Positions 1 through 64,000 of a stretch of 64,000 bases of DNA are shown piece by piece. The DNA is from Microbacterium sp. Root166 (lineage in GTDB: Bacteria > Actinomycetota > Actinomycetes > Actinomycetales > Microbacteriaceae), in the NCBI RefSeq assembly GCF_001427145.1, contig NZ_LMGL01000004.1:186001-250000 (forward strand). Reading direction: 5' to 3'. The notes below the pieces were generated by a model, which saw nothing but the letters and a program-made list of their open reading frames with translations, was not told the origin of the DNA and made no database searches. Positions within the stretch are counted from its first letter, which is position 1, and each line of letters starts with the position of its first letter. A program made the position numbers and the translations under genes.

Positions 1-37
1 CGGCAGGTGGCGGCATCCTGTCGATGACGCCCGTCGT

Positions 38-1270
38 TCAGCGCGTCGCGCGCTCCAGCATGGCGGCGACGTGACGCCATCCGACGGCCTCGTACCCGAC
101 GACCACGACAGCCGGTGCGCACGCGATGAGCAGCAGCGCGGTGCCCATCGAGGCCCCGAGCGACACGGCGACGACGCTCGCGACGAGAGCGGCGACCGAT
201 CCGAGGTAGAGCCAGATGTGGAACGGATCGAACTGCATCACGGTGATCGCGTAGATCCCGAAGAGGAACGTCTCGTACACGAGCACCGGGATCGCGATGC
301 ACAGCACTGCGAAAGTCGCGTCGACGTGCGCGTGGTCGGTGATGACGTTCGCGGCGACGTGGAGGCCCGCGCCGACGGCGACGAGCGACCCGAATATGAA
401 CAGGTGCAGGTAGCCCCACGGGAATCCGCGCCAGCGGTGATGCTCGAGCACCTTGCCGAAGGGGAGCACGAAGTAGCTCCACCACAAGCCGAACGCGAGC
501 GCCGTGCCGCCGAAGGCCACGAGCCCTGCCTCGAGGGACCAGCCGTACTCCTCGATGACGGCCGAGATCGCGAGGATGGTGCCGAGAATGACCTCGCCCA
601 GCGTGATGATCACCAGGAGGCCGTACCGCTCGGCGATGTGATGGGGGTGCCAGGGGGTGGGACCGTAACGCTTCTCGGCGAAGTACGGACCCGCGAGTTC
701 GAACAGCGACAGGAGCGTCGTCAAGACGAGCGTGATCCCGAGCGGCAGGTTGAGGAAGATGAGCGCAATCCACCCGACCTGGGCGATCGAGACGTTGACG
801 GCGTAGGCGATGCACGTCCTGCGGCGCTTCTCGTCGTGCCGCGCGGCGCGGATCCACAGCGCGATCGTCGCGACGCGCATCACCACGTACCCGGCGACCA
901 TGACGGTGTTGTCGAAGATGTGGCCCTCGTCGACCGAGTGGAACACGTCGGGCACGCCAAGGGCGACGATGAGGACGCCCACCATGATCACGAGCGTCGC
1001 GATGCGGAAGAACGCATCGTCGGTGTCGTACGCCGACGCAAGCCAGGAGTAGTTGACCCACGCCCACGCGACAGCGAACGTCGAGAACGCGAGGCCGGTG
1101 AGCGCTGTCGACACGTGGCCCAGCTCGAGATAGTGCGCGGCCTGCGACCCGATCTGGCTGAAAGCGACGACGAAGACGAGATCGAACAGCAGCTCGAGCG
1201 GGGTCGCAGTGCGATGCGGCTCGTTCGGGTCTCGGCCGACCATGCGTCCGAGGTGGTGGCTCAGGCTCAT
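38..1270 (-). CDS. LtrA-family (low temperature requirement A) membrane protein
   Basis: A 410-residue polytopic membrane protein with about ten hydrophobic segments. The N-terminal part carries the family signature: TPLELLFDLVFVVAFSQ near residues 22-38, followed by alternating helices. LtrA proteins are widespread in actinobacteria; the name comes from a Listeria cold-growth mutant and the biochemical role is unknown. The gene diverges from ispG. A -10-like TAGTTT lies 6 nt before the ATG, so the mRNA is probably leaderless. The family call is firm; the function is not known. Confidence 0.88.
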   Translation of the reverse strand: MSLSHHLGRMVGRDPNEPHRTATPLELLFDLVFVVAFSQIGSQAAHYLELGHVSTALTGLAFSTFAVAWAWVNYSWLASAYDTDDAFFRIATLVIMVGVLIVALGVPDVFHSVDEGHIFDNTVMVAGYVVMRVATIALWIRAARHDEKRRRTCIAYAVNVSIAQVGWIALIFLNLPLGITLVLTTLLSLFELAGPYFAEKRYGPTPWHPHHIAERYGLLVIITLGEVILGTILAISAVIEEYGWSLEAGLVAFGGTALAFGLWWSYFVLPFGKVLEHHRWRGFPWGYLHLFIFGSLVAVGAGLHVAANVITDHAHVDATFAVLCIAIPVLVYETFLFGIYAITVMQFDPFHIWLYLGSVAALVASVVAVSLGASMGTALLLIACAPAVVVVGYEAVGWRHVAAMLERATR

Positions 1271-1276
1271 GCCGGA

Positions 1277-1282
1277 AAACTA
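1277..1282 (-). promoter_or_regulatory. -10 box of a leaderless promoter (LtrA gene)
   Basis: On the minus strand TAGTTT ends 6 nt before the ATG at 1270, so transcription should begin at or next to the start codon. No Shine-Dalgarno fits in the gap. Confidence 0.55.
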
Positions 1283-1353
1283 CACCGCCCGCGTGACGCC
1301 GAGATCACGGCATCCGCTCAGCCCACGGCCAGCCCCGCGCGCGGACCGCCGCG

Positions 1354-1359
1354 TAGGCT
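1354..1359 (+). promoter_or_regulatory. -10 box of a leaderless promoter (ispG)
   Basis: TAGGCT lies 6 nt before the GTG start of ispG, the same arrangement as at many other genes here. It supports 1366 as the true start. Confidence 0.6.
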
Positions 1360-1365
1360 GGGGGC

Positions 1366-2517
1366 GTGCCAGCCGTCAATCTGGGGATGCCCAAGGTTCC
1401 CCACACGCTCGCCCCCCGTCGCAAGAGCCGCCAGATCAAGGTCGGCAAAGTGCTCGTGGGCGGTGATGCTCCCGTCAGCGTTCAGTCGATGACCACCACG
1501 CCGACCACCAACATCAACGCGACGCTGCAGCAGATCGCCGAGCTCACCGCGTCGGGCTGCGAGATCGTGCGGGTCGCGGTTCCGTCCCAGGATGACGCCG
1601 ATGTGCTGCACATCATCGCGAAGAAGAGCCAGATCCCGGTCATCGCCGACATCCACTTCCAGCCGAAGTACGTCTTCCAGGCGATCGACGCGGGCTGCGC
1701 CGCGGTGCGCGTGAACCCCGGCAACATCCGCCAGTTCGACGACAAGGTCGGCGAGATCGCGGCCGCGGCCAAGGCGGCAGGCGTCTCGCTGCGCATCGGC
1801 GTGAACGCCGGATCGCTCGACCCGCGCCTGCTGCAGAAGTACGGCAAGGCCACCCCCGAGGCACTCGCCGAGAGTGCGCGCTGGGAGGCGAGCCTCTTCG
1901 AGGAGCACGACTTCCACGACTTCAAGATCTCGGTCAAGCACAACGACCCCGTGATCATGGTGGAGGCGTACCGCCAGCTCGCCGCCATGGGCGACTGGCC
2001 GCTGCACCTCGGCGTGACCGAGGCCGGACCCGCGTTCCAGGGCACCATCAAGAGCGCCACGGCCTTCGGCATCCTGCTCGGCGAGGGGATCGGCGACACG
2101 ATCCGCGTCTCGCTGTCGGCCCCGCCGGCGGAAGAGGTCAAGGTCGGCCACCAGATCCTGCAGTCGCTCAACCTTCGCGAGCGCAAGCTCGAGATCGTCT
2201 CGTGCCCGTCGTGCGGCCGCGCCCAGGTCGACGTCTACACGCTCGCTGACGACGTCACCGAGGGGCTCAAGGACATGACCGTGCCGCTGCGCGTGGCCGT
2301 CATGGGCTGCGTGGTGAACGGCCCCGGCGAAGCGCGCGAGGCCGACCTCGGCGTCGCCTCGGGCAACGGCAAGGGCCAGATCTTCGTCAAGGGCCAGGTC
2401 ATCAAGACCGTGCCCGAGGCCGAGATCGTGGCGACGCTGATCGAAGAGGCCAACCGCATCGCGGCCGAGATGGGTCCCGGCGCGCCGCTCGGCACGGCTC
2501 AGGTCGTCACGTCCTGA
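1366..2517 (+). CDS. ispG: 4-hydroxy-3-methylbut-2-en-1-yl diphosphate synthase (flavodoxin)
   Basis: IspG (GcpE) converts methylerythritol cyclodiphosphate to HMBPP in the cytosolic MEP pathway of isoprenoid synthesis. The 383-residue protein has the TIM-barrel N-terminus ([11 protein letters not shown] near 39-49) and the C-terminal [4Fe-4S] domain with ligands Cys280 and Cys283 (SCPSCGR) and Cys315 (GCVVNGPGE). Length matches the bacterial single-barrel form without the insert seen in plants. The GTG start at 1366 is fixed by a -10 box 6 nt upstream and by the alignable N-terminus. It diverges from the LtrA gene and stands alone, converging on pcp. Confidence 0.98.
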
Positions 2518-2541
2518 GCCCGCGCGTTCGCGCACTGGGCG

Positions 2542-3183
2542 TCAGGAGAGCGTTCCCGCGCTGATCGCGAAATCTTCTTCGGTGCGGATGCCGGTGCGCA
2601 GCGCGATCTCGAGCGCACGGGCTATCTCGGCCAGCGGCAGGGACGCGGCATCCGCTGACGGAGCGTGTTCGGCATCCCATGGGACGTGGACGAACCCGGC
2701 GCGCATGCCGGGGCGCTGCGCGCCGGCGTGGACCGCGGCGAAGAACGCGTGGTTGCAGACGAACGTGCCCGCCGAGTGCGAGACCTCGCTCGGGATCCCC
2801 GCTGCCGCGATGTCGCGTGCGATCGCCTTGACCGGGATCGTCGCGAAGTAGGCCGCCGGTGCGCCGTCGACGCTCGGCCCGTCGACGGGCTGCATGCCGG
2901 CGTTGTCGGGGATGCGCGCATCCGTGAGGTTGACCGCGACGCGTTCGACGGAGATCACCGCCCGGCTGCCGGCCAGGCCCGTGGCGACCACGAGATCGGG
3001 GGAGTGCTCCGCGATGAGGCGCACGAGCTCCGCGGCGGCGCCGCCGAACGTGACCGGAAGCACGGCCGTCACGAGGTGCTCGGGTCCCGTCCAGCTCGAT
3101 GCGACGAGGCGCACGGCATCGCCCGAGGGATTCGAGCCATCACCGCCGAAGGGTTCGAAGCCCGTCAGCAGGATGGTGGTCAC
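2542..3183 (-). CDS. pcp: Pyroglutamyl-peptidase I (peptidase C15)
   Basis: This enzyme removes N-terminal pyroglutamate from peptides in the cytoplasm. At 213 residues it has the usual family length. The catalytic triad of C15 is visible: Glu in VERVAVNL, Cys in AGTFVCNHAFF and His in FVHVPWD. The N-terminus ILLTGFEPFGGDGSNPS is typical. Its GTG start overlaps the stop of the upstream TetR gene by 4 bases, so the two are probably co-transcribed and translationally coupled. A TAGCCT box 6 nt before the GTG could also give a separate leaderless transcript. Confidence 0.95.
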   Translation of the reverse strand: MTTILLTGFEPFGGDGSNPSGDAVRLVASSWTGPEHLVTAVLPVTFGGAAAELVRLIAEHSPDLVVATGLAGSRAVISVERVAVNLTDARIPDNAGMQPVDGPSVDGAPAAYFATIPVKAIARDIAAAGIPSEVSHSAGTFVCNHAFFAAVHAGAQRPGMRAGFVHVPWDAEHAPSADAASLPLAEIARALEIALRTGIRTEEDFAISAGTLS

Positions 3184-3806
3184 GCCTCCAGGCTACGACT
3201 CCCGGCGCGGCCCGGGTCGCCCTGCCGGCTGCTCTCGAGGCCGCCGACCAGCAGCGCGACGCCGAACGCGAACTCGGCGCCCGGGGTGTCGTCGCCGGGA
3301 TCCGCGGTCTCCTCACGCACCCCCAGGCTGTCGTACTGCATCCGCTGCTGCTCGTGCGAGACGTGGCCGAGGATGAAGTGGAGCAGGGTCGTGGTCGCAC
3401 GTCGCACCGTCACGTCGTCGAACCCCCCGGCGGCGACGGCCGTGCTGAGCCGGTCGCGGGCGGCCGTCGAGCCGAGCCCGAGGGCCAGGGTGCTGGCGAC
3501 GACCTCGGCGCCGTCGCGATAGGCGAGCAGTGCGTCGCGGAGGGCGAAGGCGCGGGCAGCGACCTGTTCGCTCCAGTCCGAATCGCGCGACGTCGGTTCC
3601 GGATGCTGCGTGACGATGCGGTCGGACAGCTCGGCGAGCAGGCTCTGCTTGCTCGGGAAGTGCCAGTACAGAGCGCTGGGCTGCACCTCGAGCGCCGCCG
3701 CGAGCCGGCGCATGGTGAGGTCTGGCAGGCCGTAGTCGTCGAGGATGCGCAGCGCCTCGCGCGCCACGTCGTCACGCGAGTGCCGGCCGTTTCCTGTTCT
3801 CGTCAC
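3180..3806 (-). CDS. TetR-family repressor of the biotin locus (BioQ-like)
   Basis: A 208-residue TetR-type regulator. The N-terminal helix-turn-helix (LTMRRLAAALEVQPSALYWHFPSKQSLLAEL, about residues 28-58) is typical; the C-terminal ligand domain is poorly conserved. It diverges from bioY, with two palindromic operators in between. In Corynebacterium and mycobacteria the TetR protein BioQ represses biotin genes through TGAAC-N3-GTTAC-type sites; the operators here have the matching half-site TGAAC. I therefore infer BioQ function. An upstream in-frame extension exists, but the GTG at 3806 follows a TATAGT box by 6 nt and begins just before the HTH, so I prefer it. Confidence 0.85.
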   Translation of the reverse strand: MTRTGNGRHSRDDVAREALRILDDYGLPDLTMRRLAAALEVQPSALYWHFPSKQSLLAELSDRIVTQHPEPTSRDSDWSEQVAARAFALRDALLAYRDGAEVVASTLALGLGSTAARDRLSTAVAAGGFDDVTVRRATTTLLHFILGHVSHEQQRMQYDSLGVREETADPGDDTPGAEFAFGVALLVGGLESSRQGDPGRAGSRSLEA

Positions 3807-3812
3807 GGTCTG

Positions 3813-3820
3813 ACTATAGT
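3813..3820. promoter_or_regulatory. Bidirectional -10 element between bioQ-like gene and bioY
   Basis: The 8-bp palindrome ACTATAGT reads TATAGT on both strands. On the minus strand it ends 6 nt before the repressor GTG (leaderless). On the plus strand it can serve the bioY operon, with RNA starting inside the operators. One element may thus drive both directions. Confidence 0.55.
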
Positions 3821-3847
3821 GAACGCTGTTCAGGTGAACGGTGTTCA
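3820..3847. promoter_or_regulatory. Two tandem palindromic operators (BioQ-type)
   Basis: Two perfect inverted repeats, TGAAC-GCT-GTTCA (3820-3832) and TGAAC-GGT-GTTCA (3835-3847), lie 15 bp apart, in the only gap between the TetR gene and bioY and next to the shared -10 element. The half-site matches the known BioQ motif. A repressor bound here would block both promoters, giving autoregulation as well as control of biotin uptake. Confidence 0.85.
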
Positions 3848-3877
3848 GGAGTTCGCCACGAGAGAAGAGTCCACCCG

Positions 3878-4522
3878 ATGACCGATACCGCCACGACCGT
3901 CGCCGCCCCCAGCCGGACGCGATCGCTCGACGCCACCGACCTCGCACGGGTCGCGGTGTTCGCGGCGATCATCGCCGTGCTGGGCCTGCCTGGCGGATTC
4001 ACCGTCTTCGGATCCGTGCCGATCACGGCACAGACTCTCGGTGTCATGCTCGCCGGCGCGATCCTCGGCCCATGGCTCGGTGCGCTCTCGGTCACCGTCG
4101 TGCTGACCCTCGTCGCAGTCGGCCTGCCGCTCCTGGCCGGTGGCCGCGGCGGCGTCGCCGTCTTCCTCGGGCCGTCGGCCGGCTACCTCCTGGGCTGGAT
4201 CGTCGGGGCGATCGTGATCGGCCTCATCGTGCACGCCGGAGGCCGCAGGCCGGTGATCTGGCGCACGTTCGCCGGTGTCGTCACCGGCGGCATCCTCGTC
4301 GTCTACGCGATCGGCATCCCGGTGCAGAGCCTGGTGACCCGGCTGCCGCTGGCAGAGACCGCGCTGACGAGCCTCGTGTTCCTGCCCGGCGACCTCGTCA
4401 AGGCGGTGCTCGCGACGGCCATCGTCACGACGCTCGTGAAGGCCTATCCACGGGCGTTCCGGCGCGAGTGGGTGCAGCGACCCGCCGCCCGGAACGCGGC
4501 CACGCCGACGCCTGTGCCGTGA
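3878..4522 (+). CDS. bioY: Biotin ECF transporter S component BioY
   Basis: BioY is the membrane protein that binds biotin and, with BioM (ATPase) and BioN (transmembrane coupling unit), imports it. The 214-residue protein has six hydrophobic segments and the family motifs VPITAQTLGVMLAGAILGPWLGALSV and GRGGVAVFLGPSAGYLLGW. It is first in a run of genes that overlap by a few bases (bioY-ligase-thiolase-bioM-bioN-CHY protein), about 30 nt after the tandem operators, so it is expected to be repressed when biotin is plentiful. The stop overlaps the next GTG start by 4 bases. Confidence 0.97.
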   Translation: MTDTATTVAAPSRTRSLDATDLARVAVFAAIIAVLGLPGGFTVFGSVPITAQTLGVMLAGAILGPWLGALSVTVVLTLVAVGLPLLAGGRGGVAVFLGPSAGYLLGWIVGAIVIGLIVHAGGRRPVIWRTFAGVVTGGILVVYAIGIPVQSLVTRLPLAETALTSLVFLPGDLVKAVLATAIVTTLVKAYPRAFRREWVQRPAARNAATPTPVP

Positions 4523-5610
4523 TCACCCCGCTGGACGGCGATCGCCCCGATCTGCTGGAGCACCTCCGCGCGGCACGCGCGGCCGGCGACGTGCCGCTCG
4601 TCGGTGACGCGCGCTGGCCCGCGACACAGTGGGAATCGCTGACGGCGCTCGCCGCGACGGCAGAGCTTCCCTCGGATGCCGCGTGGGCGACGCTCACCTC
4701 CGGCAGCAGCGGTCGCCCGCGCATCGTGATCCGCAGTGCCGATTCGTGGGCGGCGTCCTTCGGGTCGATCGCCGCGCTCCTGGATGCCGGGCCCGAAGAC
4801 GTCGTCCTGCTGCCCGCTCCGCCCGCCGCCTCGCTGAGCCTGTTCTCGCTCGCTCACGCGCTGGACGGTGGGCCGCAGCCGGCGCTCGGCCTCTCAGCGG
4901 CTGCGTCGGCCACGTGTCTGCACGGCACCCCCGAGGGGTTGCGGGCCGTGCTCGACGCGGGCGCTCCGACGACCCTGCGGACCGCGCTGATCGGAGGCTC
5001 GCATCTCGACGCGTCGCTCCGGCGACGGGCGGCGGATGCCGGCATCCGCGTCGCCGCCTACTACGGCGCCGCCGAGCTGTCGTTCGTCGCGGTCGACCAT
5101 GGCGACGGCTTGGAGCCGTTCCCCGGAGTCGAGCTCGACGTCCGGCAGGGCGAGCTCTGGGTCCGTTCGCCGTACGTGGCCTCCGGGTACGTCGGCGACG
5201 GGGGACCGCTGCGCCGCGACGGTGGATGGGCGACCGTGGGCGACAGGGCGGAGCTCACCGGCGGGCGGCTCCGCCTGCTCGGCAGAGCGGATGCCGCCAT
5301 CCTGAGCGCGTCGGCGACGATCGTTCCCGAGGAGGTCGAAGAGGTGCTGCGCGGCGTTCCCGGCGTGCGCGACGCCGTCGTCTTCGGCGTGCCGCGGGAG
5401 CGGGTCGGAGCGCTCGTGGGGGCATTCCTCGAGCTCGAAGGCGATACGCCGGTGACCCTGCGGGAGCGCGTCGAGTCCGATCTGGCGCCCGCCCACCGCC
5501 CGAGGCAGTGGTTTGCGGGTCAGCTTCCCCGCACCTCGTCGGGCAAGCCTTCGCGCGCGGAGGCTGCACGACGGGCACTCGCAGGGGAGGTGCGCCGCCT
5601 TGTCGTCTGA
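4519..5610 (+). CDS. AMP-dependent acyl-CoA synthetase-like protein of the biotin operon
   Basis: A 363-residue member of the adenylate-forming (ANL) superfamily. It shows the phosphate-binding loop LTSGSSGRPRIV (near residue 57), the YYGAAELSFV core and WATVGDRAEL motifs, and the C-terminal catalytic lysine Lys343 in RTSSGKPSR. It is about 140 residues shorter than ordinary acyl-CoA ligases and lacks most of the N-terminal domain. The open frame continues upstream through bioY, but GTG 4519 overlaps the bioY stop and is the sensible start. Its place inside bioYMN resembles Bacillus yhfT beside a bioY paralogue, so it may activate a biotin-related carboxylate; the substrate is unknown. Confidence 0.85.
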   Translation: MITPLDGDRPDLLEHLRAARAAGDVPLVGDARWPATQWESLTALAATAELPSDAAWATLTSGSSGRPRIVIRSADSWAASFGSIAALLDAGPEDVVLLPAPPAASLSLFSLAHALDGGPQPALGLSAAASATCLHGTPEGLRAVLDAGAPTTLRTALIGGSHLDASLRRRAADAGIRVAAYYGAAELSFVAVDHGDGLEPFPGVELDVRQGELWVRSPYVASGYVGDGGPLRRDGGWATVGDRAELTGGRLRLLGRADAAILSASATIVPEEVEEVLRGVPGVRDAVVFGVPRERVGALVGAFLELEGDTPVTLRERVESDLAPAHRPRQWFAGQLPRTSSGKPSRAEAARRALAGEVRRLVV

Positions 5611-6724
5611 CCAGCATCCCGTCATCGTCGCCGCACGGCGCACTCCGATCGCCACGCGCGGCCGCGCGCTCGCGGCTCTGGGACTGGCCGACCTCGCGGC
5701 GCCGACGATCCGCGCCGCGCTCGCGGACGCCGCCGCGGCGACCGGAGCGCCGGTCAGCGTCGCCGATGTGCTCCTCGGCAACTGCATGGGCCCGGGCGGC
5801 AACCCGGGTCGTGTCGCGGCGCTCGCCGCAGGGCTCGGCACCGCTGTGCCCGGTGGGACGGTGGATCGCCAGTGCGGCAGCGGCCTGGCCGCCGTGCTCG
5901 ACGCGGTGACCGCCATCCGCGCCGGCGACGTGCGCATCCGGGTCGCCGGTGGTGTCGAAAGCGCCTCGACCGCGCCGGTGCGCAGCGTCGACGGGGTGCC
6001 GTACGACCGAGCGCCATTCACGCCCCCCGGATTCCCCGACCCCGGCATGACCGACGCCGCCGAGCAGCTGGCCGCGCACGACGGCATCTCCCGCGCCCGG
6101 CAGGACGCGCACGCCGCCCGCAGCCACGCCCGGGCGCGAGCAGCCGTCGCAGCCGGTCGCTTCGATGCCGAGCTCGTGCCGCTCGCGGGACTGCAGCATG
6201 ACGACGCCATCGGCGGCGCGGAGCCCCTGCTCGCCCGGCTCCCCGCACTCTTTCCCGGCGGCTCGCTCACCGCGGGCACCTCGACCCGGATCGGCGACGG
6301 CGCGGCCGTCGTCGTCGTCGCACCCGGCGGGACAGCGCCGGGACTCGCAGTGCGCGCCTCGGCGTTCGTCGGCTGCGACCCCGCGCTCCCCGGGATCGGC
6401 GCAGCGCCGGCCATCCACTCGGCCCTGCGCTCCGCCGGGCTGACGGTGGCGGATGTCGCGGCCTTCGAGATCGTCGAGGCGTTCGCGGCGCAGAGTCTCG
6501 GCGTGCTCGACCGGCTCGGCATCGCCGAGGACGATCCGCGCGTGTGCGCCGACGGTGGAGCGCTGGCGCTCGGGCACCCGTGGGGGGCAAGCGGCGCCGT
6601 GTCGCTCGTCCGGCTCTTCAGCAGGCTGGTGCGCGCCGGCGCCCCCGCGGGCACGATCGGCGTGGCCGCGGCATCCGTCGGTGGAGGCCTGGGAGTCGCG
6701 GCCGTCGTGGAGGTCGTCCGGTGA
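5600..6724 (+). CDS. Thiolase-family protein of the biotin operon, atypical active site
   Basis: A 374-residue thiolase-fold protein. The nucleophile Cys92 is present (DRQCGSGLAAV) and the histidine motif GHPWGASG (His326) is kept. The second catalytic cysteine of thiolases (CxGGGxG) is Ser359 here (ASVGGGLG), and the asparagine of NEAFAAQ is Val292 (VEAFAAQ). Ordinary beta-ketothiolase chemistry is therefore doubtful; acyl transfer or hydrolysis is possible. The start is TTG 5600, overlapping the ligase stop and preceded by a strong AGGGGAGG. It resembles Bacillus yhfS, which sits beside a ligase and a bioY paralogue. Its role in biotin precursor use is inference. Confidence 0.83.
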   Translation: MSSDQHPVIVAARRTPIATRGRALAALGLADLAAPTIRAALADAAAATGAPVSVADVLLGNCMGPGGNPGRVAALAAGLGTAVPGGTVDRQCGSGLAAVLDAVTAIRAGDVRIRVAGGVESASTAPVRSVDGVPYDRAPFTPPGFPDPGMTDAAEQLAAHDGISRARQDAHAARSHARARAAVAAGRFDAELVPLAGLQHDDAIGGAEPLLARLPALFPGGSLTAGTSTRIGDGAAVVVVAPGGTAPGLAVRASAFVGCDPALPGIGAAPAIHSALRSAGLTVADVAAFEIVEAFAAQSLGVLDRLGIAEDDPRVCADGGALALGHPWGASGAVSLVRLFSRLVRAGAPAGTIGVAAASVGGGLGVAAVVEVVR

Positions 6725-7404
6725 GCATACGGATGGATGCCGTGCGCGTGCGGCTCGGGGATGCCGACGTGCTGAGCGACGTGTCGCTGTCGCTCGACGC
6801 CCGGACCATCGCCGTGGTCGGCGAGAACGGCTCAGGCAAGTCGACGTTCGCCCGCGTGATCGGCGGATTGGTGCCGCGGGCGTCCGGCGACCTGAGCGTC
6901 CTGGGCCTCGATCCCCGCACGCAGGCGGCCGAACTTCGGCGGCGTGTCGCGCTCGTCTTCAGCAACCCCGACGCGCAGATCGTGATGCCGACGGTCGCCG
7001 AGGACGTGGCGTTCTCGATCCGCGCCGATCGGCTCGGAGCCGCCGAGACCGCGCGGCGCGTGTCGGACGCGCTCGAGCGATTCGGCCTGAGCGCTCTGGC
7101 CGACCGCGCGTCGCACGAGCTGTCGGGCGGTCAGAAGCAGCTGCTCGCCCTGTGCGGGGCCTTCGTGCGACGTCCGGAGCTCGTGATCGCGGACGAGCCA
7201 ACCGCGTACCTCGACGCCCGCAACGCGCGCCTCGTCGCGGACCATCTCTTCCACGACGCCGGACACCGGCTCGTCGTGGTGACGCACGATCTCATGCTGG
7301 CCCAGCGGTGCGACGTCGCCGTGCTGTTCGAAGGGGGTCGCCTGGCAGCGGTCGGGGAGCCCGGCGAGATCGTCGCCCGGTACGAGGCGGCGCTGGGGTG
7401 CTGA
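6721..7404 (+). CDS. bioM: Biotin ECF transporter ATPase BioM
   Basis: A 227-residue ABC ATPase with Walker A GENGSGKST, Q-loop (FSNPDAQIV, as in ECF/CbiO-type ATPases), signature LSGGQKQ, Walker B LVIADEPT and switch histidine in VVTHD. It energises BioY together with BioN. The GTG start overlaps the thiolase stop, and the 3' end overlaps bioN. An open frame continues upstream into the thiolase gene, but homology begins with SIRMDAVRVRLGDADVLSDVSL. Confidence 0.95.
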   Translation: MSIRMDAVRVRLGDADVLSDVSLSLDARTIAVVGENGSGKSTFARVIGGLVPRASGDLSVLGLDPRTQAAELRRRVALVFSNPDAQIVMPTVAEDVAFSIRADRLGAAETARRVSDALERFGLSALADRASHELSGGQKQLLALCGAFVRRPELVIADEPTAYLDARNARLVADHLFHDAGHRLVVVTHDLMLAQRCDVAVLFEGGRLAAVGEPGEIVARYEAALGC

Positions 7405-8009
7405 CGCTCTACCGTCCCGGCAGCGGCCGGCTGCACCGGCTTCCCGCCGGTCCCAAGATCGTGCTCGTGCTGGTCGCGGTGCTCGCCGTCTCGCTGCTGC
7501 CCTCATCGTGGTGGGGCGCCGCCGTCGCCGCCGCCGCGGCGGTCGTGGCCTATGCAGCGGCAGACCTCCGCGACGGGATGCTGGGCATGCGAGAACTGGG
7601 CCGTCAGATCTGGGCGGTGCGCTGGGTCGTCGTGCTGATCGTCGCGGGGCAGCTCGTCTTCCTCGGGCCGGAGCCCGCGGTCGCGAACGCCGCACGGATC
7701 ACCGCCGCGCTGGTCATCGCCGCGCTGCTCGTCCTCACGACGCGCACGACGGACTTGCTCGACGCGGTGGAGCGCGGACTGGGCCCGCTGCGCCGGCTCG
7801 GACTCGATCCGCAGCGGGCGGCGCTGCTCCTGGCCGTGACGCTCAACACCGTGCCCGTGCTCGCCCGTCTCGCCCGCGAGGTGCGGGACGCCCAGCGGGC
7901 ACGAGGAGCCCGCGGCGGGCTGCGCACGTTCGTCGTCCCCTTCCTCGTCATCGCCCTCAAGCACGCTGATCAGCTCGGCGACTCGCTGACGGCCCGGGGC
8001 GTGCGATGA
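7398..8009 (+). CDS. bioN: Biotin ECF transporter T component BioN
   Basis: A 203-residue membrane protein with four to five hydrophobic segments and a C-terminal coupling region (EVRDAQRARGARGG, then DQLGDSLTARGVR) containing the Ala-Arg-Gly motifs that T components use to contact the ATPase. It completes a BioYMN transporter. GTG 7398 lies inside the end of bioM; the long in-frame upstream extension is out-of-frame bioM and thiolase sequence. Confidence 0.93.
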   Translation: MLTLYRPGSGRLHRLPAGPKIVLVLVAVLAVSLLPSSWWGAAVAAAAAVVAYAAADLRDGMLGMRELGRQIWAVRWVVVLIVAGQLVFLGPEPAVANAARITAALVIAALLVLTTRTTDLLDAVERGLGPLRRLGLDPQRAALLLAVTLNTVPVLARLAREVRDAQRARGARGGLRTFVVPFLVIALKHADQLGDSLTARGVR

Positions 8010-8332
8010 GCTCCGATCGCCCGCACGTCCACGGCCCGACCATCGATGGCCAGACGCGCTGCATCCACTACGGCACGGCTCTGGACGTGATCGCGATCGA
8101 GTTCGCGTGCTGCCGGCGGTTCTATCCGTGTCACCTGTGCCACGCGGCGGATGCCGGTCACGCGGCGGAGCAGTGGCCCGTCTCACAGAGGGCTGAGCGC
8201 GCGATACTGTGCGGTGTATGCGGGCACCGGCTGACCATCGACGAGTACTCGAGCGCCGGCTCCTGCCCGGCGTGCGCCGCGCCGTTCAATCCCGGCTGCA
8301 CGCTGCACTGGAACCTGTACTTCGACGCGTGA
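8006..8332 (+). CDS. CHY-type zinc-finger protein
   Basis: A 108-residue protein rich in Cys and His: TRCIHYG, CCRRFYPCHLCH, LCGVCGH and CPACAAPFNPGC give the pattern of the CHY zinc-finger family, able to bind two or three zinc ions. Small bacterial members have no assigned function. The ATG overlaps the bioN stop (ATGA), so it is the last gene of the biotin operon by position. Whether it has any role in biotin metabolism cannot be told from sequence. Confidence 0.88.
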   Translation: MSSDRPHVHGPTIDGQTRCIHYGTALDVIAIEFACCRRFYPCHLCHAADAGHAAEQWPVSQRAERAILCGVCGHRLTIDEYSSAGSCPACAAPFNPGCTLHWNLYFDA

Positions 8333-8345
8333 TCGCGGCGGCGGC

Positions 8346-9527
8346 ATGACGGCCGTGTCATCGCGCGGTCCGATGGCCCGCCCCGCCGCCGCCGGGGTCG
8401 TCACGGGCCTCGTCGGGTTCACCAGCGCGTTCGTGATCGTCCTCGCGGGCCTCGAAGCGGTCGGCGCGACGCCGGCGCAGGCAGCGAGCGGGCTGCTCGC
8501 CGTGTGTCTCACGATGGGGATCGCGTGCATCGTCCTGGCGTGGCGGTATCGGATGCCGATCACCGTCGCCTGGTCGACGCCCGGGGCGGCCCTCCTCGCC
8601 GCCACCGGCCTGGTCGAGGGCGGCTGGCCCGCCGCGATCGGAGCCTTCCTGGTCGTCGGAGCGCTGATCGTGCTGACCGGGCTGTGGCCGCAGCTCGGCC
8701 GCTTCATCGCCCGCATCCCGCCGTCCATCGCTCAGGCGATGCTGGCCGGTGTGCTGCTGCCGCTCTGCCTGGCGCCCATCAGCGGCATCGTCCTGAACCC
8801 GTGGGGCGTCGTGCCGGTCGTCCTGACGTGGCTCGTGTTCGTGCGGGTGGCACCTCGCTGGGCGGTGCCGCTGGCGTTCGTCGCGGCCGCGATCGTGGTG
8901 GGTGTCACGCTCGTGCGGGACGGGGCATCCGTCGATCCCGCCCTTCTGCTGCCCCGCGTCGAGCTGACGATGCCCACCATCACCCTCGGGGCGATGGTGA
9001 GCATCGCGATCCCGCTGTACATCGTCACCATGGCCTCGCAGAACGTGCCGGGCGTGGCGATCATGCGCAGCTTCGGCTACGAGGTCCCGTGGCGTCCAGC
9101 CATGGTGGTCACCGGACTCGGCACGATGGTCGGGGCACCGGCCGGCGGCCACGCCATCAACCTCGCCGCCATCAGCGCTGCGCTCGCCGCCGGTCCCGAG
9201 GCCGATGAGGACCCGACGCGGCGGTGGATCGCCGGCGTCTCGGCGGGGGTGTCGTACCTCGTACTCGGCGCCGCGTCGGCGGCATTCGCCGCGCTCGTGC
9301 TGCTCGCGCCGCCCGGGGTGATCCCCGCGGTGGCCGGACTCGCGCTCTTCGCGGCCTTCGGATCCGCGGTGCACCAGGCGATCGACGACCCGCGCGAGCG
9401 GATGCCCGCCGTCGTGACGTTCCTGGTGGCGGCCTCGGGCATCGCGATCCTCGGTGTGAGCGCCGCCTTCTGGGCGCTGATCGCCGGGCTGCTCGTGCGC
9501 ACGGTGCTGCACGCCGGGCGCCGCTGA
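8346..9527 (+). CDS. BenE-family benzoate/H+ symporter-like transporter
   Basis: A 393-residue integral membrane protein with about twelve hydrophobic segments. Motifs of the BenE family are visible: WSTPGAALLAATG near 77-89, PPSIAQAMLAGVLLPLCLAPI and the region around GAPAGGHAINLAAISAAL. BenE members are proton symporters for benzoate or related substrates; no aromatic-degradation genes are nearby, so the substrate is open. It starts 13 nt after the CHY gene and may extend the biotin operon. Confidence 0.88.
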   Translation: MTAVSSRGPMARPAAAGVVTGLVGFTSAFVIVLAGLEAVGATPAQAASGLLAVCLTMGIACIVLAWRYRMPITVAWSTPGAALLAATGLVEGGWPAAIGAFLVVGALIVLTGLWPQLGRFIARIPPSIAQAMLAGVLLPLCLAPISGIVLNPWGVVPVVLTWLVFVRVAPRWAVPLAFVAAAIVVGVTLVRDGASVDPALLLPRVELTMPTITLGAMVSIAIPLYIVTMASQNVPGVAIMRSFGYEVPWRPAMVVTGLGTMVGAPAGGHAINLAAISAALAAGPEADEDPTRRWIAGVSAGVSYLVLGAASAAFAALVLLAPPGVIPAVAGLALFAAFGSAVHQAIDDPRERMPAVVTFLVAASGIAILGVSAAFWALIAGLLVRTVLHAGRR

Positions 9528-9543
9528 CCCTCCGTCGGTCGAA

Positions 9544-9593
9544 CGGACGCAACACGCCGTCGCCCGCCGGGCGCTCGCGGAGTGTTGCGTCCG
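9544..9593. terminator. Hairpin with 12-bp stem after the BenE-like gene
   Basis: CGGACGCAACAC (9544-9555) and GTGTTGCGTCCG (9582-9593) are perfect complements. The 26-nt loop contains a further short GCCCG/CGGGC stem. No U-tract follows. Its position after a stop codon suggests termination or 3'-end protection. Confidence 0.55.
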
Positions 9594-9740
9594 GTCATCC
9601 GCCGATCGAGAGCGGATGCCGCGGGCCGGAGTATCACCGAAGACCGCCGGCTCCTCTTGTCCCGTGTGGGAGAAGACTCCCGCGCCCGGGCGCACCGGGC
9701 TGGAGCGCCGGCACGCCGGCGACGGGATTGGGGATGCGAC

Positions 9741-12700
9741 ATGGCCATCACAACGATCGCGACAGGCATGCACGGTGCCATCGGCAGTCGCCGCGACACC
9801 GTCCACGGCGGAGTCGTCTTCGTCGAGTACGACGGGACGGTACGTCGGATCGATCCGCAGACGGGCACGACCGACGTCATCGGCACCGGCTTCACCGAGC
9901 TCGAGGACATCGAGATCTCGGCGGACGGCTCGACGTACTTCTTGAGCGAGCGCGGGGGCAGCATCTATGCGGTCGAGGCGGGAGCGCCGTTCGACCTGAC
10001 GGGAGCCAAGGTGCTGGCTTCGGGGCTCGGCCCGGTGCATCAGCTGGCTGCGGTGGTCGACGGTTCGGCGCTGTACGCGATCGAGTACGCGGCACCGGGC
10101 TCGCTTCTGCGCGTGGACCTGTCCGACGCGTCGGTCTCGACGGTGGCCGGCGGATTCCAGCAGGCGACCGGACTCGTCCTCGACGCGTCGCAGACGCGCG
10201 CCTTCGTCTCCGAGCAGGGTGCGGGCGGCCGCATCCGCTCTGTTCCTCTCTCCGGCGGAGCACCTGTCGTCGTCGCCTCAGGCCTGCCCGCCCCGTTCTT
10301 CCTCAACTGGGGCGATGCCACGAACGAGAAGCTCGTCGTCGCCCAGCGTGACCCCGAGAACGCGCTGTCCGTGATCCATCTGAACACTTCAGGGCCGCTC
10401 GTCCAGCAGGTGACCGGCCTGCCCTTCCGGCCCTCGAGCATCGTCGTCGACGACAGCGGAGCAGCTCCGCTGGGCATCGTGGCCGCCGATTCCGAGATCG
10501 CCACCATCGACCTGACCGATGCGCTCGCCGCGCCGATCGAGGTGGACATGCCGAAGGAGGCCATGTTCCCGGGCGGCTACCGGCGCGTGCCGTACCGGCT
10601 GAGCGCGGGACTCACTTCCGACGACGTGGAGTTCATCGTCGCGGAGGGCCCCGAGGCGGGCATGATCTCGCCCTCGCGCGATGCACTCTGGGACGACGAC
10701 GCACCGCACGTGATGCTGCTTGCCCGCGCCCGCACCGGCACCTTCACCCTCGTCGCCACGCACATCGCCACCGGCGACACGCTCGCCAAGGTCGAGTTCG
10801 AGGTCACCACCGAGTGGGCCGATGCGCACGACGGCCCGCCGCTCGCGTTCGTCGGCGAGTCCGCGCCCTGGGTGACCGGCGGCGCGTGGGGCGGCGGTCC
10901 GGCCGGCGTCCAGAACGTCAACGTGATGCCCGCGACCGGCACGCGTCGCATCGGCGTGATCCTCGTCGACACCGCCGACAGCCGGCTGCCCGGGACCGGC
11001 ACCACGACCACCGACATCCAGGCCGCCTGGGCGAACGAGGTCGTCGCCTCCACGGCGGACCCCGACGGGATCCTGCGCAGCTGCTCGCACTACTTCCAGG
11101 AGGTCTCCGACGGCAGGTTCGACGTGTCGCTGACCACCGGGAACGTCGTCGGGCCGGTCAGCCTGCCGGGAGGGTGGACCGACTACTTCGAGTGGAACGA
11201 CGATCGCTCGTTCTGGGGCACGAAAGGCAACCTCTTCCAGGCCGCGGGAACCGCCGCCCAGTCGATGATCGACTTCGACGACGTCGACACCCTGGTCGTG
11301 ATCACGTTCTCGCTCACCGCGTCACTGGATCCGGATACGCCTGACCTGTTCGTCTGGCCCATCGCCACCGGTGTGAACCTCTCGTACATCAGCCCGGGCG
11401 AGACCACCGTGAAGCAGAAGTCGATCCCCGTCGTCTCGATGCCGACGGACTGGACCGCGGTCGACGGCCGGCGCGTGCACGAGACGCTCTCGCACGAGAT
11501 CGGGCACAACCTGGGGCTGCCCGACCTGTACATGAACGTCACGGGGTTCGACCCCACGATCGCAGCGCGCGACGTCACGAACTGGGACCTCATGTCCAAC
11601 GACGGCGATCTTCCCCACCTCTCGCTGGGAGCCAAGCTCATGCTGGGCTGGATGGATCCCGGGCTCGTGCGCGCGTACAACTTCGCGCTCGCCGGCGGAG
11701 GGGTGAGCGACACGCTCACGCTCAAGGCCTCGAGCAACGTCGGCTCGGCCGTCGTCGGAACCGACCTCGCCGGGATCGAGGTGCGCCGGGCGGACGGATG
11801 GAACTACTACTTCGAGTACCGGCAGGGTCAAGCCGCCGACATCGCCGACCGCCTGCTGCCGCAGGACGGCTCGGTCATCGGGACGGACGTGGTCTCGGGC
11901 ATCTTCGAGCCGCCGCTGGCCCGCCGGATGATCGTGCAGGTGCCGATGGACGTCGACGGCGACGGGCCCGTCCTGCGCGAGCCCGCCGACTACGAGGAGT
12001 CGGACCCGAGCGGACCGGCCGAGTTCAGTCTCGAGGTCCTCAGCCGTTCGGGCGACACTGCGCAGGTGCGCCTCAGCTACGGTGCCGGCGGCAAGCCGGA
12101 CCCCTCGATCCGGCCCTGGCCGGGCGGCGACAACTGGCAGAGCCCCGACATCCTGGTGCAGAACGCCAAGAGCGATGCCGACTCCGCGTGGCTGAACGTG
12201 CCGTGGGCGGGACACACGAACCGGGTGCGCGCGACCATCACGAACGGCGGCGACTTCGTCGCCAACGACGTGCAGGTGAACTTCTTCGTGAAGAACTTCG
12301 CGATCTCGGGTGCACCCGAGGTGCCGATCGGCTCGGCGATCATCGACATCCCGGCAGGTGGATCCGTGCCGGCCGAGGTCAACTGGACGCCCCCGGCGGC
12401 GTCCACCACGGGCAATGCGCATTTCTGCATCGTCGTGCGCATCCCGCTGTATCAGGACCCGGGCAATCCGGCGATCGTCGAGCTCACCGAGCTGAACAAC
12501 GTGGCGCAGAGCAACTACAGCCGCTTCATCTCCTCGGATGCCTCGCCCGCCGTCCGCGGGGTCACCGCGGTCGACGTGCACAACCCCTACGACCGCGAGA
12601 CGCGGTTCTGGGTCGTGCCGTCGCAGACGTCGGAGTTCTTCCGCACCTATGTGGGGCATCAGTGGCTCAAGGTCGGAGCGGGGGAGACCCGCAGCGTGGA

Positions 12701-13277
12701 GGTCATGTACGAGTCGCTCGTCGGCGACCCCGCGTACGCCTCGACCGCCGGTGAACTTCGGCAGCGCGTCTACAAGGTGCCCAACGTCGTCGCCCTGGTC
12801 GGGCTCGCCGAGAACCCGCACGAGAAGCCGCACAACGCCGAAGTCGTCGGCGGAGCCACGATCCAGGTGGTCGCCGCTCGCGGCTCCCGCTTCGACTGGA
12901 TCAAGGTCGACGGGGCCGACGTCTACGGCCGGGTGGTCGACAAGGGAACCGATCAGCCCGTGCACGGCGGCCGTGTGCTCGTGACCGCGCGCGTGAAGGG
13001 CGACAAGGGCAAGGAGCTGTACGCCGCCGGCACGATCGGGTCGAATGGGGAGTTCCACGCCCACTTCCGTCGGCTGCGCAAGCTGCCCAAGCTCCTGCGC
13101 GCCGAGAACCTCGGGCGGGACGAGAAGCTCAAGAAGGTCGAGTCGCTCGACCCTCGACTCCTGCGCGAGCGTCCTTCGCGGGACGCCGAGCCGCAGTCCT
13201 GGGTCCTCGAGGCCGAGTACCTCGGCACCTACGGACACGGCGACTGCGTGAGCGAGGAGTTCGGCACCACCTTCTGA
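9741..13277 (+). CDS. Large M6-like zinc metalloprotease with beta-propeller and CARDB-like parts
   Basis: A 1178-residue multidomain protein. Residues about 1-290 look like a beta-propeller (repeated ADGSTYFLSERGG / ALYAIEYA / TRAFVSEQGAGG elements). The protease core has HEIGHNLGLPD with His585, Glu586, His589 and Asp595, followed by a Met-turn NWDLMS (Met618), the pattern of the M6 immune-inhibitor-A family. A CARDB-like beta-sandwich follows (about 825-930), then a charged C-terminus. No Sec or Tat signal peptide is visible at the chosen ATG, which is preceded by a weak GGGG. The in-frame upstream extension overlaps the preceding hairpin and also lacks a signal. Secretion and substrate are unknown. 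Confidence 0.82.
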   Translation: MAITTIATGMHGAIGSRRDTVHGGVVFVEYDGTVRRIDPQTGTTDVIGTGFTELEDIEISADGSTYFLSERGGSIYAVEAGAPFDLTGAKVLASGLGPVHQLAAVVDGSALYAIEYAAPGSLLRVDLSDASVSTVAGGFQQATGLVLDASQTRAFVSEQGAGGRIRSVPLSGGAPVVVASGLPAPFFLNWGDATNEKLVVAQRDPENALSVIHLNTSGPLVQQVTGLPFRPSSIVVDDSGAAPLGIVAADSEIATIDLTDALAAPIEVDMPKEAMFPGGYRRVPYRLSAGLTSDDVEFIVAEGPEAGMISPSRDALWDDDAPHVMLLARARTGTFTLVATHIATGDTLAKVEFEVTTEWADAHDGPPLAFVGESAPWVTGGAWGGGPAGVQNVNVMPATGTRRIGVILVDTADSRLPGTGTTTTDIQAAWANEVVASTADPDGILRSCSHYFQEVSDGRFDVSLTTGNVVGPVSLPGGWTDYFEWNDDRSFWGTKGNLFQAAGTAAQSMIDFDDVDTLVVITFSLTASLDPDTPDLFVWPIATGVNLSYISPGETTVKQKSIPVVSMPTDWTAVDGRRVHETLSHEIGHNLGLPDLYMNVTGFDPTIAARDVTNWDLMSNDGDLPHLSLGAKLMLGWMDPGLVRAYNFALAGGGVSDTLTLKASSNVGSAVVGTDLAGIEVRRADGWNYYFEYRQGQAADIADRLLPQDGSVIGTDVVSGIFEPPLARRMIVQVPMDVDGDGPVLREPADYEESDPSGPAEFSLEVLSRSGDTAQVRLSYGAGGKPDPSIRPWPGGDNWQSPDILVQNAKSDADSAWLNVPWAGHTNRVRATITNGGDFVANDVQVNFFVKNFAISGAPEVPIGSAIIDIPAGGSVPAEVNWTPPAASTTGNAHFCIVVRIPLYQDPGNPAIVELTELNNVAQSNYSRFISSDASPAVRGVTAVDVHNPYDRETRFWVVPSQTSEFFRTYVGHQWLKVGAGETRSVEVMYESLVGDPAYASTAGELRQRVYKVPNVVALVGLAENPHEKPHNAEVVGGATIQVVAARGSRFDWIKVDGADVYGRVVDKGTDQPVHGGRVLVTARVKGDKGKELYAAGTIGSNGEFHAHFRRLRKLPKLLRAENLGRDEKLKKVESLDPRLLRERPSRDAEPQSWVLEAEYLGTYGHGDCVSEEFGTTF

Positions 13278-13287
13278 TCGGCAGAGC

Positions 13288-13318
13288 GGATGCCGCGGCC
13301 AGCACGGCCGCGGCATCC
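13288..13318. terminator. Hairpin terminator, GGATGCCGCGGCC type
   Basis: A perfect 13-bp stem (GGATGCCGCGGCC / GGCCGCGGCATCC) with loop AGCAC lies 10 nt after the protease stop. The same stem core and loop recur at 15071-15107. There is no U-tract, as is common in high-GC actinobacteria. Confidence 0.7.
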
Positions 13319-13394
13319 ACAGATTTCTCTTCGCGGTCGGGAACCTTCTCGGCGATCGCGGACACTTCTAGGTACGAGTGAACCTGACGCCGCC

Positions 13395-13910
13395 TTGTGG
13401 CTGCGCGTGCGAGCGGGCGACGAGGCCGCGCTCGGTGCGCTGTTCGACCGCCACGAGGCGCGGTTGTTCCGTCACGCGCGCCGCTTGCTCACCAGCCGGG
13501 AGGACGCGAAGGATGCCGTCACCATCGCCTTCTTCGAGCTCTGGCGCAAGCGGGCCGTCGTCAGGCTCGTCGACGGCTCGCCCCTGCCGTGGCTGCTCAA
13601 CACGGTGTCGAACTCGGCTCGCAACCTCGAGCGCTCTGGGCGCCGGTACCGCGCCCTGATCGGACGCACGCCGGTCGCCGAGGGCGGGCGGGCCCCCGTG
13701 GCGTCGGACGAAAGCGGCGTCCTCGCGGCGCTCAAGCGCTTGCCGGCACGCGAGCAGAGCGTGATCGTGCTGACGGTTCTCGAGGGCTATCCCGAGCGGG
13801 CGACGGCGGAAGCCCTCGGCATCCCCATCGGCACGGTGAAATCCCGGCTCGCCCGGGCGAAGGCGAAGCTCCGCGAAGAAATGACGGCGATGGAGGCATC
13901 ATGGGCCTGA
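13395..13910 (+). CDS. ECF-type RNA polymerase sigma factor
   Basis: The protein has region 2 (GALFDRHEARLFRHARRLLTSREDAKDAVTIAFFELWRKR) and region 4 (LKRLPAREQSVIVLTVLEGYPERATAEALGIPIGTVKSRLARAKAKLRE), the two domains of an ECF sigma factor. The start is unclear: the only in-frame ATG (13290) lies inside the terminator hairpin, and the residues SEPDAALWL that look like a natural N-terminus follow an ACG codon. I list TTG 13395 as the first in-frame start after the hairpin. GGGAACCTT at 13339-13347 resembles an ECF -35 element, suggesting autoregulation. It overlaps the next gene by 10 bases. Confidence 0.85.
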   Translation: MWLRVRAGDEAALGALFDRHEARLFRHARRLLTSREDAKDAVTIAFFELWRKRAVVRLVDGSPLPWLLNTVSNSARNLERSGRRYRALIGRTPVAEGGRAPVASDESGVLAALKRLPAREQSVIVLTVLEGYPERATAEALGIPIGTVKSRLARAKAKLREEMTAMEASWA

Positions 13911-15067
13911 ACGACGACCGGCTCTCCGACCGGGAACACAGTGAGATGCGCGACACCGTCCTTGCCGGCACGCAGAGCATCAAGCCGGCGGGCGCCCACC
14001 GCGCCCAGCTCATCGCGGCGGCGGTCGCCCTGGTGCTCGTCGGGGGCATCACCGGGGGCGCGATCACGACGGCGGCTCTGCTGGGCAGCGGTCCCGACAC
14101 CATCGCGTCGACGCCCACGCCGACCGTGACGGCCGAGCCGTCGCCGACTCCCGAGCCCACGCCGGCGCCGACTGTGGAGCCTGAACCGGCGCCTGCTGCC
14201 GCATTCGGTGGCGAGTGCGGCAACGTTCTCACCGACGCCGAGGCTTCTGCGGCAACGGGCAAGACAATGGGTCCGCTGGCGGCAGCGTGGTCACCGGGCG
14301 CCGACACGCGGATCGGTGGTCTCTCGTGCGGATGGACGACGACGGGCGGCGAGTACATGGGCGCCGAGGTGAGGGTCGAGGCGTACCCGGTCGGGGCCGC
14401 CGAGGCAGCGGGGGTCGCGAGCCCGGAGTCGTGCGAAGAGCAGGAGTTCCGAGCAGAGTGCACCTTCGCTGCGACGACCCACAGCCTCTGGCTCAGGGTC
14501 AGCGTCAGTCGCTCCGAATTCGAGGGAGCCGCAGTCGATACCGAGGCGATACGTGCCGCAACCCAGAGCGCCCTCGATCTCGTGGTGCAGCGGGCGGGCG
14601 AGTACCCCACTCCCCGTGCCGTCGATGTCACGCCCGAGTGGTGGACCCTCGACAGCTGCAGCGCGATCGCCGCGGATCTGGAAGCGGCCGGTGCCATCGC
14701 CACCGGCGCCGCTGTGTACGACGCGCTGACCGAGCTTGACGAGTTTTCGAACGGTGTGGTGCCCGTCCGGTTGGGCGTCTCGCGGTGGTGCTCGCTAGAG
14801 GGGGGTCAGCATTTCCTTCTCTGGCCGGGCGCTGCCGACGTGTTCGACGAGGTGGCCGCGCTCGATGCCTCGGAGCCGCTCACTGTTCCCGGCGCGCAGG
14901 CTGCTCTGCTGGCTCCCAGCCTGGACGCCTACGAAGGCCACTATCCGCTCGTGCTCGTCTCCGACGGAGTCAATCTGCTGGGAGTTTCGCTCGATGACTT
15001 CGACGGGGTCCAGCAGTCGCACCTCGACTTCGCGGCAGCCCTCCTGCAGGTGATGTCGGAGCGATGA
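13901..15067 (+). CDS. Membrane-anchored extracytoplasmic protein, possible anti-sigma partner
   Basis: A 388-residue protein: about 43 cytoplasmic residues, one membrane helix ([28 protein letters not shown]), a Thr/Pro/Glu-rich spacer (about 66-100) and an extracellular domain with several cysteines ([14 protein letters not shown] onward). The ATG lies inside the end of the ECF sigma gene, an arrangement typical of sigma/anti-sigma pairs. I see no ZAS zinc motif (HxxxCxxC), so the anti-sigma role rests on position and topology only. It could instead be a target of the sigma factor. Confidence 0.7.
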
Positions 15068-15070
15068 GCA

Positions 15071-15107
15071 GTGGGATGCCGCGGCCAGCACGGCCGCGGC
15101 ATCCCAC
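15071..15107. terminator. Hairpin terminator, second copy of the GGATGCCGCGGCC type
   Basis: A perfect 16-bp stem (GTGGGATGCCGCGGCC / GGCCGCGGCATCCCAC) with loop AGCAC directly follows the stop of the sigma-partner gene. Its core and loop are identical to the hairpin at 13288-13318, so the two transcription units end in the same element. Confidence 0.72.
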
Positions 15108-15112
15108 CGCCC

Positions 15113-15118
15113 TAGACT
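15113..15118 (+). promoter_or_regulatory. -10 box of a leaderless promoter (proS)
   Basis: TAGACT lies 8 nt before the GTG start of proS and just past the upstream terminator. It marks the start of a new unit and supports GTG 15127. Confidence 0.6.
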
Positions 15119-15126
15119 TGACCCTC

Positions 15127-16923
15127 GTGGTCACCCGTCTCTCGCACTACTTCCTCCGCACACTCCGCGAAGACCCGGCTGACGCCGAGGTCACCAGCCA
15201 TCGACTGCTGGTGCGCGCCAGCTACATCCGGCGCAACGCGCCGGGCATCTTCGCATGGCTGCCGTTGGGTCTGCGGGTCAAGGCCAAGATCGAGAAGGTC
15301 ATCCGCGACGAGATGACGGCCGCCGGTGCGTACGAAGTGCACTTCCCGGCGCTGCTGCCGCGCGAGCCCTACGAGGCGTCGGGTCGTTGGGAGTCGTACG
15401 GCGACGGGATCTTCCGGCTGCAGGACCGCAAGGGTGCTGACTACCTCCTCGCCCCCACCCACGAAGAGATGTTCACGCTCCTGGTGAAGGATCTGTACTC
15501 CTCGTACAAGGACCTGCCCCTGTCGATCTACCAGATCCAGGACAAGTACCGCGATGAAGCGCGCCCCCGCGCCGGCCTCCTGCGCGGCCGCGAGTTCACC
15601 ATGAAGGACGCGTACTCGTTCGATTACACCGACGAGGGGCTGGATGCCTCGTACCAGCGGCAGCGCGACGCCTACGAGCGCATCTTCCAGAAGCTGGGCC
15701 TCGAGTATGTGATCGTCCAGGCCGACAACGGGCTCATGGGCGGCGCCCGCTCCGAGGAGTTCCTGCACCCGACGCCGGTGGGGGAGGACACCTTCGTCCG
15801 CTCGGCAGGCGGGTACGCGGCGAACGTCGAGGCCTACACGACCGAGGTGCCCGCGGCGATCCCGTCCGACGGCCTCGGCGCTCCGGTGATCTTCGACTCA
15901 CCGAACACGCCCACGATCCAGACGCTCGTGGACCACTCGAACGCCCACCTGGAGGCCCCGACACCGGGAGTCGCAGGGCCGGGGACGGACGGCGCGACCC
16001 AGTGGACGGCGGCGCACACCCTCAAGAACGTCGTGCTGGCGCTCACGCACCTGGACGGCACCCGCGAGCTCATCATCATCGGCCTGCCCGGCGACCGGGA
16101 TGTCGACGACAAGCGCGTCGAGGTCGCCTTCGCGCCCGCAGCCGTCGAGCCCGCTACCGAGGCCGATTTCGAGCGTCACCCGCTCCTCGTGAAGGGCTAC
16201 ATCGGACCGTGGTCCGAGACCGGCCCGGTGCTCGGCGAGGAATCCGCCACCGGCATCCGCTACTTCCTCGACCCCCGCGTCGTCGACGGCACCGCGTGGG
16301 TGACCGGCGCGAACATCGACCAGAAGCACGTGCACACGCTCGTCGCCGGACGCGACTTCACGGGCGACGGGTTCGTGGAGGTGGCCAGCGTCCGCGCCGG
16401 CGATCCGGCACCTGACGGCTCCGGCCCCGTCGAGCTCGCGCGCGGCATGGAGATCGGGCACGTCTTCCAGCTCGGCCGCTTCTTCGCCGAGACCCTGGGG
16501 CTCAAGGTCCTCGACGAGAACGGCAAGCTCGTCACCGTGACGATGGGCTCTTACGGCATCGGGGTGACCCGCATCCTCGCGATCATCGCCGAGCTGAACA
16601 ACGACGACAAGGGCCTCATCTGGCCGGCGTCGGTGTCGCCCTTCGACGTGCACGTCGTCGCGACCGGCCGCGAGCCCGTCGTGTTCGAGGTCGCCGAGCA
16701 GCTGTCCGCTGCGCTCGAGGGCGCCGGTCTCGACGTCCTGTTCGACGACCGGCCGAAGGTGTCGCCCGGCGTGAAATTCGGCGACGCCGAACTCATCGGC
16801 GTGCCGCAGATCGTCATCGTGGGCCGAGCGGCCGCCGATGGGCAGGTCGAACTCTGGGACCGCCGCACGGGTGAGCGCGAGACGGTTACCGTCGACGAGG
16901 CCGTGACCCGCCTGCGCGGCTGA
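15127..16923 (+). CDS. proS: Proline--tRNA ligase (bacterial type with editing domain)
   Basis: ProS charges tRNA-Pro with proline. The 598-residue length fits the bacterial class II enzyme with an inserted editing domain (about 230-400) between motifs 2 and 3. Visible are [19 protein letters not shown] (motif 1 region), [33 protein letters not shown] (motif 2), GYAANVEAY, and the motif 3 region [14 protein letters not shown]-terminal anticodon-binding domain follows. An in-frame ATG upstream lies in the terminator hairpin; GTG 15127 fits both homology and the -10 box. Confidence 0.97.
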
Positions 16924-16969
16924 CGCAACCCCCGTCCGCGTCGCCGCCGGTCCATGCCACGCTGGGAAC

Positions 16970-18028
16970 ATGCCTGACGACGCAGCAGTCACCTCCGAGG
17001 TCACCTCCGACGTCCGCGCGATCATCGCGGACGCCGGCATCACCGAGAACGTGGACCTGATCGCACGGATCCTCGCGACAGGAGTCGGCCTCGGCCTCGA
17101 CGACGCGAGCCGCCTCGACCTCAAGATCACCACCGCCGCCCTCAGTGAGATGCGCGCCGCGTTCCAGCATTTCGCGCCCTACGCCGGAGTCCCGAAGGTG
17201 ACCATCTTCGGCTCCGCGCGCACCCGGCCGGACGATCCGGTGTACCGGGCTGCCGCGGAGGTCGCCGCGGCGCTCGCGGACAGCGGCTGGATGGTGGTCA
17301 CGGGCGCGGGGCCCGGCATCATGCAGGCCGCTGCCGAGGGCGCCGGGCCCCTGCGATCGCTCGGCGTCTCGATCCGGCTGCCCTTCGAGGAGAAGCCGAA
17401 CGCGGTGATCGCCGAGAACTCCCGCAACGTGGCGATGAAGTACTTCTTCACGCGCAAGCTCATGCTCGTCAAGGAATCCCACGGCTTCGTCTGCGTGCCG
17501 GGCGGGTTCGGCACGCTCGACGAGTTGTTCGAGCTGCTGACGCTGCAGCAGACCGGCAAGGCCGAACCGACGCCCATCGTGCTGCTGGACAAGCCCGGCG
17601 GTGACTTCTGGCGTGGCCTGCAGCGGTTCGTCGACGAACAGCTCGTGGGCTCGGGGCTGATCTCGCCCAACGATTTCGACCGCCTCGTCGTCACGGACTC
17701 GGTCGAGGCCGCGGCGCACGCGATCACCGACTTCTGGCGCAACTACGACTCGCTGCGGTGGGTCGGCGACCGCCTGGTCCTGCGGCTGAAGGCCCAGCCG
17801 ACCGAGGCCGAGGTCGATGAGCTGAATGAGCGCTTCGGTCCACTGCTGCTCTCGGGCCGGATCGAGAGCCGGGGACCGCTGCGTCAGGAAGCTGACGACA
17901 CCGCTCGCGCGCATCTCCCACGCCTGGTCATGCGGCTGAACCAGTTCCAGGTCGGGTCCATCTATCTGCTGATCCGCGCGATCAACGATCTGCCGAGCGC
18001 GCCGCAAGGACCTACCCGCGCCTCCTGA
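16970..18028 (+). CDS. LOG-family protein (TIGR00730-like Rossmann fold)
   Basis: A 352-residue protein with the family signature ENSRNVAMKYFFTRK and PGGFGTLDELFELLTLQQTGK (Pro177 onward), plus the nucleotide-binding GAGPGIMQAAAEGA. LOG proteins are nucleoside-5'-monophosphate phosphoribohydrolases; plant members release active cytokinin. This one has an N-terminal extension of about 70 residues and a C-terminal tail of about 90 residues beyond the core, as in the longer actinobacterial forms. The ATG follows CACGCT, a weak -10, by 6 nt. Confidence 0.88.
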   Translation: MPDDAAVTSEVTSDVRAIIADAGITENVDLIARILATGVGLGLDDASRLDLKITTAALSEMRAAFQHFAPYAGVPKVTIFGSARTRPDDPVYRAAAEVAAALADSGWMVVTGAGPGIMQAAAEGAGPLRSLGVSIRLPFEEKPNAVIAENSRNVAMKYFFTRKLMLVKESHGFVCVPGGFGTLDELFELLTLQQTGKAEPTPIVLLDKPGGDFWRGLQRFVDEQLVGSGLISPNDFDRLVVTDSVEAAAHAITDFWRNYDSLRWVGDRLVLRLKAQPTEAEVDELNERFGPLLLSGRIESRGPLRQEADDTARAHLPRLVMRLNQFQVGSIYLLIRAINDLPSAPQGPTRAS

Positions 18029-18142
18029 GAGGCGGATGAGCGCGTTCTCATCTCCCGGTTGCCGCCCATTCACCTGCGCGTCGCCCCTGCGTCCTCCAGC
18101 CGGTCGAAGCTGGCGCGGTCGCATCGCCAGGGAGGGCACATC

Positions 18143-20206
18143 GTGAGCATCATCGAAAACCACCGCCGGTCGCTTCCGCTTGCGGAGCACGCACGGGGCA
18201 AACGCCTCGGAGTGACCTGTCGGCTGAAGTGCGCGGACGCGTGCACGAACCCCGAGTGCAACACCTCGCAGAACCCCACGTTCCAGGAGGTCGCGCAGGC
18301 GGCCCTCTCGCGTCGCGCGCTGCTCGGCATGGGTGCCGCAGGGGCCGTCGCGATCGCGCTCGCCGCAGCGGGCGGCCGGGCACCGGTCTCGAGCGCCTCC
18401 GCCGCGGGACTCGGCGGTGCCGGCTCGGCCTTCGCCCGCCCGGGCACGGCCGGCCTCGCCTTCAGCCCCATCGCCCCCGTGGCCGCCAGCCTGGACGAGT
18501 TCACGGTGCCGTCGGGCTACACGTGGCAGCCGATCATCCGGTGGGGCGACCCGCTCTTCGCCGGCGCCCCGCTCTTCGACATCAACGCGCAGAGCCCTGG
18601 CGCGCAGGCTCTGCAGTTCGGCTACAACTGCGACTACCTCGACATCCTCGCCGACCCGAGCGGCAAGACCGGCGTCCTGGTCACGAACCACGAGTACGTG
18701 AACCCCAACATCATGTTCGAGCCCACCTCGGACCCCGCCGAGCTGCAGCGCCGCGGCGACGTCTACAAGGCCGCGCAGGGGATGTCGGTCGTCGAGATCA
18801 CGCGCAAGCGCACCGGCACGCCCTGGTCGTACGTCGTCGGCGGCCGCCGCAACCGCCGCATCACCGTGGAGACGGTGTTCGAGCTCACGGGCCCCGCCGC
18901 GGGCACCGACCTGGTCAAGACGGCTGCCGACCCCGAGGGGCGCTGGGTGCACGGCACACTCGGCAACTGCGCGGGCGGCACGACGCCGTGGGGCACGATC
19001 CTCTCGGGCGAGGAGAACTTCAACGGCTACTTCGCCTGGGCCGCCGACACCCCGGCGCAGAAGCGCTACCAGTCCACCCGGTCGACCTCCACCTCGACGG
19101 GCTGGGAGACGTACGACCCCCGTTTCAACGCGCACGACCCCGCCTATGTGAACGAGCCGAACCGCTTCGGGTACATCGTCGAGATCGACCCGGACGACCC
19201 CACCTCCACGCCCCGCAAGCACACCGCGATGGGCCGATTCAAGCACGAGGGCGCGAACGTCATCGTGGCGGAGGACGGCCGGGTCGTGGCGTACATGGGC
19301 GACGACGAGCGCAACGACTACCTGTACAAGTTCGTGTCGAAGAACAAGATCTCCGGCTCGCGGAAGAAGAACCTGCAGCTGCTCTCAGAGGGCGACCTCT
19401 TCGTCGCCGTCTTCTCGGGCAACTCGCCGCGCAGTGAGATCGACGGCACCGGCGCGCTGCCGGCGGACGAGCTGTTCGACGGGACCGGCCGATGGATCCC
19501 GCTCACCCGCAACGGGCAGAGCGCCGTGCCCGGTTTCACGGTCGAGGAAGTGCTCGTGCACACCCGGCTCGCGGCCGACGCGGTGGGCGCCACGAAGATG
19601 GACCGGCCGGAGGATGTCGAGCCCAACCCGACGACCGGCAAGGTGTACCTCGCACTGACCAACAATACGGCGCGGTCTGCCGCGAACGTAGACGAGGCGA
19701 ACCCGATCACCGGCAACCGGTACGGACACGTCATCGAGATGACCGAGATCGAAGGACAGGCCGGCACCACGTTCGGCTGGAGCATCCTCCTCCTGTGCGG
19801 CGATCCGGCGGTCTTCGCCAACTCGTACTTCGCGGGATTCCCCAAAGAGCTCGTCTCGCCGATCTCGTGCCCCGACAACGTGGCGTTCGACTCGGCCGGC
19901 AACCTGTGGATCTCGACGGACGGAGCGCCCAGCACCATCGGCTACAACGACGGGCTCTTCCTCGTTCCCCTCACCGGCCCGGAGCGCGGCCATGTGCAGC
20001 AGTTCCTGTCGGTGCCGCGCGAGGCGGAGACGTGCGGCCCGGTCATCCACGACCGTGAGGGTCTCGTCTTCGTCGCGGTGCAGCATCCCGGTGAGGGCGG
20101 CACCGTCGCCGCGCCCACGTCGCGGTTCCCCGACTTCGGATCGACGGCTCCCGGCGACCTCGCGAACGGCCCGCGGCCGTCGATCGTGCAGGTCTACCGG
20201 GCTTGA
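18143..20206 (+). CDS. PhoX-like Tat-exported phosphatase (DUF839)
   Basis: A 687-residue exported protein. Arg57-Arg58 in LSRRALLGMGAAGAVAIALAAAGG form a twin-arginine signal; the long n-region holds a cysteine cluster (TCRLKCADACTNPEC) that is usual in actinobacterial members. The mature part matches DUF839/PhoX (TNHEYVNPNIMF, NCAGGTTPWGTILSGEENFNGYF, RFKHEGANVIV). PhoX enzymes are calcium/iron alkaline phosphatases acting outside the membrane. GTG 18143 is preceded by AGGGAGG. The upstream gap carries an ATTCACC/CGTCGCC/CGTCCTC series at 11-bp spacing, a weak possible Pho box. Confidence 0.9.
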   Translation: MSIIENHRRSLPLAEHARGKRLGVTCRLKCADACTNPECNTSQNPTFQEVAQAALSRRALLGMGAAGAVAIALAAAGGRAPVSSASAAGLGGAGSAFARPGTAGLAFSPIAPVAASLDEFTVPSGYTWQPIIRWGDPLFAGAPLFDINAQSPGAQALQFGYNCDYLDILADPSGKTGVLVTNHEYVNPNIMFEPTSDPAELQRRGDVYKAAQGMSVVEITRKRTGTPWSYVVGGRRNRRITVETVFELTGPAAGTDLVKTAADPEGRWVHGTLGNCAGGTTPWGTILSGEENFNGYFAWAADTPAQKRYQSTRSTSTSTGWETYDPRFNAHDPAYVNEPNRFGYIVEIDPDDPTSTPRKHTAMGRFKHEGANVIVAEDGRVVAYMGDDERNDYLYKFVSKNKISGSRKKNLQLLSEGDLFVAVFSGNSPRSEIDGTGALPADELFDGTGRWIPLTRNGQSAVPGFTVEEVLVHTRLAADAVGATKMDRPEDVEPNPTTGKVYLALTNNTARSAANVDEANPITGNRYGHVIEMTEIEGQAGTTFGWSILLLCGDPAVFANSYFAGFPKELVSPISCPDNVAFDSAGNLWISTDGAPSTIGYNDGLFLVPLTGPERGHVQQFLSVPREAETCGPVIHDREGLVFVAVQHPGEGGTVAAPTSRFPDFGSTAPGDLANGPRPSIVQVYRA

Positions 20207-20240
20207 TCCCAGCGTGCGGCGCCGCGCATGGCGGCCTGTG

Positions 20241-20762
20241 TCAGCAGCTCACGCGTCCGTGACGCATGGTGTCGTCGGGGGTGTCCTTGGTCACCAGGGC
20301 CCTGAGCATGCCGGCGGCGGTGACGATCTTGCCGTGCCGGGGCTCCCAGAACTCGCACTCGACGGGCGTGACCCGCAGGAGGACGATGCCGGGCGTCTCC
20401 AGGCCGTTCTCGAACCAGATGTCGAGATCGGGCGTGTAGAGGTCCTTCATCTTCGCGTGGTCATGCACCACCCGGGCACGGCCCGCGACCGAGACGTACC
20501 GGTGTCCCTTCGCGTCGATGTAGGCGAGGCCCACGTCGTGCTCCGGGTCGGCCTCTGCCTCGTCCACCTTCTTGGTGTCCTCGAGGGTGAAGAACCAGAT
20601 GTCGCCCGTGTCGTCCATCTCGCGGGTGCTCATGGGACGGCTCACCAGGTTGCCCTCGGCATCCCGAGTGGTCAGCATCGTGAAGTCGATGTCCTCGACG
20701 AGCTCCTTCAGCCGCTCGATGGCCGCGGTGCCGGTCAGGTCGTCTGCGTCTGTCTTCGTCAT
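20241..20762 (-). CDS. Pyridoxamine-5'-phosphate-oxidase-fold (general stress) flavoprotein
   Basis: A 173-residue split-barrel protein of the FMN-binding PPOX superfamily, close to general stress protein 26: DFTMLTTRDAEGNLVSRPMSTREMDDTGDIWFFT and GLAYIDAKGHRYVSVAGRARVV are typical. Such proteins bind FMN or F420 and often respond to stress; the substrate is not predictable. The open frame runs far upstream, but ATG 20762 is the first start consistent with homology and has GGAAG upstream. It converges on the PhoX-like gene. Confidence 0.87.
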   Translation of the reverse strand: MTKTDADDLTGTAAIERLKELVEDIDFTMLTTRDAEGNLVSRPMSTREMDDTGDIWFFTLEDTKKVDEAEADPEHDVGLAYIDAKGHRYVSVAGRARVVHDHAKMKDLYTPDLDIWFENGLETPGIVLLRVTPVECEFWEPRHGKIVTAAGMLRALVTKDTPDDTMRHGRVSC

Positions 20763-20824
20763 GCTTCCACGCTCGCAGTCGTCGCGTTGCGTCGTCAGGG
20801 GATTGACACCCCGGATGCCGCGAC

Positions 20825-21652
20825 CTAGCCCTGCATGTGGGCCAGACGTGCCCGGAAGACGGTGAAGACGCCGTAGGCGATGAACCCGGCTCCGACGATT
20901 GCGGCCAGCAGCGGCCCGAGCGCGAGGTCGAGGATCGCCTGCACCGCGCCGTCGAGGCCTCCGGCCGTCCGCGGCTCGGTGCGCACGGCGGCGATCACGA
21001 GGAGCACGCCGACGATGAGCAGCGCGACGCCCTTGGCGACGAAGCCGATGACCCCCATCACGGTGATCGTCCGGCCCCGTCTGCCCTCGGGGATCCGCAG
21101 GCGCTTGCGGAAGCTCCGCAGCAGGCCCATCACGACGAAGGCGATCCCGCCGATGACGAAGCCGACGCCCACCAGCGCGAGCACGATCGAGCCGCCCCAC
21201 AGGTACAGCAGCCCGCGGCTGGCGAGTTCGGCCGCCTTCTCGCCGTCCGGGCGTGCCCCGAGTGCGACGTAAGCCGCGAGCACCCCGAGACCCACGAACA
21301 CGAGGGCCTGGCCCCACTCGGCCGCGCGACGGCCCCACTTGCGGGCGGCTCCCTTGGCGTCGCCCGACAGGTCCCGCGCGAGGATGCCTTCCGCCGCATG
21401 CCAGAGTCCGAGCGCGCACAGCGCGACCGCCATGAGCCACAGCAGGATCACACCGAGCGGCGCGGCCGCCAGCGCTTTGAACGCGCCGGCCTGGTCGCCC
21501 TCGCCGTCGCCCCCGAACGTGATGACCAGGACGATCACGCCGAGGAGGAGATGGACGATGCCGTTGGCGACGTAGCCGGCGCGCGCGAACAGCTCGAACA
21601 CCGTGCTGGACTCGGCCTCGCGGGCGGCGGCCTTCGCTGCGGGAGCCGACAT
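20825..21652 (-). CDS. DUF1206-family membrane protein
   Basis: A 275-residue protein built from three copies of a two-helix DUF1206 unit, beginning ARAGYVANGIVHLLLGVIVL; the later units around VGLGVLAAYVAL and IGFVAKGVALLIVGVLL repeat the same theme. The family is common in actinobacteria and has no known function. It is transcribed away from nusA. TAGGCT 7 nt before the ATG predicts a leaderless mRNA. Confidence 0.88.
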   Translation of the reverse strand: MSAPAAKAAAREAESSTVFELFARAGYVANGIVHLLLGVIVLVITFGGDGEGDQAGAFKALAAAPLGVILLWLMAVALCALGLWHAAEGILARDLSGDAKGAARKWGRRAAEWGQALVFVGLGVLAAYVALGARPDGEKAAELASRGLLYLWGGSIVLALVGVGFVIGGIAFVVMGLLRSFRKRLRIPEGRRGRTITVMGVIGFVAKGVALLIVGVLLVIAAVRTEPRTAGGLDGAVQAILDLALGPLLAAIVGAGFIAYGVFTVFRARLAHMQG

Positions 21653-21659
21653 GCGAACG

Positions 21660-21665
21660 AGCCTA
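21660..21665 (-). promoter_or_regulatory. -10 box of a leaderless promoter (DUF1206 gene)
   Basis: Minus-strand TAGGCT ends 7 nt before the ATG at 21652. Confidence 0.55.
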
Positions 21666-21756
21666 GTTCGCGCTCACGGCGGGCTGGGAGGGGTTGCGCC
21701 GGTGACGCCTGTCGTGCGAACGGGCACCTCCCAGCATCGCCGGGTGCGGCATCCGG

Positions 21757-21762
21757 TAACGT
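21757..21762 (+). promoter_or_regulatory. Probable -10 box of the nusA operon
   Basis: TAACGT lies about 55 nt before the nusA GTG. A separate ACGGAGG ribosome-binding site (about 21799-21805) precedes the start, so this promoter gives a leadered mRNA, unlike most neighbours. Between it and the DUF1206 gene GCTGGGAGG/CCTCCCAGC can pair. Confidence 0.45.
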
Positions 21763-21816
21763 AAGAGGGTTCCGGCGGCTGGATGCGTCGGTGAGAGCTG
21801 AATACGGAGGCCCAGA

Positions 21817-22806
21817 GTGGACATCGATCTCGGATTGCTGCGGACAGTCGAGCGTGAGAAGGAGATTCCCTTCGACGAACTCGTCCGGATCATCGAACAG
21901 GCGATCCTGACGGCCTACGCCAAGCACACGTCGCCCACCGGCGAGCTGCCCCAGGGCGCCCGCGCGGTGCTCGACCGCAAGACCGGTCACGTCGCCGTCT
22001 TCATCCCGCTGCTCGATGACGAGGGGATCGTCATCGGCGAGGAGGAGAGCACTCCCGAGGACTTCGGCCGCATCGCCGCGTTCGCCGCCAAGCAGGTCAT
22101 CAGCCAGCGTCTGCGCGACATCGCCGACGACGCCGTGCTGGGCGAGTTCAAGGGCAAGGAAGGCGACATCGTCGCCGGCGTCGTCCAGCAGGGCCCCAAC
22201 CCCCGTATGGTCCACGTCGACCTCGGCTCGATCGAGGCGATCCTTCCGCCGGAGGAGCAGGTCGCGGGCGAGGAGTACACGCACGGGTCGCGTCTGCGCG
22301 TCTACGTCACGGCCGTGTCGAAGGGCGCGAAGGGCCCCCAGATCACCGTCTCGCGCACCCACCCGGGACTCGTCCGCAAGCTGTTCGCGCTCGAAGTGCC
22401 CGAGATCGCCGCAGGTCTGGTCGAGATCGTGTCGCTGGCGCGCGAAGCCGGGCACCGCAGCAAGATCGCGGTCAAGGCCAACGATCCCTCGATCAACGCG
22501 AAGGGTGCGTGCATCGGCGAGCTCGGTCGCCGCGTCCGCGCGGTCACCGAGGAGCTCAGCGGCGAGAAGATCGACATCGTCGACTACGACCCCGAGCTCG
22601 CGAAGTTCGTCGCGAACGCGCTGTCGCCCGCAAAGGTGACCTCGAGCTTCATCCTGGATGCTTCGAGCAAGGCGGTGCGCGCGCTCGTGCCCGACTACCA
22701 GCTCTCGCTCGCCATCGGCAAAGAGGGCCAGAACGCGCGTCTGGCTGCCAAGCTGACCGGCGCGAAGATCGACATCCAGCCGGACTCGATCCTCGAAGAC
22801 GCCTGA
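21817..22806 (+). CDS. nusA: Transcription termination/antitermination factor NusA
   Basis: NusA binds RNA polymerase and modulates pausing, termination and antitermination. The 329-residue protein has the N-terminal polymerase-binding domain ([33 protein letters not shown]), an S1 domain (about 105-180) and two KH domains, ending with [32 protein letters not shown]. It lacks the C-terminal acidic repeats of proteobacterial NusA, as usual for actinobacteria. It opens the nusA-ylxR-infB-rbfA cluster; rimP, which often precedes nusA, is absent here. Confidence 0.97.
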
Positions 22807-22830
22807 CCCGCAGGCGTCGCCGCACGAGGT

Positions 22831-22861
22831 CTCCGCGACTGCGGAGCCCCGCGTGGCGGGG
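22831..22861 (+). terminator. Tandem hairpins between nusA and ylxR
   Basis: CTCCGC-gact-GCGGAG (22831-22846) is followed directly by CCCCGC-gtg-GCGGGG (22847-22861). They lie in the gap between nusA and ylxR and may act as an internal partial terminator or a processing site within the operon. Confidence 0.45.
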
Positions 22862-22881
22862 CCTGAGCCCCGAGGTGTAGA

Positions 22882-23154
22882 ATGGAACCTGTACGAACGT
22901 GCGTCGGATGCCGCACGCGTGCTCCCCGGTCCGCCCTTCTGAGGGTGGTCGCCATCGATTCCGTGCTCGTCCCCGACGAGCGCGCGGTGATGCCGGGACG
23001 AGGCGCGTGGGTGCATGAGACGAACGAATGCGTGGATGCCGCGATCCGGCGCCGCGCGTTCGTGCGGGCATTGCGTGTGGCAGCCCCGCTTGACACGCAG
23101 ACCATCGAGAAACGGCTGAATGGCTATGGAAACAAAGTGAACGGCTCGAAATGA
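22882..23154 (+). CDS. YlxR-family RNA/nucleoid-binding protein
   Basis: A 90-residue protein with the hallmark RTCVGCRTRAPRSALLRVV at its N-terminus. YlxR (RnpM) proteins sit between nusA and infB in many Gram-positive bacteria and have been linked to RNase P regulation and transcription. The position here is the standard one. A TAGAAT sequence overlaps the ATG and is probably coincidental. Confidence 0.92.
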   Translation: MEPVRTCVGCRTRAPRSALLRVVAIDSVLVPDERAVMPGRGAWVHETNECVDAAIRRRAFVRALRVAAPLDTQTIEKRLNGYGNKVNGSK

Positions 23155-23180
23155 GACCCGTCCGCGAGTAACGGTCTGCC

Positions 23181-23206
23181 CTGCCTGGGTGGACCCCAGA
23201 CAGGAG
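23181..23206 (+). promoter_or_regulatory. Hairpin covering the infB ribosome-binding site
   Basis: CTGCCTGGG (23181-23189) can pair with CCCAGACAG (23195-23203) with one mismatch; the 3' arm runs into the AGGAG ribosome-binding site (23202-23206) of infB. Translation of IF2 may therefore depend on opening this stem. Confidence 0.4.
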
Positions 23207-23210
23207 AATT

Positions 23211-26003
23211 GTGGCAAACGCCAAACCACGCGTCCACGAGATCGCGTCCGAATTGGGCGTCGACAGCAAGGTAGCCCTTGCGAAGCTCAAGGAGCTCGGC
23301 GAGTTCGTCAAGAGCCCGTCATCCACCATCGAGCCCCCGGTGGCTCGCAAGCTCCGTGCCGCCCTCGAGGCGGACGGCAGCGCAAAGCCGGCCGGTGACG
23401 CCAAGCCGGCCGCTCCGGCACGTCCCGCCGGTCGCCCCGGTCCGGCACGCCCGGCCGCACCCGCGGCTCCCGCCGCTCCGGCACCGGCCGCTCCCGCGGC
23501 TCCGGAAGCCAAGACGCCGGCTCCCGCACCCGCCCCGGCCCCCGCGCCCGCCGCAGCTGAGGCGCCCGCGGCTCCCGCCGAGGCCGCCGCTCCGGCACCG
23601 TCCGAGGCTCCGGCCGACGGCGCGCCGAAGCCCGGTGGCCCGACCCCCGGCGGCCCGCGCCCCGGTGGCGCGCGCCCCGGCAACAACCCGTTCGCCTCCA
23701 CGCAGGGCATGGGTCAGCGTCCCGCAGGGCCGCGCCCCGGCAACAACCCCTTCGCGTCGGCGCAGGGCATGGGTCAGCGCCCGAGCCCGACCCCCGGCAA
23801 CATCCCGCGTCCCCAGGCTCCGCGCCCCGGCGCCCCGCGTCCCGGCGCTCCGCGTCCGGGTGGCGCGGGCCGTCCGGGTGGTGCCGGTCGTCCCGGCGCT
23901 CCCTTCCAGCAGCGTCCCGGCGGCCCCGGTCGTCCCGGCGGTGCCGGCGGCGGCTTCCAGCGCCCCGGCGGCGGTGCGCCCGGTGCGGGCGCTCCCGGCG
24001 GCTTCGCCGGTCGTCCCGGCGGTGGCGGCGGTCGTGGCCGCGGCCCCGGCGGCGGTACCGCTGGTGCCTTCGGCAAGGGCGGCGGCAAGTCGAAGCAGCG
24101 CAAGTCGCGTCGTGCCAAGCGGCAGGAATTCGAGATGCGGTCGGCGCCGGTCGTCGGCGGCGTCAACGTCTCCCGCGGCAACGGCGAGATCATCCGCATG
24201 CGCCGCGGCGCATCGATCGCCGACTTCGCCGACAAGATCGAGGCCATCACCGGCTACACGGTCCAGCCCGGCACCCTCGTCACGATCCTCTTCAACCTCG
24301 GCGAGATGGCCACGGCCACCGAGTCGCTGGACGAGGCGACGTTCGAGGTGCTCGGCGCCGAGCTCGGCTACAAGATCCAGATGGTCTCGCCCGAGGACGA
24401 GGACAAGGAGCTCCTCGAGGGCTTCGGTCTCGACCTCGATGCCGAGCTGGAGGCCGAGAGCGAAGACGACCTCGAGATCCGTCCGCCGGTCGTGACCGTC
24501 ATGGGTCACGTCGACCACGGTAAGACCCGACTGCTCGACGCCATCCGCCAGACCAACGTGGTCGCAGGCGAGGCCGGCGGCATCACGCAGCACATCGGCG
24601 CCTACCAGGTGTGGACCGAGCACGACGAGATCGAGCGCGCCATCACCTTCATCGACACCCCGGGTCACGAGGCGTTCACCGCCATGCGCGCCCGTGGTGC
24701 GCAGGTCACCGACCTCGCGATCCTCGTGGTCGCGGCCGACGACGGCATCATGCCCCAGACGGTGGAGGCGCTCAACCACGCCCAGGCGGCGAACGTGCCG
24801 ATCGTGGTCGCGGTGAACAAGGTCGACAAGCCCGACGCCAACCCGGCCAAGGTGCGCCAGCAGCTGACCGAGTACGGCCTCGTCGCAGAGGAGTACGGCG
24901 GCGACGTGCTGTTCGTCGACGTCTCGGCTCGTCAGGGCACCGGCATCCAGGAGCTGCTCGACGCCGTCCTGCTGACGGCCGATGCGGGTCTGGACCTCAC
25001 GGCCAACCCGAACAAGGCGGCTCGTGGTGTCGCGATCGAGGCGAAGCTCGACAAGGGTCGCGGTGCCGTTGCGACGGTCCTCATCCAGTCGGGAACGCTG
25101 CGCGTCGGCGACGCGATCGTGGCCGGCACGGCTTATGGCCGCGTGCGTGCCATGGCGGACGAGGACGGCAACGCCGTGCTTGAGGCCTACCCGTCGCGTC
25201 CGGTCCAGGTTCAGGGTCTGAACTCGGTGCCGCGCGCCGGCGACACGTTCATCGTGACCGAGGAGGACCGCACGGCCCGCCAGATCGCCGAGAAGCGTGA
25301 AGCAGCCGAGCGCAACGCCCAGCTGGCCAAGGCCCGCAAGCGCATCTCGCTCGAGGACTTCACCCGCGCGCTCGAAGAGGGCAAGGTCGAGTCGCTCAAC
25401 CTCATCATCAAGGGTGACGTGTCGGGTGCCGTCGAGGCGCTCGAGGAGTCGCTCCTCAAGATCGAGGTCGACGACTCGGTGCAGCTGCGGATCATCCACC
25501 GCGGCGTCGGTGCCATCACCGAGTCCGATGTGAACCTGGCGACGATCGACAACGCGATCATCATCGGCTTCAACGTCCGACCCGACACGAAGGCGCGCGA
25601 GCGCGCTTCGCGCGAGGGCGTCGACACCCGCTTCTACTCGGTCATCTACAACGCGATCGACGACGTGGAGCAGTCGCTCAAGGGCCTGCTCAAGCCCGAG
25701 TACGAAGAGGTCCAGTCCGGTGTGGCCGAGATCCGCGAGGTGTTCCGCTCCTCGAAGTTCGGCAACATCGCCGGTGTCATCGTCCGCAGCGGAACGATCA
25801 CGCGCAACGCCAAGGCGCGCGTCATCCGCGACGGCGTCGTGCTCGCCGATGGCCTGGCCATCGAGTCGCTGCGCCGCTTCAAGGACGACGTCACCGAGGT
25901 GCGTACGGACTACGAAGCCGGTATCGGCCTGGGCAAGTACAACGACATCCAGATCGGCGACGAGATCGAGACCACTGAGCTGGTCGAGAAGCCTCGCGGC
26001 TGA
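23211..26003 (+). CDS. infB: Translation initiation factor IF-2
   Basis: IF2 is the GTPase that places initiator fMet-tRNA on the ribosome. The 930-residue protein has an N-terminal IF2 motif ([41 protein letters not shown]), then about 250 residues of Ala/Pro/Gly/Arg-rich low-complexity sequence including repeated [16 protein letters not shown] units, a basic segment ([15 protein letters not shown]), the G domain ([12 protein letters not shown] near 431, [14 protein letters not shown]) and domains II-IV. GTG 23211 is preceded by AGGAG. The disordered middle is long, as in other actinobacteria. Confidence 0.98.
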
Positions 26004-26013
26004 TCGCACAAAC

Positions 26014-26058
26014 GGTGAGGGGCGCGACGGTGCTGCATGGCAGCGTGCGCCCCTCACC
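26014..26058 (+). terminator. Strong hairpin between infB and rbfA
   Basis: GGTGAGGGGCGC (26014-26025) pairs perfectly with GCGCCCCTCACC (26047-26058); the loop contains a nested GCTGC/GCAGC stem. It lies in the 72-nt gap before rbfA and may terminate part of the infB transcripts or protect their ends. Confidence 0.6.
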
Positions 26059-26075
26059 TGTCGAAAGGAACGGAC

Positions 26076-26579
26076 ATGGCCGGCGAACGCCAGGCACGAC
26101 TGAGTGACCGCATCCGCGTGATCCTCGCCGAAAGGCTCGAGAAGGGCCTTCGCGACCCGCGGCTCGGGTTCGTCACGATCACCGATGTGCGTGTGACCGG
26201 AGACCTCCAGCACGCCTCGGTGTTCTACACCGTGCTGGGCACGCCGGAGGAGCGCGAGGCGTCGGGGGCCGCGCTGCGGTCGGCGACCGGGCTGCTGCGC
26301 TCCGAGGTGGGCAAGCACCTCAACACCCGTCTCACCCCGTCGCTCGAGTTCATCGCGGACGCGATCCCCGAGAACGCGGGCCACATCGCCGATCTGCTGC
26401 GCGAGGCGCGCGAGCGCGACGAGGCAGTGGCCGGACTGGCGTCGTCCGCGACGTACGCCGGTGATGCCGACCCGTACGTCAAGCCGCGCGAGTTCGACGT
26501 GGACGACGAGGACGACGACGACGAGGACGATGAGGCGGACGAGTCCGTCGAGGCTCCTGTCTCGGAGGACAAGGCGTAG
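26076..26579 (+). CDS. rbfA: 30S ribosome-binding factor RbfA
   Basis: RbfA is a KH-fold assembly factor that helps mature the 17S rRNA 5' end of the 30S subunit. The core (RLSDRIRVILAERLEKGLRDPRLGFVTITDVRVTGDLQHASVFYTVLG, RLTPSLEFIADAIPENAGHI) is complete. A very acidic C-terminal tail (a run of Asp/Glu from about residue 144) extends it to 167 residues. The ATG at 26076 has GAAAGGA upstream; an earlier in-frame ATG lies inside the preceding hairpin. Confidence 0.96.
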   Translation: MAGERQARLSDRIRVILAERLEKGLRDPRLGFVTITDVRVTGDLQHASVFYTVLGTPEEREASGAALRSATGLLRSEVGKHLNTRLTPSLEFIADAIPENAGHIADLLREARERDEAVAGLASSATYAGDADPYVKPREFDVDDEDDDDEDDEADESVEAPVSEDKA

Positions 26580-26592
26580 TCCCGAGCATTCA

Positions 26593-26632
26593 GCGATGAA
26601 GGGTCGATCCACTCGGATCGGCCCTTCATCGC
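26593..26632. terminator. Hairpin terminator after rbfA (shared with mutY)
   Basis: GCGATGAAGGG-t-CGATCC (26593-26610) pairs with GGATCG-g-CCCTTCATCGC (26615-26632) around an ACTC loop, a stem of about 18 bp with one T-G pair. It lies between convergent rbfA and mutY and can stop both. Confidence 0.75.
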
Positions 26633-26644
26633 GTTACGGGACGG

Positions 26645-27511
26645 TCAGTGCGGCAGGCGCAGCATTCCGCCGGATGCCTCGGCCAGCCCGTCCGCGATGA
26701 GCGAGTCGATCGCACGGTCACGCTGGTGGAGGTCCGGCCAGTCGGGCACGACGTCGATCAGCGGGACGGCGTGGGACGCGGCATCCCGCAGCACCGCCAG
26801 CACCGCACCGCGCGCCTGCCGGTCGCTTCCCTCGTAGCGCGCCTGCCGGCGGCGCAGATCGCCGGTGTCGGGGTAGCCGGCCGTACGCCAGGCGCAGAGG
26901 TGCGCCACCGGACACACGCCGCATTTCGGCGCGCGAGCGGTGCAGACCGTGGCGCCGAGCTCCATGGCCGCCGCGTTGACGATCGCCGCCTCGGGGTCCG
27001 CCGACGGCAGGATCGCGTCCATCGCAGACAGATCGCGCCGGGACGGCGCGCCGGGCTGCGAGCGACCGTCGACGGCGCGGGCGAGCACCCGCCGCGTGTT
27101 CGTGTCGACGACGGGATGCCGGTCGCCATAGGCGAAGACCGCCACCGCCCGGGCGGTGTAGTCGCCGATGCCGCTCAGCGCCAGGAGCGCGTCGACGTCC
27201 CGCGGGACCACCCCGTCATGCCGGTCGCGGATCTCCACCGCCGCGCGGTGCAGCCACAGCGCCCGTCGGGGGTATCCGAGGTTCGCCCACTGCCGGACCG
27301 CTTCGGCCGGGACGTCGGCCGCCAGCGATGTCGGCGTCGGCCAGCGCGCCAGCCAGGCCTCCAGGTGGGGGATGACGCGGCTCACCGGCGTCTGCTGCAG
27401 CATGAACTCGCTCACGAGCGTGCCCCAGGCGCCGAATCCCGGGCGGCGCCAGGGCAGGTCGCGGGCGTTCTCGCGGTACCACTCGATGAGTGGCGCGGCA
27501 AGCTCGGGCAT
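26645..27511 (-). CDS. mutY: A/G-specific adenine DNA glycosylase MutY
   Basis: MutY removes adenine mispaired with 8-oxoguanine. The 288-residue protein has LPWRRPGFGAWGTLVSEFMLQQT, a helix-hairpin-helix (LLALSGIGDYTARAVAVFAYG) followed by catalytic-type Asp in PVVDTNTRRVLAR, and four cysteines CTARAPKCGVCPVAHLC for the [4Fe-4S] cluster. It is shorter than E. coli MutY because the C-terminal NUDIX-like 8-oxoG recognition domain is mostly missing, as in many actinobacteria. TAGGCT 7 nt before the ATG suggests leaderless transcription. Confidence 0.95.
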   Translation of the reverse strand: MPELAAPLIEWYRENARDLPWRRPGFGAWGTLVSEFMLQQTPVSRVIPHLEAWLARWPTPTSLAADVPAEAVRQWANLGYPRRALWLHRAAVEIRDRHDGVVPRDVDALLALSGIGDYTARAVAVFAYGDRHPVVDTNTRRVLARAVDGRSQPGAPSRRDLSAMDAILPSADPEAAIVNAAAMELGATVCTARAPKCGVCPVAHLCAWRTAGYPDTGDLRRRQARYEGSDRQARGAVLAVLRDAASHAVPLIDVVPDWPDLHQRDRAIDSLIADGLAEASGGMLRLPH

Positions 27512-27518
27512 GCGTTTC

Positions 27519-27524
27519 AGCCTA
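27519..27524 (-). promoter_or_regulatory. -10 box of a leaderless promoter (mutY)
   Basis: Minus-strand TAGGCT ends 7 nt before the mutY ATG at 27511. Confidence 0.55.
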
Positions 27525-27572
27525 CGTGCGGGGGAGCGCCACGCAGGCGCAGGAGCGGTGGCCGGTCCGATC

Positions 27573-27578
27573 TAGGCT
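27573..27578 (+). promoter_or_regulatory. -10 box of a leaderless promoter (kinase-truB unit)
   Basis: TAGGCT lies 6 nt before ATG 27585. Together with the mutY box it forms a compact divergent promoter pair. Confidence 0.6.
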
Positions 27579-27584
27579 GGGTGC

Positions 27585-28271
27585 ATGCGCCTGCCCCTCA
27601 CGCCCGCCACCGCGCTCTGGCGCGAGCTGCGCGACGAGGTGCGACGGTCGTTCCCCGCCGGCCGCGTGGTCATCGCGATCGACGGGATCGACGGCGCAGG
27701 CAAGACCACGTTCGCCGACGGGCTGGCCGAGGTGTTCGCGGAGGAGGGCGCCGCGGTCTACCGCGCGAGCATCGACGGCTTCCACCGGCCGCGTGCCGAG
27801 CGGTACCTCCGCGGGCGGACCAGCCCCGAGGGCTACTACCGGGACTCCTATGACTACGCGACCTTCCGCCGTGCCCTGCTGGACCCGTTCCGCGATGGAG
27901 CCCAGACTGCCGGAGCGACCGGGTTCCAGCTCGCGGCCTTCGACGTGCTCCGCGACTCACCGGTGGAGTCGCAGTGGGTGACCGCGCCGCGTGACGCGGT
28001 GCTGGTCGTCGACGGCATCTTCCTCCACCGTCCCGAGCTGCGCGGGCTGTGGGACTGGTCGGTGTGGCTCGACGTGCCCGAGGCCATGGCCTGCGCCCGC
28101 CTGGCGCTGCGGGACGGCAGCGACCCCGACCCGCGGGCCGCGGCCAACGCGCGTTACCGCGACGGTCAGGCGCTGTACCTCCGCGAGGCGCGGCCCGAGC
28201 TCGCGGCGTCCGCCGTCGTCGACAATGCCGACCTGGACCATCCCCGCCGTGCGAAGACGGAGGCCCGCTGA
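27585..28271 (+). CDS. Uridine kinase-like P-loop kinase
   Basis: A 228-residue P-loop protein with Walker A DGIDGAGKTTFAD, a DGFHRPRAERYLRG segment and YYRDSYDYATFRRALLDPFR, as in the uridine kinase/phosphoribulokinase superfamily of actinobacteria. The hydrophobic strand VLVVDGIFLHRPEL marks Walker B. Substrate specificity cannot be read from sequence. Its stop shares one base with the start of truB, so the two form a unit. Confidence 0.85.
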   Translation: MRLPLTPATALWRELRDEVRRSFPAGRVVIAIDGIDGAGKTTFADGLAEVFAEEGAAVYRASIDGFHRPRAERYLRGRTSPEGYYRDSYDYATFRRALLDPFRDGAQTAGATGFQLAAFDVLRDSPVESQWVTAPRDAVLVVDGIFLHRPELRGLWDWSVWLDVPEAMACARLALRDGSDPDPRAAANARYRDGQALYLREARPELAASAVVDNADLDHPRRAKTEAR

Positions 28272-29158
28272 TGGCCGAGCCCGGCATCCTCCTCGTCGAC
28301 AAGCCCGGCGGCATGACCTCGCACGACGTGGTCTCACGCGCCCGCAAGGCTCTGGGCACGCGCAAGATCGGCCACGCCGGAACGCTCGACCCGATGGCGA
28401 CGGGTCTGCTGCTGCTCGGCGTCGAGGGCGCGACGCGGCTGCTGACCTTCATCGTCGGTCTCGACAAGACCTACGAGGCCACCATCCGGCTCGGTGCCGC
28501 GACCGACACCGACGACGCCGAGGGCCAGACGACCTCCACCACGGATGCCGCGACCGTCGCATCCGAGCGCATCGCGGAGCAGATCACGACGCTGACCGGC
28601 CGCATCTCGCAGGTGCCGAGCACGTACTCCGCGATCAAGGTCGACGGCCGCCGCGCCTACGACCTCGCGCGTGCGGGGGAGCAGGTCGAGCTGAAATCGC
28701 GCGAGGTCACCGTGTCGAGGTTCGATGTCCTGGCCGAGCGACGCGAGGGTCCGTTCATCGATCTGGACGTCGTCGTCGACTGCTCGAGCGGCACCTACAT
28801 CCGCTCCCTCGCACGTGATCTCGGCTCGGCGCTCGGTGTCGGCGGGCACCTGACCGCGCTCAGGCGCACCAGGATCGGGCCCTTCGACCTGCAGGGCGCC
28901 GCGGCCGCGGACGCCATCGCCGACGCGGCGCTCCGGGCCCCGGCCTCGGTCGCCACCGCTGTCCTCGGCCGCCTCGACGTCACGGCCGAGGAGGCGCGCG
29001 ACCTCCGCCACGGCAAGCGGCTGGGCGGCGCCGCCGCGCGCCTGGACACGACCCCGACCGCCGCCGTCGGCCCGGACGGCGCTCTCGTCGGCATCGTGGA
29101 GCGACGCGGCGCAGACGTGAAGAGCGTCATGAACATGCCTGAGGAGGCTTCCCGTTGA
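28271..29158 (+). CDS. truB: tRNA pseudouridine(55) synthase TruB
   Basis: TruB makes pseudouridine 55 in the T-loop of tRNAs. The 295-residue protein has the conserved ILLVDKPGGMTSHDVV and the catalytic aspartate Asp40 in GHAGTLDPMATGLL; VPSTYSAIKVDGRRAYDLAR and CSSGTYIRSLARDLG are further family motifs. The frame is open far upstream, but ATG 28271 overlaps the kinase stop and is the homologous start. It continues the translation cluster toward ribF. Confidence 0.97.
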   Translation: MAEPGILLVDKPGGMTSHDVVSRARKALGTRKIGHAGTLDPMATGLLLLGVEGATRLLTFIVGLDKTYEATIRLGAATDTDDAEGQTTSTTDAATVASERIAEQITTLTGRISQVPSTYSAIKVDGRRAYDLARAGEQVELKSREVTVSRFDVLAERREGPFIDLDVVVDCSSGTYIRSLARDLGSALGVGGHLTALRRTRIGPFDLQGAAAADAIADAALRAPASVATAVLGRLDVTAEEARDLRHGKRLGGAAARLDTTPTAAVGPDGALVGIVERRGADVKSVMNMPEEASR

Positions 29159-29523
29159 TCCTGTGGTTCACGATCGCGCAGGTCGCCGTCGCCGTCGCGG
29201 CCGGGTTGTTCTGCCTCATCGCGGGACTCGCCGGGCGCCGGCCGAGCGACTTCAGCGTGGGCGCGCTCGCGCTGGTCGAGCTGCTGCTCATCGTCCAGGT
29301 CGTCATCGCGATCGTCGCCCCGCTGGTCGGCAACCCGCCGACCGGAAGCGCCCTGGAGTTCTGGGTCTACCTGATCTCGGCGGCGCTCCTGCCCGTGGCG
29401 GGTGTCGGCTGGGCGCTCCTCGAACGCAGCCGCTGGAGCACGGTGATCATGGGGATCGCCGCCCTGGCGGTCGCGGTGATGGTGTGGCGCATGCACGTGA
29501 TCTGGACGGTCCAACTCGCCTGA
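29155..29523 (+). CDS. Small membrane protein, function unknown
   Basis: A 122-residue protein with about four hydrophobic helices (LILWFTIAQVAVAVAAGLFCLIAGLAG; VGALALVELLLIVQVVIAIVAPLVG; a helix at FWVYLISAALLPVAGVGWALL; VIMGIAALAVAVMVWRMHVIW). It starts at TTG 29155, overlapping the truB stop and preceded by GAGGAGG. Position in the truB-ribF interval is typical of related genomes, but I recognise no functional family. Confidence 0.75.
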   Translation: MILWFTIAQVAVAVAAGLFCLIAGLAGRRPSDFSVGALALVELLLIVQVVIAIVAPLVGNPPTGSALEFWVYLISAALLPVAGVGWALLERSRWSTVIMGIAALAVAVMVWRMHVIWTVQLA

Positions 29524-29572
29524 ATCGCCCCGCGACGCCGGGGCGCGGCATCCGCTCTAGGATTGACAGGTC

Positions 29573-30013
29573 ATGTCGCCGTCCGCCCGCCCCCGCATGA
29601 CCGGAATCGGTCGCGTCCTGGTCGTCGTCTACGCGATCATGGCGCTCGCCGCCACCGGTCGCTCGTTCGTCCAGATCGTCCAGCGCTTCGACGAGGCCCC
29701 GATGGCTTACACGCTGTCGGCGCTGGCAGCCGTCGTGTACATCGTCGCGACGCTCGCGCTCGTCTTCGCCGGGTCGCCCGGCTGGTACCGCGTCGCCTGG
29801 GCGGCGATCGTCTTCGAGCTGGTCGGCGTGCTGGTCATCGGCACGCTCTCCTTCGCGCTGCCCGAGCTCTTCGCCCACCCGACCGTGTGGTCGTGGTTCG
29901 GAGCCGGGTACCTGTTCGTGCCGCTCGTGCTCCCGTTCTTCGGCCTGTGGTGGCTCATCACCCACCGGCCCGTCCGGGCGTCCGCCGAGCCTGCCCCGGC
30001 GGTCGCGCCGTGA
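29573..30013 (+). CDS. Membrane protein, function unknown
   Basis: A 146-residue protein with four predicted helices (VLVVVYAIMALAATGRS; LAAVVYIVATLALVFAG; VAWAAIVFELVGVLVIGTLSF; YLFVPLVLPFFGLWWLI). A TAGGAT box ends 9 nt before the ATG, giving a very short or absent leader. The stop overlaps the GTG start of ribF by 4 bases, so translation is probably coupled. No recognised function. Confidence 0.75.
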   Translation: MSPSARPRMTGIGRVLVVVYAIMALAATGRSFVQIVQRFDEAPMAYTLSALAAVVYIVATLALVFAGSPGWYRVAWAAIVFELVGVLVIGTLSFALPELFAHPTVWSWFGAGYLFVPLVLPFFGLWWLITHRPVRASAEPAPAVAP

Positions 30014-30969
30014 TCGTCTTCCGGTCGCCGTCCGAGGTTCCCGCCGGCTTCGGTCCGTCGGTCGTCGCGATCGGCAAGTTCGACGGCGTCCACACGGGTC
30101 ACCGTGCAGTCATCGAAAAGGCACGGACGGATGCCGCGGCCTCCGGCGCTCGCGTCGTCGCAGTCACCTTCGATCGCAACCCCCTGGCGCTCCTGCGCCC
30201 CGAACTCTGCCCCGAGAGCCTCATCGGCGAGCACCAGAAGCTCCGGCTGCTCGCGGAGACCGGGGTCGACGCGACGCTCATGCTGCGCTTCGACGAAGCG
30301 CTCGCGAACCTCTCGGCGCGCGAATTCGTCGAGCACGTGCTCGTCGGGGCCCTCGGTGTGCAGACGGTGCTCGTCGGGGTCGACTTCAGGTTCGGGCGCG
30401 GGGGCGCAGGCACACCGGCGCTCCTCGCGGAGCTCGGCCGGGAGTTCGGCTTCGACGTCGACGTGATCGACGATGTCCGGGCGACGCAGGACGAGCGACG
30501 GGTCTCGTCGACCTGGATCCGCGAGCTGCTCGCCGCCGGTGACGTCGAGCGCGCCGCGGCGCTCCTCGGTCGCGCCCCGTCCGTCTGGGGCGAGGTGGTC
30601 CACGGGCTCAAGCGGGGCCGCGAACTGGGCTTCCCGACGGCGAATCTCGCCCCGGACTGCGAAGGCTTCATCCCGGCCGACGGCGTCTACGCCGGCTGGC
30701 TCGTCGACGAGGCGGCCGAGGGAGCCGTAGGCACCGGCATCCGCTATCCGGCCGCGATCAGCGTCGGCACCAACCCGACGTTCGACGATGTGCTGGTCCG
30801 CCAGGTCGAGGCGTACGTGCTCGACGAGACCGATCTGGATCTCTACGGTCACCGCGTCGAGGTCCAGTTCGGCAAGAGGATCCGCGGTATGGTCGCGTTC
30901 GAAGGCATCGACGCCCTCGTCGTGCAGATGGCCGATGATGTGGCGGAGGTCCGAAGGATCCTCACATGA
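30010..30969 (+). CDS. ribF: Bifunctional riboflavin kinase / FAD synthetase
   Basis: RibF phosphorylates riboflavin to FMN and adenylates FMN to FAD. The N-terminal nucleotidyltransferase domain has SVVAIGKFDGVHTGHRAVIEKA and the VSSTWIRELLAAGD region; the C-terminal flavokinase domain starts around GEVVHGLKRGRELGFPTANL. At 319 residues the length is standard. GTG 30010 overlaps the upstream stop. It ends the truB-ribF cluster. Confidence 0.97.
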   Translation: MIVFRSPSEVPAGFGPSVVAIGKFDGVHTGHRAVIEKARTDAAASGARVVAVTFDRNPLALLRPELCPESLIGEHQKLRLLAETGVDATLMLRFDEALANLSAREFVEHVLVGALGVQTVLVGVDFRFGRGGAGTPALLAELGREFGFDVDVIDDVRATQDERRVSSTWIRELLAAGDVERAAALLGRAPSVWGEVVHGLKRGRELGFPTANLAPDCEGFIPADGVYAGWLVDEAAEGAVGTGIRYPAAISVGTNPTFDDVLVRQVEAYVLDETDLDLYGHRVEVQFGKRIRGMVAFEGIDALVVQMADDVAEVRRILT

Positions 30970-31013
30970 GCGGGAGCGGCGCCCACCCGTAGACCCGCCG
31001 ACCTGTGCGCACC

Positions 31014-31019
31014 TACGAT
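31014..31019 (+). promoter_or_regulatory. -10 box of a leaderless promoter (small membrane protein gene)
   Basis: TACGAT ends 6 nt before GTG 31026. It excludes the alternative in-frame GTG at 31005, which lies upstream of the box. Confidence 0.55.
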
Positions 31020-31025
31020 CGAGGC

Positions 31026-31403
31026 GTGCATGCGCTCGATGTCCTCGCCGCGGCGGCTGCTGCGAACTCCGTGAACCTCTGGGGTGCCCTCGGCTGCGCT
31101 GTGGCTTACTCCGCCTCACTCCTTGCGACGCTCGATGCGTTCGCCGACCTGATCCTGGCGAGAGGCGACTCACCCGCTGGCCGGCTCACTCCCGGGGTAG
31201 GATTGAAGTTCGCCTCGAAGCTGGTGGCTGCGGCGATCGCGGTCATCGCGGCGGCGATCGTGCTGGCGCTCGACGACAACTGGTTCGCCTTCACGACATT
31301 GACGATCGCGTTCGTGGTGGTCGTCGGCATCGGAGTGATCGTGCTGCTGCGGCACTCGAAGGCGACCGCACCGGAGCATGCGCCGACGCGCACGGGCGGG
31401 TGA
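31026..31403 (+). CDS. Small membrane protein, function unknown
   Basis: A 125-residue protein with three hydrophobic helices (ALGCAVAYSASLLATLDAFADLIL; KLVAAAIAVIAAAIVLAL; FTTLTIAFVVVVGIGVIVLL) and a short polar tail. I chose GTG 31026 because a -10 box sits 6 nt upstream. It lies 43 nt before deoC. No family recognised. Confidence 0.65.
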   Translation: MHALDVLAAAAAANSVNLWGALGCAVAYSASLLATLDAFADLILARGDSPAGRLTPGVGLKFASKLVAAAIAVIAAAIVLALDDNWFAFTTLTIAFVVVVGIGVIVLLRHSKATAPEHAPTRTGG

Positions 31404-31446
31404 GGCGGCCTCGCCCCCGCCCAGGACAGAAGACAGAGGGAGCACC

Positions 31447-32454
31447 ATGAGCCGGACCGAACTGCAGACGCTGCCCGAACGGGCTGTCGCGCTGCTCGGC
31501 GGGGAACCCGACGACACGACCCTGCGGCGCTATCTGCACGGACTCCCCGGCGTCGACGCCGTGGGACTCGAGCAGCGCGCGGCCGGGCTGGGCACGCGTT
31601 CCATCAAGACCACCTCCAAGGCCTGGGCGCTCGACAAGATCATCGAGCTCATCGACCTCACCACCCTCGAGGGCGCCGACACTCCTGGCAAGGTGCGGTC
31701 GCTGGTCGCCAAGGCGCTGAATCCGGATGCCTCCGACCCGACGTGCCCCCGTGTGGCCGCCGTCTGCGTGTACGGCGACATGGTGCCGCACGCGGTCGAG
31801 GCCCTCGGTGCCGCGCACGGCGACCCCGACGAGGGCGGCGTGAGCGTGGCAGCCGTGGCCACCGCGTTCCCGAGCGGTCGCTCGTCGCTCGAGATCAAGC
31901 TCGCCGACACGGCGGATGCCGTCGCAGCCGGTGCCGACGAGATCGACATGGTCATCGACCGCGGCGCCTTCCTCTCCGGCCGCTACGGCCTGGTCTTCGA
32001 CCAGATCGCCCAGGTCAAGCAGGCATGCCGTCGTGAGGACGGCTCGTACGCCTCGCTCAAGGTGATCCTCGAGACCGGCGAGCTCAACACCTACGACAAC
32101 ATCAAGCGCGCGTCGTGGCTGTCGATCCTCGCGGGCGGCGACTTCATCAAGACGTCGACGGGCAAGGTGCAGCCGGCGGCGACCCTGCCGGTGACGCTCC
32201 TCATGCTCGAGGTCGTGCGCGACTGGCATCGTGCCACCGGCGAGAAGGTCGGCGTGAAGCCGGCCGGCGGCATCCGAACCTCCAAGGACGCCATCAAGTA
32301 CCTGGTCACCGTGGCTGAGACCGTCGGCGAGGAATGGCTGCAGCCGCATCTGTTCCGGTTCGGTGCGTCCAGCCTGCTCAACGACGTGCTGCTGCAGCGC
32401 CAGAAGCTCAAGAGCGGCCACTACACCGGCGCCGACTACGTGACGATCGACTGA
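31447..32454 (+). CDS. deoC: Deoxyribose-phosphate aldolase
   Basis: DeoC cleaves 2-deoxyribose 5-phosphate to acetaldehyde and glyceraldehyde 3-phosphate. The 335-residue protein has VAAVCVYGDMV, the Schiff-base lysine in DFIKTSTGK and VGVKPAGGIRT. It is of the longer DeoC type, with an N-terminal extension. ATG 31447 is preceded by AGAGGGAG. Two aldehyde dehydrogenase genes follow within 11 and -4 nt, so the acetaldehyde made here is likely oxidised by the neighbour's product. Confidence 0.96.
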   Translation: MSRTELQTLPERAVALLGGEPDDTTLRRYLHGLPGVDAVGLEQRAAGLGTRSIKTTSKAWALDKIIELIDLTTLEGADTPGKVRSLVAKALNPDASDPTCPRVAAVCVYGDMVPHAVEALGAAHGDPDEGGVSVAAVATAFPSGRSSLEIKLADTADAVAAGADEIDMVIDRGAFLSGRYGLVFDQIAQVKQACRREDGSYASLKVILETGELNTYDNIKRASWLSILAGGDFIKTSTGKVQPAATLPVTLLMLEVVRDWHRATGEKVGVKPAGGIRTSKDAIKYLVTVAETVGEEWLQPHLFRFGASSLLNDVLLQRQKLKSGHYTGADYVTID

Positions 32455-32465
32455 GGACCCGAACA

Positions 32466-33908
32466 ATGAGCTTTCTCGAATACGCCCCCGCGCCCGAGTC
32501 CCGCGCGATCCTGAACCTCCGCGACGAGTACGGCCTCTTCATCGACGGCGAGTTCCGCCCCGGAAGCGGCGAGTCCTTCGCGACCATCTCGCCGGCCGAT
32601 GAGAAGCACATCGCCACGATCGCCTCGGCGAGCGATGCGGATGTCGATGCCGCCGTCGCCGCTGCGCGCCGCGCCTACGAGAAGACGTGGTCCAAGATGA
32701 GCGGCCGCGACCGCGGCAAGTACCTGTTCCGTATCGCACGTCTCGTGCAGGAGCGCGCCCGCGAGCTCGCCGTCGCCGAGGCGCTCGACAACGGCAAGCC
32801 CATCAAGGAGAGCCGCGACGTCGACGTTCCGCTCGTCGCCGCCTGGTTCTTCTACTACGCCGGCTGGGCCGACAAGCTGGACTACGCCGGGCTGGGCGCG
32901 AACCCGCAGTCCCTCGGTGTCGCCGGGCAGGTCATTCCCTGGAACTTCCCGCTGCTCATGCTGGCGTGGAAGATCGCCCCGGCTCTGGCCGCCGGCAACA
33001 CCGTCGTGATCAAGCCGGCCGAGACGACGCCGCTGTCGGCGCTCATCTTCGCCGAGATCCTGCAGCAGGCCGACCTGCCGCCGGGCGTGGTCAACATCGT
33101 GACCGGAGCCGGCGCGACCGGCGCGGCTCTGGTGCGGCATCCCGATGTCAATAAGGTGGCCTTCACCGGCTCGACGCCCGTGGGCCGTGAGATCGCCAAG
33201 GCCGTCGCCGGCACCGGCAAGAAGCTCACGCTCGAGCTCGGCGGCAAGGCCGCGAACATCGTCTTCGAGGACGCGCCGATCGATCAGGCCATCGAGGGCA
33301 TCGTCAACGGCATCTTCTTCAACCAGGGCCACGTCTGCTGCGCCGGCAGCCGCCTGCTCGTGCAGGAGTCGATCCACGACGAGGTCGTCGACCGGCTGAA
33401 GCAGCGCCTGTCGACGCTGCGGCTGGGTGACCCGCTCGACAAGAACACCGACATCGGCGCCATCAACTCGCGCGAGCAGCTCGACCGCATCCGCGAGCTC
33501 AGCCAGATCGGCGAGGACGAGGGCGCGGTGCGCTGGAGCGCCGACTGCGTCATCCCCGAGAACGGCTTCTGGTTCGCGCCGACGATCTTCACGAACGTTC
33601 AGGCGAGCCACCGCATCGCACGCGACGAGATCTTCGGCCCGGTGCTGTCGGTGCTGACCTTCCGCACCCCCGCCGAGGCGATCGAGAAGGCCAACAACAC
33701 GCCGTACGGCCTGTCCGCAGGCATCTGGTCTGACAAGGGTTCGCGCATCCTGGCCGTCGCCGACCGTTTGCGTGCCGGTGTCATCTGGGCCAACACGTTC
33801 AACCGCTTCGATCCGGCCAGCCCGTTCGGCGGCTACAAGGAGTCCGGCTACGGCCGTGAGGGCGGCCGACACGGCCTGCTCGCGTACCTGAAGGGAGCGC
33901 AGTCATGA
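32466..33908 (+). CDS. Aldehyde dehydrogenase (catalytically complete)
   Basis: A 480-residue NAD(P)-dependent aldehyde dehydrogenase. Visible are the cofactor fold (VIPWNFPLLMLAWKIAPALAAGNTVVIKPAE, FTGSTPVG), the general base Glu in LTLELGGKAANIV and the nucleophile Cys in FNQGHVCCAGSR. It sits between deoC and a second, truncated aldehyde dehydrogenase gene, overlapping the latter by 4 bases. By context its substrate may be the acetaldehyde from DeoC; this is inference. Confidence 0.93.
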   Translation: MSFLEYAPAPESRAILNLRDEYGLFIDGEFRPGSGESFATISPADEKHIATIASASDADVDAAVAAARRAYEKTWSKMSGRDRGKYLFRIARLVQERARELAVAEALDNGKPIKESRDVDVPLVAAWFFYYAGWADKLDYAGLGANPQSLGVAGQVIPWNFPLLMLAWKIAPALAAGNTVVIKPAETTPLSALIFAEILQQADLPPGVVNIVTGAGATGAALVRHPDVNKVAFTGSTPVGREIAKAVAGTGKKLTLELGGKAANIVFEDAPIDQAIEGIVNGIFFNQGHVCCAGSRLLVQESIHDEVVDRLKQRLSTLRLGDPLDKNTDIGAINSREQLDRIRELSQIGEDEGAVRWSADCVIPENGFWFAPTIFTNVQASHRIARDEIFGPVLSVLTFRTPAEAIEKANNTPYGLSAGIWSDKGSRILAVADRLRAGVIWANTFNRFDPASPFGGYKESGYGREGGRHGLLAYLKGAQS

Positions 33909-34768
33909 GCAAGCGACTGACCGTGCCGAAGACGTACAAGCTCTACATCGGAGGAGCTTTCCCGCGCAGCGAGTCCGGGCGCACCTACGAGGTCGTCTCG
34001 CCGAAGGGCGACTTCCTCGCCAACGCCGCGCTGGCCTCCCGCAAGGACGCACGGGATGCCGTGACCGCCGCGCGCGGAGCCGTCAAGGGCTGGGCGGGAG
34101 CCACCGCGTACAACCGCGGCCAGGTCCTGTACCGCGTGGCCGAGATCCTCGAGGGCCGCAAGGCGCAGTTCGTGGACGAGATCGTCCAGCAGACCGGGGC
34201 TTCGGCATCCGCCGCCGCAGCCGAGGTCGACGAGGCCATCGACCGCTGGGTCTGGTACGCGGGCTGGTGCGACAAGTTCGGCCAGGTCGCCGGCAACGGC
34301 AACCCCGTCGCGGGGCCGTACTTCAACATCTCGGTGCCCGAGCCCACGGGTGTCGTGGCCGTCGTCGCGCCGCAGGACACCGCACTCGTCGGCCTGGTCT
34401 CGGCCATCGCGCCGGCGCTCGTGTCGGGCAACTCCGTCGTCGTCATCGCGTCGCAGCGCTTCCCGCTGTCGGCGATCAGCCTCGCCGAGGTGCTCGCGAC
34501 CAGCGACGTGCCCGGGGGAGTCGTCAACGTCCTCACCGGCTCTCCGGCCGAGATGGCGCCGTGGCTCGCGTCGCACCCGGACGTGCACGGCCTCGACCTG
34601 GTCGGAGCCGGCGACCTGGACTGGGTCGACCTGCAGATCGCGGCGGCCGAGACGCTCACCCGCGTCCTGCCGCCGGAGCAGGGACCGGATGCCGCGGCCC
34701 TGAGCCTCGAGCGGATCGCCGCGTTCACCGAGACCAAGACCGTCTGGCACACCAAGAGCCTGGTCTAG
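33905..34768 (+). CDS. Aldehyde dehydrogenase-like protein lacking the catalytic half
   Basis: A 287-residue protein homologous to only the N-terminal cofactor-binding part of aldehyde dehydrogenases (YKLYIGGAFPRSESGRTYEVVSPKG, EPTGVVAVVAPQDTALVGLVSAIAPALVSGNSVVVIAS). The ELGGK base motif and GQxC nucleophile are absent; the C-terminus is a short replacement (ETLTRVLPPEQGPDAAALSLERIAAFTETKTVWHTKSLV) rather than a frameshifted remnant. It overlaps the complete enzyme gene by 4 bases. It resembles a detached form of the inactive second domain of ALDH16 proteins and may be a structural partner. Confidence 0.82.
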   Translation: MSKRLTVPKTYKLYIGGAFPRSESGRTYEVVSPKGDFLANAALASRKDARDAVTAARGAVKGWAGATAYNRGQVLYRVAEILEGRKAQFVDEIVQQTGASASAAAAEVDEAIDRWVWYAGWCDKFGQVAGNGNPVAGPYFNISVPEPTGVVAVVAPQDTALVGLVSAIAPALVSGNSVVVIASQRFPLSAISLAEVLATSDVPGGVVNVLTGSPAEMAPWLASHPDVHGLDLVGAGDLDWVDLQIAAAETLTRVLPPEQGPDAAALSLERIAAFTETKTVWHTKSLV

Positions 34769-34781
34769 CGGACGCCGCCGG

Positions 34782-35498
34782 TCACGAGAGGTCGAGCCCG
34801 CCCCAGTGGCCGGGCTCGTTCAGCTCGCCGTACCGCACGTCGATGCCGTCGGCCGAGATCGACGCGACGCACGCGAGCAGCGACAGGGTCGGGTAGCCCA
34901 GCGGGCGATTGTCGCGGATGATCGCGCGGTCGTCGGTGCTCTCGAGGGTCGTCGAGCGTTCGAGCACCTCGATCCACGGCGTCCACCAGAGGTGGTCGGG
35001 GGCAGGCTCGGCCGCGCGGAACTCGTCGAGCCAGCGCACGATCCGCGGCGTCGCGGGGTCGTCGACGTCGTCGTGGGCGATCATGTGGGTGCCGGGGGCG
35101 AGCTCCTCGGTGCGCAGCAGTGCGCCGTCCCATGTCAGCACCTGGGCACCGGCCGGGTCGACGGTCACCAGGTTGAACCCGTGGGTCGCCGGCTCGGCCT
35201 CGGGCAGGCGCCCGGCCACGGCATCGAGGACGATGCCGCCGCGTGAGACGAGCTCGGACTCGGGTCGCGAGGAGACGTCCGCCCGGTTCAGCAGCACCGC
35301 CAGCCGGCGCGCGGACGGGTCTGCCGCGAGCCACGCGCCCCCGGCTCGCACATCGCGCACGCCGACCACGCCGTCGTGCGCCTCGGGCCACCACCGGCCC
35401 AGCGGGTTCCACGGCCGGCCGGGGTCCTCGTCGCGCACGGCGAGCACGCGCGTGGGCTCGCCCGGCGTCTCAGGCACGCGGATGATGACGGTGCACAT
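34782..35498 (-). CDS. NRDE-family protein (TANGO2-like)
   Basis: A 238-residue protein beginning MCTVIIRVPE with the RDE of the NRDE motif (VLAVRDEDPGRPW), as in NRDE/TANGO2 proteins; the N-terminal Cys2 suggests an Ntn-hydrolase-like fold. Function is not established. The frame is open upstream over the coaBC start region, but ATG 35498 has a good AGGAG and begins at the conserved MCT. It is transcribed away from coaBC. Confidence 0.83.
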   Translation of the reverse strand: MCTVIIRVPETPGEPTRVLAVRDEDPGRPWNPLGRWWPEAHDGVVGVRDVRAGGAWLAADPSARRLAVLLNRADVSSRPESELVSRGGIVLDAVAGRLPEAEPATHGFNLVTVDPAGAQVLTWDGALLRTEELAPGTHMIAHDDVDDPATPRIVRWLDEFRAAEPAPDHLWWTPWIEVLERSTTLESTDDRAIIRDNRPLGYPTLSLLACVASISADGIDVRYGELNEPGHWGGLDLS

Positions 35499-35540
35499 TC
35501 GTGGTCTCCTGCCTGCGGGCCCTGGTCGTGCCAAGATCGG

Positions 35541-36782
35541 ATGGTGTTCGTCGTCGTCGGAGTCAGCGGTGGCATCGCCGCCTACAAGACCGTGCACCTC
35601 GTGCGCCTGCTCGTGAAGGGCGGCCATGACGTCCACGTCGTGCCCACGGCCGACGCCGTGCGCTTCGTCGGCCTTCCGACGTGGGAGTCGATCAGCCGCA
35701 ACGCGGTCACGACCTCCGTCCACGATGACGTCGCCCGCGTGCGCCACGTCGCTCTCGGCCAGGCGGCCGACCTCGTGATCGTGGCGCCCGCGACCGCCAA
35801 CACCCTGGCGAAGATGGCCACCGGCCTCGCGGACGATCTCCTCGGAACGACCCTACTCGCGACCACGGCACCGGTCGTCGTCGCGCCGGCGATGCACACC
35901 GAGATGTGGCGGCATCCCGCGACGACCGCGAATATCGCCACGCTGCGCACCCGCGGCGTCGTGATCGTCGGCCCTGAGGACGGCGAGCTCACCGGCGGCG
36001 ACAGCGGACCGGGGCGGATGTCGGAGCCCGAAGTGATCCTCGACGCCGCGCTGGCCGCGGCCGAGCGCGGCAGCACCGCCGACCTCGCCGGGCTCCGGGT
36101 CGTCGTCAGCGCCGGCGGCACCCGCGAGCCGATCGACCCGGTGCGCTACATCGGCAACCGCTCCAGCGGCAAGCAGGGGATCGCGGTGGCCCTGGCCGCT
36201 GCGGACCGCGGCGCCGACGTCCTGCTCGTCGCCGCCCATGTCGACGAAGGGGTGCTGGCCTCGGCATCCGCTCACCCGCACGTGAATGTGGTGCGCGCCG
36301 GGACCGCCGCCGAGCTCCAGGCTGCGATGGGCGCTGCCGCACGCACCGCGGACGTGATCGTCATGGCGGCCGCCGTCGCGGACTACCGCGTCGCGGAGGT
36401 CTCGGAATCGAAGCTGACCAAGGATGCGGCTTCCGGCCGCGGCATCACTCTCGACCTCATCGAGAACGACGACATCCTCGCGGGCCTCGTGCGCGGCAGG
36501 AGCGACGGCCAGGTCGTCGTCGGCTTCGCCGCCGAGACCCCGGCCGAGGGGGAGAGCCTGCTGGAGCGGGGACGACGCAAGGCTGCCCGCAAGGGCACGG
36601 ACCTCCTCGCCGTGAACGAGGTCGGATGGTCGAGCGGCTTCGAGTCGGACGTCAACGAGGTGACGATCCTGACCGCCGGTGGCGAGGTCGTCTCGACGGT
36701 CCAGGGAACCAAGCGCGACGTCGCCGACGGGCTCTGGGACGCGGTGATCTCGACGCGCGAAAAGAACGTAACGAAAAGGTAA
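35541..36782 (+). CDS. coaBC: Bifunctional phosphopantothenoylcysteine decarboxylase / phosphopantothenate--cysteine ligase
   Basis: CoaBC performs two steps of coenzyme A synthesis. The N-terminal flavoprotein CoaC half has VVVGVSGGIAAYKTVHLVRLLVKGGHDVHVV, the catalytic-type histidine in RHVALGQAADL and APAMHTEMW; the C-terminal CoaB half starts at VVVSAGGTREPIDPVRYIGNRSSGKQG and has the conserved lysine in ESKLTKD. At 413 residues the length is standard. ATG 35541 comes shortly after the divergent NRDE gene. Confidence 0.97.
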   Translation: MVFVVVGVSGGIAAYKTVHLVRLLVKGGHDVHVVPTADAVRFVGLPTWESISRNAVTTSVHDDVARVRHVALGQAADLVIVAPATANTLAKMATGLADDLLGTTLLATTAPVVVAPAMHTEMWRHPATTANIATLRTRGVVIVGPEDGELTGGDSGPGRMSEPEVILDAALAAAERGSTADLAGLRVVVSAGGTREPIDPVRYIGNRSSGKQGIAVALAAADRGADVLLVAAHVDEGVLASASAHPHVNVVRAGTAAELQAAMGAAARTADVIVMAAAVADYRVAEVSESKLTKDAASGRGITLDLIENDDILAGLVRGRSDGQVVVGFAAETPAEGESLLERGRRKAARKGTDLLAVNEVGWSSGFESDVNEVTILTAGGEVVSTVQGTKRDVADGLWDAVISTREKNVTKR

Positions 36783-36797
36783 CGACGCATGTAGAGT
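36768..36797 (+). promoter_or_regulatory. 11-bp direct repeats and -10 box before the glycerophosphodiesterase gene
   Basis: GTAACGA occurs at 36768-36774 and 36779-36785, exactly one helical turn apart, overlapping the end of coaBC. TAGAGT at 36792-36797 is a likely -10 box. Repeats spaced by 11 bp suggest an OmpR/PhoB-type response-regulator site, but the sequence is not close to the Streptomyces Pho box GTTCACC. Confidence 0.4.
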
Positions 36798-36848
36798 GGT
36801 CGGACCGCGTCGACGAGGACCCGGTGCACCACCCGGAGGACATGCCCG

Positions 36849-37748
36849 ATGCCCCATCCCGCGGTACCCGACCGCGCCCGTGAACGGCTCCAACCCCTGC
36901 TGGTCGTCGGCGTGCTCGCCGTCGCGAGCATCGTCATCGCGTTCCTCGGCGCGACGCCCGCGCGAGTGAGCGCAACCGAACTGCTGGGCGATCCCCGGAT
37001 GCCCGGCGACGCGGCCTTCATCGCCAGTCATCGCGGCGGCAGTGCCACCGCCCCGGAGAACACGCTGCCCGCCATCACTGCGGCACTCGAAGGCGGCATC
37101 GGCTACGTCGAGGTCGACGTGGCACTCACCGCCGACGGCCACGCCGTGCTCATGCACGACGCGAAGGTCGATCGCACCACGAACGGCACCGGGCGGCTGC
37201 AGGAGCTCACCCTCGCCCAGGTGCGGACGCTCGATGCCGGGTCCTGGTTCGATCCCTCGTTCGCGGGCACGACGGTTCCGACGTTCGTTGAGTTCCTCGA
37301 CACGCTCGCCGCGTCCGGCGGCCGCGCGATCATCGAGCTGAAGGGCGTATGGGATGCCGCCGCCATCGACGCCGCCCTCGCCGACGTCGTCGCTCGCGGA
37401 CTCGAGCGCGAGATCGCGGTCGCCAGCTTCGACGCGCGGACCCTGGCGCTGTGGGCCGCCGAGACCGAAGTGGTGTCGCGCCTGCTCATCCTCAAGCACG
37501 TGCCGGACGACGTCGTGGCCGCCGCCGAACAGGCCGGGGTCGAGGGCGTCATCGTGAAGCGCGACGAGGTGCTGGAGCGCCCGGCGATCGTCGACGAGCT
37601 CCATGCGGCGGGCATCCGCGTCGTCGTGTACACGCTGAACCGCGACACACAGTGGGACGCCGTGACCGCGCTGGGCGTCGACGGCATCGTCACGGACGAT
37701 CCGCACACGCTGCTCCAGTGGCAGAGCTCGTCGGCGGGGGAGCGATAG
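36849..37748 (+). CDS. Glycerophosphodiester phosphodiesterase, membrane-anchored or exported
   Basis: A 299-residue GDPD-family enzyme that releases glycerol 3-phosphate from glycerophosphodiesters. A hydrophobic N-terminal segment (LLVVGVLAVASIVIAFLGATPARVSA) acts as signal or anchor. Catalytic motifs are ASHRGGSATAPENT, the ExD metal site in YVEVDVALT, and HDAKVDRTTNGTG. GGAGGA precedes the ATG by 8 nt. A pair of 11-bp-spaced repeats upstream hints at response-regulator control. Confidence 0.9.
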   Translation: MPHPAVPDRARERLQPLLVVGVLAVASIVIAFLGATPARVSATELLGDPRMPGDAAFIASHRGGSATAPENTLPAITAALEGGIGYVEVDVALTADGHAVLMHDAKVDRTTNGTGRLQELTLAQVRTLDAGSWFDPSFAGTTVPTFVEFLDTLAASGGRAIIELKGVWDAAAIDAALADVVARGLEREIAVASFDARTLALWAAETEVVSRLLILKHVPDDVVAAAEQAGVEGVIVKRDEVLERPAIVDELHAAGIRVVVYTLNRDTQWDAVTALGVDGIVTDDPHTLLQWQSSSAGER

Positions 37749-37810
37749 CAGCGCTCCGCCCGGCGTCGTAGGGTCGTGGGAGCGATTGATCGACCACCCC
37801 CGGAGGAGCC

Positions 37811-38452
37811 ATGTCGCACGCCCGCACCGCACCGGCGGCCCGAGCACTCGGCGCCGTCGCGATCGTCGCCGCAGCCCTGCTGTTCGCCGCCTGCCAGCCC
37901 GAGCCGTCGGGAACGCCCAGCGCCGAGCCCACGCCGTCGCTCAGCCCGCGTCCAGGCGGCACGTCCCCGACGCCCATCGAAAGCCAGGCGCCCGATACCG
38001 AGTTCACGCTGCCGGCGGCCTGCGAAGACATCTACTCCGAGACCATGCTGGGCCGCCTCGAGGTCGAGAACCCGCCGCTGAACCACCCGGAGGTCACGAT
38101 GCTGTCGACGCAGAACGTCGATCTCCTCGAGATCATCGACAGCGGCGCCCCGACCATCCGGTGCTCGTGGGGTACGCCCAGCGAGTTCGGCCTCGCCACC
38201 AACGTCACGGTCATCGACGCCGAGCAGGCCGAAGCCATCGAGGCCGAGCTGATGGCCTCCGGTCACGCGTGCGAGCCGCTCGGCGACGGCACGATCTGCC
38301 GCATCGAGCAGAAGGGCGTCACGCTCGACGACGAGGAGTACGCGAGCGGCGAGACGCACTACGTCGGCGGGGGCGGATGGGTCTCGACGGCCTGGATCAA
38401 CTTCGCTCCCGAGGGCTACAGCGAAGACATCGTCGCGACGCTCTGGGGCTGA
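37811..38452 (+). CDS. Putative lipoprotein, function unknown
   Basis: A 213-residue protein with a lipoprotein signal (ALGAVAIVAAALLFAAC, lipobox LFAAC) followed by a Pro/Ser/Thr-rich linker and a globular domain with several cysteines (AACEDIYSE, IRCSWG, HACEP, TICRI). The organisation is like that of actinobacterial DUF3558-type lipoproteins and recalls the extracellular part of the sigma-partner protein at 13.9-15.1 kb. TAGGGT (37769-37774) and CGGAGGAG precede it. Confidence 0.78.
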   Translation: MSHARTAPAARALGAVAIVAAALLFAACQPEPSGTPSAEPTPSLSPRPGGTSPTPIESQAPDTEFTLPAACEDIYSETMLGRLEVENPPLNHPEVTMLSTQNVDLLEIIDSGAPTIRCSWGTPSEFGLATNVTVIDAEQAEAIEAELMASGHACEPLGDGTICRIEQKGVTLDDEEYASGETHYVGGGGWVSTAWINFAPEGYSEDIVATLWG

Positions 38453-38467
38453 AGCCCCTCATTCCGC

Positions 38468-38652
38468 TAGACTGGCGGAAGGGAATCCGCTGACGATTGC
38501 CGCAGCTCGCTGAAGCGAGTGCCCGCGGCCGCCGGTGAGACCATCCCGTCCCGCGTTCGCGACGGCGCCCGTGCCGCCCGCGGGAGCACCGCACCCTTCG
38601 GTCTCGCATCGATCATTCGCCGGTACGACCGGCATTCAGGCTCAGGAGAAGC
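38468..38652 (+). promoter_or_regulatory. Promoter and long structured leader of the SNF2 helicase gene
   Basis: TAGACT (38468-38473) is a good -10 box, giving a leader of about 170 nt, much longer than usual in this window. It holds several GC-rich foldable segments; GCCGGT-acg-ACCGGC (38619-38633) stands about 10 nt before the AGGAGAAG ribosome-binding site. It could be regulatory; no known riboswitch class is recognised. Confidence 0.4.
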
Positions 38653-40809
38653 ATGCCGCCTACGGCACCCGCCCAGTCGTCTACCCAGCGTCGGCGCAAG
38701 ACCTCGGCGTCACGTCGTGACGACGAGGCGCCCATCATCCCGATCCTCGCCCGCAAGGTGCGCGAGGTCGAGGCCAAGGCCCAGCGCGGCAAGCTGGGGC
38801 CGACCAACCGCGTGAAGTTCCAGGTGATCGCCTTCCTGGTGCGCGAGGAGCGCGCCCGTGTGAAGGCCGACACCGCCGTGACCGACGCCGCGCGCTCCGA
38901 GCTGCTGAAGCGCCTCGACGGCGTCGCGACCATCCTCGCCAAGACGGCCGCCCGCGACACGTCGCTCATCCAGCTGCTCGAGGTCGACCAGGCCACATCC
39001 CCGGTCGCGCGGCGCATGCGACGCGACTGGCTGCTCGAGTCCGGCGCCGATCTGCCGCCCGACGAGCTCATCATCACCGACGCGCCGCCCGCCGCCGCTC
39101 AGGTCGTGCCTGCGGCGCTCGCGCAGCGACAGGTCATCCCGCCCCAGGTCGAGGCACGCCGCGAGGCCAACCCCTTCCTGGCGCCCGACCTCAACGCGCG
39201 TGTCCAGAAGGAGACGCCGCGCCGACGCCTCGACGGCTGGGAGCTCATGGGCCCCCTCTACAAGGCGTTCGAGACCGGGGCCGGCGGGGCCGCGGCATCC
39301 ATGGATCTTCCGCCCGTTCCGGAGTTCGACCGGCTGTCGCCCAAGAACCTCGAGGTCATGCCGCACCAGTCGCGCTTCCTGGAGGCCGTCCGCAGTGGGC
39401 ACCGCAGCTTCCTGCTGGCCGACGAGCCGGGCCTCGGGAAGACCGCCGAGTCGGTGCTCGCGGCATCCGTGGCCGGTGCGTACCCGCTGCTGGCCGTGGT
39501 CCCCAACGTCGTGAAGATGAACTGGGCGCGCGAGGTCGAGCGCTGGACGCCGCAGCGACGCGCCACCGTCATCCACGGCGACGGCGAGGACATCGACGCG
39601 TTCGCGGACGTGTTCATCGTCAACTACGAGATCCTCGACCGCCACCTGTCGTGGCTCAGCGACCTGGGCCTGAAGGGCATGGTCGTCGACGAGGCGCACT
39701 TCATCAAGAACCTCAGTTCGCAGCGCTCGCAGAACGTGCTCGCGCTGGCCGGCCGCATCCGCGAGCAGGTGCGCGATCCGCTCCTCCTGGCCCTCACCGG
39801 AACCCCGCTGATCAACGACGTCGAGGACTTCGACGCGATCTGGCGCTTCCTCGGTTGGACGACCGGAGAGAAGCCAGGCCCCGAGCTGATGGCCAGGCTC
39901 GACGAGACCGGCCTGACCCCCGCCGACAAGGCGTTCTATCCCGAAGCGCGCAATGCCGTGATCTCGATGGGCATCGTCCGGCGCAAGAAGAAGGATGTCG
40001 CCGCCGACCTGCCCGACAAGCTCATCGCCGACCTGCCGGTCGAGCTCGACGACGAGTTCGGGCGCTCCATCCGCCAGGCCGAGCGCGAGCTCGGCGAACG
40101 GCTGGCGCAGAAGTACCGCCGCATCATCGAGGCGCGCGGCGACCGGGGCCTCGCCTTCGGCGAGATCGACGAGGACATCGTGCGCCTGGTGGCCCACGGC
40201 GAGCTCGAGGAGTCCAAGGCCGCAGGCACGGGCTCGGAGAACGTGTTCACCATGGTGCGCAAGATCGGCCAGGCCAAGGCCCTGCTCGCGGCGGACTACG
40301 CCGTGCAGCTGCAGCGCTCGGTCGGCAAGGTCGTCTTCTTCGCCAAGCACATCGACGTCATGGACGCCGCGGAGAACCACTTCGCAGGCGCCGGCCTGAA
40401 GACGGTGTCGCTGCGCGGCGACCAGACCACGATCGCGCGTCAACAGGCGATCGACGAGTTCAACAACGATCCGAAGGTCGGGATCGCCGTGTGCTCGCTC
40501 ACCGCGGCGGGCGTCGGCGTCAACATGCAGGCCTCGTCCAACGTCGTGCTCGCCGAGCTGTCGTGGACCGCGGCCGAGCAGACGCAGGCCATCGACCGCG
40601 TGCACCGCATCGGCCAGGACGAGCCGGTCACGGCATGGCGCATCATCGCGGCGCACACGATCGACACCAAGATCGCCGAGCTCATCGACTCGAAGCAGGG
40701 CCTCGCGCAGCGTGCGCTCGACGGCGAGGCCGTCGATCCGCAGTCCAGCGACTCGGTCCAGCTCTCGGCGCTGATGCACCTCACCCGACGCGCCCTCGGG
40801 GCCGACTGA
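38653..40809 (+). CDS. SNF2-family DEAD/DEAH-box helicase
   Basis: A 718-residue Swi2/Snf2 ATPase. After a charged N-terminal region of about 230 residues come LMPHQSRFLEAV-type motif Q, Walker A region LADEPGLGKTAESV, motif II VVDEAHFIKN, motif III LTGTPL, then motifs V and VI (VCSLTAAGVGVNMQASSNVV, QAIDRVHRIGQDEPV). This is the core of the SMARCAL1-like/annealing-helicase group. Single-copy genes of this kind occur across Microbacteriaceae; the role is probably DNA repair or remodelling. AGGAGAAG precedes the ATG. Confidence 0.92.
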   Translation: MPPTAPAQSSTQRRRKTSASRRDDEAPIIPILARKVREVEAKAQRGKLGPTNRVKFQVIAFLVREERARVKADTAVTDAARSELLKRLDGVATILAKTAARDTSLIQLLEVDQATSPVARRMRRDWLLESGADLPPDELIITDAPPAAAQVVPAALAQRQVIPPQVEARREANPFLAPDLNARVQKETPRRRLDGWELMGPLYKAFETGAGGAAASMDLPPVPEFDRLSPKNLEVMPHQSRFLEAVRSGHRSFLLADEPGLGKTAESVLAASVAGAYPLLAVVPNVVKMNWAREVERWTPQRRATVIHGDGEDIDAFADVFIVNYEILDRHLSWLSDLGLKGMVVDEAHFIKNLSSQRSQNVLALAGRIREQVRDPLLLALTGTPLINDVEDFDAIWRFLGWTTGEKPGPELMARLDETGLTPADKAFYPEARNAVISMGIVRRKKKDVAADLPDKLIADLPVELDDEFGRSIRQAERELGERLAQKYRRIIEARGDRGLAFGEIDEDIVRLVAHGELEESKAAGTGSENVFTMVRKIGQAKALLAADYAVQLQRSVGKVVFFAKHIDVMDAAENHFAGAGLKTVSLRGDQTTIARQQAIDEFNNDPKVGIAVCSLTAAGVGVNMQASSNVVLAELSWTAAEQTQAIDRVHRIGQDEPVTAWRIIAAHTIDTKIAELIDSKQGLAQRALDGEAVDPQSSDSVQLSALMHLTRRALGAD

Positions 40810-40847
40810 CGCCTTCGATCAGGAGGCGGTGCCGGCGCGTGTGGCAG

Positions 40848-40864
40848 GTGGCGGCATCCGCCAC
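40848..40864. terminator. Small hairpin between helicase and pfkA
   Basis: GTGGCGG-cat-CCGCCAC forms a 7-bp stem 38 nt after the helicase stop. TAATGT (40865-40870) follows directly and may be the -10 box for pfkA. Confidence 0.45.
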
Positions 40865-40924
40865 TAATGTCGGGTGAGGCAGCGTCGCCGACCCTCTTCA
40901 CCCGACACAGCGAGGAACACAGCT

Positions 40925-41953
40925 ATGAAGATCGGCATCCTGACCAGTGGTGGCGACTGCCCCGGGCTCAACGCGGTCATCCGCGGCGTCGTGCTCAAGG
41001 GCACCACGACGTACGACCTCGAGTTCGTCGGCATCCGCGACGGCTGGCGCGGTGTCGTCGACGGCGACTTCTTCCCGCTGACGCGTCACGAGGTGAAGGG
41101 GCTCTCGAAGGTCGGCGGCACGATCCTCGGCACCAGCCGCACGAACCCGTACGAGGGTCCCCGCGGCGGCGCCGAGAACATCGCGAAGACGATGTACGGC
41201 CACCGGCTCGACGGCATCATCGCCATCGGCGGCGAGGGCACCCTTGCGGCCGCGAACCGTCTCGCGAACGACGGCATCAACGTGCTCGGCGTCCCCAAGA
41301 CCATCGACAACGATCTGCGCGCGACGGACTACTCGTTCGGCTTCGACACGGCCGTGAACATCGCGACCGAGGCCATGGACCGCCTCCGCACCACCGGCGA
41401 CTCGCACCAGCGGTGCATGGTGGCCGAGGTCATGGGCCGCCACGTCGGCTGGATCGCCCTCCACGCCGGCATCGCCGCCGGCGCCCACGCGATCTGCATC
41501 CCCGAGGTCCCGATGTCGATCGACGAGATCGCGGCCCTGGTGTCTCGCGCACACGACCGCGGTCGCGCGCCCCTCATCGTCGTGTCCGAGGGCTTCACGC
41601 TCACCGGCATGGACGAGGCCTTCAGCGACAAGGGACTCGACGCGTTCAATCGCCCCCGCCTCGGCGGCATCAGCGAGGTGCTGGCGCCCGAGATCGAGCG
41701 CCTCACCGGAATCGAGACCCGCTCGACCGTGCTCGGCCACATCCAGCGCGGTGGGTCTCCCTCGGGCTTCGACCGCGTGCTCGCGACGCGCCTCGGCCTG
41801 CACACCGCGGACGCGATCGTCGACGGCGCCTGGGGCCAGATGGTCGCCATGCGAGGCACCGAGATCGTGCGCGTGCCCTTCGCCGAGGCGCTCGGCGAGC
41901 TCAACACCGTCCCGCTCCACCGCTACGAAGAGGCCGCCGCCCTGTTCGGCTGA
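40925..41953 (+). CDS. pfkA: 6-phosphofructokinase (group III type)
   Basis: PfkA phosphorylates fructose 6-phosphate in glycolysis. The 342-residue protein has LTSGGDCPGLNAVIRGVV, GGEGTLAAANRL, VPKTIDNDL and MGRHVGWIA. The glycine in GGEGT is the residue type found in ATP-dependent enzymes, whereas Lys in PKTIDND is shared with PPi-dependent ones; Streptomyces-type group III ATP enzymes combine both, so ATP use is likely. The leader has CGGGTGA/TCACCCG arms around position 40872-40910. Confidence 0.95.
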   Translation: MKIGILTSGGDCPGLNAVIRGVVLKGTTTYDLEFVGIRDGWRGVVDGDFFPLTRHEVKGLSKVGGTILGTSRTNPYEGPRGGAENIAKTMYGHRLDGIIAIGGEGTLAAANRLANDGINVLGVPKTIDNDLRATDYSFGFDTAVNIATEAMDRLRTTGDSHQRCMVAEVMGRHVGWIALHAGIAAGAHAICIPEVPMSIDEIAALVSRAHDRGRAPLIVVSEGFTLTGMDEAFSDKGLDAFNRPRLGGISEVLAPEIERLTGIETRSTVLGHIQRGGSPSGFDRVLATRLGLHTADAIVDGAWGQMVAMRGTEIVRVPFAEALGELNTVPLHRYEEAAALFG

Positions 41954-41975
41954 GCCGTTTCTGCAGTCGACGAGT

Positions 41976-42044
41976 GCGAACCCGGGGATTCACCGCGAGC
42001 CCGAGGCCTTGGACCTGTGGTTCGCCGCGTTTCCCTGAGTTCGC
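41976..42044. repeat. 69-bp palindromic (REP-like) repeat, copy A
   Basis: The element starts GCGAACCCGGGGATTCACC and ends TTTCCCTGAGTTCGC. Its two halves are imperfect inverted repeats. It is about 78% identical (54 of 69, no gaps) to copy B at 43119-43187 in the same orientation. The 3' end of the AbiEi-like gene runs into it. Confidence 0.75.
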
Positions 42045-42991
42045 CCCGCGAACGAGCGCGGATTGGACGCAAGTGTCCGAAGCATCGCGTTCTGGTGCAG
42101 GCGGGATGAAATGAGGCCGGCGGCGCGCAGCTTCGCGTCCAGCGACGCGGGGCGAAGCGCGTCCGCCCAGTCCCACCGGGCGAACCCCCGCTCATAGCGG
42201 CGAAGGCGGTCCTCGCGCGTCTTCTCGCGCACGAATTGGGCCTTCATCGTCTTCGGATCGTCCGCGTCGTACTTGCCGTAGCCGTCGGACTCGCCGATCG
42301 TGCGCGTCGACCGCCAGTAGAAGTCGCTGCGATCGACCACGCCCTCGTAGTGGAACTCATGCTGCAGTTCGGGCTCGTCGTAGCCGAGCCACTCGATCAC
42401 AGCCCGGCTCACGGACTCTCCAGGTGACTCGGCGGCGGCAGTCGCCCTCGCCTGCACCCAATCCACTTGACGGAGCCCACGCCTATTGGCGTGGGACCTT
42501 GCGCGTGCCGCAAGGTCGAGCCCGATGCCCGCTGAGCCGAGACTTCGCAGAGCCGCGTCGGCCACCGCGAGTCCGAACGCCGGCGGCAGGACCCGGCACA
42601 GATCGGTCGCGGTATCCTCGATCGCCGTCAGCGTGAGCGATCCCGTGGTCGTGAGCATGCGCGCATCGTTCCAGCCGTGCACGTGGACGTCCCCTTCGCG
42701 CCAGGTCTTGCCGTCGGGGCTCAGCAGATGGATCTCACGCGGCTCGCCGAACACGGGCAGCGACTGCAGAACAGCAGCAGACTCCAGGCAGAAGACCGGG
42801 GATGTCCACGTCCGGGCAACAGCCTGCACCCGCAAGGCGTACCGCCGCCACGGCTCCAGAACCTCCCATTCCGAGCGTGGCACGTACGCGCCGGCGCGGA
42901 TCCGGTGCAGGGCACTCGCGCGATCGAGTCGCGCGAGGCCGCCCGGCATCTCGCGCGAGAGCAGCAGCGAAGCAGCCAGTGGCTCGTCCAT
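41990..42991 (-). CDS. AbiEi/DUF559-like protein with nuclease-type motif
   Basis: A protein of about 333 residues. The N-terminal part (ARLDRASALHRIRAGAYVPRSEWEVLEPWRRYALRVQAVAR) resembles the winged-helix region of AbiEi-type antitoxins; the C-terminal part (VDRSDFYWRSTRTIGESDGYGKYD) has the D...ExDGxxKY spacing of PD-(D/E)XK nuclease-like folds. Such proteins are common and uncharacterised in actinobacteria; no AbiEii toxin gene is adjacent. The start is uncertain (ATG 42991 or GTG 42994; the open frame begins at 43117). The gene lies between two 69-bp palindromic repeats and its last codons are repeat sequence. Confidence 0.72.
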   Translation of the reverse strand: MDEPLAASLLLSREMPGGLARLDRASALHRIRAGAYVPRSEWEVLEPWRRYALRVQAVARTWTSPVFCLESAAVLQSLPVFGEPREIHLLSPDGKTWREGDVHVHGWNDARMLTTTGSLTLTAIEDTATDLCRVLPPAFGLAVADAALRSLGSAGIGLDLAARARSHANRRGLRQVDWVQARATAAAESPGESVSRAVIEWLGYDEPELQHEFHYEGVVDRSDFYWRSTRTIGESDGYGKYDADDPKTMKAQFVREKTREDRLRRYERGFARWDWADALRPASLDAKLRAAGLISSRLHQNAMLRTLASNPRSFAGRTQGNAANHRSKASGSR

Positions 42992-43118
42992 CACCTCAGG
43001 CTGCGGGCGATCGGAGCAACGCCGGGGGCCGGGGGCGGCATCCGGGGGGAACTTGCTCGCACCGTCGCCATGGGAGGAGGCGTCCCAGGCCGATCGTCCG
43101 CGTCGATCTGGTCGCATC

Positions 43119-43187
43119 GCGAACCCGAGGATTCACGTCGAACCCGATGCCGTAGACGTCGGGCTCGGCGCGTTTCCCCGGGTTCAC
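43119..43187. repeat. 69-bp palindromic (REP-like) repeat, copy B
   Basis: The element starts GCGAACCCGAGGATTCACG and ends TTTCCCCGGGTTCAC. Same length and orientation as copy A, which lies on the other side of the AbiEi-like gene. The outer arms are complementary over about 13 nt with few mismatches. Confidence 0.75.
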
Positions 43188-43207
43188 GAACGAGAACGTG
43201 AGGTAGA

Positions 43208-43231
43208 CGGATGCCGCGGCCGCGGCATCCG
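43208..43231. terminator. Perfect 24-bp palindrome downstream of oligopeptidase B
   Basis: CGGATGCCGCGG (43208-43219) is followed immediately by its complement CCGCGGCATCCG. It sits just after the stop of the minus-strand protease gene and belongs to the GGATGCC hairpin class seen elsewhere here. Confidence 0.65.
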
Positions 43232-43251
43232 CTCTCCCGAAGGGCCGGGGG

Positions 43252-45375
43252 TCAGGCGTCGGCGACGCCCAGCACGTCCAGGAGCCACGCGAGCTCGAAC
43301 GCGCGCTCGCGCCAGGCGTTGTAGCGTCCGCTGACTCCGCCGTGTCCGGCGACCATCTCGCACTTGAGCAGGGCGTCGGCGCCGACCTCGCGCAGCCGCG
43401 CGACCCACTTCGCCGGCTCGACGTACAGGACCCGTGTGTCGTTCAGGGAGGTCACCGCGAGGATCTTCGGGTACGCGGCATCCGTCCGCACGTTCTCGTA
43501 CGGGGAGTACGACTTCATGTACGCGTAGACGTCGGCGTTGTGCAGCGGGTCGCCCCACTCGTCCCACTCGATCACCGTCAGCGGCAGCGACGGGTCGAGG
43601 ATCGTCGTGAGGGCGTCCACGAACGGCACGTCGGCGAGGATCCCGGCGAACAGCTCGGGCGCCAGGTTCGCCACGGCGCCCATCAGCAGGCCGCCCGCGG
43701 AACCGCCCTCGGCCACCATCTGCGACGGCGTCGTGTAGCCGTTGTCCACCAGGTGCCGCGCGCAGTCGACGAAGTCGGTGAACGTGTTGCGCTTGCTCAG
43801 GAGCTTGCCGTCCTCGTACCACTGCCGGCCCATCTCGCCGCCGCCGCGCACGTGAGCCACGGCGAAGATCACGCCGCGGTCGAGCTCGGACAGCCGCGGC
43901 ACCGAGAGTCCCGGCTCGATCGAGTGCTCGTACGAGCCGTAGCCGTACAGGTGCACCGGGCGCGGCGCGGCGCCGGCCTCGCCGAAGGAACGCTTCCAGA
44001 CCAGCGAGATCGGGATCTGCGTGCCGTCCTGGGCGGTTGCCCACACGCGCTCCTGGCCGTACTCCGACGGCTCGTAGCCGCCGAGCACGGGCTGGCGCTT
44101 GCGCAGCAGCAGGTCACCGGTGGCGACGTCGTAGTCGTACACGGTCCCAGGTGTCACGAACGACCCGTAGCCCAGGCGCAGCAGCGGCGGCGCCCATTCC
44201 GGGTTCCCGCCGGACCCGACCGAGTACAGCGGCTCGTCGAACTCGATCTCGGTCACCGCACCGTCGGCGTAGGACAGCATGCCGAGGCGGGGGAGTCCGC
44301 CGCGGCGGTAGCCGACGACGCCCCAGTCTCGGAACGTCGAGACGCCGAGCAGCCGGTGGCCGGGACGATGCGGGATCACGACCGCGCGGTCGCCGGCAGG
44401 ATCGGATGCCGCTACCCGCACCAGCTCGAAGTCCAGGGCATCCTCGTTGTGGAGGATGTACAGCACGTCCTCGCCGTCGATGACCGCGTGGGCGGCTTCG
44501 TACTCCACGCCTTCCCGGCGCGGCCAGATCACCCGCGGCGCGCTGCGCAGATCCGTCGCGTCGACGAGCCACTCCTCGCTCGTGATCGACGAGCCCAGCT
44601 CGATGAAGAGGTAGCGGTCGCTGCGCGAGAACCCCGCGCCCACCCAGTACCGCTCGTCGGGCTCGTGGAACAGCTTCACGTCGTCCGCGACCGGCGTGCC
44701 CAGCTCGTGGAGCCAGACGGTGTCGGGACGCCACGCGTCGTCGACGGTCGTATAGACGATGAACCGGCCGTCGGGGGAGAACGTCGCACCGGCGAACGTG
44801 TCGGGGATCTCGTCCGGCAGCTGCTCGCCCGTGGCGACGTTGCGCACCCTCACGGTGTAGCGCTCGTCGCCGGCGAGGTCGACCCCGTAGAGCATGAGTG
44901 TGCCGTCGGTGGAGATCTCGAAGCTTCCCAGGGAGAAGAACTCGTGGCCCTCGGCCTCGAGGTTGCTGTCCAGCAGCACCTGCTCTCCGGGGACCTCGAC
45001 CTCGGGCGACAGCTCGGGCGGGGTCCAGTCGTCGGGGGAGGCGAGCGGCGCGCGGCACTGGATGCCGTACTGCCTGCCCTCCACGGTGCGGCCGTAGTAC
45101 CACCACTGCCCGCGGCGGGTCGGTACGGACAGGTCGGTCTCGAGCGTCCGCGACTTGATCTCGTCGAAGATGCGCCCGCGCAGCCCGTCGAGGTGCTCCG
45201 TGCGGTGCTGCGTGTACGCATTCTCGGCTTCGAGGTGCGCGATCACGGCCGCATCGTCCTTCGCACGGAACCACTCGTAGCGGTCCTCGACGTCATCGCC
45301 GTGATGACTGCGGACGATCGGTCGCGGGTCGGCAATGGGGGCGGATGCTGCGGCGGGGCGGTCTGAGACGGTCAC
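43252..45375 (-). CDS. Oligopeptidase B-type S9 peptidase
   Basis: A 707-residue prolyl-oligopeptidase-family serine peptidase of the PtrB type, which cuts after basic residues in short peptides. The N-terminal beta-propeller begins DPRPIVRSHHGDDVEDRYEWFRAKDD. The catalytic domain has the nucleophile in AEGGSAGGLLMGAV, an aspartate in the TSLNDTRVLYVEPAKW segment and the histidine in VAGHGGVSGRY. A GTG three codons earlier is possible, but GTG 45375 has TAGCGT 7 nt upstream and is preferred. Confidence 0.93.
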   Translation of the reverse strand: MTVSDRPAAASAPIADPRPIVRSHHGDDVEDRYEWFRAKDDAAVIAHLEAENAYTQHRTEHLDGLRGRIFDEIKSRTLETDLSVPTRRGQWWYYGRTVEGRQYGIQCRAPLASPDDWTPPELSPEVEVPGEQVLLDSNLEAEGHEFFSLGSFEISTDGTLMLYGVDLAGDERYTVRVRNVATGEQLPDEIPDTFAGATFSPDGRFIVYTTVDDAWRPDTVWLHELGTPVADDVKLFHEPDERYWVGAGFSRSDRYLFIELGSSITSEEWLVDATDLRSAPRVIWPRREGVEYEAAHAVIDGEDVLYILHNEDALDFELVRVAASDPAGDRAVVIPHRPGHRLLGVSTFRDWGVVGYRRGGLPRLGMLSYADGAVTEIEFDEPLYSVGSGGNPEWAPPLLRLGYGSFVTPGTVYDYDVATGDLLLRKRQPVLGGYEPSEYGQERVWATAQDGTQIPISLVWKRSFGEAGAAPRPVHLYGYGSYEHSIEPGLSVPRLSELDRGVIFAVAHVRGGGEMGRQWYEDGKLLSKRNTFTDFVDCARHLVDNGYTTPSQMVAEGGSAGGLLMGAVANLAPELFAGILADVPFVDALTTILDPSLPLTVIEWDEWGDPLHNADVYAYMKSYSPYENVRTDAAYPKILAVTSLNDTRVLYVEPAKWVARLREVGADALLKCEMVAGHGGVSGRYNAWRERAFELAWLLDVLGVADA

Positions 45376-45382
45376 AGGCTCC

Positions 45383-45388
45383 ACGCTA
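45383..45388 (-). promoter_or_regulatory. -10 box of a leaderless promoter (oligopeptidase B gene)
   Basis: Minus-strand TAGCGT ends 7 nt before GTG 45375; an alternative GTG at 45384 would overlap the box itself. Confidence 0.55.
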
Positions 45389-45434
45389 GCCCGGCGATGC
45401 CCTCGCGAGGCCTCGCCGGCCGTGCTCCGTCAAG

Positions 45435-45463
45435 TTGACCGGAGGGCACGGCGGTGTAAGGAT
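45435..45463 (+). promoter_or_regulatory. Promoter of the phosphate transporter gene
   Basis: TTGACC (45435-45440) and AAGGAT (45458-45463) are spaced by 17 bp, a canonical sigma-70-type promoter. About 95 nt of leader follows, including GAATTCACGGTGAACTC, whose minus strand reads GTTCACC then, 11 bp on, ATTCAGG; this is a weak match to a Pho box. Confidence 0.5.
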
Positions 45464-45563
45464 TCTTCTGGCCGGTTGCCGGTTCCTGAATTCACGGTGA
45501 ACTCTTCGTTCGTCACGCCGATCTCGTCGGCACACACTCCACACCCCTGACGGAAAGCGACCG

Positions 45564-46862
45564 GTGGAAACCGCAACCCTCATCATCGTGCTGGTCATCG
45601 CACTCGCGCTGTTCTTCGACTTCACGAACGGTTTCCACGACACGGCCAATGCGATGGCCACGCCCATCGCGACCGGTGCCCTCAAGCCGAAGACCGCCGT
45701 CCTGCTCGCGGCGCTGCTGAACCTGGTCGGTGCCTTCTTGTCGACGGAGGTGGCGCAGACGATCTCCGGCGGCATCATCAACGAGGGCGACATCTCGGTG
45801 GCGATCTTCCCGCAGATCATCTTCGCGGGCCTCATCGGCGCCATCACGTGGAACATGCTCACGTGGCTGCTCGGACTGCCGTCGTCATCGTCGCACGCAC
45901 TCTTCGGCGGCCTCATCGGCGCCACGATCGTCGGCGTCAGCGCCTCGGCGATCAACTTCGGCGTCGTCATGTCGAAGGTCATCCTCCCGGCCATCATCGC
46001 TCCGCTCACCGCCTGCATCATCGCCTTCACGGCGACCAAGGTCGCCTATGCGATCACGCGTCGCTACGACAGCAAGCCCGACGGCCGCGACGGGTTCCGG
46101 GTGGGCCAGATCTTCACCTCGTCGCTCGTCGCCCTCGCGCACGGCACCAACGACGCGCAGAAGACGATGGGCATCATCACGCTGCTGCTGATCTCGACCG
46201 GCCTGCAGACCAGCCCCGAGCCGCAGACCTGGGTCATCATCGCCTGTGCCGTCACCATCGCGCTCGGCACCTACATGGGCGGCTGGCGCATCATCCGCAC
46301 CCTCGGCAAGGGACTCACCGACGTCAAGCCGGCCCAGGGCTTCGCAGCGGAGAGCTCGACCGCGTCGACCATCCTCGCCTCGAGCGCCCTCGGCTTCGCG
46401 CTGTCGACCACGCAGGTCGCTTCCGGCTCGGTGATCGGCTCCGGGCTGGGTCGCCGCGGCTCCCAGGTGCGCTGGCGCACCGTCGGGCGCATCATGATCG
46501 GCTGGCTCCTCACTCTGCCCGCCGCGGGCGCGGTCGGCGGACTGGCGGCTTTCATCGTCGTCGCCATCCCGTTCTGGGGCATCATCATCGACGCGGTACT
46601 CGCCGTGCTGATCATCCTCGGCCTCTTCCTCCGCTCGCGCCGTGACTCGGTCACGGCCGCCAACGCGATGAGCGAGGTCGCCGACTCGGGTCGTGCGGTC
46701 AAGGTCAAGCGCAACCCGCCGCCCACTCGTCGTCAGCGCGCGATCGCCCGCGAAGAGGCGCGCGTGCGCGCCGCCCAGGCCTCGGCGGCGAAGAAGGCGG
46801 AGAAGTCGGCCAAGGCCGCAGAGCGATCTGCGCGCGGCCCGAAGAACGGGGGTCGGCCGTGA
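45564..46862 (+). CDS. Inorganic phosphate transporter, PiT family
   Basis: A 432-residue low-affinity phosphate permease. Both halves of the PHO4 fold are visible: DFTNGFHDTANAMATPIATGAL at about 13-34 and SLVALAHGTNDAQKTMGIITL near 190. About ten membrane helices are followed by a basic, Ala-rich C-terminal tail (RRQRAIAREEARVRAAQASAAKKAEKSAKAAERSARG). GTG 45564 is preceded by GGAAAG. The stop overlaps the next small gene by 4 bases. Confidence 0.95.
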   Translation: METATLIIVLVIALALFFDFTNGFHDTANAMATPIATGALKPKTAVLLAALLNLVGAFLSTEVAQTISGGIINEGDISVAIFPQIIFAGLIGAITWNMLTWLLGLPSSSSHALFGGLIGATIVGVSASAINFGVVMSKVILPAIIAPLTACIIAFTATKVAYAITRRYDSKPDGRDGFRVGQIFTSSLVALAHGTNDAQKTMGIITLLLISTGLQTSPEPQTWVIIACAVTIALGTYMGGWRIIRTLGKGLTDVKPAQGFAAESSTASTILASSALGFALSTTQVASGSVIGSGLGRRGSQVRWRTVGRIMIGWLLTLPAAGAVGGLAAFIVVAIPFWGIIIDAVLAVLIILGLFLRSRRDSVTAANAMSEVADSGRAVKVKRNPPPTRRQRAIAREEARVRAAQASAAKKAEKSAKAAERSARGPKNGGRP

Positions 46863-47191
46863 TCGTCATCGACTGGTTCGCCTTCGTCCAGGTCTTCATC
46901 GCCGCGTTCCTGGCGGCGGTCATCGTGGTCGCGGCCTACGCCACCGGCCTCCGGCTGCTGGTGCGCGCCGGCCGGGCACCCGTCGTCGGGCCCGCCGAGT
47001 TCACCGACGCGATCACCGTGATCTCCGAGAAGGAAGCACAGCGTGCTGCGAAGGCGGCTGCGAAGGCCGCTCGCAAGAGTCCTCTCACCGACGGCCAGAA
47101 GCGCTTCGCCCTCGTCGGCGCGTACCTGTCGTTCGGCGTCGCGGGCGCCGCAGTCCTCGGCGGACTGCTGCTCATCGTCTTCAACCACTGA
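46859..47191 (+). CDS. Small membrane protein coupled to the PiT transporter
   Basis: A 110-residue protein with two hydrophobic segments (FAFVQVFIAAFLAAVIVVAAYATGL; VGAYLSFGVAGAAVLGGLLLIVF) separated by an Ala/Lys-rich linker (EKEAQRAAKAAAKAARK). The GTG start overlaps the transporter stop by 4 bases, implying coupled translation and a related role. It is not one of the known DUF47 (PhoU-like) partners of Pit proteins; I recognise no family. Confidence 0.72.
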   Translation: MIVIDWFAFVQVFIAAFLAAVIVVAAYATGLRLLVRAGRAPVVGPAEFTDAITVISEKEAQRAAKAAAKAARKSPLTDGQKRFALVGAYLSFGVAGAAVLGGLLLIVFNH

Positions 47192-47217
47192 GGCGGCGGC
47201 CCGTCGGCGACGGGTCC

Positions 47218-47223
47218 TAAGCT
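47218..47223 (+). promoter_or_regulatory. -10 box of a leaderless promoter (phosphodiesterase gene)
   Basis: TAAGCT ends 7 nt before ATG 47231, which favours that start over the in-frame ATG at 47225. Confidence 0.55.
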
Positions 47224-47230
47224 GATGCCC

Positions 47231-48139
47231 ATGGTCCCCACACCGGTGCAGTTCGGTCAGTACGCGCCCGCGCGGCGCACGCTGCTGCACCTGAGCGACA
47301 CGCATCTCCTGGCAGGAGGGCGCGCACTCGGCGGACGGTTCGACACGCTCGCGAACCTGATCCGGACGCTCGAGGTCGCCGAGGCGACCGGCATCCGTCC
47401 CGATGCCATCGTGTTCACCGGCGACCTGACCGATCTGGGCGAGCCGGAGGCCTATCTCGCACTGCGCGAGGCGGTCGAGCCTGTCGCGGAGCGCATGGGC
47501 GCACCTGTCGTGTGGGTCGCCGGCAACCACGACGAGCGCCCCGCGCTGCGCCGAGACCTGCTGGGCCTCGAGCCGACCGAGGAGCCCGTCACGGGTGTCT
47601 GGGACCTCGGCGGCCTGCGGCTCGTGGCGCTGGACTCCACCGTGCCCGGCTGGCACCACGGCGATCTCGACGCGGCCCAGCTCGCCTGGCTGCGCGAGAT
47701 CCTCGCGACGCCGGCGCCGCTGGGCACGATCCTGGCGCTGCACCACCCGCCCCTGCCGTCGCACATCCCGCTGTTCGACATCCTCGAGCTGCGGGACCAG
47801 ACGCGCCTGGCCGAGGTGATCGCCGGGTCGGACGTGCGTGCGATCCTGGCGGGCCACCTGCACTACTCCACGAGCGGGATGTTCGCCGGGGTGCCGGTGA
47901 GCGTCGCAGCGGCCACCTGCTACACGATGAACCTCGCGCGTCCGTCGGTGGAGGTCAACGGAATGGATGCCGGGCAGTCGTTCCACCTCGTGCACGTGTA
48001 CGACGACACCATCACTCACGCGGTCGTCCCCGTCGTCGACGCCCCGACCGGCGACTACTTCTCGGCGGAGTGGGTCCGCGAGATGGCGGCGCTGAGCCCG
48101 GAGGAGCGGCTCGAGGCCTTCTCGCGCAAGCGCTCGTGA
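47231..48139 (+). CDS. Metallophosphoesterase, CpdA-type cyclic nucleotide phosphodiesterase
   Basis: A 302-residue calcineurin-like enzyme with the full metal-binding set: LLHLSDTHL, VFTGDLTDLG, VAGNHDE, LALHHPP and LAGHLHYS. This pattern is that of CpdA-type 3',5'-cAMP phosphodiesterases (class III), common in actinobacteria. It probably lowers cAMP or hydrolyses related phosphodiesters in the cytoplasm. The second ATG is chosen because of the -10 box 7 nt upstream. Confidence 0.88.
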   Translation: MVPTPVQFGQYAPARRTLLHLSDTHLLAGGRALGGRFDTLANLIRTLEVAEATGIRPDAIVFTGDLTDLGEPEAYLALREAVEPVAERMGAPVVWVAGNHDERPALRRDLLGLEPTEEPVTGVWDLGGLRLVALDSTVPGWHHGDLDAAQLAWLREILATPAPLGTILALHHPPLPSHIPLFDILELRDQTRLAEVIAGSDVRAILAGHLHYSTSGMFAGVPVSVAAATCYTMNLARPSVEVNGMDAGQSFHLVHVYDDTITHAVVPVVDAPTGDYFSAEWVREMAALSPEERLEAFSRKRS

Positions 48140-48219
48140 CACCGTGCAGGTAGACGACCTGTACACGGGACGTTCATCGCTGTACCTCGCGTACACCCGC
48201 ACGGGTCGCGCCGCGCGCG

Positions 48220-48225
48220 TAGGGT
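48220..48225 (+). promoter_or_regulatory. Probable -10 box for aspA
   Basis: TAGGGT lies about 45 nt before the aspA ATG; AGGAA (48259-48263) is the ribosome-binding site. Just upstream are CAGGT-agacg-ACCTG (48147-48161) and repeated GTACAC/GTACCT words that might bind a regulator. Confidence 0.4.
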
Positions 48226-48270
48226 GAAGGCATCCCCTCCCGCCGTGACCGACCCACGAGGAACTCACAC

Positions 48271-49743
48271 ATGGCTCTGGACGCAATGACGCGCACCCGC
48301 ACCGAGACCGACTCCCTGGGATCCATGGAGATCCCCGCCGACGCCTACTGGGGCATCCATACCGCCCGGGCGCTGGAGAACTTCGACATCTCCAAGCGAC
48401 CCATCTCGGTCTACGCCGACCTGGTCCGCGCTCTGGCGATGGTCAAACAGGCTTCGGCGCGGGCCAACCGCGACATCGGCGTGCTGAGCCCCGAGAAGGC
48501 CGACCTCATCGATCGCGCGTCGCAGCTCGTCATCGAAGGACAGTTCCACGACCAGTTCGTGGTGGGCGTGATCCAGGGAGGTGCCGGAACCTCGACCAAC
48601 ATGAACGCGAACGAGGTCATCACCAACATCGCGCTCGAACTGGCCGGCCGTGAGAAGGGCGACTACGCCTTCCTCTCGCCGATCGACGACACCAACCGCA
48701 GCCAGTCGACGAACGACGTCTACCCGACCGCCATCAAGGTGGGCCTCGGGCTCGACCTGCTGACCCTGCTCGACGAGCTCGATCTGCTGCGCCGGGCGTT
48801 CCTCGCGAAGGCGGTCGAGTTCCACGACGTGCTGAAGGTCGGCCGCACTCAGCTGCAGGACGCCGTGCCGATGACATTGGGCCAGGAGTTCCACGGATTC
48901 GCCACGACCCTCGGCGAGGACCACAGCCGGCTCAAGGAGAACGCCTACCTGCTGTACGAGATCAACATGGGCGCCACGGCCATCGGCACCGGAATCACGA
49001 CGCATCCCGACTACAGCAAGGCCGTGCTCACACACCTGCGCGAGATCAGCGGGCTCGACCTGGATCTGGCCACCGACCTGGTGGAGTCCACGAGCGACAC
49101 CGGCGCCTTCATGTCGTTCTCGTCGTCGCTCAAGCGCAACGCCATCAAGCTCTCGAAGATCTGCAACGACCTGCGCCTGCTGTCGTCGGGCCCGCAGGCG
49201 GGCTTCGGCGAGATCAACCTGCCGGCTCGCCAGGCCGGCTCCAGCATCATGCCCGGCAAGGTCAACCCGGTGATCCCCGAAGTGGTGAACCAGATCGCGT
49301 TCGCGGTCGCCGGGGCCGATCTCACGGTCACGATGGCCGTCGAGGGCGGCCAGTTGCAGCTGAACGCGTTCGAGCCGGTCATCGCGCACTCGATCTTCCA
49401 GTCGATCACCTGGATGCGTCGCGGCATGCACACCCTCCGCATCAACTGCATCGACGGCATCACAGCCAACCGCGAGCGCCTCGGCGCGATGGTCGGGGCG
49501 TCCGTCGGCGTCGTCACCGCGCTCACGCCCTTCATCGGGTACGCGGCGTCTGCGGCTCTGGCCAAGACCGCTCTGCTCACCGGGCGCAACGTCGCCGATC
49601 TGGTGGTCGAGGCTGGACTGATGTCGCGCGAGGAGGTCACCAAGCAGCTGTCGCCCGCGCGTCTGTCGGGCCTCGAGGTGATCACCGCGGCCATTCCGGT
49701 GATGCTCCCGAAGGAGAAGTCAGTCGACGCCGAACACGATTGA
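48271..49743 (+). CDS. aspA: Aspartate ammonia-lyase
   Basis: Aspartase converts aspartate to fumarate and ammonia. The 490-residue protein has the fumarase/aspartase signature GSSIMPGKVNPVIPE near residue 322, IDDTNRSQSTNDVYPTAIKV and GRTQLQDAVPMTLGQEF, typical of aspartase rather than fumarase. An extra N-terminal stretch (ALDAMTRTRTETDSLGSMEIPADAYWG) precedes the core. A separate promoter and AGGAA precede the ATG. Confidence 0.93.
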   Translation: MALDAMTRTRTETDSLGSMEIPADAYWGIHTARALENFDISKRPISVYADLVRALAMVKQASARANRDIGVLSPEKADLIDRASQLVIEGQFHDQFVVGVIQGGAGTSTNMNANEVITNIALELAGREKGDYAFLSPIDDTNRSQSTNDVYPTAIKVGLGLDLLTLLDELDLLRRAFLAKAVEFHDVLKVGRTQLQDAVPMTLGQEFHGFATTLGEDHSRLKENAYLLYEINMGATAIGTGITTHPDYSKAVLTHLREISGLDLDLATDLVESTSDTGAFMSFSSSLKRNAIKLSKICNDLRLLSSGPQAGFGEINLPARQAGSSIMPGKVNPVIPEVVNQIAFAVAGADLTVTMAVEGGQLQLNAFEPVIAHSIFQSITWMRRGMHTLRINCIDGITANRERLGAMVGASVGVVTALTPFIGYAASAALAKTALLTGRNVADLVVEAGLMSREEVTKQLSPARLSGLEVITAAIPVMLPKEKSVDAEHD

Positions 49744-49814
49744 GCGCGCGTCGTGATTGCCGTGGCGGTGAATATGCCGATAACTTCGACGAGTCCACGC
49801 CGATAGGAGTCCAC

Positions 49815-50252
49815 ATGACCGACCCCACCGTCCCCTCGCAGCCCGCCGCCGGCGACAGCAGCGTTCCCCCCGCCCCGCCGCAGTACCAGGCCGCACCGCC
49901 GGCCGCGCCGTCCTACGCGGCAGCGCCGTCGGCCGGCCCGGTCCAGCCCGGCGCTGAAGACCCGGGAAAGACCCTGGGCATCATCGCGCTCGTCGCAGTC
50001 TTCTTCATCTCGATCCTCGGCCTGATCCTCGGCTACGTCGCGCGCGGCCAGAGCAAGAAGGCCGGTTTCAAGAACACGCCGGCGAAGGTCGCCATCATCC
50101 TCGGATGGATCTTCCTGGCGCTCACGATCATCGCGATCATCCTGGCTGTGGTCTTCGCCGCGATGGCCGCCGGCGCCCTTGCCGACCTCTGTGCGGGGAT
50201 GGACCCCGGCGTGTACACCACGGACACAGGGCTCGAGGTCACCTGCCCGTAA
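49815..50252 (+). CDS. DUF4190-like membrane protein with proline-rich N-terminus
   Basis: A 145-residue protein: about 48 residues rich in Pro, Ala, Gln and Tyr, then two membrane helices (TLGIIALVAVFFISILGLILGYVARGQSKKAG; VAIILGWIFLALTIIAIILAVVFAAM), as in DUF4190 proteins of actinobacteria, with a short cysteine-containing tail. Function unknown. ATG 49815 has TAGGAG upstream; the frame is open further back but without homology. Confidence 0.78.
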   Translation: MTDPTVPSQPAAGDSSVPPAPPQYQAAPPAAPSYAAAPSAGPVQPGAEDPGKTLGIIALVAVFFISILGLILGYVARGQSKKAGFKNTPAKVAIILGWIFLALTIIAIILAVVFAAMAAGALADLCAGMDPGVYTTDTGLEVTCP

Positions 50253-50287
50253 GCAGGTCGACCGGCGCGCCGGCCCTCCGAGCGCAG

Positions 50288-50322
50288 CGAAGCCGCACGT
50301 CCCGACGGGGCGTGCGGCTTCG
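50288..50322. terminator. Bidirectional hairpin terminator
   Basis: CGAAGCCGCACG (50288-50299) pairs perfectly with CGTGCGGCTTCG (50311-50322). It stands between convergent genes (DUF4190-like and FAH-family) and can end both transcripts. Confidence 0.78.
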
Positions 50323-50332
50323 TCGTTCCCGC

Positions 50333-51196
50333 TCAGTCGGTCATGCGGCAGTGCGTGGTCAGCTCGCCGATGCCGTCGATGCCGACCGTGACGGTCGAGC
50401 GGTCGCGCAGGAACACCTGGGGATCCCGCGAGTAGCCGGCACCGCCCGGGCTCCCGGTCGAGATCAGGGTTCCTGGCAGCAGCGTCGCCGACTCGGACAG
50501 CGAGGAGATGAGGGTCGCGACCGAGCGGACCATCTGCGCGGTCGAGGCATCCTGCATCGTCCTGCCGTCGAGGACCGTCCAGATGTGCAGGTCCTGCGGG
50601 TCGGGGATCTCGTCCGCCGTGACGACGAACGGCCCGGTGGGCGTGAAGCCGTCGAACGACTTGCAGCGCGACCACTGGGCCTCGGAGTACTGGATGTTGC
50701 GGGCCGTGATGTCGTTGACCACGGTGTAGCCCCACACGTGGTTCAGGGCGTTCTCGGCGGCGACGTTCTTGGCCGGGGTGCCGATGATCACGCCGAGCTC
50801 CGCCTCGTAGTCCACGGTCTCGCTCACCGAGCGCGGCCAGGTCGTCGTGGCGTCGTGCGCGCTGAGCGAGTTGGGCCAGAGCACGAACACGGTCGGAGTG
50901 GAGTCGGTCTTCAGGCCCAGCTCGCTCGAGTGCGCCGCGTAGTTGAGCCCGATCGCGAGGATGACCGGCGGCGTCAGCAGCGCCGATGCGAAGCGCAAGC
51001 CGCCGAGCGGATGCCGCGTCCCGGCGCCGGCCGTGTCGCGCACACGCCCGAGCAGGGCGTCACCCCCCGCGATGAGGTCTTCGAGGAACCTCGGCGCGCC
51101 GTCGAACAGGTCTTCCACGATCACGGCCTGGTCACCTTCGACGAGGACGAGTCGCGGCTCCTCCGACCCGGGGCCGATCACATGGGCGAAGCGCAT
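50333..51196 (-). CDS. Fumarylacetoacetate hydrolase-family protein
   Basis: A 287-residue FAH-family enzyme, of the class that includes acylpyruvases, oxaloacetate decarboxylases and 2-hydroxyhepta-diene-dioate isomerases. Motifs include VILAIGLNYAAHSSELG, VDYEAELGVIIG (Glu pair for Mg2+), GYTVVNDITARNIQ, KSFDGFTPTGPFVV and ISTGSPGGAG. Exact substrate unknown. A TAGGTT box 6 nt before the ATG predicts a leaderless transcript. Confidence 0.9.
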   Translation of the reverse strand: MRFAHVIGPGSEEPRLVLVEGDQAVIVEDLFDGAPRFLEDLIAGGDALLGRVRDTAGAGTRHPLGGLRFASALLTPPVILAIGLNYAAHSSELGLKTDSTPTVFVLWPNSLSAHDATTTWPRSVSETVDYEAELGVIIGTPAKNVAAENALNHVWGYTVVNDITARNIQYSEAQWSRCKSFDGFTPTGPFVVTADEIPDPQDLHIWTVLDGRTMQDASTAQMVRSVATLISSLSESATLLPGTLISTGSPGGAGYSRDPQVFLRDRSTVTVGIDGIGELTTHCRMTD

Positions 51197-51202
51197 CCCT
51201 CC

Positions 51203-51208
51203 AACCTA
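51203..51208 (-). promoter_or_regulatory. -10 box of a leaderless promoter (FAH-family gene)
   Basis: Minus-strand TAGGTT ends 6 nt before the ATG at 51196. Confidence 0.5.
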
Positions 51209-51247
51209 CCTGCAGGCGCGCGGGCGAGTCTTGGTCGCTCTCAGCCC

Positions 51248-51253
51248 TAGGCT
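51248..51253 (+). promoter_or_regulatory. -10 box of a leaderless promoter (PrsW-family gene)
   Basis: TAGGCT ends 6 nt before ATG 51260, divergent from the FAH-gene box 40 bp away. Confidence 0.6.
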
Positions 51254-51259
51254 GAGCGC

Positions 51260-52477
51260 ATGACGCAAGCTCCCGGTCCCGGCGGCGGTCGGCCGTCGCT
51301 CGCTCCGCCCGATTTCCCGTCCGCCCTGGCACAGCCCCGCCAGGCCGCACCGGCGGTCATTCCGCGACCGGCCACGTCGCCTGCCGCGCTGCCGGTGACA
51401 CCGCGCCGCGGGCGCACGGCGCCCATCTGGGCCTGCGGCATCCTGGTCTTCTTGCTGGTCGGGCTGGTCGCGTACTTCCTGAACGCCCTGGGATCCGCCG
51501 CGTCTCTCATCGGCATGGTGCTCGCCCTCATCCCGCTGGCGGGTGTGATGCTCGCGGTCCGCCTCGTCGATCGCTGGGAGCCCGAGCCCCGCAACCTCGT
51601 GATCTTCGCCGTGGCCTGGGGCGCGATCGGCGCGGTGGGCCTCACGCTCGGCGTCGACCTGGCCCTGACGTTCGTCTTCGGCTACAGCGCCTCGCCCGCC
51701 CAGGACGTCTTCTCGGCGGTCGTTCAGGCCCCGATCGTGGAGGAGCTGACCAAGGGGCTCGGCGTCTTCATCATCTTCGCCGTCGCACGCCGCGCCTTCG
51801 ACGGCCCGGTCGACGGGATCGTGTACGGGGCGCTGGTCGGCGCCGGCTTCGCCTTCACCGAGAACATCCAGTACTTCGCGATCGCCTTCCTCGAGGGAGG
51901 GGCGGTCGACACGACGGTGACGTTCTTCATGCGCGGCATCCTGTCGCCCTTCGCCCACGTGATGTTCACCGCCATCACAGGCTTCGCGCTCGGGCTCGCC
52001 GCGCGGCGCGGGGTCTCGACCGGCCGCGCGATCGGTCCTTGGGTGCTCGGCATGATCGGGGCGATCACGCTGCACGCCATCTGGAACGCCTCGGCGCTGC
52101 TGGGCGACTTCTGGGGGCTCTACCTGACGCTGCAGGTCCCGCTGTTCGTCGCCTTCATCCTCGGGGTCATCGCTCTGCGGCGCGAGGAGTCACGGCTCAC
52201 GCGGCGGCGTCTGGGAGAGTACGCCGCCGCCGGCTGGTTCACGGCTCAGGAGGTCGACATGCTCGCCACGGGGGCCGGCCGCAAGGCCGGGCTGGCGTGG
52301 GCCCGCGGCCTGCGCGGCGATCGCACACCGGCGATGAAGGGGTTCATCACCGATGCCACGGGGCTCGCCGCGGCGCGCCAGCGAGCGATCAGCGGCCGCG
52401 ACCCGAACGCCGCCGAAGACGAGCGCGTCCTGCTGCAGCGCACCTCGGCCGCCCGGGCCGCACTGTTCGCGCCGTAG
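51260..52477 (+). CDS. PrsW-family intramembrane metalloprotease
   Basis: A 405-residue protein with a Pro-rich cytoplasmic N-terminus (about 50 residues) and around eight membrane helices. PrsW motifs are present: the glutamate pair in APIVEELTKGLGVF, FAFTENIQYF and HVMFTAITGFALG. PrsW in Bacillus cuts an anti-sigma factor; in actinobacteria the substrate is usually unknown. The ECF sigma locus at 13.4 kb is too far to link by position. A hydrophilic C-terminal tail of about 90 residues follows the membrane part. Confidence 0.9.
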   Translation: MTQAPGPGGGRPSLAPPDFPSALAQPRQAAPAVIPRPATSPAALPVTPRRGRTAPIWACGILVFLLVGLVAYFLNALGSAASLIGMVLALIPLAGVMLAVRLVDRWEPEPRNLVIFAVAWGAIGAVGLTLGVDLALTFVFGYSASPAQDVFSAVVQAPIVEELTKGLGVFIIFAVARRAFDGPVDGIVYGALVGAGFAFTENIQYFAIAFLEGGAVDTTVTFFMRGILSPFAHVMFTAITGFALGLAARRGVSTGRAIGPWVLGMIGAITLHAIWNASALLGDFWGLYLTLQVPLFVAFILGVIALRREESRLTRRRLGEYAAAGWFTAQEVDMLATGAGRKAGLAWARGLRGDRTPAMKGFITDATGLAAARQRAISGRDPNAAEDERVLLQRTSAARAALFAP

Positions 52478-52492
52478 GCCGCCTGGCCCAAG

Positions 52493-52543
52493 ACTCAGCG
52501 CTCGGTGCCGCGGCGATGCCTGCGTAACGACCGAGCGCTGAGT
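52493..52543. terminator. Hairpin with 14-bp stem after the PrsW-family gene
   Basis: ACTCAGCGCTCGGT (52493-52506) and ACCGAGCGCTGAGT (52530-52543) are perfect complements around a 23-nt loop. No U-tract follows. Its large loop resembles the hairpin at 9544-9593. Confidence 0.6.
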
Positions 52544-52596
52544 TGATCTGCCCCAAGGATGCCGGGGCGCCTCAGAGGTGTCAAGACCCCCTCGCG

Positions 52597-52625
52597 TTGA
52601 CCCGGGGGACCGGCTCGGGTTGGAT
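52597..52625 (+). promoter_or_regulatory. Promoter of the FKBP gene (leaderless)
   Basis: TTGACC (52597-52602) and TTGGAT (52620-52625) are spaced by 17 bp; the -10 box ends 6 nt before the ATG at 52632. Confidence 0.55.
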
Positions 52626-52631
52626 GGGATC

Positions 52632-53000
52632 ATGACTGACGACCGCACCAAGCCCGAATTCGACGCCCCCACCGGCCCTGCTCCCTCCGACCTCGTCATC
52701 CGCGACATCATCGTGGGCGACGGCGCCGAGGCGAAGCCCGGCGACACCGTCACCGTGCACTACGCCGGTGTCGAGTTCGAATCCGGCGAGGAGTTCGACT
52801 CGTCGTGGAACCGTGGCGAGAGCATCCAGTTCCCGCTCCGCGGCCTCATCCAGGGATGGCAGGACGGCATCCCGGGCATGAAGGTCGGCGGCCGTCGCGA
52901 GCTCGTGATCCCCCCGCACCTGGCCTACGGCCCCGCCGGCGGCCACTTCCTCGGCGGCAAGACCCTCGTCTTCATCATCGACCTCATCGCGGTCGGCTGA
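52632..53000 (+). CDS. FKBP-type peptidyl-prolyl cis-trans isomerase
   Basis: A 122-residue cytoplasmic FKBP domain: GDTVTVHYAGVEFESGEEFDSSWNRGESIQFPL, LIQGWQDGIPGMKVGGRRELVIPPHLAYG and LVFIIDLIAV are the standard strands and active-site residues (Tyr, Phe, Asp, Trp). No signal peptide. ATG 52632 is fixed by homology and by the promoter 6 nt away. Confidence 0.95.
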   Translation: MTDDRTKPEFDAPTGPAPSDLVIRDIIVGDGAEAKPGDTVTVHYAGVEFESGEEFDSSWNRGESIQFPLRGLIQGWQDGIPGMKVGGRRELVIPPHLAYGPAGGHFLGGKTLVFIIDLIAVG

Positions 53001-53017
53001 CGTCGCGCATGATGTGA

Positions 53018-53047
53018 GAGGGGCGGATGCTGCGGCATCCGCCCCTC
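53018..53047. terminator. Hairpin terminator after the FKBP gene
   Basis: GAGGGGCGGATGC (53018-53030) pairs perfectly with GCATCCGCCCCTC (53035-53047), followed by a T-rich stretch (CGTTCGTTTTC), so it looks like a true intrinsic terminator. Confidence 0.85.
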
Positions 53048-53071
53048 GTTCGTTTTCTCGGTCCGAGAATT

Positions 53072-53091
53072 ATCTATTCACGGGAATAGAT
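53072..53091. promoter_or_regulatory. AT-rich palindromic operator before the YceI gene
   Basis: ATCTATTC-acgg-GAATAGAT is a perfect inverted repeat of 8-bp arms, conspicuously AT-rich against a roughly 70% GC background, 70 nt before the YceI gene. Size and spacing fit a dimeric MarR-type or similar repressor; no such gene is adjacent. Confidence 0.6.
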
Positions 53092-53160
53092 CGCTCGCGG
53101 TGGTGCGTTGGAGTCGATGAACGGTCGCCGAGCGCGACACCATCGACACAAAGGAAGACC

Positions 53161-53727
53161 ATGACCGCGACGACCACGACCCTCGACGTCCCCGGCTACA
53201 AGGCCGGCACCTGGGTCCTCGACCCCTCGCACAGCGAGGTGACCTTCAGTGTCCGCCACATGATGATCTCGAAGGTGCGCGGCACGTTCGGCATGAAGAG
53301 CGCGACCCTCGTCGCCCCCGAGAACCCGCTCGAGGCCCAGGTCACCGCCAGCGTCGACGTCGCCTCCGTCGACACCAACGACAAGGGCCGCGACGACCAC
53401 CTGCGCTCGGCGGACTTCTTCGACGTCGAGAACCACCCGACGATGGAGTTCCGCTCGACCGGCGCACGCGTCGAGAACGGCGACTTCCTCGTCGACGGCG
53501 ATCTCACCATTCGCGGAATCACGAAGCCCGTGACCTTCGACTTCGAGTTCGGCGGCTTCGGTCAGGACCCGTGGGGCAACTACAAGGCAGGTGCGACCGC
53601 CAAGGCCGTCGTGAACCGCGAGGAGTTCGGCCTCACCTGGAACGCCGCCCTCGAGACCGGCGGCGTGCTCGTCGGCAAGGACATCACCATCACGCTCGAC
53701 CTGCAGGGCGCACTGCAGCAGGACTGA
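53161..53727 (+). CDS. YceI-family protein
   Basis: A 188-residue lipocalin-like YceI protein: GTWVLDPSHSEVTFSVRHMMISKVRGTFG, DHLRSADFFDVENHPTMEFRST and LTIRGITKPVTFDFEFGG are hallmark segments. The family binds polyisoprenoids or other amphiphiles. There is no signal peptide, so it should be cytoplasmic. AAAGGAAG precedes the ATG. The AT-rich palindrome upstream suggests dedicated repression. Confidence 0.93.
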   Translation: MTATTTTLDVPGYKAGTWVLDPSHSEVTFSVRHMMISKVRGTFGMKSATLVAPENPLEAQVTASVDVASVDTNDKGRDDHLRSADFFDVENHPTMEFRSTGARVENGDFLVDGDLTIRGITKPVTFDFEFGGFGQDPWGNYKAGATAKAVVNREEFGLTWNAALETGGVLVGKDITITLDLQGALQQD

Positions 53728-53755
53728 ACGAGTGCGAGCTGTCGGTTGCGGCGGC

Positions 53756-54742
53756 TCAGCGAGATGAGGGGGCGGATGCTGCGGCATCCGCCTTCTCGTC
53801 TTTGCGGCGTCGACGCAGGCGGTCCTGCGCGAGCAGGATGCCGAGGAAGACGATCAGCGCGCCCACGGGCTCGTTCCAGCTGAGCTGCTCGCCGAGGATG
53901 ATCACGCCGAGCAGGACGCCCACCAGCGGGGTGATGTACGTGACGGTGGAGGCCCGGGTCGGTCCCCAGGCGCGGACCACGTTCTGGTTCCAGACATAGG
54001 CGATGCCCGTGCCCAGGCACCCCAGCAGAACGACGCTCGTCACGATCCAGGGATCGAGGTGGACCGGCGTGAACGCGATCGCGGGGGAGAGGACGACCAT
54101 GATGACCGCGGCGATCCCGATGTTGAGGAACGAGAACATCAGGGCGCTCATGCCGGTGTCGGAGACGAACTTGCGCATGTACGCGAGGCTGAAGCCGTAG
54201 CACGCCGTCGCGCCGAGGATCGCGAGCTGCGCGACCAGGCTCTGGGAGAGGTCGAGCCCCTGCCAGGGGCCGATGATGACGACGACCCCGAGGATGCCGA
54301 CGCCGATCCCGGCGATCTGCAGGCGCTTGAGCTTCTCGACGCGCAGCAGCAGCCCGGCCATGATCGCCGTCATGATCGGCGTGGTGGCGTTGTAGATGCT
54401 GGCGAGGCCAGAGGTGACGTGCTGCTGCGCCCACGAGAACAGAAGGAACGGGACGACGCAGAAGGTCACCGCGAGCACAGTCATGTGCCCCCAGATCCTG
54501 AGCCGCCGCGGCAGGTGCTCCCTGCTGATGAGGACGAACAGGCCGAGCGCGAGCGCACCGAACACCAGGCGCGACCCCGCGACCTGCGCGGGCGAGATGC
54601 CCTCGAGTGCGACCTTCATGAAGAGGAAGCTCGAGCCCCAGACGACGCCCGCGAGGACGAACTGGATCGCGATCGAGAACTGCGACGCCCGCGGTGTCGT
54701 GGCAGCCTTCGGCGTGATCTCGGCAGTGGTGGAAGCAGACAC
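53756..54742 (-). CDS. EamA-family (DMT superfamily) transporter
   Basis: A 328-residue membrane protein with ten helices in two EamA repeats ([39 protein letters not shown] and [20 protein letters not shown]...). DMT transporters export amino acids or other metabolites; substrate unknown. A charged tail ends it. The GTG start has TAGAGT 6 nt upstream. It converges on the YceI gene, whose terminator overlaps its 3' end. Confidence 0.9.
53771..53792. terminator. Hairpin between convergent YceI and EamA genes
   Basis: GGCGGATGC-tgcg-GCATCCGCC, the same stem core as at 53018-53047, lies over the 3' end of the EamA gene, 44 nt after the YceI stop. Confidence 0.6.
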
Positions 54743-54748
54743 GCGGCG

Positions 54749-54754
54749 ACTCTA
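54749..54754 (-). promoter_or_regulatory. -10 box of a leaderless promoter (EamA gene)
   Basis: Minus-strand TAGAGT ends 6 nt before the GTG at 54742. Confidence 0.5.
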
Positions 54755-54865
54755 CGCCGGGGTGCGGACGCTCACGTCGGCGGGGGGATGCGACGTCCGG
54801 AATCCGCCGATGCATGGCGGTCCGGCGTCGATCGCCGCGCGGACGCGCCCGGGCTCACCGGCTGG

Positions 54866-54871
54866 TAGACT
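54866..54871 (+). promoter_or_regulatory. -10 box and leader of rpsO
   Basis: TAGACT gives a leader of about 85 nt before the rpsO ATG, containing AGAAAGGGG as ribosome-binding site. S15 is known to autoregulate through its leader in several bacteria; whether this leader folds accordingly is not evident. Confidence 0.5.
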
Positions 54872-54962
54872 CTTGAGGTTGCCGTTTGATCGGCCGCGGA
54901 TAAAGAGAGCTCACGCATCAGGCGTCGAGCGCCGCGCAATGACCAGAAAGGGGATCCCATCT

Positions 54963-55232
54963 ATGCCACTCGAATCTGACGCTAAGAAGGCGATCATCGA
55001 AGAGTACGCGACGCACCCCGGTGACACCGGATCCCCCGAGGTGCAGGTCGCGATGCTGACGCAGCGCATCAAGGACCTCACCGAGCACCTCAAGGAGCAC
55101 AAGCACGACCACCACTCGCGTCGTGGTCTGTTCTTGATGGTGGGTCAGCGCCGTCGTCTGCTCGGCTACCTCCAGGACATCGACATCGCGCGCTACCGCT
55201 CGCTGATCGAGCGTCTCGGACTCCGCCGCTAA
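54963..55232 (+). CDS. rpsO: 30S ribosomal protein S15
   Basis: S15 is an early-assembling 16S rRNA-binding protein. The 89-residue length is exact for the family, with [39 protein letters not shown] and a basic [24 protein letters not shown] end. The ATG follows a strong AGAAAGGGG; the open frame upstream is not homologous. Confidence 0.98.
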
Positions 55233-55250
55233 GGCAACGCGAACCAGCGT

Positions 55251-56072
55251 TCAATCGCGCAGAGAACTTCTTGAGAAGGCCGTCCCAGGTGTGGGGCGGC
55301 CTTCTTCTCGTTCGGATGCCGCAGCCTGCGCCGCGTCGTAGCCCAGCGGCAGCTGCGACACCGGGTCCAGGCCCGTCAGGGTCACCCAGCCGTCGGCGAG
55401 CAGCTGGGCGTCGCTGCCGGGCTCGGGGGTGTTGGGCAGATCCTCGACGGCGAGCCGGATGTGCGTGGCGTCCCGCTCCTTCAGTGACATCTGGACGATG
55501 CCGAAGGGCGCCAGGCTCGCTTCGGCGATTCCGCGATGGGATGCCGAATTCGGCGCGTTCACGTTGACTACGGTTCCGCGAGGCCGGCCGAGCAGGAACG
55601 GCAGCAGGTCGATCGCGGCACGGGCGCCGGTCTCCCAGTGGAAGACGCTCGGGGTCATCCCGACGTCGAGCGACACCGCGAGACCCCACGCTCCGTTGAG
55701 GCCGCCGGTGAGCGCGGCGCCGACCGTCCCGGAGTGGAGGATGGCCCGGCCGACGTTGGCGCCGTGATTGACGCCGGACAGCACGAGATCGGCGGGTTCG
55801 CCGAACGCGCCGTGCGCGGCGATCAGCGCGATGAGGCCCGGACCGCCTCGCACGGCGAACGCCGGGACGCCGTCCAGCCCGTCGAGCGCGCGCTGCTCCA
55901 CGGCGATCCGCCCGTCCTCCTCGGCGGCGACGATGGACGCGGACGCGCCGCTGGACTGGCGGGCCGGCGCGGCGATCGTCACGTCGAGCCCGGCATCGAT
56001 CGCATGCCGTGCCAGGACGTGCAGGCCCGGCGCGTCGATGCCGTCGTCGTTGGTGACGAGCACGTGGGTCAT
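55251..56072 (-). CDS. surE: 5'/3'-nucleotidase SurE
   Basis: SurE is a metal-dependent phosphatase of nucleoside monophosphates. The 273-residue protein has the metal site HVLVTNDDGIDAPGL, PARQSSGASAS and LVLSGVNHGANVG. Its 3' end shares bases with the rpsO terminator. Its ATG overlaps the stop of the upstream PfkB kinase gene by 4 bases, forming a two-gene operon; nucleoside or sugar phosphate turnover is a plausible shared theme. Confidence 0.93.
   Translation of the reverse strand: MTHVLVTNDDGIDAPGLHVLARHAIDAGLDVTIAAPARQSSGASASIVAAEEDGRIAVEQRALDGLDGVPAFAVRGGPGLIALIAAHGAFGEPADLVLSGVNHGANVGRAILHSGTVGAALTGGLNGAWGLAVSLDVGMTPSVFHWETGARAAIDLLPFLLGRPRGTVVNVNAPNSASHRGIAEASLAPFGIVQMSLKERDATHIRLAVEDLPNTPEPGSDAQLLADGWVTLTGLDPVSQLPLGYDAAQAAASEREEGRPTPGTAFSRSSLRD
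55273..55309. terminator. Hairpin terminator after rpsO
   Basis: GAAGGCCGTCCC pairs with GGGGCGGCCTTC (one T-G pair) around AGGTGT, with further pairing outside and a T-rich 3' flank (TTCTTCTCGTT). It overlaps the 3' coding end of convergent surE. Confidence 0.8.
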
Positions 56073-57094
56073 CGGTCCGTCTCCTTCCGGGTGGCGTCGT
56101 CCGGCTGCGCGAGAGCAGCGAGCCCGCCGGGGCTGACATGACCGGTGACGGGCTGGGCGACTTCGGCCGCGGTGTCGTCGACGATGACGCGGACGTTCAC
56201 CGCGGCCCGCAGTTCGGCGATCGCGTCGGGGTCCCCGGTGCCCAGGCCGTGCCTGGTCACGTTCAAGGCGCCGGCGGCCACTCCGGTCACGATCGCCTCG
56301 CGCGCGGTCTCGCCGCCGGCGATGCCGGCCGCGACGCCCGCGGTGAGGGAGTCGCCGGCACCGTTCGTGTCGGTCACCGCCATGCGAGGCGACTCGACCT
56401 GGAGGAACCCCTGCCCGTCCAGCAGCAGGAGCGGCTCGGCCGACCGCGAGACGATGACCGTCGCCGCGCCCGATCGGTGCAGGCGGCGCATCGCGGCCAT
56501 GACCGCGGACGGCGACGGATCCTCGATCAGACCGGCGGCCGTCAGCTCTTCGTCGCTGACCTTGAGCACGTCCACACCGCCTTCGAGGGCCGCATCGAGC
56601 CGATCGCCGGCGAGATCGACCACGACGGTCGCGCCCCCTTCGCGGAGGTCCGCGGCGAGCCTGCGGTAGGTGTCCGACGGGAGCGCCTCCTCTCCGGCGG
56701 GTCCGCTCAGGATGACCAGCCGCGATCGCAGTCCCTCGCGGATAGTCACGCCGTAGAGCTCATCGAGATCGTGCCGGGCGAGAGGATCGCCTTCCGTCGC
56801 TGCGACAACGTCGCGGTGACCGCCGCGCCGGTCGTGGACGTAGGCCGACCCGCTCCCTTCGCGCTCGATGCCCGCGACGGCGATGCCCTCGTCCTGCAGC
56901 AGGTGGCGCAGCATCCGTCCGATCTCGCCGGTGAGCGCGCAGCAGAGGGTCACCGAGGTTCCTAGCCGGAGCAGCATGCGGGCCTGCCAGACCCCCTGCC
57001 CGCCTGGGTGCAGATGGATGTCGGGCTGTTCGCCGTGCTCCTCGACGGTGATGGTGAGCGTCGGCGAGGGCGCGAAGATCGTGACGTCGCTCAT
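56069..57094 (-). CDS. PfkB-family carbohydrate kinase
   Basis: A 341-residue ribokinase-fold kinase. The N-terminal substrate region (HLHPGGQGVWQARMLLRLGTSVTLCCALTGEIG) is most like 1-phosphofructokinase/tagatose-6-phosphate kinase members; the C-terminal catalytic motif is TDTNGAGDSLTAGVAAGIA with the general-base aspartate. The sugar is unknown. TAGCGT ends 6 nt before the ATG (57101-57106 on the minus strand), so it should be leaderless. It is followed by overlapping surE. Confidence 0.87.
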   Translation of the reverse strand: MSDVTIFAPSPTLTITVEEHGEQPDIHLHPGGQGVWQARMLLRLGTSVTLCCALTGEIGRMLRHLLQDEGIAVAGIEREGSGSAYVHDRRGGHRDVVAATEGDPLARHDLDELYGVTIREGLRSRLVILSGPAGEEALPSDTYRRLAADLREGGATVVVDLAGDRLDAALEGGVDVLKVSDEELTAAGLIEDPSPSAVMAAMRRLHRSGAATVIVSRSAEPLLLLDGQGFLQVESPRMAVTDTNGAGDSLTAGVAAGIAGGETAREAIVTGVAAGALNVTRHGLGTGDPDAIAELRAAVNVRVIVDDTAAEVAQPVTGHVSPGGLAALAQPDDATRKETDR

Positions 57095-57100
57095 GCCCTC

Positions 57101-57106
57101 ACGCTA
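57101..57106 (-). promoter_or_regulatory. -10 box of a leaderless promoter (PfkB kinase-surE)
   Basis: Minus-strand TAGCGT ends 6 nt before the ATG at 57094. Confidence 0.55.
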
Positions 57107-57171
57107 CGAGCCAGGGCGCAGGCGCGCGAACCCCTTGCGAGCCCGCACGCAACCTGCAAGCCCAGTTCGGG

Positions 57172-58194
57172 TCAGGCGGATGCCGCGGCCCGCGCGGCGA
57201 GCAGATCGGCGTGGTGGAGCTCGGCGACATCGGGGTGCGCCCGCAGGCGCGACTTCAGCGCGTTCTCGCCGTAGAGGGCATGGATCGGGTTGCCCGGATC
57301 CTTCGTCACGCCGCGGGCCTCGCTCGCCAGTTCCTCGGGCAGCTCGATGAGGGGCAGGCGCTTGTCGAGGGCCGGATTGAAGAAGAACGGAACCGAGATG
57401 CGATCGTCGGGGTAGCGCGGCGAGATCACCCGGTGCTTGGTCGCGATGAGGTAGCCCTGCGTCGCGTACTCGAGCAGCTCGCCGATGTTCACCACGAAGG
57501 CGCCGGGCACCGGCGGGGCATCCACCCATTCGCCGTCCCGCTCGACCTGCAGCCCGCCCTTGCCGGGCTCGACCCACAGCAGCGTCAGCACACCCGAATC
57601 CTTGTGCGCGCCGACTCCTTGCTGAGGCGTCGGGTCCTCTTTGCCGGGATACCGGACGATCTTGATGAGCGTGGAGGGCTCTCCGAAGTGCTCGTCGAAG
57701 TACGTCTCCGGCGCGCCGAGCGACAGCGCCCACGCGCGCAGCAGCTTGCGGGCGACCCCTGACAGGTGGTCGTGCCACTGCGAGACCACCTCACGCAGCT
57801 CGGGCTGCGCGTCCGGCCACAGGTTCGGGCCGATCAGGCGCGAGAAGTCCGGGGCGTCGGAATCGGTGACGGCCTCGCGCTCGGGACCGATGTCGATCTG
57901 CTCTCGCCAGTCGACCTTGCCCTGCGTGCGCTCGCCGCCCACACGCGTGTACCCGCGGAAATGCGGGCTCTTGACGTTCTCGATCGCGAGCTTGTCGGCG
58001 TCGGGCAGGGCGAAGAAGTCGCGCGCCGCCCGCTCGAGGCGTGCCTCGAGCTCGGCGGGGATGCCCGTTCCGGTCAGGTAGAAGAACCCGACGTCGTGCG
58101 TCGCCGCGCGCAGGTCGTCACGGAACCGCGCGGCCGCTTCAGGGCCCTCGTCGAGCTGCGACAGGTCGAGGATCGGCAGGTTCAGGTCGCTCAT
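57172..58194 (-). CDS. Isopenicillin N synthase-like 2-oxoglutarate/Fe(II) dioxygenase
   Basis: A 340-residue member of the IPNS-like oxygenase family. The N-terminal DIOX_N part (PILDLSQLDEGPEAAARFRDDLRAATHDVGFFYLTGTGIP) is followed by the iron ligands in GAHKDSGVLTLL (HxD) and the distal histidine in ATKHRVISPRYPDDRISVPFFF, where Arg and Ser (RIS) bind the co-substrate. Not part of a recognisable biosynthetic cluster; substrate unknown. An in-frame ATG ten codons earlier lies in the promoter; ATG 58194 has TAGCCT 7 nt upstream. Confidence 0.9.
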   Translation of the reverse strand: MSDLNLPILDLSQLDEGPEAAARFRDDLRAATHDVGFFYLTGTGIPAELEARLERAARDFFALPDADKLAIENVKSPHFRGYTRVGGERTQGKVDWREQIDIGPEREAVTDSDAPDFSRLIGPNLWPDAQPELREVVSQWHDHLSGVARKLLRAWALSLGAPETYFDEHFGEPSTLIKIVRYPGKEDPTPQQGVGAHKDSGVLTLLWVEPGKGGLQVERDGEWVDAPPVPGAFVVNIGELLEYATQGYLIATKHRVISPRYPDDRISVPFFFNPALDKRLPLIELPEELASEARGVTKDPGNPIHALYGENALKSRLRAHPDVAELHHADLLAARAAASA

Positions 58195-58201
58195 GACCCC
58201 G

Positions 58202-58207
58202 AGGCTA
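58202..58207 (-). promoter_or_regulatory. -10 box of a leaderless promoter (dioxygenase gene)
   Basis: Minus-strand TAGCCT ends 7 nt before ATG 58194. Confidence 0.6.
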
Positions 58208-58296
58208 GGCCGGGGTCGCGGCATCCGCTCGTTTGTTGCGGACGGTTAAGCGAGTGGTGCCGGGCGGAGGGCCGCCCGGCACCGCTCGCCCTCGCC

Positions 58297-59430
58297 TCAG
58301 GCGTTGGTGAAGAAGGCGCGGAGGTCCTGCACCACGATCTCGGGCACTTCGAGCGAGGCGAAGTGGCCGCCGCGCTCGAAGCGGCTCCAGTGCACGATGT
58401 TCGAGTTGTCGCGCTCGGCGAAGACCTTGATGGTCTGGAAGTCGTCGGCGAACACCGCGACGCCGGTGCGGGCAGCGCTGACCTGGGGCTCGGCCTCGGC
58501 GAGGGCGTTCTCGCGGTACGCACGGCTCATCCCGGCCGAGGCGTTCGCGAACCACGCCACGCTCACCTGCGTGAGGATCGTGTCGAGGGGGACGAGGCTG
58601 GTGCCGTTGCCGAAGGAGTTGAACAGCTCGGAGTAGGCGAGCTGGCCGACGGGGGAGTCCGAGAGCCCGGCGGCGATCGTCTGCGGCCGCGACGCATTCA
58701 TCGTGTTGTAGCCGCCGACGGACTGGAACCACTGCATGTGCTCGAGGCCCGCGTAGTCCTGCGGCTCGAGCTTCTCGAACTCGGCGGGGTCGCCCGACGG
58801 GAACGAGAAGAGCTGGAGCACGTGCAGGCCGAGGAAGCCCTCGGGATCCTGCAGGCCGAGATCGCGCGCGACCATGGCGCCGTTGTCGCTGCCGTGGATG
58901 CCGTACGAGTCGTAGCCGAGCCGGCGCATGAGGGTGTCGTACGCCGATGCGACGCGGGCAGTGGTCCAGCCGGCCTCCACGACGGGCTGGCTGAACCCGA
59001 AGCCGGGAGCATCGGGGATGACGACGTCGAAGGCGTCCTCCGCGCGTCCGCCGTGTGCCACCGGGTCCACGAGCGGCCCGATCATGTCGAGGTAGTCCAC
59101 GAATGAGCCCGGGTAGGTGTGGGCGAGCAGCAGCGGCGTCGCGTCGGCGTGCGGCGACCGCACGTGCACGAAGTGGATCGGCTGACCGTCGATCTCGGTG
59201 ACGAACTGCGGGTGCTCGTTCATGCGGGCCTCCGCGGCACGCCAGTCGAATCCGTCGCGCCAGCGGGCGACGGCCTCACGGAGGTAGGAGTTCGGGGTGC
59301 CCGAGTCCCAGTCATCTGCGGGGGCGGGCTGAGGAAGGCGGGTGCGGGCGAGGCGGTCCATCAGATCATCGATGTCGGCCTGCGGAACGTCGACGCGGAA
59401 GGGGCGGATTTCTGCGGTTGCGGTGGTCAT
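58297..59430 (-). CDS. Epoxide hydrolase-family alpha/beta hydrolase
   Basis: A 377-residue protein with the EHN domain (IRPFRVDVPQADIDDLMDRLARTRLP) and an alpha/beta-hydrolase fold. The likely nucleophile is Asp in IHGSDNGAMVARDLG and the histidine lies in RFERGGHFASLEVPE. The usual oxyanion motif HGWP is HTYP here (LLLAHTYPGSF) and the usual GGDWG is GSDNG, both unusual. It diverges from a WYL regulator that probably controls it. A TAGTGT box ends 7 nt before the ATG. Confidence 0.88.
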   Translation of the reverse strand: MTTATAEIRPFRVDVPQADIDDLMDRLARTRLPQPAPADDWDSGTPNSYLREAVARWRDGFDWRAAEARMNEHPQFVTEIDGQPIHFVHVRSPHADATPLLLAHTYPGSFVDYLDMIGPLVDPVAHGGRAEDAFDVVIPDAPGFGFSQPVVEAGWTTARVASAYDTLMRRLGYDSYGIHGSDNGAMVARDLGLQDPEGFLGLHVLQLFSFPSGDPAEFEKLEPQDYAGLEHMQWFQSVGGYNTMNASRPQTIAAGLSDSPVGQLAYSELFNSFGNGTSLVPLDTILTQVSVAWFANASAGMSRAYRENALAEAEPQVSAARTGVAVFADDFQTIKVFAERDNSNIVHWSRFERGGHFASLEVPEIVVQDLRAFFTNA

Positions 59431-59437
59431 GTCTACG

Positions 59438-59443
59438 ACACTA
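59438..59443 (-). promoter_or_regulatory. -10 box of a leaderless promoter (epoxide hydrolase gene)
   Basis: Minus-strand TAGTGT ends 7 nt before the ATG at 59430. Confidence 0.55.
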
Positions 59444-59477
59444 CGGTCGATATAGGTTCATATTGTTCCTGTTTTCT

Positions 59478-59488
59478 GAATCCGATTC
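59478..59488. promoter_or_regulatory. Palindrome in the epoxide hydrolase/WYL regulator gap
   Basis: GAATC-c-GATTC is a perfect inverted repeat 10 nt before the WYL regulator ATG, in an AT-rich 68-nt divergent promoter region. It is a candidate operator for the regulator. Confidence 0.45.
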
Positions 59489-59498
59489 GGAGTCGTCC

Positions 59499-60452
59499 AT
59501 GGCAGACACGTCAGCCCGGATGCTGGGCCTTCTCGCGCTGCTCCAGACCCGCCGCGACTGGACCGGTCCCGAGCTCGCCGCCCGTCTCGAGGTTTCGACG
59601 CGGACCATCCGCAACGACATCGAACGCCTGCGCTCGCTCGGCTATCCGGTCGACGCCACGCGCGGCAGGGCCGGCTCGTACCGGCTGGGCGCCGGCGGCA
59701 AGCTGCCGCCGCTGCTCCTCGACGACGACGAGGCGGTCGCGGTGGCGATCGGACTGCGGGTCGCGACGGGCGTGAGCGGGATCGAGGATGCCGGAGCCCG
59801 CGCCCTCGCGAAGCTCCTGCAGGTGCTTCCGCCGCAGCTTCGGCCGATGGTCGACGCCGTGGCCGCGACAGTGGATCGCGGACCCGAGAACACCGACACG
59901 GATGCTCCGGATCCGGAGGTCGACCCCCTCGCGCTCGCTGCGGTGGCCCAGGCGATCCGCGTGGTCGAGTGGCTGCGGTTCGACTACCGCGGCCGGCAGC
60001 GGCTGGTGGAGCCGTACCGTCTGCTGAGCTGGCAGCGCCGCTGGTACCTCGTGGCCCGCGACCCGGAGTCCGGCGAATGGGACACCTTCCGGCTCGACTG
60101 GATCGAGCCGCGGATGCCGACGCGGCGGCCTTTCCGGCCGGTGCCGCTGCCGGGCGGCGACTACACGGCGTTCGCTCTGCGCTCGATCGCCGCGAGCGGC
60201 TGGAAGGTCCATGCGCGGCTGCGCATCGCCGCGCCGGCCGAGCGCGTCGTCGCGCGGATCAATCCCACCGTTGGGGTGGTCGAGGCCGTCGATGCCGAGA
60301 CCTCGGTGCTCGTGACCGGTGCCGACAGTCTTGAGACGATCGCCGCCTACATCGGCATGCTGGGCATGGACTTCACGGTCGATTCACCGGAGGAGCTGAT
60401 TCCCCATCTGCTCCACCTGGCCGACGTCTACCGGCGTGCCGCCGGGGTCTGA
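59499..60452 (+). CDS. YafY-type WYL-domain transcriptional regulator
   Basis: A 317-residue regulator with an N-terminal HTH_11 (MLGLLALLQTRRDWTGPELAARLEVSTRTIRNDIERLRSLGYPVDATRGRAGSYRLG), a WYL domain (VEWLRFDYRGRQRLVEPYRLLSWQRRWYLVARDPESGEWDTFRLDWI) and a C-terminal WCX region. Such proteins bind effectors or nucleic acid through WYL. It diverges from the epoxide hydrolase gene, its probable target. The frame is open upstream, but ATG 59499 is the conserved start. Confidence 0.93.
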   Translation: MADTSARMLGLLALLQTRRDWTGPELAARLEVSTRTIRNDIERLRSLGYPVDATRGRAGSYRLGAGGKLPPLLLDDDEAVAVAIGLRVATGVSGIEDAGARALAKLLQVLPPQLRPMVDAVAATVDRGPENTDTDAPDPEVDPLALAAVAQAIRVVEWLRFDYRGRQRLVEPYRLLSWQRRWYLVARDPESGEWDTFRLDWIEPRMPTRRPFRPVPLPGGDYTAFALRSIAASGWKVHARLRIAAPAERVVARINPTVGVVEAVDAETSVLVTGADSLETIAAYIGMLGMDFTVDSPEELIPHLLHLADVYRRAAGV

Positions 60453-60457
60453 CCCGC

Positions 60458-62581
60458 CTACGCCCGAGCGGCGAGCACGAACGGCAGCACGGGGCCGGCT
60501 CCTGCCTGCCGCAGTAGGCGTCCCGCGACGGTCAGCGACCAGCGGCTGTCGACGAGGTCGTCGACCAGCAGCATCGGAGCGCCGCCGAGCCCGGCGACGG
60601 CATCGGCGAGCGGCGGATCGACCCGGAAGCTGCCGGCCACCCCGGCCAGCCGGTAGGCGCTGTTGCCGCCGGAGCCGCCGGGCCCCGCGCCGGTCGGCTC
60701 GAGCGACCCGAGCAGGGGCAGGCGCCCGACCTCGGCGATCGTGCGCGCGAGCGAGGACACGAGCTTCGGGTGGGTCCGGGACGGCATGGCCACGACGGCG
60801 GCCGGGCGCGTCGGCCACCCCCACTCGGCGAGCACGCGCACGCAGGCCGCGGCCATCGCCGGGGAGATCTCGGCGTCCGGTGCCCCCGGCGCGAACGCGG
60901 CTCGCAGGGTGCCGCCCCAGCCCAGGTCGGTCAGGCGCGCGAGCGCGCGGCCGGGCTCGAGGCGCTCGTCCGGTGCGATGTTGCCGCGGAGATCGATCCC
61001 GAGCCGGTTCATGCCGCTGGGCCACTGCGCGCGCGGCTCGATGAGCACGCCCACCCGGTTCACGGCGGCGTCGGCCGCGACGGTCGTGTCGGGAGCGATG
61101 TCGGTCGGGTACCAGGGTGCCGTGCAGTTGTCGCAGCGTCCGCACGGCACGGCGGTCGGGTCGTCGAGGGCACGCTGCAGGAACTCCATGCGGCATCCGG
61201 TCGTCGTCTCGTACTCGATCATCGACTGCTGCTCGCGCGTGCGTGCCTCGGCGATCCGCCGGTAGCGCTCGGCGTCATAGGTCCACGGCACTCCCGTCGA
61301 GCGCCAGCCGCCCTGCACCCGCTCGACGGCACCGTCGACGTCGAGGACCTTGAGCAGCAGCTCGAGCCGACTGCGGCGGATGTCGACGCGGGCCTCGAGC
61401 GCGATCGTCGAGAGCGCCCCGCCCTCGTGGGCGAGCTCGTCGAGCACGGCCGTCGCTTTTGCCTCGTCCGGCATCGAGGAGGTGGCGAAGTACTGCCAGA
61501 TCGCCGGATCCTCGGGGCCGGGAAGCAGCAGCACGTCGGCGCGCTCGGTGGCTCGTCCGGCGCGGCCGACCTGCTGGTAGTAGGCGACCGGAGTCGACGG
61601 CGCACCCAGGTGGATGACGAACGCGAGGTCGGGCTTGTCGAATCCCATGCCGAGCGCGCTGGTGGCGACCAGCGCCTTGACGCGGTTCTCCTTGAGCAGG
61701 CGCTCGGACTCCTCGCGCTCCGCGGTATCGGTCTGACCGGTGTATGCGCGCACCTCGTGGCCGGCCTCGCGGAGCAGGCGCGCGGTGTCTTCGGCGGCCG
61801 AGACGGTGAGCGCGTAGATGATGCCGCTGCCCGGCAGATCGCCGAGATGGCTGAGCAGCCAGGCCAGGCGGGCCGCGGCATCCGGCAGTCGAAGCACGCC
61901 CAGCCGCAGCGACGCTCGCGCGAGCGGACCCCGGATCGTGAGGACGCCCGCGCCGCCCGCGCCCAGCTGCTCCTCGACGTCGTGCACCACGCGCTCGTTC
62001 GCGGTGGCGGTGGTGGCCAGCACGGGCACCCCCGCGGGCATGCCGGCGATCAGATCGCGCAGACGCCGGTAGTCCGGCCGGAAGTCGTGGCCCCAGTCCG
62101 AGATGCAGTGCGCTTCGTCCACGACCAGCAGTCCGATGCGCGCCATCAGCGCAGGCAGCTGCTCGTCGCGGAATCTCGGGTTGTTCAGTCGCTCGGGACT
62201 CACCAGCAGCACGTCCAGCTCGTCGGCATGGAGCCGGGTCAGGACGTCCTGCCACTCGAGGGGGTTCGCGGAGTTGATGCTCGCGGCACGCACTCCCGCG
62301 CGCTCCGCCGCCGCGACCTGGTCGCGCATGAGCGCGAGCAGCGGCGAGACCAGGATGGTGGGTCCCATCCCGCGCCGGCGCAGGAGCAGGGTCGCGACGA
62401 AGTACACCGCCGACTTGCCCCATCCCGTCCGCTGCACCACCAGCGCCCGCGCCCGGCGCTGCACGAGGGTCTCGACCGCCTCGAACTGTCCGTCGTGGAA
62501 CGCCGCGTCCTCGCGGGCCACGAGTCGCCGCAGCGCGACGAGGGCCTCTTCGTGCAGGTCGGGGTTCGGGTCGTCGCTCAC
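60458..62581 (-). CDS. RecQ-family DNA helicase with phosphoribosyltransferase-like C-terminus
   Basis: A 707-residue ATP-dependent 3'-5' helicase. Motifs: Walker A QRTGWGKSAVYF, DEAH in LLVVDEAHCISDWGHDFRP, motif VI QQVGRAGR, and the RecQ zinc site with cysteines in TTGCRMEF and CGRCDNC. The winged-helix region is followed, instead of an HRDC domain, by about 170 residues ending in MLLVDDLVDSRWSLTVAGRLLRQAG, which matches the PRPP-binding loop of type I phosphoribosyltransferases (ComF-like). The stop is 5 nt from the convergent WYL gene. Confidence 0.92.
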   Translation of the reverse strand: MSDDPNPDLHEEALVALRRLVAREDAAFHDGQFEAVETLVQRRARALVVQRTGWGKSAVYFVATLLLRRRGMGPTILVSPLLALMRDQVAAAERAGVRAASINSANPLEWQDVLTRLHADELDVLLVSPERLNNPRFRDEQLPALMARIGLLVVDEAHCISDWGHDFRPDYRRLRDLIAGMPAGVPVLATTATANERVVHDVEEQLGAGGAGVLTIRGPLARASLRLGVLRLPDAAARLAWLLSHLGDLPGSGIIYALTVSAAEDTARLLREAGHEVRAYTGQTDTAEREESERLLKENRVKALVATSALGMGFDKPDLAFVIHLGAPSTPVAYYQQVGRAGRATERADVLLLPGPEDPAIWQYFATSSMPDEAKATAVLDELAHEGGALSTIALEARVDIRRSRLELLLKVLDVDGAVERVQGGWRSTGVPWTYDAERYRRIAEARTREQQSMIEYETTTGCRMEFLQRALDDPTAVPCGRCDNCTAPWYPTDIAPDTTVAADAAVNRVGVLIEPRAQWPSGMNRLGIDLRGNIAPDERLEPGRALARLTDLGWGGTLRAAFAPGAPDAEISPAMAAACVRVLAEWGWPTRPAAVVAMPSRTHPKLVSSLARTIAEVGRLPLLGSLEPTGAGPGGSGGNSAYRLAGVAGSFRVDPPLADAVAGLGGAPMLLVDDLVDSRWSLTVAGRLLRQAGAGPVLPFVLAARA

Positions 62582-62639
62582 TCCGCGACCGTACCCGGTG
62601 CCGCCGACGTCCCGCGCATCGCGTGCGCGACGAGCGGGC

Positions 62640-63839
62640 TCATCCGTTCTGTCGCGGATCCGAGTGCGCGCGCGGCGGCTTCGGCTGCTCGCGCGGACGG
62701 CGCGAACCCGTCGGGTCGCTGCGGCGGCCCTCGTTCGCGGCGAGCATCCCGTCTGCGAACAGCCAGCGCGGCCGGGGTTCCACGAGCGGCCGGAAGAGCA
62801 CCCGCACGGGTCTCGTGGCGAGCCCGAGCGCGATCAGCACCGAGGCCACCACGACGATCGGCAGCCACAGCCAGGTCGGCTCGAGATCACGGAGGAGGCC
62901 CGACTCGCGGAACGGGTACAGCACGAAGGAGTGCAGCAGGTAGACGTACATCGTGTACTGCCCGAAGTGCGTCCACCAGTGCGTGCGCCGGGGCAGCAGG
63001 GCGAAGAAGGCCGCACTGAGAACGAGGGCGAGCACCATCAGCGCCAGCCGCACGCCCCCCGCCCACCACTGCGTGCCCCCGAGCGCCGCGTAGTTCTCGT
63101 CGTAGAAGAGCCACTCGCGCAGGTTCACCGCGCGCCAGTCGTCGACGAAGAACCAGGCGGCCCAGCCCGCCGCCGCGAACAGGGCGACGGCGCTCGGCGC
63201 CACCCACCAGGCGCGCCGGTCCAGCAGGCGCAGTCGCGCGACGACATCCCGCTCGCGCAGCCACCAGCCGAGCGTGAAGAACGGCAGCAGGCCCAGCGTG
63301 CGCGACAGCGAGAACGTCGAGTCGACGTTGGGGAGATAGCCGACGCCGATCGAGATGATCACGGTCCACAGCAGCGGCCAGCGCAACAGGGCGAGGTACG
63401 GCAGGATCAGGCGGAACAGGCCCAGTGCCAGCAGGAACCACAGCGTCCACGACGGCTGGGTGAGGTTCGGGTTCGCCTGGCCCTCGACGATCCACTTGGT
63501 CAGGGTCCAGACGCCCTCGAAGATCACGTAGGGCAGCAGGATGTCGGTGATCACGCGGGCCATCTGCCGGCGGCTCGGGGGCTCCGACTTCGAGAAGTAC
63601 CCCGAGATGATCGCGAACGCGGGCATGTGGAACGCGTAGATCAGCAGGTACAGGCCGAGCGCGATGTCCGAGTCGTACGTCAGGCGCTGCACGGCGTGGC
63701 CCAGGACGACCAGGACGATGCACGCGAAGCGCGCGTTGTCCCAGAACGGCACGCGCCGCTTGACGCGCACAGCGCCGGTGCTTCCCGTGGCGGGAGGAGC
63801 GGGGGATGCCGCGCTCGCGGCGTTCGACGGATCGGTCAT
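62640..63839 (-). CDS. Acyltransferase-3-family membrane protein
   Basis: A 399-residue integral membrane acyltransferase (fucose-4-O-acetylase-like): the conserved RVPFWDNARFACIVLVVLGHAVQRL holds the catalytic-type histidine in helix 1, and FHMPAFAIISGYFSK follows. About ten helices; likely O-acetylates a cell-surface glycan. An in-frame GTG four codons earlier (63851) overlaps the TAGGGT box at 63850-63855, so ATG 63839 is preferred. No surface-polysaccharide cluster is adjacent. Confidence 0.88.
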   Translation of the reverse strand: MTDPSNAASAASPAPPATGSTGAVRVKRRVPFWDNARFACIVLVVLGHAVQRLTYDSDIALGLYLLIYAFHMPAFAIISGYFSKSEPPSRRQMARVITDILLPYVIFEGVWTLTKWIVEGQANPNLTQPSWTLWFLLALGLFRLILPYLALLRWPLLWTVIISIGVGYLPNVDSTFSLSRTLGLLPFFTLGWWLRERDVVARLRLLDRRAWWVAPSAVALFAAAGWAAWFFVDDWRAVNLREWLFYDENYAALGGTQWWAGGVRLALMVLALVLSAAFFALLPRRTHWWTHFGQYTMYVYLLHSFVLYPFRESGLLRDLEPTWLWLPIVVVASVLIALGLATRPVRVLFRPLVEPRPRWLFADGMLAANEGRRSDPTGSRRPREQPKPPRAHSDPRQNG

Positions 63840-63849
63840 GGCGCGAGCC

Positions 63850-63855
63850 ACCCTA
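63850..63855 (-). promoter_or_regulatory. -10 box before the acyltransferase gene
   Basis: Minus-strand TAGGGT ends 10 nt before ATG 63839, giving at most a leader of a few bases. Confidence 0.45.
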
Positions 63856-63912
63856 TCCCGACGCCTGCGGCCACGCGCCGTCGTGCGACGCCGCGGCGGC
63901 GGTTCTTAGCGA

Positions 63913-63918
63913 TAGTCT
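63913..63918 (+). promoter_or_regulatory. -10 box of a leaderless promoter (gene at window end)
   Basis: TAGTCT ends 8 nt before ATG 63927. Confidence 0.5.
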
Positions 63919-63926
63919 TCCGCGCG

Positions 63927-64000
63927 ATGACCACCATCGACGACGCGCTCGCAAAGGACCGCTCGATCCCCGACATCGACTGGCGGGTGTTCCCCGACGG
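63927..64000 (+). CDS. Partial gene cut by the window end, function unknown
   Basis: Only the first 24 codons are visible (TTIDDALAKDRSIPDIDWRVFP after the initiator). The start is supported by a -10 box 8 nt upstream. Too little is present to name a family. Confidence 0.6.
   Translation, partial: MTTIDDALAKDRSIPDIDWRVFPD

Follow-up and report, generated by a model that had tools for sequence, protein, structure and literature searches.

A conserved ligase and thiolase-fold enzyme pair within a BioQ-type biotin-uptake operon of Microbacterium sp. Root166

In Bacillus and Staphylococcus, the yhfT/yhfS pair belongs together with bioY to the BirA regulon, and YhfT of B. subtilis has been linked to surfactin production. 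In S. meliloti, an RNA-seq table in PMC12445080 reports joint changes of the BioY gene with SMc00965 (AMP-binding) and SMc00966 (thiolase). Among the papers examined in a literature search for bioY with thiolase, the pair appeared with biotin uptake nowhere beyond this table and the yhfS/yhfT reports. The motif TGAAC-N3-GTTCA is given for the repressor BioQ in the part of PMC3398298 that deals with its regulon.

Here, we analysed a 64,000-nucleotide stretch of the Microbacterium sp. Root166 genome (contig NZ_LMGL01000004.1, positions 186,001 to 250,000; hereafter the window), in which a ligase and a thiolase-fold enzyme are encoded inside a biotin-uptake operon. The pair probably carries out a dedicated, biotin-regulated acyl-CoA step that is distinct from beta-oxidation, and the presence of the same pair beside biotin uptake in distant bacteria suggests an undescribed biotin salvage step.

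Layout and regulation of the operon

The locus occupies positions 3180-8332 of the window, as the first-pass annotation had correctly placed it, and consists of a BioQ-like TetR gene divergent from a bioY-ligase-thiolase-bioM-bioN-CHY series. The TetR gene (3180..3806, minus strand; PF00440 TetR_N and PF02909 TetR_C_1) lies in a frame that is open to 3947, and GTG 3806 was adopted as its start. On the plus strand follow bioY, encoding the biotin ECF substrate-binding subunit (3878..4522; PF02632, 120 bits, cut-off 25, 8.7e-35), a short AMP-forming acid-CoA ligase of 363 aa (4519..5610; AMP-binding domain PF00501 and C-domain PF13193), a thiolase-fold enzyme without the Cys378 base (5600..6724; PF00108 and PF02803), bioM, encoding the ECF ATPase (6721..7404; PF00005), bioN, encoding the ECF transmembrane T subunit (7398..8009; CbiQ PF02361), and, as the last and optional gene, a CHY zinc-finger protein (8006..8332; PF05495). 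The six plus-strand genes overlap successively by 4, 11, 4, 7 and 4 bp; the earlier description of overlapping genes diverging from a TetR gene was thus borne out by the frames and the family matches. ECF_ATPase_1 was the best NCBIfam model for BioM, which matched TIGR04520 at 2.2e-49, below the model cut-off. The operon copy of BioY was the single match in the whole genome, and the S (BioY), A (BioM) and T (BioN) subunits of an ECF biotin transporter are co-encoded. Sequence identifies the locus as an operon for ECF biotin uptake that has BioQ-type boxes and, between bioY and bioM, a conserved module of two enzymes.

The TetR and bioY starts are separated by 71 bp that contain both boxes, TGAACGCTGTTCA (3820-3832) and TGAACGGTGTTCA (3835-3847), each an exact TGAAC-N3-GTTCA, with the second 15 bp from the first. 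Only three exact sites occur in the whole genome (3.46 Mb), two of them in this gap, and the pattern read backwards gave zero sites genome-wide. The third site (C1:998021) was considered as an extra regulon member and rejected; since it falls within a coding frame, it was treated as a chance occurrence. The best PDB matches of the TetR protein were 5xs9, 5yek and 5yej (E ~3e-36), titled 'TetR family transcriptional regulator', which we take to be M. smegmatis BioQ.

The ligase and the thiolase-fold enzyme

The catalytic E, D, R and K of the ligase were conserved in 81/81 aligned rows, and nine aligned ligase rows carried the motif YYGA[ASV]ELSFV. In a separate motif search, one alphaproteobacterial ligase (L224) gave no match. 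The predicted model was nearest to B. subtilis MenE (5x8f; Z 29.7, rmsd 3.5, 356 aligned), and the nearest matches in the PDB search were MenE-type and aryl-acid ligases, with fatty-acyl ligases also among the matches. The window ligase resembles MenE in being a short ligase whose best NCBIfam and best PDB model matches are both MenE, and differs from it in having YYGAAELSFV where the MenE-like protein has TYGSTETAGG. MenE itself was ruled out as its identity: the score against the actinobacterial MenE model NF005877, the best NCBIfam match, was 103.7 bits (cut-off 345), and the genome has a separate MenE-like gene in a different cluster, next to frames read as men genes. The second equivalog model, PRK07638, which we take to be YhfT, scored 98.7 bits (cut-off 518).

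The thiolase-fold enzyme scored 261.6 bits against TIGR01930, over the cut-off of 240.55, and 247.6 bits (cut-off 498) against its nearest equivalog model, PRK06690, presumably YhfS. Its predicted model (pLDDT 89.9) was nearest to 1ulq (Z 51.5, rmsd 2.3, 358 aligned). Among the rows listed, fold comparison of both enzymes gave thiolases and adenylate-forming enzymes and so pointed to no substrate.

Cys92 and His326 of the thiolase-fold enzyme correspond to Cys89 and His348 of characterised thiolases, while Val292 stands at Asn316 and Ser359 at Cys378, the catalytic base of thiolase (PMC3406046). The same pattern was found among the thiolases paired with the 80 best ligase relatives, in which Cys89 was present in 80/80 and His348 in all 79 that were readable there; in all 79 readable sequences Cys378 was replaced by Ser or Ala and Asn316 by Val. 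Cys378 was likewise absent from 15/15 in a second set of pair thiolases, which overlaps with these 79, and from 14/14 taken from plasmid regions; wherever a pair member could be read, Ser, Ala or Gly stood in its place. Asn316 was retained in 2/15 and 7/14 of these two other sets. All five ordinary thiolases of the organism's own genome retain all four residues, and in a tree one branch (support 100/99) split 36 pair thiolases from 6 ordinary ones. As read from these alignments, the pair thiolase retains the Cys89 nucleophile and His348, is without the Claisen base Cys378 and has mostly lost Asn316, which is a new finding. Loss of Cys378 counts against a role in beta-oxidation, and so offers a mechanistic reason for the earlier suggestion that the pair does not serve fatty-acid degradation; for genes of this type, a label such as 'thiolase, fatty acid beta-oxidation' is probably mistaken.

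Recurrence of the pair beside biotin uptake

Relatives in Actinomycetota were taken as the best 80 of 433 ligase matches, in named genomes assigned to the phylum by their titles; several loci per genus are included, so these loci are not independent. The ligase and thiolase genes were adjacent in 79/80, the 80th being cut by a contig end, and bioY lay nearby, no more than 5 kb away on the upstream or 6 kb on the downstream side, in 74/80. The pair stood between bioY and bioM in the majority of these 80, and the CHY zinc-finger gene was found in 39. With the gene order recurring so widely, the arrangement is not a chance one. A BioQ-like gene was divergent in 58/80 loci, on the same strand in one more and not found nearby in 21. 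Of the 74 relatives that have bioY, 68 carried an exact BioQ box, frequently as a 15-bp tandem like the one here, and 6 carried none; among the six pairs unlinked to bioY, four had exact boxes 53-202 bp upstream and two had none. Family membership, PDB matches, operator boxes and this recurrence together support the BioQ-type repressor proposed earlier, as a reading of sequence. ORF clustering of the actinobacterial loci recovered the genes of the operon together with artefacts from antisense frames, and its other clusters spanned no more than 11 loci; since its gene calls were crude, its counts were not used.

Within the genus sample, the ligase occurred in 3/35 genomes and BioY in 31/35. Two of these genomes (G002 and G005) carry a different ligase (28-31% identity) divergent from bioY; no thiolase match lay beside it, and both were left out of the counts. 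Of eight further genomes of the phylum with a high-scoring ligase, six had the thiolase nearby; it was not found in G317 or G197, and bioY was also absent near the ligase in G197. None of seven lower-scoring matches that were opened (<=193 bits) lay beside BioY or a thiolase.

In Alphaproteobacteria, the pair was beside bioY in 11/13 loci opened. Fourteen plasmid regions were chosen by hand among 194 and 187 matching records so as to give a varied set, and their proportions are therefore not rates. Rhizobium accounted for 110/194 records with plasmid thiolase matches, and in the two Rhizobium loci opened the pair was present but bioY was not. Of six Hyphomicrobiales loci, five also encode a thioesterase and a relative of the mitochondrial 2-enoyl thioester reductase, which fits build-up of an acyl chain and not its breakdown. 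A thioesterase or nitroreductase of the alphaproteobacterial kind was found in none of the 80 actinobacterial loci, and the reductase gave one weak match there. For the Azospirillum pair, PRK07638 was the best model of the ligase and PRK06690 the best equivalog. The BioR box pattern that was used gave zero matches in the alphaproteobacterial loci. The link to Bacillota comes from papers and from one of 14 control genomes passing each NCBIfam cut-off. The earlier claim of recurrence in distant phyla under different regulators accordingly stands for Actinomycetota and Alphaproteobacteria as seen here, and for Bacillus and Staphylococcus through the literature. That homologues might lie mostly away from biotin genes, raised beforehand as counter-evidence, was contradicted by the closest ligase relatives and agreed with both opened Rhizobium loci.

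Candidate roles and comparison with known systems

The search of the organism's own genome for biotin synthesis covered bioB, bioD and bioA. The best bioB score was 39.6 bits (cut-off 225), bioD gave zero matches over the cut-off and no bioA match reached it; judged by these genes, the organism is likely a biotin auxotroph. An ordinary biotin-protein ligase scored over its cut-off, which rules out a new biotin-attaching enzyme in place of BirA. Among 58 genomes sampled, 11 had the ligase, and only one of these (G039) had bioB over the cut-off. To our knowledge, little is known about the life of biotin auxotrophs on biotin breakdown products. In human urine and serum, bisnorbiotin occurs as a common natural metabolite of biotin, and a literature search for it in combination with bacteria found nothing.

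The best explanation, which we put forward tentatively, would be that biotin shortage induces a salvage step in which a biotin-like acid is handled as its CoA ester. Shortage would lift BioQ, so that the transporter and the ligase/thiolase module were induced together. The ligase, with its adenylation and thioesterification residues intact, would turn the carboxylate of the acid into a CoA thioester, and the thiolase-fold partner would take the acyl group onto Cys92, with His326. Because the missing Cys378 base is the one that makes or breaks the bond to acetyl-CoA, ordinary thiolase action is not expected; the acyl group might be passed to another acceptor, or extended by a decarboxylating donor such as malonyl-CoA. 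The likeliest substrate would be a vitamer whose side chain is shortened or altered, such as bisnorbiotin, imported by BioY and rebuilt to usable biotin; the reductases would come from general metabolism or, in some Alphaproteobacteria, from the locus itself. That the substrate is a biotin vitamer, in line with the biotin-related carboxylate suggested by the first-pass annotation, is plausible, if short of probable; that side-chain extension in particular takes place is doubtful. It is also speculative that a widespread salvage route takes up side-chain-degraded biotin via BioY, forms its CoA ester and rebuilds the valerate side chain through the altered thiolase-fold enzyme, by a decarboxylating or acyl-transfer reaction, with an enoyl-thioester reductase and thioesterase, or a nitroreductase-family flavoprotein, as alphaproteobacterial helpers.

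Several observations count against a salvage step. No sequence feature names biotin as the substrate, neither a ketoreductase nor a dehydratase is encoded in the actinobacterial operon, whose loci also show next to none of the alphaproteobacterial accessory enzymes, the pair is optional in the genus, two of the eight further genomes of the phylum with a high-scoring ligase have no thiolase near it, and the Rhizobium loci opened are without bioY. Replacement of Asn316 by Val in the actinobacterial branch would weaken any condensation, decarboxylating or not, and the tie of YhfT to surfactin production suggests fatty-acid substrates.

That last tie favours the main rival, a biotin-sparing supply of lipid. 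As acetyl-CoA carboxylase is starved when biotin is short, enzymes of lipid supply would be made from the operon too, the ligase activating scavenged fatty acids and the thiolase-like enzyme moving acyl groups from CoA to another carrier or priming fatty-acid synthesis. Oleate can spare biotin, the yhfT/yhfS pair lies in the BirA regulon and the missing Cys378 would suit an enzyme that only transfers acyl groups. That the pair sits between bioY and bioM in the majority of the best 80 relatives speaks against a lipid role, as do the PDB neighbours of the short ligase, fatty-acyl ligases among them notwithstanding, and we consider this role unlikely.

Trapping of biotin is appreciably less probable. 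The ligase, which adjoins the importer, would form biotinyl-CoA that holds biotin inside, and the thiolase-like enzyme would hand on or free the biotinyl group, chemistry that requires just the retained Cys89 and His348. Against this, trapping by attachment to protein is already available through the biotin-protein ligase, and ATP would be spent under starvation. Degradation, with the pair acting in beta-oxidation of biotin or another acid, is very improbable: a ligase and a thiolase do form both ends of that pathway and databases annotate the alphaproteobacterial pair thiolases with fatty acid beta-oxidation, but Cys378 is lost in every readable pair member and induction by biotin shortage has the wrong sign for biotin breakdown.

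The first-pass annotation had also offered supply of a pimelate-like precursor, considered here together with use of desthiobiotin. Biotin synthesis requires a pimeloyl thioester, and B. subtilis, whose BirA regulon also takes in bio synthesis genes, has the pair. In the genome studied here, the absence of bioB or bioD over the cut-off makes either role very unlikely, desthiobiotin use falling with the missing bioB; the rarity of bioB among ligase-bearing genomes and the sub-threshold bioA point the same way, and for this organism the proposal is already largely refuted. A chance neighbourhood of two housekeeping genes, to which the patchy presence in the genus might point, is negligible and refuted by order, overlap and operator boxes conserved over many genera and by linkage in two phyla.

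A pair with biotin-type operators, lying next to biotin uptake in the two phyla examined here and, from published reports, in a third, and with a thiolase that has shed its defining base, points to an unnamed step in vitamin metabolism. With defined genes in tractable bacteria (SMc00965/SMc00966 and yhfT/yhfS) and a short substrate list, the question is directly testable.

Compared with Zoogloea ramigera-type thiolases, the window enzyme shares the fold (Z ~50-51, 32-40% identity in the rows shown), Cys89 and His348, and differs in that Asn316 and Cys378 are replaced. Like YhfT/YhfS, the window pair is a ligase and a thiolase homologue in one regulon with bioY; it differs in that the repressor is BioQ-like and not BirA, the ligase is without the N-terminal part, and both proteins score far under the PRK06690 and PRK07638 cut-offs (247.6 of 498 and 98.7 of 518 bits). 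The S. meliloti genes tabulated in PMC12445080 are alike in combining BioY with AMP-binding and thiolase family proteins, and are linked there to NolR, unlike the window locus. The S. meliloti pSymB locus has bioM-bioN-bioY and a thiolase, with the ligase stretch between missing from the gene table, and differs by an added thioesterase and reductase. The C. glutamicum system shares bioY, bioM, bioN, TGAAC-N3-GTTCA and a TetR-type BioQ, and is described as bioYMN in the portion of PMC3398298 that covers it, whereas the window has the ligase and the thiolase-like gene between bioY and bioM. The window bioQ is moreover divergent from bioY, and, in comparison with the C. glutamicum BioQ regulon, the sole other exact box lies within a coding frame.

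Biotin uptake operon and its operator boxes

Frame and family searches confirmed the reading frames and protein families of the first-pass annotation, which had described a biotin uptake operon with a ligase-thiolase pair under a BioQ-type repressor at window positions 3180–8332. bioY starts at 3878 and is followed on the plus strand by five genes, each sharing 4–11 bases with the gene before it: a short AMP-forming acid-CoA ligase (4519–5610), a thiolase-fold enzyme (5600–6724), bioM, bioN and a CHY zinc-finger gene ending at 8332. A TetR gene diverges from 3806, and the 71-base start-to-start gap between it and bioY contains two TGAAC-N3-GTTCA palindromes without mismatch, spaced 15 bases apart, a motif reported as the predicted BioQ site (PMC3398298). 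Scanning the 3.46-Mb genome revealed one further such site, located within a coding frame, and no sites with the reversed box pattern. The closest PDB matches of the TetR protein were 5xs9, 5yek and 5yej, labelled there just as TetR family, which we take to be M. smegmatis BioQ.

The BioQ-like gene shares its final 4 bp with the start of a pyroglutamyl peptidase gene (2542–3183, minus strand), so the two may be transcribed together. The operon may end with a BenE-type benzoate transporter gene (8346–9527, plus strand), which starts 13 bp past the CHY gene.

Co-occurrence of the pair with biotin transport genes

The pair was optional: within the genus, 31 of 35 genomes had BioY but just 3 had the ligase. 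Among 58 relatives, a close ligase was present in 11 genomes, was followed by the thiolase in all nine whose contigs allow a look, and lay within 5 kb of bioY in nine of the 11; the exceptions were one contig cut at the ligase and one genome (G039) with bioY ~35 kb distant. From a phylum sample of 396 genomes, we opened the top eight new genomes by ligase score (at least 227 bits), where bioY and the thiolase were each nearby in six (one contig was cut before bioY), and seven lower matches (at most 193 bits), which had neither gene nearby. Scanning named genomes recovered 433 ligase relatives, the best 80 of which (Microbacterium, Leifsonia, Paeniglutamicibacter, Promicromonospora, Brachybacterium, Kribbella, Kineosporia, Micromonospora and others) form the basis of the locus counts. 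Within these best 80, the thiolase adjoined the ligase in 79 (the 80th contig ends there) and 74 had bioY close by (at most 5 kb on the upstream or 6 kb on the downstream side), bearing out the proposed co-occurrence; 59 loci had a BioQ-like gene, 39 a CHY gene and 28 a gene order identical to that of the window. An exact BioQ box was found in 68 of the 74 bioY-bearing loci, in 67 of them no more than ~130 bases from where bioY is estimated to start, and exact boxes also lay 53–202 bases upstream of four of the six pairs away from bioY. Judged by these genomic associations, the pair belongs to biotin uptake. In one actinobacterial family, a ligase of the same kind was located 3′ of bioN, as a second copy in one locus (L122) and as the sole copy seen in another (L125), where the thiolase directly follows bioY.

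Searches of plasmid records with both proteins recovered the side-by-side pair in Alphaproteobacteria, and we opened 14 regions by choice rather than at random: 13 alphaproteobacterial, and one from the actinobacterium Nonomuraea (bioY-ligase-thiolase-bioM-bioN). The earlier claim that the pair recurs beside biotin transport in distant phyla held in 11 of the 13 chosen alphaproteobacterial loci (Azospirillum (2), Sinorhizobium (2), Shinella, Microvirga, Paracoccus (2), Pseudosulfitobacter, Marivivens and Salipiger) and, by published reports, in Bacillus and Staphylococcus, where yhfT/yhfS are under BirA together with bioY (PMC11089781, PMC6391492, PMC6323116), but not in the two Rhizobium loci opened, both of which lacked bioY; of the 194 plasmid records matching the thiolase, 110 were from Rhizobium. 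The PRK06690 and PRK07638 models of NCBIfam each exceeded cut-off in a single genome of the 14 used as controls. RNA-seq of S. meliloti is reported to show the BioY gene, SMc00965 (AMP-binding) and SMc00966 (thiolase) shifting together (log2 -3.3, -2.6 and -2.2; PMC12445080).

Alphaproteobacterial gene order varied, with the pair after bioY in most loci opened and, in some Rhodobacterales, divergent from bioY or ahead of bioM-bioN-bioY. A nitroreductase-family gene (closest PDB match 3gr3) stood beside bioY-ligase-thiolase in all five Rhodobacterales loci opened (L216, L217, L221, L223, L224), and a hotdog thioesterase and medium-chain reductase were present in five of six Hyphomicrobiales loci; PDB neighbours of the Rhizobium reductase were 3gms, then mitochondrial 2-enoyl thioester reductases. 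Two Rhizobium plasmids (L214, L222) carried reductase, thioesterase, ligase, thiolase and LysR genes without bioY, and a related set adjoins bioMNY in Sinorhizobium and Shinella. On one Paracoccus plasmid, a malonyl-CoA synthase gene (L224, 7762–9276) followed the pair past the nitroreductase, a neighbour worth noting should malonyl-CoA be a substrate of the thiolase.

Active sites of the two enzymes

In the Zoogloea thiolase, Cys89 is reported as nucleophile and Cys378 as base, with Asn316 and His348 holding the enolate of the Claisen step (PMC3406046). Cys89 and His348 were conserved in all readable pair-thiolase rows. The Cys378 position was Ser or Ala in all members of a 15-sequence comparison and in all 79 readable rows (Ser 69, Ala 10) of an 80-row alignment (best 80 of 433), sets that overlap in the window and one contig, and was Gly or Ala in all 14 plasmid loci opened; as a control, the five other thiolase genes found in this genome had all four residues intact. 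The Asn316 position was Val in all 79 readable rows of that alignment and Thr, Gln, Met or Asn in other pair thiolases (Asn in 2 of the 15 and 7 of the 14 plasmid loci). A Cys one residue before the Cys378 position occurred in 8 of the 15 and 1 of the 79. In a tree, a branch with 100/99 support split 36 pair thiolases, actinobacterial and alphaproteobacterial interleaved, from six ordinary, long-branched thiolases. The thiolase of this operon passed the general model TIGR01930, and its predicted structure was a full thiolase fold (pLDDT 89.9). Since Cys89 and His348 are kept, Cys378 is replaced and the fold is complete, the enzyme should still be able to form an acyl-cysteine, and acetyl-CoA thiolysis or condensation is unlikely; in the actinobacterial branch, the lack of Asn316 speaks against condensation of any kind and in favour of simple acyl transfer.

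The Glu of YYGAxELSFV, an Asp, an Arg and the C-terminal Lys were conserved in all 81 ligase rows, and the ligase looks like a working adenylate-forming enzyme.

Biotin supply and the possible role of the pair

Searches of this genome (assembly 99.8% complete) gave zero matches to bioD, a best bioB match of 39.6 bits (cut-off 225), and no bioA over cut-off (best 303.8 vs 405 bits), together with one BioY match and a biotin-protein ligase; bioB was over cut-off in none of 35 sampled genomes of the genus. From this gene content, the cell probably cannot synthesize biotin, and the operon is probably its biotin supply.

Biotin shortage would relieve BioQ, as the boxes and relatives suggest, raising importer, ligase and thiolase-like enzyme together. 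The ligase would convert a carboxylic acid to its CoA ester, and its partner would take the acyl group onto its own cysteine and hand it on. Given that the pair accompanies the biotin importer, that it occurs in a cell apparently lacking known biotin synthesis, and that rhizobia add an enoyl-type reductase and a thioesterase, we favour a role in repairing the side chain of a biotin vitamer, for example bisnorbiotin. Bisnorbiotin is described as a major biotin metabolite in human nutrition literature (PMC9106636). The main alternative is that the pair supplies lipid when biotin is too scarce for acetyl-CoA carboxylase, which a reported surfactin role for YhfT would support. Supply of a pimelate-like precursor to the known biotin route, suggested earlier, is very unlikely in this genome, as bioB and bioA fell below cut-off and bioD had no match. 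The same searches make it very unlikely that the ligase and thiolase feed desthiobiotin into that route.

In the literature searched, which lacks most subscription journals, we saw no report of the pair's spread with bioY through Actinomycetota and Alphaproteobacteria, of BioQ boxes at pairs away from bioY or of the consistent replacement of the thiolase base; the transporter, BioQ and the presence of yhfT/yhfS in biotin regulons are already known. The predicted ligase structure is closest to MenE and aryl-acid ligases, a likeness that does not settle the substrate; the genome's own MenE-like gene is located elsewhere. The pair thiolase has Cys89 and His348 in common with normal thiolases of the Zoogloea type, but is without Cys378.
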